NCBI GenBank assembly: GCA_028877145.1
Contig: JAGWOX010000003.1
Location: 1-43,537, forward strand
Length of the DNA: 43,537 nt
From: Acidobacteriota bacterium
GTDB lineage: Bacteria; Acidobacteriota; Terriglobia; Acidiferrales; UBA7541
Direction of reading: 5' to 3'
How positions within the stretch are numbered: the stretch's first letter is position 1; each line of letters starts with the position of its first letter. The notes under the pieces were generated by a model. The model ran no database searches and had not been told where the DNA came from. It was given only the letters and a program-made list of their open reading frames with translations. Shown one piece after another: positions 1 through 43,537 of this stretch. A program made the position numbers and the translations under genes.

Positions 1-1
1 C

Positions 2-1297
2 CCTCTACAGCGCGCCATCTCGCTGGATGCGAATTTCGCCATGGCCTATGCGATGCTCGGTACGGCCTATTCCAACCTCGGCGAAAATAACCTCGCGGCC
101 GAGAACACGAAAAAGGCCTACGATCTGCGCGACCGGGTGAGTGAGCGGGAAAAATTCTACATTTCCTCGCACTACCAACAGATGGTCACCGGCGACCTCC
201 TCAAGGCGAATCAGGTCTACCAGCTATGGGCCCAGACCTATCCGCAGGATTGGATTGCGGTCGGCAACCTGGGTGTCGACGACCTGATTCTGGGCCAATA
301 CGACGCGGCGCTGGCGGCCAATCGGCGCTCCCTCGACCTGCTGCCTTCAAGCGGAAGCTCCTACACGAACCTCGCTGCTAACTACATGGCCCTCGATCGT
401 CTCGACGAAACAGCGGCGATCTTTCAGCAGGCCAAGGCTCACGGAATCGATTCGCCCCTCCTTCACCTCAGCCAATACCAGCTCGCCTTTATGCAGGGCG
501 ACACCGCGAACATGGCGCGTGAGGTAGGGTGGGGGTCAGGAAAACCGGGAATCGAAGACGTGTTCCTCGACATGCAGGCGGACACCGCCGCCTACGCCGG
601 CCGATTGGCCCAAGCAAACGATTTGACCGCTCGCGCGGTCGCCTCGGCCGACCAGGCAGGAGAAAAAGAGACAGCGGCCGTCTATCAGGCCGAAGCGGCG
701 CTACGCGAGTCTTTAGTCGGGGATGCCGCGCAGGCGCGGCAGCAAGCAGCGGCTGCGTTGAAAATATCGAATGGGCGGGATACAGAATTCGCCGCGACGG
801 TGGCCCTGGCAATCGCCGGCGATGCGGCGCAAGCCCAGAAACTCTCGGACGATCTGGCAAAGCGGTTTCCCGAAGATACTGTCGCGCAGTTCACTTACCT
901 TCCGACGATAAACGCCGCCATCGCGCTCGCCCAGAACACGCCCGCCAAGGCCCTCGCTGATCTTCAAGCCGTCTCGCCATACGAACTGGGGCAACCATCG
1001 GTAACGATTTCTTTGAACTTCTATCCCGTCTACGTGCGCGGCCTGGCGTATTTGGCAGCGCATCAAGGCGCACAGGCCGCGACGGAATTCCAGAAAATCC
1101 TCGACCATCCCGGCATCGCGTTCAATGAAGTGATCGCTCCCCTGGCGCATCTGGGCATCGCGCGCGCCCGCGCGCTCAGTGGCGACAAGCCCGGCGCCCG
1201 CAAAGCCTACCAGGATTTCCTCGCCCTCTGGCAGCGCGCCGACCCCGGCATTCCCGTCCTCCAGCAAGCCAAAGCCGAATACGCCAAACTGCAGTAG
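2..1297 (+). CDS. TPR-repeat protein, 5'-truncated by window edge (possibly C-terminal part of a larger TPR or Ser/Thr kinase protein)
   Basis: Frame stays open upstream of the ATG at 41 (PLQRAISLDANFAMAYAMLG...); repeated TPR-like helices (AYAMLGTAYSNLGENNLAA, AVGNLGVDDLILGQYDAAL). Confidence 0.75.
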   Translation, partial: PLQRAISLDANFAMAYAMLGTAYSNLGENNLAAENTKKAYDLRDRVSEREKFYISSHYQQMVTGDLLKANQVYQLWAQTYPQDWIAVGNLGVDDLILGQYDAALAANRRSLDLLPSSGSSYTNLAANYMALDRLDETAAIFQQAKAHGIDSPLLHLSQYQLAFMQGDTANMAREVGWGSGKPGIEDVFLDMQADTAAYAGRLAQANDLTARAVASADQAGEKETAAVYQAEAALRESLVGDAAQARQQAAAALKISNGRDTEFAATVALAIAGDAAQAQKLSDDLAKRFPEDTVAQFTYLPTINAAIALAQNTPAKALADLQAVSPYELGQPSVTISLNFYPVYVRGLAYLAAHQGAQAATEFQKILDHPGIAFNEVIAPLAHLGIARARALSGDKPGARKAYQDFLALWQRADPGIPVLQQAKAEYAKLQ

Positions 1298-1410
1298 AGT
1301 CAGCCTTCAGCACTCAGCTTTCAGGGCTTAACTGACAGCTCTCAGCGGAACACCCCGCCTCCTGTGTTGTCCTTTCTCCGTCAATGCCCGCTGAATGCTG
1401 GCGGTCACCG

Positions 1411-1839
1411 TTAGGCGGGTGATTTACCCGAATCCTGCAAATCGACCAGCGCTTCGGGAAATGGCTCGAAAAGCGCCTGCGCTTCGAGGTAGCGCGTTTG
1501 GAGCCGGATCCCCCACGAGCGCAACAGGCTCAACGGGCTGCTGAGCGGCGTGCGGTGATGGCGGAACTCCTCGAGCACGTGCAAAAAATGCCGCTTCTCG
1601 CGCGCCGTCAGCTCCTTCGAAAAATAGCCGAAAGCGTGCATCAGCGCGTTGCGGCTCGCGCCGTATTTCGGTGGTTGGGCGAAGGCTTTCCGGAAATGCG
1701 TCTGATACTCCTCGAAGACCTCGGCCGCCGGTTTCCGTTCCGGATTCGCCACGATGCGCCCCAGCGCGCGCATCTCTTTCTCGCTGTACGCCATCAGTAG
1801 CAGCTTGTGCGCTGCCTGAAAGCTCACCAGATCGGCCAT
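1411..1839 (-). CDS. DUF1722 (YbgA-like) domain protein
   Basis: 142 aa; LVSFQAAHKLLLMAYS...LGRIVAN...HAFGYFSKELTAREKRHFLHVLEEFR typical of DUF1722; GAAGAGG RBS abuts the upstream stop. Confidence 0.85.
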   Translation of the reverse strand: MADLVSFQAAHKLLLMAYSEKEMRALGRIVANPERKPAAEVFEEYQTHFRKAFAQPPKYGASRNALMHAFGYFSKELTAREKRHFLHVLEEFRHHRTPLSSPLSLLRSWGIRLQTRYLEAQALFEPFPEALVDLQDSGKSPA

Positions 1840-1846
1840 CCTCTTC

Positions 1847-2393
1847 CTAGCACGTACCTGCCGCCAGCGCGCCAGCGCGAAAAGCTTCGTGAGAAAATGC
1901 CCGCCGGTTCTTCAACCGCCCTTCGTCCTCGATCGCCAGATCGGGAAATCGCTCGAGCACCGCGCCGCCGAAAAATCCCGCCGCCTTGCCGATCGCCGCC
2001 GCCTTTTCCGTAGCCGGATATATGCGCACGTCCCCGATCCCGCATGACGGCGACTGCGTCTTCAGCAGAAACCCATCCACCTCGCCCACGCCGTCGAGAA
2101 ACTCCCGGCAAAAACGGTTCATCCTATCGGTAATGTCAGCCCCGCTATTCGGTTGAACCAAGCCCAGCGCCTTGCCGTCGGTAACGATTCGGACGGGATC
2201 GCGAGGAACACCCAGCCCGATTTCCAACTCGGGGCACACAGTCACGTACTCGACGTGGGGCTCGATGCGCCCAACGAAATCTTCGCGAATGATTTCACCG
2301 TTGTAGCGGCAGGCCTCAAAACCAAGGCAGCGGCTGATCACCACGCGCGGTTTCGGCCAGGAATTCACGGCGGGCTCGCTTGCCTTCACTATA
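1847..2393 (-). CDS. DUF523 / TudS-like [4Fe-4S] protein
   Basis: SRCLGFEACRYNG and SPSCG cysteine motifs. Listed ORF runs to 2467, but its N-terminus lies in a palindromic repeat; start (GTG near 2393) is approximate. Confidence 0.8.
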
Positions 2394-2436
2394 ACGCGCA
2401 CGTAGCTTGCATTCCCCTCAACGGAACAGCGGGGAC

Positions 2437-2523
2437 GCCTGTGTAGCGGTGGGCTGCAGCCCGCCATCTTTTCTCCTTCACCCTGGAAAGCGTGCCGCCC
2501 GTAAAGGGCGGCGCTACACAGGC
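2437..2523. repeat. Composite palindromic intergenic element
   Basis: Perfect 12-bp outer inverted repeat GCCTGTGTAGCG (2437-2448) / CGCTACACAGGC (2512-2523) enclosing GGGCTGCAGCCC (2451-2462) and GCCGCCC-gtaaa-GGGCGGC (2494-2512). Confidence 0.85.
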
Positions 2524-2635
2524 CTTTGGGTCCACGGAACTTGCCAAAGGCTCACGAAGGTGAAATCTCCCGGCGAAAAGTTCAAGGGAGCCCTTTTCCT
2601 ATTCGGCCCCGTGGCAAACCGCCGCCCACCGTGCG

Positions 2636-4072
2636 ATGATTCGGGCAAGAGGACATGTTCTCAGGATGGCCGGAGACTCCAAATTCATCGAATCATTTCG
2701 CTCCGACCCCCGCATCACCGTGCGGCGCGACGGCTCACCCGACCCCGACGGCGCCTGCGTTCTTTACTGGATGCAGCGCGCCCAGCGCGCCATCGACAAT
2801 CCCGCGCTCGACGCCGCCATCCGCCTCGGCAACGAACTGGGCAAGCCCGTAGTCGCTTTCCTCGGTCTCATGCCCTCGTTTCCGCGGGCGAATCTGCGTC
2901 ACTTCCATTTCCTGGTTGAGGGCCTGCCCGATCTCGCCGTCGGCCTGCGCCAGCGCCATGTAGGATTCCTGTTGCGCAGTTGGCCTCATCATCCTCTGCT
3001 GAAAGTTTGCGAGGAACTCCGCCCTTCAGCCGTCATCGGCGACGAAAATCCGTTGCGCGAGCCGGAGCGCTGGCGCCAAAAAATCGCCGCGGAAATCCGC
3101 GTGCCCTTCTGGACCGTCGACGCCGACGTCATCGTTCCCTCTCGCCTGCTCCTCAAGCAGCAGTACGCCGCGCGCACGATTCGCCCCCGCATCCACGCCA
3201 GGCTCGCGAAATTCCTAGCCCCGTCGGACAATCCGGTCGCGAAGAAACATTGGAAACGCCCGCCGAATCTCGCTTCGCTTTGCCACACGGATGATCTGAT
3301 GGCCCGCTGGAAAATCGACCGCAGCGTCCAACCGGTTTCTAGTTTCCGTGGCGGCACAAACGAGGCCCTGCGCCTGCTAGACGAATTCGTCCAAACGAAA
3401 TTGCGCGGCTACGCCGAGCAGCGCAATCATCCCGAACTCGACGGTACCAGCCGCCTCTCGCCCTATCTCCATTTCGGCCAGATCGGCCCTCAGACAATCG
3501 CCCTCGCCGTCCGCAAAGCGAAAGCTCCAGCGTCGCAAGAAGAAGCCTTCCTCGAGGAATTGATCGTGCGCCGCGAGCTGGCCATCAATTTCGTTCGCTT
3601 CAATCCCGATTACGATTCGATCGAAGGCGCTCCCGGCTGGGCCTTGCGAACGCTAGCCGACCACGCAAACGATCTCCGCGAAGTCCTCTACTCGGAAAAG
3701 CAGCTCGAAAACTCCGAAACGCACGACCCGCTCTGGAACGCCGCGCAGAAACAGATGGTCCTCACCGGCTGGATGCACAACTACATGCGCATGTACTGGG
3801 CCAAGAAAATCCTCGAATGGACTCGCTCCCCCGCCGCCGCTTTCGACATCGCCCTGCGCCTCAACGACAAATACGAACTCGACGGCCGCGATCCAAACGG
3901 CTACGAAGGCGTGGCATGGGCCATCGCCGGCAAAAGCGACCGGCCGTGGTTCGAGCGCCCGGTTTTCGGCACCATCCGCTACATGTCCTACGCCAGCACA
4001 TCGAGAAAATTCGACAGCGAGTCCTATATCCGCCAAATCGAGGAAATCGAGAAGAAGGGAAGCCTACGTTGA
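2636..4072 (+). CDS. Deoxyribodipyrimidine photolyase, class II
   Basis: 478 aa; DGACVLYWMQRAQRAIDNPAL, LSPYLHFGQIGPQ, EELIVRRELAINFVRFN, KQMVLTGWMHNYMRMYWAKKILEW, DPNGYEGVAWAIAGKSDRPW. Start may be 2666. Confidence 0.93.
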   Translation: MIRARGHVLRMAGDSKFIESFRSDPRITVRRDGSPDPDGACVLYWMQRAQRAIDNPALDAAIRLGNELGKPVVAFLGLMPSFPRANLRHFHFLVEGLPDLAVGLRQRHVGFLLRSWPHHPLLKVCEELRPSAVIGDENPLREPERWRQKIAAEIRVPFWTVDADVIVPSRLLLKQQYAARTIRPRIHARLAKFLAPSDNPVAKKHWKRPPNLASLCHTDDLMARWKIDRSVQPVSSFRGGTNEALRLLDEFVQTKLRGYAEQRNHPELDGTSRLSPYLHFGQIGPQTIALAVRKAKAPASQEEAFLEELIVRRELAINFVRFNPDYDSIEGAPGWALRTLADHANDLREVLYSEKQLENSETHDPLWNAAQKQMVLTGWMHNYMRMYWAKKILEWTRSPAAAFDIALRLNDKYELDGRDPNGYEGVAWAIAGKSDRPWFERPVFGTIRYMSYASTSRKFDSESYIRQIEEIEKKGSLR

Positions 4073-4418
4073 ACAACGAGTCGCACGCGGCAAAACCGCG
4101 GTTACGTGCTGATTGACTCTTCAAAGTTGGGCGACAATGCCGGCCTCGTAAGTAGACGACTTCGCCGGTCGCTAATGGATGCCGCTAGTGGGCGTCAGCG
4201 CGAGGACCGCCCGCCGCCTTGCTCACTGCCGTGGCACACCTCTGCCTCTTCGCGGGCCGTAAGTCTCGCCCCTGCGCCATGAGTTCCGGTGTATCCTGCC
4301 GTGGCGAAAGCAAGCGCTTATGCCCCAGCGGAACAGGTTCGAGATCGCGTTCCGCCGTTTTCTGATCTCCCGGGTGGAATACAAAAATGCTAGCATCCGA
4401 AGGAAGAGTGCCTTATGC

Positions 4419-5360
4419 CTAGAACGTAATCGCGCCGGAAACCTGCAGTGTGTATCCTTGATATGTCGACCTGCACGCAAATTCACGAAAATACTTAAAG
4501 CCCAGGCTCGCCTTCCGCCCCGGGAACATTGCGTTGGCTGCGAACCCGAGAGCATTGACTTTGTAGTGTGCCGCTGCCTCTTCCGGCGTAACCGTGGGGC
4601 CCTGCTTGTTCGTGGTTTGCCACTGGCCGTACCCCGCCAACCCAAGTTGGAAGCGCATGTTTGCTCGCAGCTGGAAAGCTCTTGTTAGTGAATAATCGAG
4701 ATCGAACGTCTGGCCGGGGTGGATCATCGTATCCTGCTGCGTGCCATGAAATTCGTACATCTCGAAGGCGGATAGCGCCGTTGCCTTATTCTCACCGAGA
4801 TACATTGTTTGTCCGCTCGAAAGCGCTGAGGTCCAATACCCGGAACCCACGTTATCTTTGGCACCAGCCTCAAACCTTCCCGTTGGCGCTAAGAATCCGT
4901 AAATCGCACGAATATCCGCCCGCTTCGTTTTCCACCCGAGAATCAGCGGCTGATAAAAGGAATCCGCAAATCCGCCACCGGCACTGAGGGGACCCACGAC
5001 GTCTGAAGTCAGCGAGTTGTTCGCGATCGGCAGAGTGGCCGAAGCTGAGAGTATCGCACCGCCCAATCCCCCTATCTTCTTTTTGCTGACCCAAACGAAA
5101 CTGTTCAGGTCCATCATGATTGAGTTTTGGCCGGTCGCAACGACGTTTCCTTCGGAATCCCTTCTTTCATCGCGCGAGAAAAAAACGAAGAGGTTTGAAT
5201 ATGTAATTCCGGGTTCGGGCGTCACTCCAGAATTCGTCGCATTCATGCCGACGGGATAGACACCTCTGACTTGCGCGTGAAGAGGTGTTGAAGCAAAAAG
5301 CGTGGGAATCACAACCACGCCAGCCAGAGAAAACAGACGAAGCGCAAGTTGTGCTGTCAT
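4419..5360 (-). CDS. Outer-membrane beta-barrel protein (MetA-pathway phenol-degradation / transporter-like family)
   Basis: Signal peptide MTAQLALRLFSLAGVVVIPTLFASTPLHAQ; alternating barrel-like strands; C-terminal aromatic residue. Confidence 0.6.
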   Translation of the reverse strand: MTAQLALRLFSLAGVVVIPTLFASTPLHAQVRGVYPVGMNATNSGVTPEPGITYSNLFVFFSRDERRDSEGNVVATGQNSIMMDLNSFVWVSKKKIGGLGGAILSASATLPIANNSLTSDVVGPLSAGGGFADSFYQPLILGWKTKRADIRAIYGFLAPTGRFEAGAKDNVGSGYWTSALSSGQTMYLGENKATALSAFEMYEFHGTQQDTMIHPGQTFDLDYSLTRAFQLRANMRFQLGLAGYGQWQTTNKQGPTVTPEEAAAHYKVNALGFAANAMFPGRKASLGFKYFREFACRSTYQGYTLQVSGAITF

Positions 5361-5521
5361 CAGGATTCACACAATGGAGTCAGCCGTCCGCCGACGGCAG
5401 CCACCCACCCTAACCAGAACCCGCGGCCTTCGAGAGAGCGCGGTAGCGATGTTGCGTTGTGCCGTAGCCAGCGTGACCACAAAGACAGGCATTGTTACAG
5501 GGATTGCGCTCCCAATTCGGA

Positions 5522-6583
5522 TCAGGCGCTGGCCTGCGTTCTCTTCGCGCGCATTCCGCTTTCGAGTGGCATGGAGGCAAGATTCTTCCAAAAGGTCTCC
5601 AAAGATTCGACGCCACCGAACAATGTGGTGAAGATGGTGGAATCCGCGAGGAGGATGTGTCCAGCGCGTTGCCCATCGGGGGGCATCCAGATACACGAAT
5701 TGAACTCCGTATTGCCCGCGGCGGTGAAGGGATGCGGGCGGTCGAGATCAATCGGCTGACGGGTGAGCACGTGGACGAATTTTGGATCATCGGTGCTCAG
5801 CGCGTAATGCGGCAGATGTGGATGAAAGTTGAAGGTGGTGACGCCGTTAAGCAAGCCGAGCTTATCCAGGTCTTTGTTGATCGTAAGCGGAGCGATTTGT
5901 TTTGTGCCTTTGACGATCGCCGGGCGAAGCCCGTATTGATTCATTATGGGTACCCGAAGCGCCTTCATCATCGAACGTGTGTATTGCCCGAAACGCTGCT
6001 GGCGCGGGACGAGCGCGTCCCCGTGATGCGCATATTCCATTTGCCGCTGGTTCATATCTTCCGTAAACCCCACATCGTGATGAGGGCCAAGCAACAGACA
6101 GGTTCCGTCTCGCTTCAGCCACTCGCGGACTGCCTCAATTTCTCCGGAGGACGCCTGCTGCTCTGAAACCAGATGGTCGAGACCGAAGACCATTAGCGTG
6201 TCTGTGTCCGCCAGGACCCGCTCGTCAATCGGAAGCTTGTAGCCCGCCTGGTCGATTCGCTGGAATACTGCGACCGGATGCTCGGTGACTTCACCGATGA
6301 GTTTCTGGAAGCTGAGGGTCGAGCGATGGAAAAGCTCCAAAGTCCCCGCAATTCCTTGCAGAAAATGCATCTCGTCCCATTCCGTTCCCTCATAGTCGGG
6401 CCAGGCAACTCTACGGACTTCCGTCATGGTCGAGAAGCGGTTGTCCAATTCCGTGACATCCCGGTTCGCTTCCCAGGGGTAACTCCAGGTCCAGTAGATG
6501 GAAACTCTGCGTTTGCCAGGAGTGTACTTGCGGGGCGCATGATTCTGGTTGTAAGTGCGTGGCGGTTGAAGTGCGGTGCTCAT
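5522..6583 (-). CDS. Uncharacterised protein; possible GATase/ThuA-like Rossmann segment
   Basis: Start at MSTALQPP (6583) preceded by AGGCAGGCAG; segment TLMVFGLDHLVSEQQ...EAVREWLKRDGTCLLLGPHHDVGF. Family not identified. Confidence 0.6.
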   Translation of the reverse strand: MSTALQPPRTYNQNHAPRKYTPGKRRVSIYWTWSYPWEANRDVTELDNRFSTMTEVRRVAWPDYEGTEWDEMHFLQGIAGTLELFHRSTLSFQKLIGEVTEHPVAVFQRIDQAGYKLPIDERVLADTDTLMVFGLDHLVSEQQASSGEIEAVREWLKRDGTCLLLGPHHDVGFTEDMNQRQMEYAHHGDALVPRQQRFGQYTRSMMKALRVPIMNQYGLRPAIVKGTKQIAPLTINKDLDKLGLLNGVTTFNFHPHLPHYALSTDDPKFVHVLTRQPIDLDRPHPFTAAGNTEFNSCIWMPPDGQRAGHILLADSTIFTTLFGGVESLETFWKNLASMPLESGMRAKRTQASA

Positions 6584-6623
6584 GACTGCCTGCCTTTCCA
6601 GCTTTCCTAGGAAAACCTTTCGC

Positions 6624-8027
6624 TCAATGACTGTCACCCAAGGATGCCAGGTGGCGGAGAGCCCTGATGCCGGGCAGGAGGAAGTAAGCGCCGCCTCGGA
6701 TCGTGGTGAAAGCCGGCAGGCCTCCGATCTTCATCCGAATGGGCCGTTTGGGGATGGTCATGTCTAGCGTGCCGTCCTGGTTTCCGAAGATGGGATCCCG
6801 TTCATTGCCCAGCTCGTGGAAATTTCGGTCATTTGCCCACACATTCATCGTAAATTCGAATTGGCGGACGAGGCTGGCGCAGCCGATGAAGGCGGCGATT
6901 CCCCGTTCGATGCCGTCGTCCGGGGCATCATCCGGGAGGGGCGGACCGTAAGTCCCTCCGCGCCGGATCATCTTCCGGCGGTTCACATTCACGGCGGTAT
7001 CTCGCGGGTTCATGCGACGAATGTGCGAACCGAGAGGGCACGCATAGCCGTAAGGATCCATGTCCGCGTAGGCGAAATCATTGTTGCGTTGAGAATCGGC
7101 GCCGAGGTTTGGGTCATCTTCATCCGGAGCCAGGGCGAGCGGGGCGCCGCTCCGCCAACGCCCCATCAGCTTGGCGGCTATCCATTCCTGCTGCTCAGGG
7201 GTTTCACCATGCGCCTGTAGAAAGTCGCGAAATCTGCTCACATGCTCTTGCATCCTCAGATAGGCAACATAGCTCGCGTTACGCGAGAGAATCTCCGGCT
7301 GCGGCAATCCTCCGGCAGGACCTTCTTCATCGGGATAGCCGAGAAAGAATTCTCCTGCTTTGATCGGCGGGCCAGAGCCGGGCGTAGGCTCTGCTCCCGT
7401 TCCTTCAATGACCGGCTGCGAGAGCCGATCGCGGTAGCCGAAGTGTTCGTGGGCGTAATCAAAAGGAGGGAGTGCCTCCAGATCCAGATGGGAAAGAAGT
7501 TCCACTCCCTCGCACTTCGCGACATGTCGTTCATGCTCTTCCCGACACCGCTCGCGTTCGGTCACATCGCGAGCGAAGAGTATGGCAATGGCGTGCAAGT
7601 CTGGACTGGCCAGGCCTCCGACCCAGTGGTCCGGGTGGTTTACGCCCGTAGTGCCGGTGATCTCTGCTCGGCCAGCCATCCCCTGACGGAACTCTTCGGG
7701 AAAGGTGGCTAAGGATTCCTCTGCTACGCCAAGTGCCCGCAATCCGTTCCACGTGAAGCCAATGGTTATCCATCTGGAGTCCCCGGCGCCTGACCCGACC
7801 GCTTTCGCGGTGCCCACCTTGTCGATCAGACCGTTCAGCCAGAAGCGCCCGCCTGTCGCGGATCGAAACGTCAAAAATTCATACCGCGCCGCCCGCGCCG
7901 GTGGCCGCGACATCAGGAAATGCTGAATGTCTTCGAGGTCAAGCACGGGAGGTTGTACAGTTTGCTTCTCCCGATCACGTGCAATGGCCCTCGATGGTTG
8001 CGAGCCGCTCACGGCCTTTCCCCTCAC
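6624..8027 (-). CDS. DyP-type peroxidase family protein
   Basis: GYRDRLSQPVIEG (variant of GFxDGxxQP), ACPLGSHIRRMNPR haem-His motif, FGNQDGT near the C-terminus; no signal peptide. Confidence 0.85.
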   Translation of the reverse strand: MRGKAVSGSQPSRAIARDREKQTVQPPVLDLEDIQHFLMSRPPARAARYEFLTFRSATGGRFWLNGLIDKVGTAKAVGSGAGDSRWITIGFTWNGLRALGVAEESLATFPEEFRQGMAGRAEITGTTGVNHPDHWVGGLASPDLHAIAILFARDVTERERCREEHERHVAKCEGVELLSHLDLEALPPFDYAHEHFGYRDRLSQPVIEGTGAEPTPGSGPPIKAGEFFLGYPDEEGPAGGLPQPEILSRNASYVAYLRMQEHVSRFRDFLQAHGETPEQQEWIAAKLMGRWRSGAPLALAPDEDDPNLGADSQRNNDFAYADMDPYGYACPLGSHIRRMNPRDTAVNVNRRKMIRRGGTYGPPLPDDAPDDGIERGIAAFIGCASLVRQFEFTMNVWANDRNFHELGNERDPIFGNQDGTLDMTIPKRPIRMKIGGLPAFTTIRGGAYFLLPGIRALRHLASLGDSH

Positions 8028-8044
8028 AAAGAGTTGCAGGTGGA

Positions 8045-8629
8045 CTACTGCATCAGGTCGAGCATGTCAGCAAATGCAGCCTTGAGCTTTAAGGCCTCTT
8101 TGACCTCATCAGCCGAAACGTAAGGGTATTCTCCGTATTCCAGGAAGCTTGGACATTGATGGTCGCGGAAGAACCTGATGACTGCCGGAAGATTTGTTTT
8201 CCAGTCTTCCGGCCAACCTTCAAGGTTTGTAAAGACCGTAGTAATTCCGGTCTTTATGAAGAGCGCAACAGCATCCTCGAGGTATTTGTCAAAATCAGTA
8301 TCGAAGATTCCCTGATACATAAAGTGCAACCCTGATCCCACGTCAAACAAGATCCATCGGAGATAGTGCAACTTCAACGGCGCGAGCACGAACGGATCGT
8401 TTTTCACCGCCTCTTCGATTGTCTTCCCGTAGTCGCGGATCACTTGCTCCTTCCCGGGTTTCACCTTCGCGACTACCGAAAAGCCATGGCACGCGGGAGT
8501 TTTCGGGAAAACAGGGCCGTAGCGTCCTTTTTCAAGGGTGAAGTAGCCCTCCTTCGGAATCGACATCGCCGCAGGTCTAGTCCAATCGTTCTCCTTCTCC
8601 TTAAGTCTCGCGGGCGTTGGAGTGGCCAT
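8045..8629 (-). CDS. Uncharacterised protein with possible ferredoxin-like (dimeric alpha/beta barrel) fold
   Basis: Start chosen at MATPTPARLKEKEN (8629) with GAGGGAGG RBS; 18 bp upstream of the DyP gene on the same strand. Confidence 0.65.
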   Translation of the reverse strand: MATPTPARLKEKENDWTRPAAMSIPKEGYFTLEKGRYGPVFPKTPACHGFSVVAKVKPGKEQVIRDYGKTIEEAVKNDPFVLAPLKLHYLRWILFDVGSGLHFMYQGIFDTDFDKYLEDAVALFIKTGITTVFTNLEGWPEDWKTNLPAVIRFFRDHQCPSFLEYGEYPYVSADEVKEALKLKAAFADMLDLMQ

Positions 8630-8639
8630 GTCTGCCTCC

Positions 8640-8659
8640 CTCGTGAAATGTTTCACGAG
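8640..8659. promoter_or_regulatory. Operator-like perfect palindrome upstream of the DyP operon
   Basis: CTCGTGAAA-tg-TTTCACGAG, 9-bp arms, 10 bp upstream of the start codon of the first gene; GTGA-N6-TCAC layout. Confidence 0.55.
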
Positions 8660-8889
8660 CGAATTCTGGATCCTCATCCCTGGGCCGTGGTGAATATCGA
8701 TCGAGCGTATGGCATGGGTCGCAAAACTGATACTGTCATTTCTTACAGGTCTCTCGCTCTCGGGCGAATTCGCAAATCGATGTTCTAATGCGCGCCCTCG
8801 GCCATTTTTCGGAGCGTTTGTCCGACCGGGAGAAGCACCAACTTTTTCGGTAACTTGATTCGGAAGATCTGGCGGCGAAGGGGAAAAGC

Positions 8890-8911
8890 GCGCGGGCAGG
8901 AGTGCCCGCGC
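8890..8911. repeat. Intergenic hairpin (repeat-family member or terminator after ilvN)
   Basis: GCGCGGGCA-ggag-TGCCCGCGC, perfect 9-bp arms, just past the ilvN stop. Confidence 0.6.
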
Positions 8912-8922
8912 CACGGGGTCAA

Positions 8923-9486
8923 TCACGCCGACTGCGCGATGTTTTCGTCCTCGGCGTCTTCGACGACAACGTTGGACTGCGTTGGTCCGAGCGAGCGCTT
9001 GCCGCGTCGCATGGCTACAATTCCCGTGCGCACCATTTCCATCACGCCGTAGGGGCGCAGCACTTCGACGAGACTGTCGATCTTGTCCTCGGTGCCGGTG
9101 ATTTCGATGGTGAGCGATTCGAGCGCCACATCCACTACGCGCGCGCGGAACACCTTCGCGAGTTCGAGCACGTGCGGCCGCACTTCCTGCGCCGCGGCCA
9201 CCTTGATCATCGCCAGGTCCCGCGCGATCGAAGGCTCTCGCGTGATGTTGTCGACGAGCAGCACATTCACCAGCTTGTAGAGGTTCGCCTCGATCCGCCG
9301 GGCCTGATCGGGATCGGCCTCGACGGTGATTGTCATGCGCGAGACTTCCGGCTTTTCCGTTCGGCCGACAGTGAGCGAATCGATATTGAACGCCCGGCGG
9401 CGGAAGAGCGACGCCACACGCGTCAGAACGCCCGGCTTGTTTTCCACGTAGACGACGAACGTATTCAGCATCCGTCCCTCAGTCAT
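8923..9486 (-). CDS. ilvN: Acetolactate synthase small (regulatory) subunit
   Basis: ACT domain NTFVVYVENKPGVLTRVASLFRRRAFNIDSLTVGRTE; overlaps ilvB by 8 bp. Confidence 0.95.
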   Translation of the reverse strand: MTEGRMLNTFVVYVENKPGVLTRVASLFRRRAFNIDSLTVGRTEKPEVSRMTITVEADPDQARRIEANLYKLVNVLLVDNITREPSIARDLAMIKVAAAQEVRPHVLELAKVFRARVVDVALESLTIEITGTEDKIDSLVEVLRPYGVMEMVRTGIVAMRRGKRSLGPTQSNVVVEDAEDENIAQSA

Positions 9487-11245
9487 CGGCCGCCGTCTCC
9501 ACCAGCGGGCTCGGCCGCCGGATCATTTCGTGGAGCGGCGCTCCCGCGGCCACCATCGGATACACCGAGTCTTCCTGCTCCACGCGGAAATCGATCACCA
9601 CCGGCCCCTCGTGCTCGCGCGCCGCGCGAACGGCCGGCACCACGCCGCCTCGCTTCGTGACTCGCATGCTGCGGATACCATACGCTTCGGCCAGCCGGAC
9701 GAAATCCGGGCTCAGGAGCGGCGTCGACTGGTAATTGCGCTCGTAGAAAAATTCCTGCCATTGTCGCACCATGCCCAGGTAGCCGTTGTTGATGATGGCG
9801 ACGTTGATCTTCAGTTTTTCCTGCACCATCGTCGCGAGTTCCGCCATCGTCATCTGGAAACCGCCGTCGCCCACCACCACCCACACCTCGGCTTCCGGCC
9901 GCGCGACTTTCGCGCCGATTGCCGCGGGCAGCGCGAAGCCCATCGTGCCGAGGCCGCCGGAGGTGACGAGCGAACGCGGGTCCTCGTGCTTGTAATACTG
10001 CGCTTCCCACATCTGGTGCTGGCCGACATCGGTGACCACCACGGTGTTGCTCTCGCGTGTCTCGATCCACAGGTCGTTGATCACGTGCGCCGCGTACAGG
10101 TGTCCGTTGTCTTCGAGCGACTGGATGTCCCGCACCGCCGCGTCGCCCTGATGGCCTTCAATCCACTTGAGCCATTCGCTCCGGTCGCCCGGTTCAACGC
10201 GCGGCAACAGCGCGCGCAGCACTTCCCGCAAATCGCCCACCAACGCCACGTCCACCTTTACGTTCTTGTTGATTTCGGCGGGATCGATCTCGACGTGGAT
10301 TTTCTTCGCCAGCGGCGCGTAGGACTCCTTGGCGCCGGTCACCCGGTCGTCGAATCGCATCCCGAGCGCCAGCAGCAAATCCGCGTTCTGAATCGCATGG
10401 TTCACCCACGCCTCGCCGTGCATGCCCATCATGCCCAGATTCAGCGGATGCGAAGCGGGCAACGCGCCCAAGCCGAGCAGCGTCAGCGCGACGGGAATCT
10501 GCGCGCGCTCGGCCAGTTCGCGCACCTCGCCCATCGCTCCCGATGCCAGCACGCCCTGTCCCGCCAGAATCACCGGCCGCTTCGCCCGCGCGAGCAATTC
10601 CAGCGCTCGCACGTATTCCGCCTCTGCTGGCGAAAGGTCCGGCCGGTATCCGGGCAATTGCGGTTTCGCGGCTTCCCAGTCGAATTCGCAGGAAGCCTGC
10701 TGCGCATCTTTCGTGATGTCGACGAGCACCGGCCCCGGCCGCCCCGATCGCGCCACGTAGAACGCCTCGCGGATTGTGCGCGCCACCTCGTCCGCGCGCG
10801 TCACCAGCGCGTTATGTTTGGTGATCGGCAGCGTGACGCCGGTGATGTCTGTTTCCTGAAACGCGTCGGAGCCGATCAGCCGGCTGCCCACCTGCCCCGT
10901 GATGCAGACGATCGGCGAGGAATCCATCATCGCCGTGGCGATGCCGGTGACCATGTTTGTCGCGCCGGGTCCGGACGTCGCGACGGCCACACCCACGCGC
11001 CCGCTGGCCCGCGCGTAGCCGTCGGCCATGTGCGTCGCGCCCTGTTCGTGACGCACCAGGATGTGATGTATGCGGCTATGCTTCAACGCGTCGTAAGCGG
11101 GCAGGATCGCTCCGCCCGGATAGCCGAAGACGTGCTCCACGCCTTCCCGCTCCAGGCACTCCCACAGAATCTGCGCTCCCGTCATCTTCATCGTCATCAA
11201 CCCAAAATCATTCCGTCTTGCTGCTCCAGCCTCGCATCCCGCCAC
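9479..11245 (-). CDS. ilvB: Acetolactate synthase large subunit
   Basis: ThDP enzyme: EGVEHVFGYPGGAILPAYDAL, GDGGFQMTMAELATMVQEKLKINVAIINNGYLGMVRQWQ. Start probably internal (MKMTGAQILWECLE). Confidence 0.96.
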   Translation of the reverse strand: MAGCEAGAARRNDFGLMTMKMTGAQILWECLEREGVEHVFGYPGGAILPAYDALKHSRIHHILVRHEQGATHMADGYARASGRVGVAVATSGPGATNMVTGIATAMMDSSPIVCITGQVGSRLIGSDAFQETDITGVTLPITKHNALVTRADEVARTIREAFYVARSGRPGPVLVDITKDAQQASCEFDWEAAKPQLPGYRPDLSPAEAEYVRALELLARAKRPVILAGQGVLASGAMGEVRELAERAQIPVALTLLGLGALPASHPLNLGMMGMHGEAWVNHAIQNADLLLALGMRFDDRVTGAKESYAPLAKKIHVEIDPAEINKNVKVDVALVGDLREVLRALLPRVEPGDRSEWLKWIEGHQGDAAVRDIQSLEDNGHLYAAHVINDLWIETRESNTVVVTDVGQHQMWEAQYYKHEDPRSLVTSGGLGTMGFALPAAIGAKVARPEAEVWVVVGDGGFQMTMAELATMVQEKLKINVAIINNGYLGMVRQWQEFFYERNYQSTPLLSPDFVRLAEAYGIRSMRVTKRGGVVPAVRAAREHEGPVVIDFRVEQEDSVYPMVAAGAPLHEMIRRPSPLVETAADD

Positions 11246-11248
11246 ATC

Positions 11249-11330
11249 GAAATCCTGTCATCCTGAGCGGAGCGGTCCGATTTCGAAAATGCGGACCGCC
11301 CCGTATCCGTGAGGGCATCGGAGCGAAGGA
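11249..11330. repeat. Intergenic repeat/hairpin inside the ilv operon
   Basis: GTCATCCTGAGCGGAGCGG... followed by hairpin GCGGTCCG (11272-11279) / CGGACCGC (11292-11299). Confidence 0.5.
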
Positions 11331-11390
11331 CGCCGAACGCGTAGAGGCAAAGTGGCCCACGAAAAACCTCTGTCGGCTTTCGCCCGCACC

Positions 11391-12398
11391 TCACGCCGAA
11401 GCCGCCTTCTGCTCGAGCCACGCCATCCGCTCGCGCAGCTTCGCGCCGATCTGTTCGATGGGGTGTTCGAGGTCGCTCTTGAGCAGCGCGTTGTAGCGAG
11501 GGCGCCCCGCGGCGTGCTCGCCAATCCATTCCCTGGCAAACTCGCCCGACCGAACTTCCGCCAGAATCTTTCGCATCTCCTCGCGGACGTGCTCGTCGAC
11601 GACGCGCGAGCCGCGCGAAAGATCGCCATATTTCGCCGTTTCGCTCACGTACTTGTGCATGCGCGCGAAGCCGCCTTCGTAAATCAAGTCGACGATCAGC
11701 TTCAGTTCGTGCAAGCACTCGAAATACGCCACTTCAGGACTGTAGCCCGCCTTCGTCAGCGTCTCCCATCCCGCCGCAATCAGCTCCGTGACGCCGCCAC
11801 ACAGCACCGCCTGCTCGCCAAAGAGGTCGGTCTCGGTCTCCTCGGCGAAAGTCGTTTCCAGCACCGTCGCGCGCGTCCCGCCGATCGCCTGCGCGTAAGC
11901 CAGCGTGCGCTCGAACGCCTTGCCCGTCGCGTCCTGATGCACCGCGACGAGGCACGGAACGCCGCGCCCCTGCTCGTACTGCCGCCGCACCAGGCTCCCC
12001 GGCCCCTTCGGCGCCACCATTGTCACGTCCAGGTTCGCCGCCGGCTTGATTTGTCCATAGTGGACGTTAAATCCGTGGGACACGAGTACCATGGCTCCCG
12101 GCTTCAGCCGCGGCGCGATCGCTTCCTTGTAAAGCTGCGGCTGCGTCATGTCCGGCGCGAGGAGGACAACGACATCCGCACCCTCGACCGCGGCGGCCGG
12201 TTCCACCGGCTTCCAGCCGTCTTCGATCGCCTGTTTCCACGAAGGCCCGTTCGGCCGCTGGCCGAGCGTCACGTTGCATCCGCTGTCGCGCAGGTTCAGC
12301 GCCTGCCCGCGCCCCTGGCTGCCGTATCCGATCACCGCGATGCGCAGGCCCGCCAGCGCCTTGGGATTCGCATCGGCTTCGAAATAGAGCTTCGTCAT
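11391..12398 (-). CDS. ilvC: Ketol-acid reductoisomerase
   Basis: [40 protein letters not shown]; start set at 12398, inside a longer open frame that runs antisense over ilvD. Confidence 0.96.
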
Positions 12399-12433
12399 CG
12401 TTGTTGCTCCCCTCCGGGTTTCCGGTGAATTTT

Positions 12434-14119
12434 TCAGGATTTCGTTGCCGCCGCCGCTTCGGCCGCCGCGAACTGCGGCCGCGTCACCGCGCCCTCGGAC
12501 GCCGACGAAACGAGCGCGGCGTATTTCGCCATCACGCCGCTCGTGTACCGCGGAGCCGGCGGACGCCACGCGGCGCGCCGCGACTCGAGATCGGCATCCA
12601 CGTTCAGCTTTCTCGCCGCCACGTCGAAAGTGATCGGATCGCCATCGCGCACCAAAGCGATCGGCCCGCCCACAGCCGCCTCCGGCGCCACATGCGCGGC
12701 CATCAAGCCGTGCGTCGCGCCGCTGAAACGGCCATCGGTGATCAACGCCACCGTGTCGCCCAGCCCGCGGCCGACCAGTGCCGCCGTCACGGCCAGCATC
12801 TCGCGCATGCCTGGCCCGCCGCGCGGACCTTCGTAGCGGATCACCACCACGTCGCCATCGCGAATTGCGCCTCGCTGCACCGCCTCGAACGCCTGCTCCT
12901 CGCTGTCGAAAACACGCGCCCTTCCCGTGTGCGACCGCCGCTCGTGCCCAGCCAGCTTCACCACGCATCCTTCGGGCGAAAGCGATCCGCGGAGAATCGC
13001 CAGCCCGCCGTGCTTTTCGATCGGATTCGAGAGCGGCCGAACCACCTGCTGCCCGGCGGCTTCCTTCGCGCTACGCGCCTCTTCCTGAATCGAGCGGCCG
13101 GAAACGGTCGCGCAGTCGTGCAGCAGCCCGGCATCGAGCAGACGCATCGCGATCAGCCGCTCGCCGCCAGCGCGCTCGAGATCCGGCGCGGTGTAGCGGC
13201 CAAAAGGTTTCAGGTCGCACAGCAGCGGCGTTCGCGCCATCACTCGGTCAAAATCGTCGATCGTGATTGGGACGCCGGCTTCCCGCGCGATGGCCAGCAA
13301 ATGCAGCACCGCGTTCGTCGAGCCGCCCGTCGCCGCGACCGACGCAAACGCATTTTCGAGACTTTCTCGCGTGATGATTTGGCTCGGCCGCACGCCGTCG
13401 CGCAACAATTGCATCACCAGCGCGCCCGCTTCCCGCGCCACCGCGTCCTTGCGCGGATCGGTGGCCGGAACCTGGTTCGCGCCCGCCGGCGACATCCCCA
13501 AAAGCGACGCGGCCGTCGCCATCGTGTTCGCGGTGAATTGGCCGCCGCACGCGCCCGCGCCAGGGCAAGCGTGGTCTTCGAGGTCCTTGAGCTGCTCGCT
13601 CGTCATTCGTCCCGCGGCGCACGCCCCCACCGCCTCGAAAACGTCCTGAATCGTCACGTCGCGCCCTTCGAAACGCCCCGGCTGGATCGATCCGCCGTAG
13701 AGCATCAGCGAAGGCACGTTCAGCCGCGCGAGAGCCATCAGCGTCCCCGGAATCGTCTTGTCGCAACCCGAGAGCGCCACCACCGCGTCCATCATGTGCC
13801 CGCGCGCCACCAACTCGATCGAATCGGCCACCACCTCGCGCGAGACCAGCGACGCCTTCATCCCCTCGGTCCCCATCGTGATTCCGTCGGAAACCGCGAT
13901 CGTGTTGAATTCGATCGGCGTCCCTCCGGCCGCACGAATGCCCTCTTTGACGGCCGTGGCCAGCTGCCGCAGATGGAAATTGCACGGCGTGACTTCAGTC
14001 CACGTGTTCGCCACGCCCACGAGCGGCCGCTCCAGATCGGCGTCGGTCAGCCCGGTAGCCTTCAGCATTGCCCGTGCCGGCGCCCGCGAGACTCCCTTCT
14101 TGATTCCGTCGCTGTTCAT
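12434..14119 (-). CDS. ilvD: Dihydroxy-acid dehydratase
   Basis: [83 protein letters not shown]. Confidence 0.96.
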
Positions 14120-14340
14120 GTCCCCTGTCGTTCCGTGTCCTCGTTCGGTTTTTCTGCACGGGAGCGCTCGAGCTCCCATAGAAGGCCATTGAACCCAAAC
14201 CGCATGGCATAGTCCAATTTATACTTTTCTCATTGTCCATAAGTTATATTTAGCGACCTTCCGACGAGGTGTCATCCGCCGCTACGTGTACATCGGCCGC
14301 TTCACGCCGCCATCGTTGCTTATTTGTGGAGCAAGAGCGC

Positions 14341-14360
14341 GCACAGCCTGAAGGCTGTGC
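14341..14360. repeat. Intergenic palindrome, same style as the 2437-2523 element
   Basis: GCACAGCCT-ga-AGGCTGTGC, perfect 9-bp arms. Confidence 0.6.
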
Positions 14361-14530
14361 CACAGAATCCTCTCCCCATCTCATCCGTGGGGTCACCGGA
14401 TACCCAGGCGCCGCCTCAAGATCTTCAAGGATACGGGGGTCCCGGATCGTCAGGATCGGACCGTAGTTCCGCCTGGGGTCTTCGTCCAAAATCAGCAACC
14501 CCCACTCCCGTCCCAACGCATCCCTGCCGA

Positions 14531-14559
14531 TTGACATGCAACCGAAGCCCGGCTAAAGT
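14531..14559 (+). promoter_or_regulatory. Putative sigma70-type promoter for the leader-aroQ-pheA transcript
   Basis: TTGACA (14531-14536), 17-nt spacer, TAAAGT (14554-14559), about 28 nt before the leader ATG. Confidence 0.6.
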
Positions 14560-14586
14560 GCTGCATCCGGGTATCGGATACGCTCA

Positions 14587-14694
14587 ATGATTTGCGCGAC
14601 GCCATTTCGCTTTAGCGGGTTCCTCTTTACGGGCCGCTTCCTCTATCGAGGGAGCGGACTGATGGAGCCTGCGCTCGCGCGGAGAACCAACTAG
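14587..14694 (+). CDS. Putative Phe leader peptide (attenuator ORF)
   Basis: MICATPFRFSGFLFTGRFLYRGSGLMEPALARRTN*: five Phe in residues 7-18 plus Tyr20; not in supplied ORF track (35 aa). Confidence 0.65.
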   Translation: MICATPFRFSGFLFTGRFLYRGSGLMEPALARRTN

Positions 14695-14723
14695 AAACCC
14701 GAGGGCGAAAAGAGCTTCCAATA

Positions 14724-14758
14724 GGCCGCGACCTCCAGACGAGGTCGCGGCCTTTTTT
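14724..14758 (+). terminator. Intrinsic terminator in aroQ-pheA leader (attenuator)
   Basis: GGCCGCGACCTC-cagac-GAGGTCGCGGCC, perfect 12-bp stem, followed by TTTTTT; 38 nt before the chorismate mutase start. Confidence 0.9.
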
Positions 14759-14796
14759 GTTTTTCGGACAAGAACGGGAAACAAGGAGAGCAGGCC

Positions 14797-15081
14797 ATGA
14801 AACCGATCCACGATCGGGGAAAGAAAATCGATGGAATCGACGAGAAGCTGGTCGAGCTGTTGAATCGACGCGCGCAGCTAGCGATCGAAATCGGCGCATT
14901 CAAGCGCCGCTATCGCCTGAGCGCCATTTCGCCCGCGCGGGAACGCGAGATCCTGCGTCGCGTTTGCGAAACGAGCGCCGGCCCTCTCGACCCGAGAGCC
15001 GTGGCGCGCCTGTTCCGCGCCATCCTGACGGAATCGCGCAAAGCCGCGGCCGTGGCCGCCCCAGGAAAGGAGTCCCAATGA
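14797..15081 (+). CDS. Chorismate mutase, AroQ type
   Basis: GIDEKLVELLNRRAQLAIEIGAFKRR...AREREILRRV...VARLFRAILTESR; AAGGAGAG RBS. Confidence 0.9.
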   Translation: MKPIHDRGKKIDGIDEKLVELLNRRAQLAIEIGAFKRRYRLSAISPAREREILRRVCETSAGPLDPRAVARLFRAILTESRKAAAVAAPGKESQ

Positions 15082-15938
15082 CCGTTCCGGCCGCATATCC
15101 CCGCGTCGCTTTTCAGGGCGAGCGCGGCGCGTTCAGCGAAGAAGCCGCCGTGCTCCTGGTCGGCGAGGAAATCGACCTCGTGCCTCGCCCCACTTTCGAC
15201 GCGCTCTACGCCTCAATCCGCGAAGGAGCGGCCGATCTCGCTCTCGCCCCGGTCGAAAACACGCTGGCTGGCTCGGTGGTTGCCTCGCTCGACCTGCTGC
15301 TCGAGAGCGGCCTGCACGCGGTCGCCGAAGTGATTCTGCCGATCGCCCACTGCCTCATCGGCACGCCCGACGCCGCGTTCGAGCGAATCACGAGCGTAGA
15401 ATCGCACCCGGTCGCCCTCGCCCAATGCGGGCGCTTCCTTCGCGCGAATCCGCAAATGACGCGCCGCGCCACGCTCGATACCGCAGGCAGCGTCCGCGAA
15501 ATCATCCGTGCCGCAGATCCCTCGCGCGCCGCCATCGCCGGCCGCCGAGCCGCCGAAATCTATGGGGGCCGTATCCTGCGCGAGCACATCGAGGATCATG
15601 CCGAAAACTACACGCGTTTCCTCTTGCTTTCCCCCACCCCGCGTACGAACGAGAGCGCCAACCGCCTTTCCCTCGTCGTCGAATTGCGCCACGTCCCCGG
15701 CGCGCTGCATCGCGCCCTCGGCGTCTTCGCCAGCCGCTCAATCGACCTGCTCAAGATCGAGAGTCGCCCCATCCCCGGCCGCCCCTGGCAATACCGTTTT
15801 TACCTCGATCTCCACGCATCCCTGAACGATCCGGCAACGCTCGCCGCGCTCGACGAACTGCGCCAATGCACCGACAGCGTACGCACATTAGGCTGCTACC
15901 CGGCCTACGACCCGACATCGTGCCCTATCCGAGGATAG
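15078..15938 (+). CDS. pheA: Prephenate dehydratase with C-terminal ACT domain
   Basis: RVAFQGERGAFSEEAA, LAPVENTLAGSV, ESHPVALAQC, NYTRFLLLS, ACT region NRLSLVVELRHVPGALHRALGVFASRSIDLLKIESRP; ATGA overlap with the preceding gene. Confidence 0.94.
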   Translation: MTVPAAYPRVAFQGERGAFSEEAAVLLVGEEIDLVPRPTFDALYASIREGAADLALAPVENTLAGSVVASLDLLLESGLHAVAEVILPIAHCLIGTPDAAFERITSVESHPVALAQCGRFLRANPQMTRRATLDTAGSVREIIRAADPSRAAIAGRRAAEIYGGRILREHIEDHAENYTRFLLLSPTPRTNESANRLSLVVELRHVPGALHRALGVFASRSIDLLKIESRPIPGRPWQYRFYLDLHASLNDPATLAALDELRQCTDSVRTLGCYPAYDPTSCPIRG

Positions 15939-15963
15939 GCAGCGGCCGACCCCCGCAGGTCGG
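15924..15963. terminator. Two adjacent small hairpins at the pheA 3' end
   Basis: CCTATCC-ga-GGATAGG (15924-15939) and CCGACC-cccgca-GGTCGG (15946-15963); no T tract. Confidence 0.35.
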
Positions 15964-16192
15964 GCACTGATCATCTGCCTACCATCGGGCCGCATTCGTC
16001 CTCGTCGGCGAAGGACGATGAACCGTCCTGACGTCTCCCGCCGGCGGCTTTCAGGTGATTTTCAGCTACTTCTATCATCTTCGGGAGGAGAGGTGTGATG
16101 TGCCCTCATCTCCTCCGCGTCAAGGGTTCCAACGCCGGCTGTGGAAACCGGCCTGTACCTGCCCTTGCGGAGTTCCTCTAGAGGTGTTTGTC

Positions 16193-17074
16193 ATGGCAAT
16201 GCTGAAGCGTCTGCTGATTTTATTTTTAGTCTGGGGTGTTCCGGCTGCAGCAATCGCTCAAGGCTTGGATACAGCAAAGATCGACAAGGCGTTCGGGCGA
16301 TCAGGCCAGAAGACCGATGGTGTTTATAAGGTCGGCTTTCCTCGAACCGACCTGCATGTCGTGATCCGTGGGGTTCCGCTCAAACCCGGACTCGCGCTCG
16401 GATCGTGGGCTGCGTTCTCAGGCAGCGATGCCAGGGCAACAGTCATGGGGGATCTGGTATTGCTTCAAGACGAGGTCAATCCTGTGATGCAGAAACTGCG
16501 GGGCGCGGGTTTCGAGATCACAGCGCTTCACAATCATCTCCTGAATGAGACGCCCCGCCTCATGTACATGCACTACATGGCACATGGAAGCGCAGTGCAG
16601 CTTGCCGCCGCGCTCCGCGCAGCCCTTGCGGTCTCCCGGACCCCGCTTGGGAAGCCGGCTGCTGCTCCAACGGCCGCATCCGGTCGGCCAGCCTGGGTTA
16701 ATTCCGTGGAGGAAGGGATGGCGCGCAAAGGCAATTTCGCGGGAGGCGTGCTTTCATTCGGCATTCCCCGCGCCGATGCGATTTCCATGGACGGGACAAC
16801 CCTCTCTCCTCTCCAGGGCGTAGCTGAGTCCATCAATTTCCAGGAAGCAAGCAATGGAGGCGTCGCCAGCACCGGAGACTTCGTGCTCACCGCCGCCGAG
16901 GTGAATCCGGTAATCTCTGTGCTGGAAGAACACCACATCACGGTGACCGCGTTGCATACTCACATGCTCACAGAGGAGCCCCGGCTCTTCTTCATGCACT
17001 TTTGGGTGGTTGGCACCGCCAAATCCGTCGCCGGCGGAATCAGTGCTGCCTTGCAAAAGATTTCGACAAAGTGA
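16193..17074 (+). CDS. Secreted protein with tandem DUF1259 (LppY/LpqO-like) domains
   Basis: Signal peptide MAMLKRLLILFLVWGVPAAAIAQ; duplicated signatures ALHNHLLNETPRLMYMHYMAHG and ALHTHMLTEEPRLFFMHFWVVG. Confidence 0.8.
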   Translation: MAMLKRLLILFLVWGVPAAAIAQGLDTAKIDKAFGRSGQKTDGVYKVGFPRTDLHVVIRGVPLKPGLALGSWAAFSGSDARATVMGDLVLLQDEVNPVMQKLRGAGFEITALHNHLLNETPRLMYMHYMAHGSAVQLAAALRAALAVSRTPLGKPAAAPTAASGRPAWVNSVEEGMARKGNFAGGVLSFGIPRADAISMDGTTLSPLQGVAESINFQEASNGGVASTGDFVLTAAEVNPVISVLEEHHITVTALHTHMLTEEPRLFFMHFWVVGTAKSVAGGISAALQKISTK

Positions 17075-17363
17075 GCACATCGCACGCGCCAAGGAGGGGC
17101 GGGTAGCGTCCTAACGTCGCACTTGGACGTCACGGCCGGGAATTTTCCCTCGAAGCCATCCTCCGGAGATGCGCCCCACTCGCGCTGCCTGCAAGGATCG
17201 TCGACGGCGCTGGCGCCGACAGCAGCCCGAGTCCGTCGGGCTGAGCGCCGCCGGTGGCTTTCGACGACGCCTTGTACGCCTGGTGCCGGGAGTTGGTGGA
17301 GTGCGGCAAGAGGAAAGGAGCCTTCTAGGATGTCACCTGAGGTGTTGTAATGGTAGCCGCACA

Positions 17364-18035
17364 ATGCGCCTCCTAATCGTCGAAGACGAGAAGCGAATGG
17401 CTGAGTTGCTGAAAATCGGCCTTGAGGAAGAAAACCACACTGTCAGCTTAGCCTTTGACGGACGCTCGGCTCTGGAGCACGCAAGGATGTGCGAATTCGA
17501 TGCCATCGTCCTGGATGTGATGTTGCCCGGAATGGATGGCATTGAGGTGGCGCGCCGGATCCGCAGGAGTCAAAGCCAGACGCCGATCCTGATGCTCACC
17601 GCTCGCGATGCGGTCCCCGACATTGTGAAGGGGCTTGACGCGGGCGCGGATGATTATCTGACGAAGCCCTTCTCCTTCGAGGAATTCCTGGCCCGCCTGC
17701 GCGCCGTCGCGAGACGCGGCTCGGTTCCGCGCCCGACATGCTTGCAGGTGGCGGATCTCATGCTGGATCCCGCCACGCGCCGAGTTACACGAAGTGGCGA
17801 AGAGATCTATCTGAGCCCCACGGAATTTCGTCTTTTGGAATTCCTGATGCGGCGGGCGGGAAGGGTCGTCTCCCGAAGCGCAATCATCCAGGCTGTTTGG
17901 GACCTCGATCAGGAGGTCGAAGAGAATACTCTCGACGCTTTCATCCGCCTTGTGCGAAGCAAGGTGGATCGAGACCGCTCCCAGAAGCTGATCCATACCG
18001 TTCGCGGGATTGGGTACACGATTCGAGAGAAATAG
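17364..18035 (+). CDS. OmpR/CusR-type response regulator
   Basis: MRLLIVEDEKRMAELLKIGLEEE; VLDVMLPGMDGIEVARRIR; LTARDAVPDIVKGLDAGADDYLTKPF; winged-helix C-terminus. Confidence 0.93.
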   Translation: MRLLIVEDEKRMAELLKIGLEEENHTVSLAFDGRSALEHARMCEFDAIVLDVMLPGMDGIEVARRIRRSQSQTPILMLTARDAVPDIVKGLDAGADDYLTKPFSFEEFLARLRAVARRGSVPRPTCLQVADLMLDPATRRVTRSGEEIYLSPTEFRLLEFLMRRAGRVVSRSAIIQAVWDLDQEVEENTLDAFIRLVRSKVDRDRSQKLIHTVRGIGYTIREK

Positions 18036-18040
18036 CCGAG

Positions 18041-19477
18041 ATGAAGCCGCTCCCCATTCGCTTCAAACTGACCGCCTGGTATTCCGCCGTGCTCCTCGCC
18101 ACATTCGTCCTGTTCGGCATCATCGCCTTTTTCGCGATGCAGAATGGCATCGAGACAACCGTGGACGAGGGCTTGCGCGATCAGGTGAGTGGCATAAGGG
18201 AATTGATGAGAAGCGTGCTCCCTGAGGGTCCAGAAAGGCTGGAAGATGAGCTAAGGGAGCATTCCGAGCTGCGGGCAGGAGGCGATTTCTCTCAAGTTTC
18301 GGACGGACAGGGCCGTTGGCTTTTCCGGTCAGAGCTCATGAAGCGTTTTGACATCCCTCGGCAGAACCCGCAGAACCCTTCCTACTACAACATGCAGGTC
18401 AAGGGCCTCCCTTTGCGAGTGCTCTCGAGCGAGGTCCGCCTGGACGGCCAGACTTATCTGGCGCAGGTGGCGGCGCCAATGGACGACTTCTACGATGCGC
18501 TGAGCCGTTTCAGGTGGGTTTTGCTCTTGTTCAGTCCGCTTCTGCTTGTCCTCGCTTCGGCGGGCGGCTACTGGATAAGCCAACGAGCCTTGAAGCCGGT
18601 TGATGAAATCACACGGGCAGCCCAGGACATCAATTCAAAGAATCTGTCCATGCGATTGCGAGTGCTCCGGAGCCGCGATGAATTACAGCGCCTTTCGGAA
18701 ACTCTCAACGGTATGTTGGAACGGCTGGAAGCGGCCTTCAGCAGGGTCACGCGGTTCACCGCTGATGCTTCACACGAGCTGCGCACCCCCCTCGCCTTGA
18801 TGCGAACCACCGCGGAGGTCTCTTTGCGGAAATCCCGGGGCGAAGCGGAATACCGCGAAGCCTTGGCTCAGATTCTCGGAGAATCGGAAAAGACAACGGC
18901 TCTTATCGAGAAGCTCATGGTGCTTGCGCGCGCCGACGCAGGATTCGAATCCCTTGAGCGCGTTCCCGTGAATCTGGTTGACACTCTCTCCGATGTCTGC
19001 CGTGAGGGCCGAACCTTGGCCGAGGGAAAGCGGATTACTTTTCAAGTGCGGTTGGCCAAAGGACCGATACTCATCACAGGGGACCCCCACGCCCTCCACC
19101 GTTTATTCCGGATTTTGATAGACAATGCCGTGAAATATACCGGGCCGGAGGGCCGCATCGAGGTCTCATTGACGGTGAACCCGGAACGGGCACTTGCCGA
19201 GGTCCGGGACACGGGAATCGGCATCGATGCGGCGGACCTGCCCCATATCTTTGAGCGATTCTATCGTGCCGACAAGGCTCGGTCGCGTGAACAGGGCGGC
19301 GCCGGCTTGGGGTTGTCCATTGCGCACTGGATAGCGGATGCTCACGGAGGCTCGATTCATGCTCAGAGCACACTCGGAGTGGGCTCGGTTTTCCAGGTCG
19401 GCCTCCCGCTCGACATGGACGGGCGTGGAGTTCGAGCGACGTCGGCGGCCTCCCGGACTACCGAGAAGAGTTCGTAG
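18041..19477 (+). CDS. Sensor histidine kinase (heavy-metal-sensor/CusS-like architecture)
   Basis: Two TM segments, HAMP, FTADASHELRTPLALMRTTAEV (H box), RILIDNAVKYTGPEG (N box), GAGLGLSIAHWIADAHGG. Confidence 0.92.
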   Translation: MKPLPIRFKLTAWYSAVLLATFVLFGIIAFFAMQNGIETTVDEGLRDQVSGIRELMRSVLPEGPERLEDELREHSELRAGGDFSQVSDGQGRWLFRSELMKRFDIPRQNPQNPSYYNMQVKGLPLRVLSSEVRLDGQTYLAQVAAPMDDFYDALSRFRWVLLLFSPLLLVLASAGGYWISQRALKPVDEITRAAQDINSKNLSMRLRVLRSRDELQRLSETLNGMLERLEAAFSRVTRFTADASHELRTPLALMRTTAEVSLRKSRGEAEYREALAQILGESEKTTALIEKLMVLARADAGFESLERVPVNLVDTLSDVCREGRTLAEGKRITFQVRLAKGPILITGDPHALHRLFRILIDNAVKYTGPEGRIEVSLTVNPERALAEVRDTGIGIDAADLPHIFERFYRADKARSREQGGAGLGLSIAHWIADAHGGSIHAQSTLGVGSVFQVGLPLDMDGRGVRATSAASRTTEKSS

Positions 19478-20010
19478 CCCGAGGACCACGTGAGACGGTT
19501 GCTCCGGGTCCTTTCTTTCGGCGTTGTGGCTCTGCTGTTGTGGCTCTGATCATGTTCCCAGGTATTTGTAGCACGTGGCCTCGAACAGGTATCCTCACGA
19601 CAACTTCGCGCGTGCGCTCGGCGAAACTTACAGACATGACATTCATGATCCCCAGGGAAAACAGAGCCCTGTTTTCAGACGGTTTTCAGATTGCCCTGCG
19701 ATGCTATCGCTCCCGCGCTTCAGATCCGTTGTAACGGAGTTGGCACCGCGGGGCCGCGCGGCGGGGCGGGGTCTTATGACAAAAGAGGGTCCGCCAAGGA
19801 ATAGACCAGAGGGAACAAGCGGATTCAGAAGACGAGACGTCTGATCTGCCAGCCCGGTGGCAGGTCCGAAGCATTCCCGGCAGGGGCTCAGCGTTCCAGC
19901 TGAGAGCCCTCCTGCGCACCATGGGTGCTTTGGGGCGGTTTCAAATTGTTAACAAGAATTAACATCGGACTTCGCGTACGTCAGGAAGCAACAGCAGGGA
20001 ACCCAAGATC

Positions 20011-22296
20011 GTGGTCTTTGGCGTTATGCAACGATTGGCGAGACGAGAGAGGCGAGTTAAGCAGAGGGGAAACGCGCACCGGACGAAAACCGGACGCCTC
20101 ACTCATTTCGGTCACTTTCTGTCGTTTTGCACAGTATTTCTTGCCGCCTCGTTGCTGCCGCGAAGCGTCGATGCCCGCACCTTGGCAGACGAGGGCCACG
20201 CTCCCATTGAGGAAGGAGTGCGCACCGCGGTGGCAGTCCGTGTGCAGCGCCCCCCGCGTCTGGACGGCACGTTGAATGATCCCCTCTGGCAACGGGCCAA
20301 GCCGGTCAACGATTTTCGCCAGCGCGAGCCTTACGAAGGCCAGCCCTCCACGGAACGGACCACGGTCCGCATCCTCTATACGCGAAACGAGGTGTATTTC
20401 GGAATCCGGTGCAACGACTCGGATCCGAAAGGTATCGTGGCAACCCAGTTGGTTCGGGACGCAAGCCAGGATCTCGACGACTATTTTCAAATTTTGATCG
20501 ATCCCACCAACGATCATCGCGACGCCTATCTCTTCCAGATCAATCCCCTCGGTACGCAACTGGACGGTCTCATCGTCAACGAAGGAGACATCGATACTGG
20601 CTGGAACGGGATCTGGACTTCTGATGCGCGCATGACTTCCCATGGCTGGACGGCAACCGTGGGGATACCCTTCTCCACGTTGAATTTCATGAAGTCAAAG
20701 GACGTCGTCTGGGGGCTGAACTTCGAGCGGTTCATCCGGCGAAAGAACGAGGAGGATTTGTGGAGCGCCTGGCGGCGCGCCTGGGGCATTCACAAAGTCT
20801 CGCAAGCCGGCGAGCTTACCGGAATCACCGATATCGGCAGCGGCCGGCTTTTCATCGTCAAGCCCTACGCTCTCGCGGGGGCTGACAGCGCCACGGGCGC
20901 CGGCACGAAAGCCCTCCACACCGCTGGAGTGGACATCAAGTACGGCCTTCGGTCGAATCTGATTCTGGACTTGACCGGAAACACGGATTTCGCGGAGGCG
21001 GAAGCGGATCAACTCCAGTTCAACCTGACGCCGTACAAACTATATTTCCCGGAGACGCGCCAGTTCTTTCTCGAAAACGCCGGCATTTTCTCGTTCCCAA
21101 TGGGCTCCCAGGATCAATTGTTCTTCAGCCGCCAAATCGGGATCGACGCGGTCTCCGGCCAGGTGGTGCCCGTCAACGGCGGCGCCAAGCTGACCGGCAT
21201 ACAAGGGAAATATCAGATCGGGGCCATGGACGTTGACACGCGCTCGAGCGGTCCAAATCCCTATGCGAACTACGCGGTCGCGCGCGTCACACGGTCCCTG
21301 TTTGGGGCCTCGTACGTGGGCGTTATGGCTGCGGACAAGCGGTCGGGCAATCCTAATGACCGTTTCAACCAGGCGGGAGGAGTGGATACCCGGCTGGTCT
21401 TTCTGAAGAATCTGACCGTGCAGGCATGGGCGGCGCAGACCCGTTCGCCAGGAGTAAGGAGTGGGAATACGGACGTCGGGGGAACAGTGAGCTACAAGAA
21501 CGACTGGATGCAATTCGAAGCCGAGCGCGTGAAGATCGGTCCGAATTTCAATCCTGAGGTCGGCTTCGTCAACCGGACTGACGCGAACGAAAGTTTCCTG
21601 AACCTGAACCTCGCCCCGCGCCCTAAGATCAGAGGACTTCGCGAACTCAATTTCGAAGGGTTCATCGATCACATTCCGGACACCGAGGGCGTCCTGCAAA
21701 CCCAGGAATGGCAAGCAACATTCCGCGCGATTTGGAACAACGGCGCCTACACCGACGACGATATCGCGGACGTGTTCACGCAAAGAATCACCACCCCATT
21801 CAATATTTACAAGAATATCGTCATCCCTCCCGGCATGTATCATTTCGTGCGCCACCAGATCACGTTCGGCTCCCGCCTCGATCGTCCATTCACCTACCAG
21901 CTGTACGAGCGCTTCGGCAGCTACTACGGTGGCCGCCTGAACGAATTTCGCGTGAAGGGGCAATATCGTCCGAATGAGCATTTTTCTTTCGCGCTGGTGC
22001 AGCTTTGGAACAGCTTCCGCTTGCCTGAGGGTAATTTCTCTGTCGACCTCGCAAGCCTCCAGGCCAGTTACTCCTTCTCCCGCTTTCTGACTTTTACGAG
22101 CCTGGTTCAAATGGACACCGCGAACACGCAGGCGGTGAACGCCAACTTGATCCTGCAATATCGCTACCGACCCGATAGCGACGTCTTTGTCATCTATAAT
22201 GCCGGCACTCAATTTGCCAGCTTGGCTGCCGCGAACCCGCAGCAGTTCCGGGAATCGCGGTTTGAGGTGAAGTTCACCTACTCATATTTTCACTAG
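20011..22296 (+). CDS. CBM9-like / DUF5916 outer-membrane family protein
   Basis: RPPRLDGTLNDPLWQRA...VRILYTRNEVYFGIRCNDSDP...DDYFQILIDPTNDHRDAYLFQINPLGTQLDGLI; ETRQFFLENAGIF; beta-barrel-like C-terminus. Confidence 0.85.
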   Translation: MVFGVMQRLARRERRVKQRGNAHRTKTGRLTHFGHFLSFCTVFLAASLLPRSVDARTLADEGHAPIEEGVRTAVAVRVQRPPRLDGTLNDPLWQRAKPVNDFRQREPYEGQPSTERTTVRILYTRNEVYFGIRCNDSDPKGIVATQLVRDASQDLDDYFQILIDPTNDHRDAYLFQINPLGTQLDGLIVNEGDIDTGWNGIWTSDARMTSHGWTATVGIPFSTLNFMKSKDVVWGLNFERFIRRKNEEDLWSAWRRAWGIHKVSQAGELTGITDIGSGRLFIVKPYALAGADSATGAGTKALHTAGVDIKYGLRSNLILDLTGNTDFAEAEADQLQFNLTPYKLYFPETRQFFLENAGIFSFPMGSQDQLFFSRQIGIDAVSGQVVPVNGGAKLTGIQGKYQIGAMDVDTRSSGPNPYANYAVARVTRSLFGASYVGVMAADKRSGNPNDRFNQAGGVDTRLVFLKNLTVQAWAAQTRSPGVRSGNTDVGGTVSYKNDWMQFEAERVKIGPNFNPEVGFVNRTDANESFLNLNLAPRPKIRGLRELNFEGFIDHIPDTEGVLQTQEWQATFRAIWNNGAYTDDDIADVFTQRITTPFNIYKNIVIPPGMYHFVRHQITFGSRLDRPFTYQLYERFGSYYGGRLNEFRVKGQYRPNEHFSFALVQLWNSFRLPEGNFSVDLASLQASYSFSRFLTFTSLVQMDTANTQAVNANLILQYRYRPDSDVFVIYNAGTQFASLAAANPQQFRESRFEVKFTYSYFH

Positions 22297-22323
22297 GCCA
22301 GGATCCGTGCACGGGCCGGCCAC

Positions 22324-23604
22324 ATGACAAGGAACCGCAACCTCCTGCTGATTTACGCGGCGGCTTTCCTCCGCTCGCTCGCGATCGGGATGGCGAGCGT
22401 GCTCCTGGGAATTTATCTGGGCCGCCTTGGGTTCAACGCGCAACGCATAGGGGCGGTCATTGCCGTAGGCCTGTTCGGTATGGCGCTCGGCACGCTCTTC
22501 GTGAGCCTCAGCGCGGACCGGATCGGCCGGCGGCGTGTGCTTGTCGGACTTGCCTTGTTGGCCGCGGCCGGCGGCGCGGGAGTCGGCCTCGCACGCGGCT
22601 TCTGGCCCATTCTCGGTTTTGTGTTGCTCGGCATGCTGAATAGCATGGGGCGCGATCGTGGCGCGGCGGTGGCGCTCGAGCAGGCGATCATCCCGCAGCA
22701 CATCCCGGCCAGGCTGCGGACATCTTCGCTTTCCTGGTACAACCTGACTCTCGAGGCGGGGCACGCCCTTGGCGCGCTCGCGGCCACTCTCCCGGCCGCA
22801 TGGGGACGGGGCGTGGGACTCGGTTGGCGCGCTTCCTACCAAGCTGCGTTCGGGCTCTACGCGTTTTGCTTTCTCGCGAGCGCCTTGCTCTATGTGGGAT
22901 TGAGCCGCGACGTCGAACTCGAATCGGCCGGCGGACCGGCATCCCCGGGGATGCCGGCGCGCATTCCCCCGGAATCGAAGCGCATCGTCATGCGCCTCGC
23001 CGCGCTGTTCAGCCTCGATAGCTTTGGCGGCGGCTTCCTCAACGATGCCCTCCTGACCTACTGGTTTTTCCGGCGGTTTGGCGTGGCGGAAGCGGTGCTC
23101 GGCCCGCTTTTCTTCCTCGCGCACGCCTTGAACATGGCCTCCTATCCGGTGGCGGCCTGGCTGGCGCGGCGCGTCGGGCTCGTGAATACAATGGTCTTCA
23201 CCCACATTCCCTCCAGCTTGTTTCTCATCGCGGTGCCCTTCGCGCCGTCGTTCGTCCCGGCGGCAGGACTCTACCTGGCCCGGGCGGCTCTTGTGGAAAT
23301 GGACGTGCCCACGCGTCAGTCGTACGTCCTGGCTGTAGTCAAGCCGGACGAGCGGACCTTCGCGAGCGGGATCACCACGGTGGCTCGAAATGTGGGCTGG
23401 GTGAGCGGGCCGCCGCTCGCCGGCTACCTGATGCAGCATGCGGCGCTGGCCGCGCCGCTCTGGATCGGCGGCGGTGCGAAAATCGCCTACGATTTACTGC
23501 TGTACAGGGCGTTTCGGCGCCACCGGCCGCCGGAGGAATCGCCCGTGGCGGACGCGCAAGACGCGGGCGCGCCGCTCGGCCGGAATTCGCCCCGGCGGCC
23601 CTAG
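22324..23604 (+). CDS. MFS transporter
   Basis: 426 aa, many TM helices; SLSADRIGRRRVLVGLALLAAAGGAG loop 2-3 MFS motif. Confidence 0.88.
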   Translation: MTRNRNLLLIYAAAFLRSLAIGMASVLLGIYLGRLGFNAQRIGAVIAVGLFGMALGTLFVSLSADRIGRRRVLVGLALLAAAGGAGVGLARGFWPILGFVLLGMLNSMGRDRGAAVALEQAIIPQHIPARLRTSSLSWYNLTLEAGHALGALAATLPAAWGRGVGLGWRASYQAAFGLYAFCFLASALLYVGLSRDVELESAGGPASPGMPARIPPESKRIVMRLAALFSLDSFGGGFLNDALLTYWFFRRFGVAEAVLGPLFFLAHALNMASYPVAAWLARRVGLVNTMVFTHIPSSLFLIAVPFAPSFVPAAGLYLARAALVEMDVPTRQSYVLAVVKPDERTFASGITTVARNVGWVSGPPLAGYLMQHAALAAPLWIGGGAKIAYDLLLYRAFRRHRPPEESPVADAQDAGAPLGRNSPRRP

Positions 23605-23675
23605 GCAGAACTCCAAAGGAGGTTCACCCTTATGCGTTGGATCCGATTAACGGGGAAAATTCCAAGCGGCGAATT

Positions 23676-23750
23676 TGGTAGCGGTACGGGGAATCGAACC
23701 CCGGTTTCTAGATTGAGAATCTAGCGTCCTAACCTCTAGACGATACCGCC
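23676..23750 (-). tRNA. tRNA-Glu (anticodon CTC), CCA encoded
   Basis: Cloverleaf on minus strand: GGCGGTA.TC.GTCTAGAGGTTAGGAC..CTAGA-TTCTCAA-TCTAG..CCGGGG-TTCGATT-CCCCG..TACCGCT-A-CCA. Confidence 0.95.
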
Positions 23751-23908
23751 ACGAAAAGTATAATACAGCCCGTGCCAGTCGCGGAACCACGCCGCGCGAC
23801 CCTGCTGCTTCCTTCAGCCCACAGGCCCTTAGCACTTTTCTAACACCGGCGTAACGACAGCCGCCTCCTCCGAGTCATACACTTAGAAGGACAAAAGGGT
23901 GTGTTGCA

Positions 23909-25123
23909 GTGGAATTTCGCTCGGCAGTCACTGACGCTTTCAACACGCTCCGGCAGAACCGGATGCGTTCGGCGCTCACGATGCTCGGCATCATGATCGG
24001 CATCGGCGCGGTGATGTGCACGGTGGCGATCGGCCAGGGCGGCCAGACGCAGGTTCAGCAGCAACTCGAAAACATCGGCGACAATCTGATCTGGATCGAA
24101 GCCGGTGGCCGCAACGTCAGCGGCCGCCGCACCGGCGCCTACGGCACGAATTCGCTCATGGTCGAGGACGAGCAGGCGATCGCCCGCCTGCCGGCCATCA
24201 AGATGTGCTCGCCCCACGTCGATTCGCACGTACAGATCACCTACAAGAACCAGAATTGGTGGACGCACTACCGCGGCGTCGCGCCCTCCTTCCTCCATAT
24301 CGAGCATTGGGTGGTCGCGTCCGGTTCGTCATTTACCGACGCCGACGTCGACCATTTGAACAAGGTTGTGGTCATCGGACGCACCGTCGCCGAACATTTG
24401 TTCCCGCACGAGGACCCGGTCGGCAAGACCGTCCGCATCTCGAATCTGCCTTTCGTCGTGGTTGGAGTGTTTGCGCCGAAGGGCGTGTCGACCTATGGCT
24501 GGGATCAGGACGACACGCTGATGATGCCCTACACCGTGGCCATGAAGGAGCTCATAGGTCAGTACTGGCTCGACGACATCATGTGCTCGGCCGTTTCTCC
24601 GGCTGCAATTCCTCCGGCCGAAACCCAGATCGGCCGCCTGTTGCGTTTCCAGCACCATCTGCGGCCTGATCAGCCGGACGACTTCAATATCCGTCATCCC
24701 GAGGAAGCGCTTCAGGCTCTGAAAGAGTCCAACAAGACCTTCGCCATCATGCTCGCCTCGATCGCCTCGGTTTCCCTGCTCGTGGGCGGCATCGGGATCA
24801 TGAACATCATGCTCGTCAGCGTCACCGAGCGCACGCGGGAGATCGGCGTCCGCATGGCGGTCGGCGCCACACGCTGGGATGTGCAGCAACAATTCCTGAT
24901 CGAAGCGGCAACGCTCAGTCTGGTGGGAGGAGCCGCGGGCGTCCTCGGCGGCATCATCGCCACCGAGGGTCTCACGCGCGCGATGAGTTGGCCGGCAACG
25001 TTTTCGATGGAGGCGGTGCTCATCGCGGTGGTCGTTTCAATCGGCACCGGCATCTTTTTCGGCTACTACCCCGCGCGCCGCGCCGCCGCCCTCAATCCGA
25101 TCGAGGCGCTTCGCTACGAGTGA
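23909..25123 (+). CDS. MacB/FtsX-type ABC transporter permease
   Basis: FNTLRQNRMRSALTMLGIMIGIGAVMCTVAIGQG; MacB periplasmic core; GGIGIMNIMLVSVTERTREIGVRMAVGAT; ARRAAALNPIEALRYE. Confidence 0.93.
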   Translation: MEFRSAVTDAFNTLRQNRMRSALTMLGIMIGIGAVMCTVAIGQGGQTQVQQQLENIGDNLIWIEAGGRNVSGRRTGAYGTNSLMVEDEQAIARLPAIKMCSPHVDSHVQITYKNQNWWTHYRGVAPSFLHIEHWVVASGSSFTDADVDHLNKVVVIGRTVAEHLFPHEDPVGKTVRISNLPFVVVGVFAPKGVSTYGWDQDDTLMMPYTVAMKELIGQYWLDDIMCSAVSPAAIPPAETQIGRLLRFQHHLRPDQPDDFNIRHPEEALQALKESNKTFAIMLASIASVSLLVGGIGIMNIMLVSVTERTREIGVRMAVGATRWDVQQQFLIEAATLSLVGGAAGVLGGIIATEGLTRAMSWPATFSMEAVLIAVVVSIGTGIFFGYYPARRAAALNPIEALRYE

Positions 25124-25155
25124 CCCGGTTCCAGCCGGTTCGCTTCCGCCCGCTC

Positions 25156-25530
25156 CTATTTTCCGGAATCAACCGTCGCGTGCCCGACTTCCTCTTCCTC
25201 CATCCGGACCCGCGCCGGGCGTACAGGGCGCCACGTCGCGAAATCGTTTCGGCAGGCGTCGCAACGCACCGGCCGCGCTCCCAGCCGCATCTCCAGGCGC
25301 GATACCCATTCCCGGGCCAGCTTTTCCCGCCGGATTGACATCAAGTCCAGATTCCCGCACAACCGGCAATGCGCATAGAGCAAATACCGCAAAGGCACAT
25401 TTCGCGCGTAGAACCTTTTCTGGCACTCCACGCACCGCCAGGGAAGCATTCCGAAAATGCCGAGCAGGTATTCGATCTTGCGCCGGTGCGAACGCAAGCA
25501 ATCGTATGTTCCGCAGCGTGGACAGATCAC
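25156..25530 (-). CDS. Small protein with two zinc-ribbon-like CxxC pairs
   Basis: CPRCG, CVECQ, CRLCG, CDAC in 124 aa. Confidence 0.6.
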   Translation of the reverse strand: MICPRCGTYDCLRSHRRKIEYLLGIFGMLPWRCVECQKRFYARNVPLRYLLYAHCRLCGNLDLMSIRREKLAREWVSRLEMRLGARPVRCDACRNDFATWRPVRPARVRMEEEEVGHATVDSGK

Positions 25531-25712
25531 TCCGCTCTCCAGGACACAATGTCATTGCCCGGCCAACCACCCCGTTGACGCGGGAGAGTCCTCATTTTCC
25601 AGGGCCCAGCTTATCCCCTCACCCAGCCTTTCGCATCGGCAATTTTGCCCGCGAAGTTTACTGCCGGTACAATCCCCTCAAGCGGCGCTCCCGCTGACTC
25701 GAGGAGGTTTTT

Positions 25713-26105
25713 GTGCCCGGTTACACCGCTTCCCACGCCCGCGCCGGCATCCATGCGCCCTTGCCCGCGATCGAAACCTGGCCGAATCAGTTCCCCGGCT
25801 ACCGCATCACGATTCGCGTGCCCGAGTATACGTCGGTGTGCCCCAAGACCGGCCTGCCCGATTTCGGCGTGCTTACGATCGAATACGAGCCGGCCCGGCT
25901 GTGCCTGGAGCTGAAATCGTTCAAGCTGTACCTCTTGGCCTATCGCAACCTCGGCATCTTCTATGAAAACGCGGTGAACCGCATCCTGCGCGACGTGGTG
26001 CGCGCCACGCGGCCGAAGTCCTGCCTGGTGCGCGGCGAATTCACTCCTCGCGGCGGCCTCACCACCACCATTGAGGCTCGCTGGCCCCGCGCCCGCCGTC
26101 GCTGA
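25713..26105 (+). CDS. queF: NADPH-dependent 7-cyano-7-deazaguanine reductase
   Basis: YTSVCPKTGLPDFGVLTIEYEP...LELKSFKLYLLAYRNLGIFYENAVNRILRDVV. Confidence 0.94.
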   Translation: MPGYTASHARAGIHAPLPAIETWPNQFPGYRITIRVPEYTSVCPKTGLPDFGVLTIEYEPARLCLELKSFKLYLLAYRNLGIFYENAVNRILRDVVRATRPKSCLVRGEFTPRGGLTTTIEARWPRARRR

Positions 26106-26236
26106 CGCACGCCGCCAGGCCGTGCCCCGTGTAACTCTAGGCCATATCCCAGGATTGCGCCTGGACAACCCCAGCCTTTGTTTCAAGAATCTAACCGAGC
26201 ACGTACGCGGATACCAACCGCAAGGAGGCATTCCCC

Positions 26237-27115
26237 ATGAGTACGACCCCGACTCGACCGGAAATGCCGCAGGCAGAATCGCCTGTGCCATCCTATGGCA
26301 CACCGCGCTGGATCCCGATTTTGTTCGTGGTCCTCTTTCTTGTCAGCGGATACCTGGTCTACGCTGGAATTCACTCGCGTCAAGGGCTCGAGATGCAGCT
26401 CTCCCAATCCAACGCCCAGATCTCGAAACAGGGCACTACCCTGGATAAGGCCAACTCCCAGATCGACGACCTGAAGGCCGAACTCGATCTGACCTCCCAA
26501 AAGCTCGGCCTCACCCAGACGCAACTCGCGGAGGCGCGCAAGACTGCCGCCGTTCTTCGCCGCGAACAGGTTCAATCCAGCAAGCAATTGCAGGCGCAAA
26601 TCGGCCAGGTCCAGCAACAAACCCAGGCCGGCATGGGCCAGCTCTCGAATGAACTCGGCGGCACCAAGACCGATCTCGCCGCCACCAGGAAGGATCTCGC
26701 TTCCACCCAAAGCAAGCTCGAAGGCACCGTTGGCGACATGGGCGTGATGAGCGGCTTGATCGCTCATAACCAGAAGCAGCTCGACCAACTGGTGCGCATG
26801 GGCCAGCGCGATTACTTCAAGTTCAACCTCTACAAGTCCAACCACCCTTATCGCGTCGGACCGGTCATGGTGCAGGTCTCTCACGTCGATCAGAAGCACT
26901 GGCGCTACAACATGTACGTCACGGTTTCCGACAAGCGCATCGAGAAGAAGAACAAGACCCTCTACGAGCCGGTCCAGTTCTACACACCCGATGCGATGGC
27001 TCCGCTTGAGATCGTGGTCTACCAAATTAACAAGAACGAAATCGTCGGCTACCTCTCGGCTCCGAAGGACCAGCAGCAGGGCAAACAGGCCGCCGCAGGA
27101 CCTTCAACCAAGTAA
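26237..27115 (+). CDS. Membrane-anchored coiled-coil protein, uncharacterised
   Basis: N-terminal TM (WIPILFVVLFLVSGYLVYAGI), ~120 aa Q/K-rich coiled coil, globular C-terminus. Confidence 0.7.
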   Translation: MSTTPTRPEMPQAESPVPSYGTPRWIPILFVVLFLVSGYLVYAGIHSRQGLEMQLSQSNAQISKQGTTLDKANSQIDDLKAELDLTSQKLGLTQTQLAEARKTAAVLRREQVQSSKQLQAQIGQVQQQTQAGMGQLSNELGGTKTDLAATRKDLASTQSKLEGTVGDMGVMSGLIAHNQKQLDQLVRMGQRDYFKFNLYKSNHPYRVGPVMVQVSHVDQKHWRYNMYVTVSDKRIEKKNKTLYEPVQFYTPDAMAPLEIVVYQINKNEIVGYLSAPKDQQQGKQAAAGPSTK

Positions 27116-27136
27116 CCGCTCGCTCTCTTATCTTCC

Positions 27137-27171
27137 CGCGCCCCGCTCCGGTTTCGCCGGAGCGGGGCGCG
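27137..27171. terminator. Very strong hairpin after the coiled-coil gene
   Basis: CGCGCCCCGCTCCGG-tttcg-CCGGAGCGGGGCGCG: perfect 15-bp stem, 5-nt loop; no T tract. Confidence 0.5.
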
Positions 27172-27262
27172 GCGCTTCCCCATCCCGCTCGCCGCTTCTC
27201 TCGCATTCCAGCAGTTTGTGATTTCAGAACGCCATGCCTCCACGGGCAGCGGAAAACTGCCT

Positions 27263-27338
27263 CAGGGCTTGTGGGTCGCGGCTTCAGCCGCGACATAAAG
27301 TCCGCGAAAGCAATGGGGCTTTAGCCCCTGAAGCCCTG
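27263..27338. repeat. Composite palindromic intergenic element
   Basis: Outer CAGGGCTT (27263-27270) / AAGCCCTG (27331-27338); inner GTCGCGGCT-tc-AGCCGCGAC (27275-27294) and GGGGCT-tt-AGCCCC (27315-27328). Confidence 0.8.
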
Positions 27339-27438
27339 GCCCACCCGCGTTTTTTCGTTGCCCCGCACAAGAGCATGTCTCGCCCGCTCTTTTTCCGCCG
27401 GAAAAAGGGGCCTGGCGGGTATAAAATCTCAAGCACCT

Positions 27439-29097
27439 ATGACTCGCTGCCGAATTGCCTGTCTGCTGCTTGCCACCTGGGTTCTCACCGCGGTCCCCGC
27501 GGCCCGCGCCCAAACACAGCCACTGCCCGCTCGGCTTCCGGCCGATACCGTCCTCTACCTCTATTCGCGTGGCACCGATTCGATCGCGCCGGCGAGCGCC
27601 AATCCCCTCGCGCGCCTGTGGAGCGATCCCGGCTTCGCGCCCGCGCGCCGCTTGATCGAGCAAGCCTTTTTCGATTCCGTCGCCCGGAATCCACGACTCG
27701 CTCGCATTCCACAACGGGACCTCGATGCGCTGCTCGCTCGCCCTGCCGTTTTCGGCATCCGGCTCACCGAACAGCCGGCACCGAAAAGCGAAGGGCAATC
27801 GACCGGTCGAGGCTTCCTGGTAGTTGAGGCAGGCGCGAAGATTGCGGCGCAGGTGCGCGCGGTGCTCGTCAGCGCTGACCCCAAGGCCGCCGGCCACATG
27901 CGGATCACGCCCTCCGGTTATTTGGTTTTTTCCCAGGACCCGGCGACGCTCGCCGAACTCGCGAAGCGCTTCGGCTCCGCCACCTCGGCCGCGTCGTCCT
28001 CGCTCGCCTCTCTCGCCGCCTATCGTGACTCGCTCGCCGAACTCGCCGGCAGCCCCACGCTCGAATTTTTCCTGCGCGTTCCGGCGATGGCGATGCTCCA
28101 TCCGCAGACGCAGCCCGGTTTCGATACCGGCGCGTTCCTTCGCACGCTCCATCTCGAACGCGTGCACCTGCTCTGCGGCTCGCTCGACCTCAACGCTCCC
28201 GCCTCTCTCGGGCATTTCGCGATTCTCGGCGATACAGCGCCCGGCAGCCTTTTCGATTTCTTCGGGCCCGACACCGCATCGTTCTCCACGCTAGAGGCCG
28301 CGCCCGCATCGGCTTCCTACGTCGTGAACCGGCTCGATATAGGAGCGGTGCTCTCGATCATCGTCGATGCTTTCTCGGCCGCGTTGCCGCCGGATCAGTC
28401 CGCCCGCCTGAAAATGATTTCCGGCTTGCTATCCACCGCCATCGTCCCCGCCCTCGGTGGCGAGTACGCCGCCATCACGCCCCACCCCGGCCCGGGGCGC
28501 GATCAGCTCTACGCGATGACGGTTCATTCACAGCAAGCCTCGGAACTTTTCGAATCCACGCTCGCCCCATTCGTCGAGCCGGCGGGCAGCGACGGCACGA
28601 TTCGCTATTTCCGCTTTCCGCGAAAACCTCCGGAGCAGGCGCCGGCGAAAACCGACGACCCGCCCGGCGCCCAAAGCGCCAGCGGGAGTGCGCGCAAGCC
28701 CGTCCCGTCGTTCATTGCGCTTACGCCGCATCTGCTGCTGATGAGCCATGACGAGGCGCTCGTGCGGCAAGTCGCTCATGAGGTCACTTCCTCCGCGCCG
28801 CCGCCCGGTCTTTCGGCCGTTCCCGAATTTCGCGCCGCCCGCGCCGCGATGCCCGCCCAGCTCCTGAGCTTCTTCTACATGAATCTCCAAGGCATCGACT
28901 GGACCAAGAGGTTGGAGCAGGCCGCGGCCAGCGCGGCCCGTGAGAAGAAGGATCCTCGCGCCGCCGCACGCATCGCGGCGCTCGCCAAATGGGCGCGCGA
29001 AGGAGGCAGCGCCGTGCTGGCCCGCCACCTGCACCTGTTCGTGGTCGGAGGCTGGAAAGACGCCCAAGGCGTCCATTGGCGCGGCGATATTCACTAG
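27439..29097 (+). CDS. Secreted/periplasmic protein, uncharacterised
   Basis: Signal peptide MTRCRIACLLLATWVLTAVPAARAQ at 27439 inside a longer ORF; codon-like GC3 bias. Confidence 0.65.
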   Translation: MTRCRIACLLLATWVLTAVPAARAQTQPLPARLPADTVLYLYSRGTDSIAPASANPLARLWSDPGFAPARRLIEQAFFDSVARNPRLARIPQRDLDALLARPAVFGIRLTEQPAPKSEGQSTGRGFLVVEAGAKIAAQVRAVLVSADPKAAGHMRITPSGYLVFSQDPATLAELAKRFGSATSAASSSLASLAAYRDSLAELAGSPTLEFFLRVPAMAMLHPQTQPGFDTGAFLRTLHLERVHLLCGSLDLNAPASLGHFAILGDTAPGSLFDFFGPDTASFSTLEAAPASASYVVNRLDIGAVLSIIVDAFSAALPPDQSARLKMISGLLSTAIVPALGGEYAAITPHPGPGRDQLYAMTVHSQQASELFESTLAPFVEPAGSDGTIRYFRFPRKPPEQAPAKTDDPPGAQSASGSARKPVPSFIALTPHLLLMSHDEALVRQVAHEVTSSAPPPGLSAVPEFRAARAAMPAQLLSFFYMNLQGIDWTKRLEQAAASAAREKKDPRAAARIAALAKWAREGGSAVLARHLHLFVVGGWKDAQGVHWRGDIH

Positions 29098-29174
29098 AAC
29101 TAACCCGCCGCAAATGATTCCAAACGAGGCCGCCGAAATCGCCGGCGGCCGCTACGACCGCGGAGAAGAACCAG

Positions 29175-30341
29175 ATGAAAATGGAGCCCTTCGCTCTCGA
29201 ACGCTGGATGACGACCTGGGAAACAAAGGTCCAATACGACATCGCGGAAAGCGGTATCCTCCCGCTGCGCATCCACGATCTCCTCGATTTACTGCCGGAG
29301 AGCGAGCGCCCGGCCGCGCTCTCCTCGCTCGTCGATCTCCGGCTCGGCTATTCGGAGGCCTGCGGCACCGCCGAGCTGCGCTCGCTGCTCGCCTCCACGT
29401 ATAAGGATTGCTCTCCGGAAAACATCCTCATCACCACCGGCGCGATCGAGGCGAATTTCCTGCTCTTCAACATTCTGCTTGAGCCAGGCGATCACGTCGT
29501 CGCCTGCTATCCCGCCTACCAACAGCTCTACAGCGTGCCACGCGGCATCGGCTGCGATGTCGCGCTCTGGAATGTCCGCGCCGAAAACGGTTTCCGCTTC
29601 GATCTGGGTGACCTCGAAAAACTCGTCACGCCCAAGACGCGTCTGATCGTCGTCAACACGCCGCACAATCCCACCGGCGCGATGCTCTCGGAAGCGGATC
29701 TGCGCCGCGTTTATGCGCTGGCCGAATCGGTTGGCGCGAAGGTGCTCTGCGACGAAGCCTATCGGTGGCTCACCGTTCCCGGGGGCGACCCATTCGCTCC
29801 CCCAATGTTTGATCTCGGCCCGCGCGGCATCAGCGTCGGCACGCTCTCGAAACCGTTCGGCCTTCCCGGCCTGCGCATCGGCTGGATTGCCGCACGTGGC
29901 GACATCCCCGCGCGCTGCTGGGCCATGCGCGATTACGTCTCGTTGAGCCCCGGTCGCCTGAACGACGCGCTTGCGATTCTGGCCATGCGCCATCGCGAAA
30001 AAATTTTCGAGCGCAATCTGCGCATCATCACCGCGAATCTGGCTGAAGCGAATCGCTGGTTCGCCGAGCACGCCGGCGTGATTTCCTGGAATCCGCCGAG
30101 CGGCGGCCTGCTCGCGCTCGCCCGCTACAATCTCGACATTCCCTCGCTCGAACTCTCCAACCGCCTCGCCGAGCGCTACAGCGTCATGCTCGCTCCCGGC
30201 TCCGCCTTCGGCTTCGAGCATCATCTGCGCATCGGCATCGGCCAGGACCCGTCCGTCTTCGCCACTGGCCTCCAGCGGGCCGCCGTTTGCTTCGCCGAGG
30301 TCGCCGGAAAGCGCCCGGCCGCGGCCGCCCATTCCGAATGA
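29175..30341 (+). CDS. PLP-dependent aminotransferase, class I/II
   Basis: GYSEACGTAELRSLLA, NTPHNPTGAMLSEADL, CDEAYRWL, GTLSKPFGLPGLRIGW. Confidence 0.93.
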   Translation: MKMEPFALERWMTTWETKVQYDIAESGILPLRIHDLLDLLPESERPAALSSLVDLRLGYSEACGTAELRSLLASTYKDCSPENILITTGAIEANFLLFNILLEPGDHVVACYPAYQQLYSVPRGIGCDVALWNVRAENGFRFDLGDLEKLVTPKTRLIVVNTPHNPTGAMLSEADLRRVYALAESVGAKVLCDEAYRWLTVPGGDPFAPPMFDLGPRGISVGTLSKPFGLPGLRIGWIAARGDIPARCWAMRDYVSLSPGRLNDALAILAMRHREKIFERNLRIITANLAEANRWFAEHAGVISWNPPSGGLLALARYNLDIPSLELSNRLAERYSVMLAPGSAFGFEHHLRIGIGQDPSVFATGLQRAAVCFAEVAGKRPAAAAHSE

Positions 30342-31369
30342 CATTGCTCCCGGCCGGGAAAGCATCCATTGTGACCTCGAACTTCCGCATCGATCGCAAG
30401 GAGCTGCACGCGTGGCGCAAGGAAATCCTCCGCGCCGAGCGCCGGATCCGCCCCTATGTCCGCGAAACGCCCGTGGATCTTTCGCGCTCGCTTGGAGGTC
30501 CCTCCGGCGCGCGTCTCTACCTGAAGCTCGAGCATCTCCAGCACACCGGCTCCTTCAAGCTCCGCGGCGCGGTGAACAAGATGCTTTCGCTTTCGAAGCG
30601 CGAGCGCGCTCGCGGCGTTGTCGCCGCCTCTTCCGGCAATCACGGCATCGCCGTCTGCCACGCCGCCGCCCAACTGGGCGTTCGCGCCACCATCTGCATG
30701 CCTCGCGGCGCGGCCGGCGTGAAAGTTCGCCTGATCCGCTCGCTCGGAGGTCACATCGTTTTCCATGGCCACAACACGCTCGACGCCGAGCGCAAGGCCC
30801 GCGAACTCGCCGCCGAAGACGGTCTCGCCATCGTCCCGCCCTACAACGATTCCGCGGTCATCGCCGGCCAGGGAACGATCGGCATCGAACTCGCGCGCCA
30901 GATTCGCCCGCTCGACGCCGTTTTCGTTGCGGTCGGCGGAGGAGGTTTGATCGGCGGCATCGCCGCGTACCTGAAATCCGTCAGCCCGCGAACAACGATC
31001 GTCGGTTGCTGGCCGCGCAATTCGCGCGTCCTCTACGAATCGATTCGCGCCGGCCGCATCCTGGAATATCCCGAGCAGCCGACCATTTCCGACGGCACCG
31101 CCGGCGGCATCGAGCCCGGATCGATCACGTTTCCGCTCACCCGCGCCCTCATCGATCGCCATGTGCTCGTGTGGGAACGGGAAATCTGGCATGCGATGCG
31201 ACTGCTTCTCGAAGAGGAACGCTGGCTGGTTGAAGGCGCTGCTGGAGTGGCCCTGGCCGCTTTCTTGCGCGAACGCCCAGCCTACGCACGCAAGAACGTG
31301 GCTGTCCTCCTGTGCGGCCGCAATATTTCTCCTGAAAAAGCCGCCAAAATCTGGAAAATGGGATCGTGA
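30338..31369 (+). CDS. Threonine/serine dehydratase-family PLP enzyme
   Basis: LEHLQHTGSFKLRGAVNKM, AASSGNHGIAVCHAAAQLG, VGGGGLIGGIA; ATGA overlap with the upstream stop. Confidence 0.9.
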   Translation: MTLLPAGKASIVTSNFRIDRKELHAWRKEILRAERRIRPYVRETPVDLSRSLGGPSGARLYLKLEHLQHTGSFKLRGAVNKMLSLSKRERARGVVAASSGNHGIAVCHAAAQLGVRATICMPRGAAGVKVRLIRSLGGHIVFHGHNTLDAERKARELAAEDGLAIVPPYNDSAVIAGQGTIGIELARQIRPLDAVFVAVGGGGLIGGIAAYLKSVSPRTTIVGCWPRNSRVLYESIRAGRILEYPEQPTISDGTAGGIEPGSITFPLTRALIDRHVLVWEREIWHAMRLLLEEERWLVEGAAGVALAAFLRERPAYARKNVAVLLCGRNISPEKAAKIWKMGS

Positions 31370-32661
31370 ACCGATCTTCCCATCCGGCGCGCCGCGCGAA
31401 TCGATTGGCGGAAGCCGCTCGAATCGGGAGGGCGCCGGTCGAGCGCGCGAAGCGTTCGCCGTCCGTCTCGCGCCTCGCCATTTTTGTCCTCGCCGCCCTG
31501 GGCCTCGTGCTCTCCGCGCATTCGCAGCGGTCTACGCCCGCGGGACCCAAGTTGAGCTTTGCCCACGGCGGCAATGCCGCCGAGGTTCCGATGGAACTGG
31601 CCTCGAACGCTATCTTCGTCCCTGTGCGAATTGGCGAGGGCCGTTCATTGAGCTGGCTGCTCGACGCCGCCTCGCCGGGCACCGCCGCCGAGGCCGCAAT
31701 CTTCGCCCAATCTTCCGCAGGCCAGGCGGCAAACACCCCCGTTCTCGCCCTGCCTGGCCTCGAAATACGCGAAACCGCGCTCGAAACTCGGTCCTTCGAT
31801 TCGCTCGGTCCGTGGTACGGCCAGCGAGTCAGCGGCATCGTCGGCGACGATGTGCTCGATCACCTCGTCGTTCAACTCGACTATGCCCGCCGCTCGATCG
31901 AACTCTACGATCCCGCCGCCTACACCGAACCTCACCACGCCGAAAAGCTGCCGATTCAATGGGTCGACGGCCTTCCGGCGGTTCGCGCCCAACTCCGGTT
32001 CGGTGGCCGCACGGTGGAAGGCGATTTCGCCCTGAACACGGGCGGCAACGCCGCCGTTGCCGTTTCGCCCCAATTTCTCGCCGCACAGCGCATGTATCCC
32101 TATCGCGGCAGGACGATCCCAGGCACAGTTTTCAGCGCATCGGGCGACGAGGCCGTAGCGTTCGTCCCCGGAGAATGGCTGCAATTGGGCCACTCGCGCA
32201 TCCTCGCGCCGCCCGTCGCGATCGAAAGTGCGGCAAGCACGCCGTTCGGTCCTGGTGTCCGCAAGCGTAATAAGAAGGACGCGCTTGCCGGCTGGATTGG
32301 CGGCGCCATCCTCAGCAAATTCGAGCTGGTCCTCGATTTCCCCAAGAACCGCATCCTGCTCGCCCCGAATCGCAATTTCGTTCTCCCCATCGAAACCGAC
32401 GCCAGCGGGGCCACCATCACCGCTGCGGGACCCGCGCTGGACCGCTTTGAGGTACACGCCGTCAGCCCCGGCTCGCCTGCCGCCGAGGCCGGCCTCGAGC
32501 CTGGCGACCAGATCGCCTGGGTCGATAGCGACCCCGCTTCGAATCTCACTCTGGATCAGATCCGCGAAATCCTCAGCAGCCCCGGCCACTCCCCGGTCCT
32601 CGTGGTCCGCCGCTTTGGCAAAGAACAGAAAATTGCCCTACACCTGCGCCCGCTCTTCTAG
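31366..32661 (+). CDS. Retropepsin-like plus PDZ-domain protein with degenerate catalytic motifs
   Basis: Two aspartyl-protease-like lobes (LLDAASPG; FALNTGGN) and C-terminal PDZ (VSPGSPAAEAGLEPGDQIAWVD); GTGA overlap with the upstream gene. Confidence 0.75.
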   Translation: MNRSSHPARRANRLAEAARIGRAPVERAKRSPSVSRLAIFVLAALGLVLSAHSQRSTPAGPKLSFAHGGNAAEVPMELASNAIFVPVRIGEGRSLSWLLDAASPGTAAEAAIFAQSSAGQAANTPVLALPGLEIRETALETRSFDSLGPWYGQRVSGIVGDDVLDHLVVQLDYARRSIELYDPAAYTEPHHAEKLPIQWVDGLPAVRAQLRFGGRTVEGDFALNTGGNAAVAVSPQFLAAQRMYPYRGRTIPGTVFSASGDEAVAFVPGEWLQLGHSRILAPPVAIESAASTPFGPGVRKRNKKDALAGWIGGAILSKFELVLDFPKNRILLAPNRNFVLPIETDASGATITAAGPALDRFEVHAVSPGSPAAEAGLEPGDQIAWVDSDPASNLTLDQIREILSSPGHSPVLVVRRFGKEQKIALHLRPLF

Positions 32662-32763
32662 CCCTCGCCCCATTTCGCATTTGACTACCCAGGAAACCGG
32701 GCCCTATACTCGCCGACTCTCTTGTGGCGGAAAACCTGCGATTTGCCAAAGGAGTGTAAATTC

Positions 32764-33069
32764 ATGGCGTTCACACACGCCGCCAAACAGGAGTTCATTC
32801 CACCCGGCACGATCCGTGAAGTAAAAGTCGAGCAGCGAACCATCGCTGTAGCCAACGTCGACGGACGCTTCTACGCCATCGATAACACCTGCCTCCACCG
32901 CGGTGGCCCACTGGGCCAAGGCGACCTGCAAGGTTGCGTGGTCACCTGCCCATGGCACGGCTGGCAGTATGACGTCGCCAGCGGCCGTGTCACCTTCAAC
33001 CCGGAGATGAAGCTCGCCACGTTTCCTGTCGAACTCCGCGATGGGGAAATCTGGGTAGATATAGGCTAA
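32764..33069 (+). CDS. Rieske [2Fe-2S] ferredoxin-like protein
   Basis: NTCLHRGGPLGQG and CPWHGWQYDVASG ligand motifs. Confidence 0.94.
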   Translation: MAFTHAAKQEFIPPGTIREVKVEQRTIAVANVDGRFYAIDNTCLHRGGPLGQGDLQGCVVTCPWHGWQYDVASGRVTFNPEMKLATFPVELRDGEIWVDIG

Positions 33070-33198
33070 CGCTCGGCTTGCCAACCGCCTCTGGTCAGAC
33101 CACTATTCGCTTTTTCGTCGCCTAAAAGCTAAAAGTTGTACCGATTTCCTTTTCCCTGGGCTCAAGAGCGTGTATATTCCGCCAGACACGGAGCCCTG

Positions 33199-33654
33199 AT
33201 GGAACAAACGGTCGAGCGGCGGTATTGGATCCTGTCTTCCGATCCCCGCCAATATCATTGGGATACCCTGTTCGTGAAGGGGAAGGAGATGTGGCGCGGG
33301 GCTGGCTCGCGTCCGCCCGTGACGCGCGTGGTTAAGCAGATGAGGCGGGGCGACCGCGTCCTCGCCTACCACGGCACGCCCGATCGCTGGGTCTATGCGC
33401 TCGCCGAAGTCACCCGCGACCCTTACGTCGATCCCGGCGACCCGGCCAGCAAGGCCATGATCATCGACCTGCGCGCTCTCGAGCGCCTGCCGCGCCCCGT
33501 GCGCCTGGCCGACATCAAAGTGAATCCCCTCCTGCGCCACATGAAATTCCTGAAAAACCCCCGCATCCCCATCTCGGCCCTCACCGAACCCGAATACCGC
33601 GAAATCCTCCGCATGGGCGGCATAGTCCCCACCCCCGGCATGCCGTTGCCCTAG
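33199..33654 (+). CDS. EVE-domain protein
   Basis: RRYWILSSDPRQYHWDTLF...WRGAGSRPPVTRVVKQMRRGDRVLAYHGTPDRWVYALAEVTRDPYVDP; ISALTEPEYREIL. Confidence 0.85.
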   Translation: MEQTVERRYWILSSDPRQYHWDTLFVKGKEMWRGAGSRPPVTRVVKQMRRGDRVLAYHGTPDRWVYALAEVTRDPYVDPGDPASKAMIIDLRALERLPRPVRLADIKVNPLLRHMKFLKNPRIPISALTEPEYREILRMGGIVPTPGMPLP

Positions 33655-33749
33655 CTGCCCGCCATGCCACGGACGGCCTCCTCCCTCCCGTGAGCCAGTG
33701 CCCTCGGCTCCAAGCCCGCGCTGTGCTAGCGTGGAGTGCGGAGAATTCG

Positions 33750-34664
33750 ATGCCGGAAATTGCCGAAGTCGAAACCGTTGCCCGTGGCCTGCGCCCCTTA
33801 GCCGGCCGCCGCATCCTTGCCGTCCGCTTCGGCAAAACCGATTTCATCGACCAGCCCGACCGCATCGAAACCTTGCTTCCCGGCAGCCGCGTTATCGAAG
33901 TCCGGCGCCACGGCAAGATGCTCCTCTTCCGGATGGAACCCGCCGTGCCGTCGCCGAATCCCGCCATGGCTCCGATCTGGCTGATCGTTCATCTCGGAAT
34001 GACCGGCCAGCTCGTTCTGCACGAAGCCGCACGACCCGCCGCGCCGCACACCCACGTCTGGTTCACGCTCGACGACGGCCGCGAGCTTCGCTACACGGAT
34101 ATTCGGCGCTTCGGCCACATGCGCATCGCCTCGCCCGAGGAGCTCACCACGCTCGTCGCCCCGCTCGGCGCCGATCCGCTCGAATTGACCGTAGCCGAAC
34201 TCCGCCGCAGGCTCGGCACGCGCCACGCGCGCGTGAAGGCGCTGCTGCTCGATCAGCATGTGTTGCGCGGCCTCGGCAACATTTATGCCGACGAGAGCCT
34301 CTGGCGCGCCCGTCTGCATCCGATGCGGCAAGGATCCGACTTGAGTGAGGAAGAAATGGGACGCCTCTGGCGAGCGATTCGCTCTGTAGTGAGCGAAGCC
34401 ATCCGCCTCGGCGGCACATCGATCTCCGACTACGTCGACGCGCTCGGCCGCCGCGGCGGCTATCAGAAACGCCTGCGCGTCTATCGCCGCCACGGCCGCC
34501 GCTGCGCACGCTGCAGCGCCACCATCGAGCGCGTGATCGTCGCCGGCCGCGGCACGCATTTCTGCCCGCGCTGCCAGCCCGCGCCTCGCCCCGCGCGCGC
34601 GTCACGACACTCCCGCGCCGCTTCCGCAAAAAAGAGGCTGCATCCCGCGCCCCGCCTGCGTTAG
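33750..34664 (+). CDS. mutM: Formamidopyrimidine-DNA glycosylase
   Basis: MPEIAEVETVARGL, LGADPLELT, LLLDQHVLRGLGNIYADESLWRARLHP, zinc finger CARCSATIERVIVAGRGTHFCPRCQ. Confidence 0.95.
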   Translation: MPEIAEVETVARGLRPLAGRRILAVRFGKTDFIDQPDRIETLLPGSRVIEVRRHGKMLLFRMEPAVPSPNPAMAPIWLIVHLGMTGQLVLHEAARPAAPHTHVWFTLDDGRELRYTDIRRFGHMRIASPEELTTLVAPLGADPLELTVAELRRRLGTRHARVKALLLDQHVLRGLGNIYADESLWRARLHPMRQGSDLSEEEMGRLWRAIRSVVSEAIRLGGTSISDYVDALGRRGGYQKRLRVYRRHGRRCARCSATIERVIVAGRGTHFCPRCQPAPRPARASRHSRAASAKKRLHPAPRLR

Positions 34665-34808
34665 AGTCTGCGACGTGGCATCCCCGTTTTTTGAAAGGCA
34701 CGGCTTCACAGCTTGCGGTGTAACGGGTCTCCATTTGCACGGCTCTAATCGTTGACGGCAGCTCTTGCCGGTTGCCACACACGCTCGAAAGAAAGGAAAA
34801 CCGGACCC

Positions 34809-36332
34809 ATGTCCACACGCCGATACCTGCTTGGCGTTGTCGTGATTGCGCTTGCCGCTGGCGCCGGGCTTGCCAGCCTGCGCGCTCAGCAGCCCGCGGC
34901 CAGCCCCTATCTCGATACCGACCGGAAAATTCTCGACGAGGTCAAGGATCACAACCAGATCATGGCCAATCTCGGGTATCTCTCCGACATGATTGGCCCG
35001 CGCCTCACCGGCAGCTCGAATCTCGACAAGGCGAACCATTGGACCGCCGACAAATTTCGCGAGTACGGCCTCGCGAACGTTCACCTGGAACCGTGGACCA
35101 TCGACCATGCCTGGTATCGCGGCACCGCCGAGGCGCGCATCGTCAGCCCAGCCGTTCACCCCATCAGTCTCGCCGCCGAAGGCTGGTCGCCTGGCACGAA
35201 AGGCGCCGTACACGGACCGGTTGTCTACGTGGAAGCGAAAAATGAGCAGGAACTCGACGCGTATCGCGGCAAACTGAAAAACGCCATCGTTATCACTTCG
35301 CCACCGCCCAAGGTCCCCGGTCCCTACCAGGCGCCCGAACAGCCCGAAGAGCGTCCCTATCATCCTCCGTTCGAGCTGCCCGCGTTCCTCATGCCGCAAA
35401 AGCCGGGCCAGCCCAAGCAGCCCTCCCCGTTCGAGTTTTTCCGCAAGGAAACGGCGTTCTTCAAGCAAGAGGGCGTCGCCGTCATCCTTCGCGATTCCTT
35501 CAAGCCGGATGCCTTGCTCACAATGACGGGAGAAGGCGGCTCGGATTTTCACATCGGCCCGCTGCCTGTCGCCTTCATCCCCCATGAAGATTACCTGCTC
35601 ATCTGGCGCCTGCTGCAGCGCGGGCCGGTCCAGATGGAAGTGAACATCCAGACGTCGTTCAGCCCGAAGCCGGTGACCGTTTACAACACCGTCGCTGAAC
35701 TTCCCGGCGCCGATCCGAATCAAGTCGTTATCATCGGCGCGCATCTCGATTCCTGGGACCTCGCCGAAGGCTCGACCGACAATGGCACCGGTTCGATGGT
35801 CATTCTCGAAGCTGCCCGCGCCCTGAAAGCCCTCGGCATTCAGCCCAAACGCACCATCCGCTTCGTCCTGTTCACCGGAGAAGAAGAGGGCCTGGTCGGC
35901 TCGCGCCGCTATGTCCAAGCGCATCGCGCCGATATGGACAAGATCGACGCCGTTCTCGTTCACGACACCGGTTCCGGCCGCGTTCTCACGCTCGGCCTCC
36001 ACGGCAACTATCAGGACCGCGAGGTCGTCGATCACGTCCTCGCACCGCTTGACGATCTCGGCTTGGGCCTTATCGAGCCGTCTCTTTCGCTCGAATTCGG
36101 CACCGACCATGCTTCCTTCAACGAAGCCGGTGTCCCGGGTTTCTGGTGCGTACAGGACCCCTACAACTATCCGCGCACCCACCATTCCCAGGTCGATACG
36201 TTCGACATGGCAAATCAGGACAACCTCGTCGAGGGTGCGCAAGTCGTCGCCGCCTGGGCGTGGAACACGGCCGAGTGGCCCGAAATGATGCCCCGCATGC
36301 CGCTCTCAAAGGAGCCTAAACTGCCGTTCTAG
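34809..36332 (+). CDS. M28-family metallopeptidase, secreted
   Basis: Signal peptide; [66 protein letters not shown]. Confidence 0.9.
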
Positions 36333-36351
36333 GGCCAGGTGGCGAACAACG

Positions 36352-36801
36352 ATGCGAGCGGTGGTCCAGCGAGTGAGCCGCGGCCGCGTGACGGTCGATG
36401 GCCGCGTGGTGGGAGAGATCGGCGCCGGGATGGTGGTGTTGGTAGGCGTTGGACGCGACGACACGCCCGAGGCCGCCAGCTATCTCGCCGAGAAGATCGT
36501 GCACTTGCGGATCTTCGAGGACGCCGAAGGCAAGATGAACCGCTCGCTCATCGAAGCCGGGGGTGCTGTACTGGTCGTTTCTCAGTTCACTCTGTACGGC
36601 GACGTGCGCCGTGGGCGCCGCCCGGGTTTCGACCGTGCCGCGCCGCCGGAAGTCGCCAACCGGCTCTACGAGGCGCTCGTCGCCGGCCTGCGTGCGCATC
36701 ACGTTCGCGTCGAAACCGGCGTGTTCCAGGCCCACATGACCGTCGACCTCTCCAACGAAGGTCCCGTCACCATCCTCCTCGACTCCGAAAAGACCTTTTA
36801 G
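36352..36801 (+). CDS. dtd: D-aminoacyl-tRNA deacylase
   Basis: [61 protein letters not shown]. Confidence 0.95.
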
Positions 36802-36810
36802 CAATGTGGC

Positions 36811-36828
36811 GGCGGGTTTCAGCCCGCC
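36811..36828. repeat. Intergenic palindrome of the same family
   Basis: GGCGGG-tttcag-CCCGCC followed by 'cattcgcc', resembling GGGCTGCAGCCCgccat at 2451. Confidence 0.55.
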
Positions 36829-36882
36829 ATTCGCCTCATGCTAAAATTCACGCTTGCCCGCGAATTCAGCGCTCCGAAAATC

Positions 36883-37326
36883 ATGACCGCGGCTCAGCCG
36901 ATCATCCGCCCCGCGCGCGCCGAAGACGCCGCGGCCCTCGCGCCGCTCGCCACGCAGCTCGGTTATCCCTCCACCACGGCGGACATCGAATCCCGCCTCG
37001 CCCTCATTCTGCCCGACCCCAATCAACTCGTTGCCGTCGCCGAACTCTCGGGCCAGGTTGTCGGCTGGATTCATGTGGCGCTCTACCTGACGCTCGAATC
37101 CGGCATCGCAGTCGAAATCCGCGGCCTGGTGGTCGAGGAGAAGCGCCGCGGCATGGGCCTCGGCCGCGCCCTGCTTGCGCACGCCGAAGACTGGGCGCGC
37201 CAGCGCGGCGCGCGCGCCGTACGGCTGCGCTCGAATGTCGTCCGCGACGGGGCACACGCCTTCTACCAGCACCTCGGCTACTCGGTCGTCAAGACGCAGC
37301 ACGCTTTCCGAAAGAATCTCGATTGA
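36883..37326 (+). CDS. GNAT-family N-acetyltransferase
   Basis: IRPARAEDAAALAPLATQLGYP...GIAVEIRGLVVEEKRRGMGLGRALLAHAEDWARQRGARAVRLRSN. Start could be 36838. Confidence 0.9.
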   Translation: MTAAQPIIRPARAEDAAALAPLATQLGYPSTTADIESRLALILPDPNQLVAVAELSGQVVGWIHVALYLTLESGIAVEIRGLVVEEKRRGMGLGRALLAHAEDWARQRGARAVRLRSNVVRDGAHAFYQHLGYSVVKTQHAFRKNLD

Positions 37327-37343
37327 GCGCGCCGAACCGCTCT

Positions 37344-37385
37344 TTGACAGCCCTCCGTCATTTCCAGTATTCTGTCGTACAACGA
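37344..37385 (+). promoter_or_regulatory. Promoter with overlapping palindrome upstream of the MarR gene
   Basis: TTGACA (37344-37349), N18, TATTCT (37368-37373), then TCGT-aca-ACGA (37375-37385). Confidence 0.5.
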
Positions 37386-37422
37386 TACTTAGCCTGACGG
37401 AACAGGAGAGGCCCTCGCCGCC

Positions 37423-37887
37423 ATGAAAAATGCGGATTATCGCGCCCTGGCCGATTTCCGATATCAGATTCGCTGCTTTCTGAACCTCAGCGAGCAGGCG
37501 GCCCGCGCTGCCGGACTCGAACCGCAGCATCATCAGATCCTGCTGGCCATCAAGGGCGCGCCGGCGGGGCAGGACCCGACTGTGAGCTACTTGGCCGAGC
37601 GGCTGCATCTCCAGCACCATAGCCTCGTCGAGTTGCTCGACCGCCTCGAGGCCCGGCGGCTCGCCCGCCGCGTCCGCAGCAGTGCAGATCGCCGCGTGGT
37701 CCTCGTCCGAATCACGCGGCGCGGCGAACGGATCCTGCGCGACCTGACGCTGCATCACAGGAATCTCCTGCGCACGGCGGGGCCGGCGCTTGTCGGGGCA
37801 CTCCGGCAGGCGATCGCCCCTGTCCCGGAGGCCCGCGGCAGGCCCGCGCTCGTCCCCGGGAGGCGGAGAAAAGCCGGGCTCCCGTAA
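37423..37887 (+). CDS. MarR-family transcriptional regulator
   Basis: LEPQHHQILLAIKG...TVSYLAERLHLQHHSLVELLDRLEARRLARRVRSSADRRVVLVRITRRGERIL. Confidence 0.9.
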   Translation: MKNADYRALADFRYQIRCFLNLSEQAARAAGLEPQHHQILLAIKGAPAGQDPTVSYLAERLHLQHHSLVELLDRLEARRLARRVRSSADRRVVLVRITRRGERILRDLTLHHRNLLRTAGPALVGALRQAIAPVPEARGRPALVPGRRRKAGLP

Positions 37888-38078
37888 TCCTCAAGCAGGA
37901 GCGCTGAGGCAATGCCACCGTGGGTCGTTATTCCAGGAAGTCTCCGTCCCAGCTGATCTGTCACATTGCGAGGTTATTGCCGCGCGAGGAAACGGTGCAT
38001 GGCTGCTGAGAGCGCGGCCGTCGCTTTTGGCGGCAGCGCCGCGATATGCGCAGAGGACTCGTTGGGGATCGATCGATT

Positions 38079-39878
38079 TCAGGAGCCCTTTGTTGTTTTC
38101 TTGATGACTGCCGTTCCCGATTCCCGGTTTTCCTCCTCCATCAGCCAACGTCGCAGTTGCAGGATGTCGTTAGCCCGAGCGATTCCGATCGGATTGCGCG
38201 GGCCGTTCGACTGAACGACCACGACATTCTCGACGTTCTTTAGCAGCATATCGCGGTTCACCTGGTCAACCGTTTCGCCCGCATAGGCCAGGACATAATC
38301 CCCGCGAGCAAGCTCACGCATCTTGAAATGGTGGTCAGGTGGCTCGACTCTGAGAAGGTCATAGGCTTCCACGATTCCCACCAATGTCCCGTCCTTTTCC
38401 ACGACCGGCATCAACCCCAGACTTTCGGATGAAGAATTCTTCAGGATTGTCCGCAGCTCGTCATCGGCCTGGATTACGTTGAACTCCTTGTGCATGACCT
38501 GATCAATCCGCGCGCGCATCAAGACCGGCACGGAATAATCCTGGAGCACGATCAAACCACGCTTCACGAGTTTCAGAGTCATGATGGAGTCCCGACTGAA
38601 CAAACGCACGAATCCATCGGAGATCATGACGCAGACGATGAGCGGAAGCAGCGAATTCGGATTGTGACTGAGTTCAAACAGGAAGACGATGCTCGTGAAG
38701 GGCGCACGGGCAATACCTCCAAACACGGCGGCCATGGCTGCCAGCGCATAAAACGCCGGGTCGCTCACGAGGTGCGGGAAGACGTGTTGGCATCCTACGG
38801 CAAAAGCCGCCCCGATGCCCCCACCCACAACCAGAGAGGGAGCAAAGACGCCGCCCGTGGTTCCCGAACCGAGAGAAATCACAAGCGCCCAGAACTTGGC
38901 TATGGAGATGCCGAGGAGGCTGCCCACCGTCAGGCGGTCATTCAGCATATCGCGTATGGTGTCGTAACTGGTACCGAAGACCTGCGGATAAAAATATCCA
39001 ACGATGCCCAGAATCAACGCGCCAATGGCTGGCGACCAAATCAGGGACCGCTTGATCGGGAGGTGGTCGAAGAAATCTTCCAGCCAGGAGAGAGCGCGGA
39101 TCATGGCGATGCCGACGATCCCCATCAGCACGCCCATCAAAGCAAACAGCCACAACTCGGTCATGCCGGTAAGTTTGAAGGCCGGAGTCGGAAACAGAGG
39201 AGCCCATCCCACGAAGTGAATGCGGACTCCCGTCGCCACAGCAGAAGCAAGAGCCACGGGAATGAAGGAACGAGCGCGCAGCTCGAATAACAAGAGTTCG
39301 ATGGCCACGAGGACTCCCGCAAGCGGCGCTGTGAAAGTGGCCGCCATTCCGGCCGCAGCCCCCGCGGCAAGCAAGACGCGCCGGTAATACGGCGTGAGCC
39401 CCACGGCTTTGCCGAAGAGCGATCCGAAAGCGGCGCCCGTTTGAATGATGGGTCCTTCGGCTCCGAATGGCCCACCGGTCCCAATCGCAAAAGCGGTAGC
39501 CAGTGGCTTGAGGATTGCCACGCGAGTCCGCATGCGGCTGTGGCTGAACAGCACCGCTTCCATCGCTTCCGGTATCCCGTGACCTTTGAGCGTCGGTTCC
39601 CAATACTGGACCATCACACCGACCAAAAGCCCACCGATCACCGGGATCAATACCACCCAGACCCCCAGATGATGATTGGCTGGATAAGTGATCCGGAAGG
39701 ATGCCTTCCCGTAGAAAAAGAGGTTCGTGAAGAGATAAATGAGTTCGAGCAGACCTTGCGCTACCAGACCGCCGATAAGCCCCATCAACAGAGCATAACC
39801 ACACACCTTAATGACCTGGGGCTCAAGGCCTACACCGAACTGGCTCTTTCTGGGAATCGTCGATTCGGGCGTACTCAT
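38079..39878 (-). CDS. ClC-family chloride channel/transporter with C-terminal CBS domains
   Basis: LKGHGIPEAMEAVLF, GTGGPFGAEGPIIQTG, GTTGGVFAPSLVVGGGIG, CBS-like C-terminus. Start set at MSTPEST (39878). Confidence 0.92.
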   Translation of the reverse strand: MSTPESTIPRKSQFGVGLEPQVIKVCGYALLMGLIGGLVAQGLLELIYLFTNLFFYGKASFRITYPANHHLGVWVVLIPVIGGLLVGVMVQYWEPTLKGHGIPEAMEAVLFSHSRMRTRVAILKPLATAFAIGTGGPFGAEGPIIQTGAAFGSLFGKAVGLTPYYRRVLLAAGAAAGMAATFTAPLAGVLVAIELLLFELRARSFIPVALASAVATGVRIHFVGWAPLFPTPAFKLTGMTELWLFALMGVLMGIVGIAMIRALSWLEDFFDHLPIKRSLIWSPAIGALILGIVGYFYPQVFGTSYDTIRDMLNDRLTVGSLLGISIAKFWALVISLGSGTTGGVFAPSLVVGGGIGAAFAVGCQHVFPHLVSDPAFYALAAMAAVFGGIARAPFTSIVFLFELSHNPNSLLPLIVCVMISDGFVRLFSRDSIMTLKLVKRGLIVLQDYSVPVLMRARIDQVMHKEFNVIQADDELRTILKNSSSESLGLMPVVEKDGTLVGIVEAYDLLRVEPPDHHFKMRELARGDYVLAYAGETVDQVNRDMLLKNVENVVVVQSNGPRNPIGIARANDILQLRRWLMEEENRESGTAVIKKTTKGS

Positions 39879-40052
39879 GGCTTCGGAAGACGAGGAACCA
39901 AGCATCAGAAGCCTCCTGCACATTGCTGCGATGCGTCTTTGTCCATCGCAGGGAAACACGAAAGTCAATCCCGCAACTGGCGGTGAGCGCTGGAAATGGC
40001 CAACGGATTCCGCCCGCGTACGCCGGCTCCGGCGCCGCAGGGAGACGCGTTC

Positions 40053-41891
40053 TCAGACCGCTTCGGTTCGGTTCTCGAATTCGCGCTCATTGGAGGTCGC
40101 TTCAGGGGGAGCCTCCACTGTTTCCTCACGGCGAATCTTCAACGCCTCCAAAATATCCGTCTTCGTCAGGATGCCTTCCAACTTACCTTTGGCCGAGATC
40201 ACCAAGAGCATATGATGTCGGCGCTCACTCGAGAGAAGGCGGAGGGCTTCCATCAGGTCGCAGTCGGCGGAAACCTTCAGGACATTTCTATCGGTCAGGT
40301 CCCCGACCTGCCTATTCCTCCATTTCTCGGGAGGGACTCGGGCAAGCGACCACCACGAAATCGTCCCCAGGAGTTCCTGGTCTTCAAAGACGGGGAAGGC
40401 GGTGTGGCGGTAGCGCGGTGAAATGAAGTTTATGAACTCACTCAAGCTCAAGCATGCCTGCACGGAAATCACATGCCGTTGCATCACTTCGCCCACCGCG
40501 ATGCTTCTCAGTTCATGTACTTTGGTACTCTCGTGTAGTCGCTGCTCACCTGAGACTGAAGCATCCCCGGAAACCGCATAGGCCACGGCCGAGCCGATCA
40601 GAGTGGGGATTATGAAGGCGTGGCCGCCGGTCGCCTCCGCCACAAACGCGACAGCAGCGAGCGGCGTCTTATAGCCGGCCGCAATGAAAGCAGCCATGCC
40701 CACCGCCGCATAGAGTTCGACGGAGGGCCTGTGGGTCAGCTGGGCAAAGGCGGTACCCAGGGAGCCGCCGGCGAGAAAGAGCGGAACGAACATGGCGCTG
40801 ACGCCCCCTAAGGCCAGGGTGAAGATAGTCGCGCAGAGCTTCAACGCGCCGAATGCAATCAGTTCCAGCGTGCTGTGATGCATGCCCAGGATGAGCTGGA
40901 CCGCCTCATAGTTCGGTCCCAGCGGCACAAGGGGGCCCTTGAATAGGGTCAGAAACAGAAGCCCGCAGAGGCCGGTGAACAGACCACCCACGGCCAGCTT
41001 CATCCAATGGGGCATCCTCCACATGATCACAAAGCTGCGGGCGCGTCGGAATGTGATCGCAAAGGTCATGGCCGTAAGTCCGATCACTACGCCGAGGGCC
41101 GCGCACCACAGCAGGTCGCGGCCTCTAAAGGATGTCGCGCTGGCGAAGTCGAAAAGAGGTGACGAGCCCAAAAAGGAAGCCAGCGTAACGTAGGAGACAA
41201 CCGATGCGATCAGAGAAGGCAGCAAGGCTTCATGAGCCAGATCGTCCTTGTATGGCATTTCCAGCGCGAACACCAGCCCGGTAAGTGGCGCGCGAAATAC
41301 CGCCGCCATGCCGGCCGCCGCGCCGCTGATCAGCATGATTCGCCGGTCGCGAGGCTCCAGACTGAATCTCCATCTCCGCATTTGGGCCCATAACCACGAG
41401 CCGATAGCGCCTCCGCCATAAATGCTGGGTCCTTCCAGCGCGGCACTGCCCCCGAAGCCCACCGTGGTGATCGCGGACAGCAGCTTGGGCACGAAGGGCC
41501 GTGCATCGATATCGCCCTGGTGTTCGTGATATGAGCTGATGATCTCTTCGGTCGAATGTTCGTCAGGATCGCGCGTCCAGAACTGCATGATAAATCCTGT
41601 GACGGCAAATGACAGGATCATGCCTGGTACGATGGACCAGTGGTGCTGCAGGTAGTAACCGAGCACTGCGGGCCATAATCTTCCCAGAATAATCACAACC
41701 AGACCGGTGATCACCAGACCCGTGATCAGGCCGATCACCGGCGCGATTACCAGCCACTTCCCAAGATCGCGCGAATATGTCGCGGCAAGATCTTCGTGGA
41801 CCAGTGGCAAGTATTTGCGTAGAAGCGGGTGCTTCAAGACCCAGCTTACCGTTCTCCGCTTCTTTTTCCGTATCTCACCCGTTCGACTCAC
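40053..41891 (-). CDS. Second, divergent ClC-family channel with CBS domains
   Basis: GFGGSAALEGPSIYGGGAIGSWL, GGVSAMFVPLFLAGGSLG, CBS pair (VGEVMQRHVISVQACLSLSEFINFI; LTDRNVLKVSADCDLMEALRLL). Confidence 0.92.
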   Translation of the reverse strand: MSRTGEIRKKKRRTVSWVLKHPLLRKYLPLVHEDLAATYSRDLGKWLVIAPVIGLITGLVITGLVVIILGRLWPAVLGYYLQHHWSIVPGMILSFAVTGFIMQFWTRDPDEHSTEEIISSYHEHQGDIDARPFVPKLLSAITTVGFGGSAALEGPSIYGGGAIGSWLWAQMRRWRFSLEPRDRRIMLISGAAAGMAAVFRAPLTGLVFALEMPYKDDLAHEALLPSLIASVVSYVTLASFLGSSPLFDFASATSFRGRDLLWCAALGVVIGLTAMTFAITFRRARSFVIMWRMPHWMKLAVGGLFTGLCGLLFLTLFKGPLVPLGPNYEAVQLILGMHHSTLELIAFGALKLCATIFTLALGGVSAMFVPLFLAGGSLGTAFAQLTHRPSVELYAAVGMAAFIAAGYKTPLAAVAFVAEATGGHAFIIPTLIGSAVAYAVSGDASVSGEQRLHESTKVHELRSIAVGEVMQRHVISVQACLSLSEFINFISPRYRHTAFPVFEDQELLGTISWWSLARVPPEKWRNRQVGDLTDRNVLKVSADCDLMEALRLLSSERRHHMLLVISAKGKLEGILTKTDILEALKIRREETVEAPPEATSNEREFENRTEAV

Positions 41892-41963
41892 TGTCTTCTC
41901 TCTCTCCTTATCGCCGCGGCATCGCCGATAAATTCACGGATACAAATGCGCCGAAGATCCGGA

Positions 41964-42335
41964 TCAAGCGCCCCTCTTCGTGGGTTCAAGTCCTCGAGGC
42001 GGAGTCCTGAGGCTGCCCGACAAAACTTCATGCACCCGCCTTACCTCTTCCTTGTGTAGCCTGGCGAGCTTCGAGAGGATTCTTTCTCCGCGCCTGGTCA
42101 AGGAAACCAAGAGGAACCTGCGGTCACGAGTGTCATGTCGCTTGCGAACGAGTCCGCTTTTCGCGGCGCGCTCCAACAAGCTGCACCACCGCATTCCGAT
42201 GTTCCTGCGGGTACTCGGCCAGTTCCGAGACAGTGGATCGGCCCCGCCCGGTGTATCCGGCCACGCCAACATCAAGCCAGTATATCGCAATGCGACCAAA
42301 TATATATCTTGATGTGACCTTTTTCTAACAAGCAA
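41964..42335 (-). pseudogene. MarR-family regulator remnant (frameshifted)
   Basis: SHQDIYLVALRYTG (frame 1), GRSTVSELAEYPQEHRNAVVQLV (another frame), then AKSGLVRKRHDTRDRRFLLVSLTRRGERILSKLARLHKEEVRRV (frame 1): MarR pieces split across frames. Confidence 0.6.
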
Positions 42336-42679
42336 TCCGGGGAAGATCGAGGGCGTTCTGAAGAAGGAATGCCCACGCGGAGAGGAACACGCACGTCAAG
42401 GTTTCCGCCGATATGCCCTCTCCAACGCTCACGCCGGTCCGCCGGTCTCCCCTGCTCCGGGAGGGTGGCAGTCGCCCGGCAATTATTTGAAAGTGTGACG
42501 CCCTGAAAATCGTAATGGATTGAAAACACGCCGGTTCCGCCTCGAGGTGCTCGACATTGTGCGACAACCTGGCCAGTCGATTGGCACCTGGTGTGCTGCC
42601 GTCGCCCGTTCGGGGCGGAAGTGGAAGCCGAGGACAACAGAGCGGCGCACAGGGGCGTCGGGCGGGGACGTCCGGGAGG

Positions 42680-43537
42680 CTACGACCAATAATTCCGATC
42701 GAGCGAGCGGTACTGCACCGCTTCCATCAAATGCTTCGGCTCGACCGAAGCCGAATCGTCGAGATCGGCGATCGTGCGTGCCACTTTCAGGACGCGGTCG
42801 TGCGCGCGCGCGGAAAGTCCCAACTTCACCATCGCGCTTTCCAGCAGTTTTTCGCCTTCGGCGGAAATCTGGCAATGCTTGCGAATCAGTTTTGGCGGCA
42901 TCTGCGCGTTCGAATAAACCTGCTTGTCCCCAGCGAAACGCCCGAGCTGCTTTTCCCGCGCGCGCAGCACCCGTTCGCGCACGGCGGCCGAGCCCTCCGC
43001 CGACTCCTTCTCGCGCAATTCCCGGTAGCGAACCGCCGGCACTTCGATGTGGATGTCGATCCGGTCGAGCAGCGGCCCGGAAATTTTCGAGACGTAGCGT
43101 TGGATCTGCGCCGGCGTGCAGCGGCACTCGCGCGTCGGATCGCCGAAAAATCCGCACGGGCACGGGTTCATCGCTCCGGCCAGCATGAATCGCGCGGGGA
43201 AGGTGAGCGAAATCGACGCGCGCGCGATCGTCACCGAGCCTTCCTCGAGCGGCTGCCGCAGCACTTCGAGCACGTTGCGCTGAAATTCCGGCAGCTCGTC
43301 GAGGAACAGTACGCCGTGATGCGCCACCGATACCTCGCCCGGATGCGGGACCGTGCCGCCGCCGATCAATCCGGCGTCGCTGATCGTGTGGTGCGGCGAG
43401 CGGAACGGCCGCACGCCCACGAGTCCCCTCGAATCTTCGAGCAGTCCGGCCACGCTGTGAATGCGCGTCGTCTCGAGCGCCTCGTCGAGCGACAGCGGCG
43501 GCAGAATCGTCGGGATGCGCTTGGCGAGCATCGTCTT
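42680..43537 (-). CDS. comM: Mg-chelatase-like AAA ATPase ComM/YifB, 5'-truncated by window edge
   Basis: [83 protein letters not shown]. Confidence 0.95.

Follow-up and report, generated by a model that had tools for sequence, protein, structure and literature searches.

The closest described system is the pheL-pheA locus of E. coli, in which a Phe-rich leader peptide lies before the chorismate mutase/prephenate dehydratase gene and a ribosome on the Phe codons frees an antiterminator. In ilvBNC of Corynebacterium a multi-codon branched-chain attenuator is found, where one leader senses several end products of a branched pathway. Furthermore, the uORFC-13-1 motif has been described from Acholeplasma as a predicted uORF with Phe codons that precedes a terminator and the DAHP synthase gene aroF (PMC8632094). 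Attenuators of acidobacteria have been stated to be without assigned functions (PMC2965389). We found no description of an acidobacterial leader family with the core FAFTYRF in the open literature, and this family of attenuators across the Acidobacteriota, of which one member is presented here, is apparently undescribed.

The host is a soil-type bacterium of the phylum Acidobacteriota. Judging from its named relatives, its metagenome-assembled genome probably belongs near Candidatus Acidiferrales. Within the window, that is the whole analysed stretch of 43,537 nucleotides, a sigma-70-type promoter, a 35-codon leader, an intrinsic terminator and a chorismate mutase (CM)-prephenate dehydratase (PDT) operon follow each other along the DNA. 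The features are:

14531 to 14559, plus strand: sigma-70-type promoter, TTGACA-N17-TAAAGT (10 of 12 consensus positions; conservation)
14587 to 14694, plus strand: Phe-rich leader peptide ORF of 35 codons (translation; orthologous leaders)
14626 to 14640, plus strand: control codons Phe14 (TTT) to Phe18 (TTC), at which a ribosome is predicted by folding to free the antiterminator
14634 to 14657, plus strand: hairpin 1:2 (anti-antiterminator or pause hairpin), CCGCTTCCTC-TATC-GAGGGAGCGG, 10 bp (folding)
14648 to 14735, plus strand: antiterminator 2:3, 14648-14682 with 14698-14735 (folding; -38 kcal/mol at codon 14)
14723 to 14764, plus strand: intrinsic terminator 3:4, stem of 12-13 bp and T6-G-T5 (pairing; conserved in all aligned orthologs)
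14783 to 14789, plus strand: Shine-Dalgarno sequence of the chorismate mutase gene, AAGGAGA (-8.3 kcal/mol)
14797 to 15081, plus strand: chorismate mutase type II, AroQ class (Pfam PF01817, CM_2, E 7e-21)
15078 to 15938, plus strand: prephenate dehydratase with ACT domain, monofunctional PheA (Pfam PF00800 and PF01842, PDT+ACT E 8e-55)

As in E. coli, a Phe-rich leader thus precedes the genes for chorismate mutase and prephenate dehydratase. Unlike in E. coli, these two are separate genes, a clear Shine-Dalgarno sequence of the leader is missing, and the relatives of the window mix Phe, Tyr and Trp codons. The leader of E. coli pheL has 15 codons, whereas the leader ORF of the window continues across the two arms of hairpin 1:2 and has its stop codon 3' of segment 2. 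Some relatives place the leader and terminator upstream of DAHP synthase and so resemble uORFC-13-1, which is likened here by its description; that motif belongs to another phylum and has been reported just from Acholeplasma and environmental sequences (PMC8632094). The ilvBNC attenuator differs in reading branched-chain instead of aromatic amino acids and in controlling unrelated genes.

The CM_2 and PDT+ACT domains bear out a preliminary description of this DNA, which had placed a Phe-biosynthetic operon downstream of the leader. Both genes overlap by 4 bases, and PheA was detected in 50 of 61 relatives. The divergent neighbour on the minus strand (12434-14179), which we take from its sequence to be ilvD, leaves the plus-strand terminator without an upstream plus-strand gene to serve. 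On the side of the ilvD promoter, between ilvD and the Phe leader, about 40 nt form a block, CTTATGGnCAATGAGAAAAGTATAAATTGGACTA (window 14203-14252, minus strand). It was kept in three other genomes of the genus and is probably the promoter/operator of the divergent ilv genes.

The promoter was found base for base as previously described, with TTGACA at 14531-14536, a 17-nt spacer and TAAAGT at 14554-14559. In a consensus scan it was the sole promoter-like site within 2 kb (expected 0.4). All other four genomes of the genus carried a TTGAC-type -35, N17 and a TA-N3-T -10 at the equivalent position, and a TTGACR-type promoter was present 40-85 nt 5' of the ATG in 26 of 28 leaders. The lack of a clear Shine-Dalgarno sequence at the leader ATG, already named as a weak point in the preliminary description, was seen here as well: the best candidate in the window reached -3.8 kcal/mol at a poor distance, compared to -8.3 for the chorismate mutase gene. 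In the window, about 20 nt of mRNA would precede the leader ATG. Elsewhere, several relatives have a weak Shine-Dalgarno sequence and others a near-leaderless layout. At four loci (L021, L057, L077 and L082) the -10 box ends 10-13 nt 5' of the leader ATG, and leaderless or near-leaderless initiation is likely for these leaders, judging from the spacing. The leader ORF is presumably translated in the cell.

Translation of 14587-14694 gave MICATPFRFSGFLFTGRFLYRGSGLMEPALARRTN*, with Phe at positions 7, 9, 12, 14 and 18, Tyr at 20 and the stop codon at 14692-14694; five Phe within residues 7-18 and Tyr20 had been reported before. Such an ORF could in principle be a random Phe-rich reading frame in a GC-rich intergenic region that happens to hold a terminator. 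Indeed, the consensus scans for promoters and terminators are weak on their own, since 2 terminator-like sites were found in comparison to 1.7 expected. However, among ORFs of 12-60 codons the criterion of at least 5 Phe per 12 residues was reached by a single one on the two strands of the 43.5-kb window, the leader itself, and by none in 400 dinucleotide shuffles of 14520-14800. Moreover, chance is refuted by conservation of the unit through genus, family, order and phylum, and we regard it as virtually out of the question.

Each of the four further genomes of the genus retained promoter, leader, hairpins and terminator. Outside of the genus the leader of CM-pheA reads YFAFTYRF(P/S)F. Besides the rest of the order, its carriers include Terriglobia (for example Candidatus Angelobacter) and the class Blastocatellia, among the latter the cultured Pyrinomonas methylaliphatogenes K22. 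Orthologs without the ORF or the Phe run, named in the preliminary description as possible counter-evidence, were not encountered: the genus as well as other families and classes retained promoter, aromatic leader and terminator. A covariance model built from 12 relatives identified the unit in 25 of 61 relatives and, within the order, in 43 of 95 genomes and 12 of 17 genera. Each positive genome carried exactly one copy, which in the own genome spans 14618-14759.

A DNA pattern for FAFTYR yielded 16 matches in 396 genomes of the phylum. By inspection, three of these (L111, L116 and L121) precede a chorismate mutase gene; the others look like chance or antisense matches in other genes. Within a single family of the phylum (f31), the stretch FAFTYRTISYIDWPTP is found repeatedly (L112-L115). 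It was rejected as a leader and is apparently antisense to a conserved gene.

The window unit is one case of a phylum-level family, in which the leaders usually contain Phe and Tyr codons and often Trp codons when DAHP synthase is the target. With it, the Acidobacteriota provide a conserved family of aromatic amino acid leader peptides that is amenable to experiment, with the cultured strain K22 among its carriers.

Across 28 leaders, F/Y/W made up 50% of the core codons in frame 0, compared to 4% and 14% in the other frames and to a background of 7% in the proteins of the window. Of 196 codons in the seven-codon stretch after the hairpin, which encodes the peptide tail, none was F/Y/W. At the flanking positions the aromatic codons TTT, TTC, TAT, TAC and TGG replace each other, as expected under selection for aromatic codons. 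The central Phe codon (window 14626-14628) was TTT in 27 of 28 orthologs and TAT in the remaining one. Two codons upstream of it, all 23 leaders with a Phe used TTC, and four codons downstream of it 20 of 21 did. The genes of the window favour TTC over TTT (88 to 34). The preliminary description had anticipated conserved Phe codons with synonymous drift. Drift was present at the flanking aromatic codons; fixed codons were found at the centre (TTT) and at the next Phe (TTC).

Codons -2, 0 and +4 of the core are thus fixed down to the third position, and strong conserved hairpins are located ahead of the terminator. Both observations would suit a structured RNA, such as a riboswitch, a T-box or a protein-binding attenuator, with direct sensing of Phe or tRNA and an ORF that is there by coincidence. 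We consider this very unlikely, because the aromatic enrichment in frame 0 and the interchange of F, Y and W codons require translation. By folding, part of the third-position fixation is accounted for by pairing in an extended 1:2 helix, which explains the fixed TTC codons of the core at least in part. Furthermore, searches of the Rfam families, T-box included, at the gathering threshold and with E up to 10 gave just unrelated chance matches below threshold. Under the same thresholds the Rfam covariance model of the Phe leader (E. coli pheL type) and the T-box model gave no match. Since the Phe leader model did not match, it is plausible that the unit was built independently of the E. coli attenuator.

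The terminator between leader and first structural gene has a stem of 12 perfect pairs (14724-14735 with 14741-14752) and a T6-G-T5 tract behind it, in agreement with the 12-bp stem with T6 at 14724-14758 proposed earlier. The antiterminator, which was absent from the preliminary description, occupies its whole 5' arm. RNAalifold on a MAFFT alignment of 28 sequences recovered nothing but the terminator, since the lengths of segments 1 and 2 differ between lineages. For this reason the structure was tested sequence by sequence with a ribosome-position scan. Formal covariation within the order was no better than in shuffles, since the sequences are conserved and the pairs hardly vary. Between lineages the antiterminator sequence is replaced wholesale, with GGAAGCU:AGCUUCC in the genus and CGAAAC:GUUUCG or CGAGAC:GUCUU elsewhere. 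The equivalent of hairpin 1:2 was 99% paired over 12 relatives, and that of the antiterminator 92% paired in relatives compared to 29-43% when slid.

In the scan, the RNA 3' of the ribosome was folded with the ribosome set at each leader codon. For the window, an antiterminator in its full form (-38 to -37 kcal/mol) was predicted only with the A-site at codons 13-17 and was largely retained at codon 18. This plateau (codons 12/13-17) was essentially insensitive to the assumed footprint (10-16 nt). Ribosome positions further 5' let hairpin 1:2 (14634-14657) form, which takes segment 2; near the stop codon, the competing structure reached just -3.5 to -8 kcal/mol. Some weak sequestration of the terminator arm was also seen at codons 26-33 (about -8 to -10 kcal/mol).

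Averaged over 27 orthologs, among them the lineages with exchanged antiterminator sequences, sequestration of the terminator's 5' arm was most probable (0.75-0.78) at the central Phe and the three codons after it (FTYR, codons 0 to +3), with 0.53-0.62 before these and 0.34-0.49 from codon +5 on. The antiterminator had -40.8 compared to -30.8 in shuffles and surpassed the shuffle mean at every locus (Wilcoxon p 1.5e-8). E. coli pheL, used as positive control in the same scan, gave the same profile. As computed by folding alone, the codons predicted to free the antiterminator coincide with the conserved Phe/Tyr core. In the full-length RNA of the window at equilibrium the terminator had a probability of at least 0.99 for every ribosome position. 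It always wins under these conditions, so read-through must be kinetic. Textbook attenuators are likewise decided kinetically.

The geometry of the antiterminator follows the aromatic codons at 27 loci, which also bears on a further explanation, namely that the ORF encodes a functional small protein, possibly trans-acting, which is merely situated ahead of an ordinary terminator. The core FAFTYRF is kept over two classes, and trans-acting leader peptides are known, for example peTrpL of Sinorhizobium, which is described as such (PMC7298713). A free-standing microprotein does not explain this geometry, however, and the C-terminal half of the peptide is variable, follows the RNA helices and lacks aromatic residues. 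We regard a small protein of this kind as extremely unlikely; the data leave room for an additional trans role of the leader peptide.

Taken together, the unit is very probably a ribosome-mediated transcription attenuator of the Phe branch. The original reading as a Phe-codon attenuator is supported by the conservation, by the freeing of the antiterminator at the conserved Phe/Tyr codons and by the profile shared with E. coli pheL. The parts, their conservation and the match of control codons to antiterminator-freeing codons were obtained from the sequence itself, from comparisons or from folding. The mechanism is that of a classical ribosome-mediated attenuator, the principle of which is textbook knowledge from E. 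coli, in a family of its own.

According to the proposed mechanism, transcription would start near 14566 and a ribosome would begin the 35-codon leader. With ample charged tRNA-Phe, the ribosome would reach the stop codon (14692-14694) and cover segment 2, and the 3:4 terminator would form before CM-pheA. If Phe-tRNA is short, it would stall on Phe12-Phe18 and break hairpin 1:2 (14634-14657). The freed segment 2 (14648-14682) could then pair with 14698-14735, so that the terminator is blocked and CM-pheA is transcribed. If a ribosome never starts, hairpin 1:2 would form and transcription would terminate. We infer such Phe-dependent termination and its kinetics for the cell.

A TTT codon kept at the centre despite a background preferring TTC possibly reflects selection on decoding speed. 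The near-invariant core FAFTYRF, with this codon and the fixed TTC of the next Phe, might also act beyond codon counting, either by nascent-chain arrest that senses free aromatic amino acids or as a trans-acting leader peptide, and so coordinate CM-pheA and DAHP synthase across the Acidobacteriota. This extension is speculative and appears very unlikely to us.

The genes controlled differ between lineages. In the genus of the window the leader precedes a CM-pheA operon, the control region contains Phe without Tyr (FTGRF or FSGRF) and no DAHP synthase is encoded on the pheA contig. Most relatives have a CM-pheA-DAHPS operon, and Phe together with Tyr in the control region. Ahead of DAHP synthase alone the leader type was found in G008, G011, G015, G016, G020, G030 and G035, and six of these seven leaders hold Trp codons (e.g. 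MQTRYYYWFAFTYRFPWVGSGQGRIARDSR). The leader was also present in G006, G018 and G028, with the order leader, CM and then DAHPS in G018. At L132, L133, L134, L135, L140 and L147 the target of the leader is switched from CM-pheA to DAHP synthase, and Trp codons are found there.

A strict rule, by which a Trp codon occurs only with DAHPS in the operon, failed: of the verified DAHPS-first leaders 6 of 7 contained W, but so did 7 of 32 CM-first ones, counts that ignore relatedness. The codon content thus tends to follow the controlled genes, though not strictly. This forms a natural series, in which Phe, Phe+Tyr and Phe+Tyr+Trp tend to track CM-pheA, CM-pheA-DAHPS and DAHPS alone, respectively.

Upstream of the two DAHP synthase loci of the own genome (L182 and L183) no convincing leader with terminator was found. 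In a congener of the window (G004), a second, unrelated-looking aromatic leader with a terminator, VIQTYANAPWYYRFWGFRLGR* followed by GCCCACTCGAAGCGAGTGGGCTTTTT, is located before a DAHP synthase (L184, G004:C36:35200-36040).
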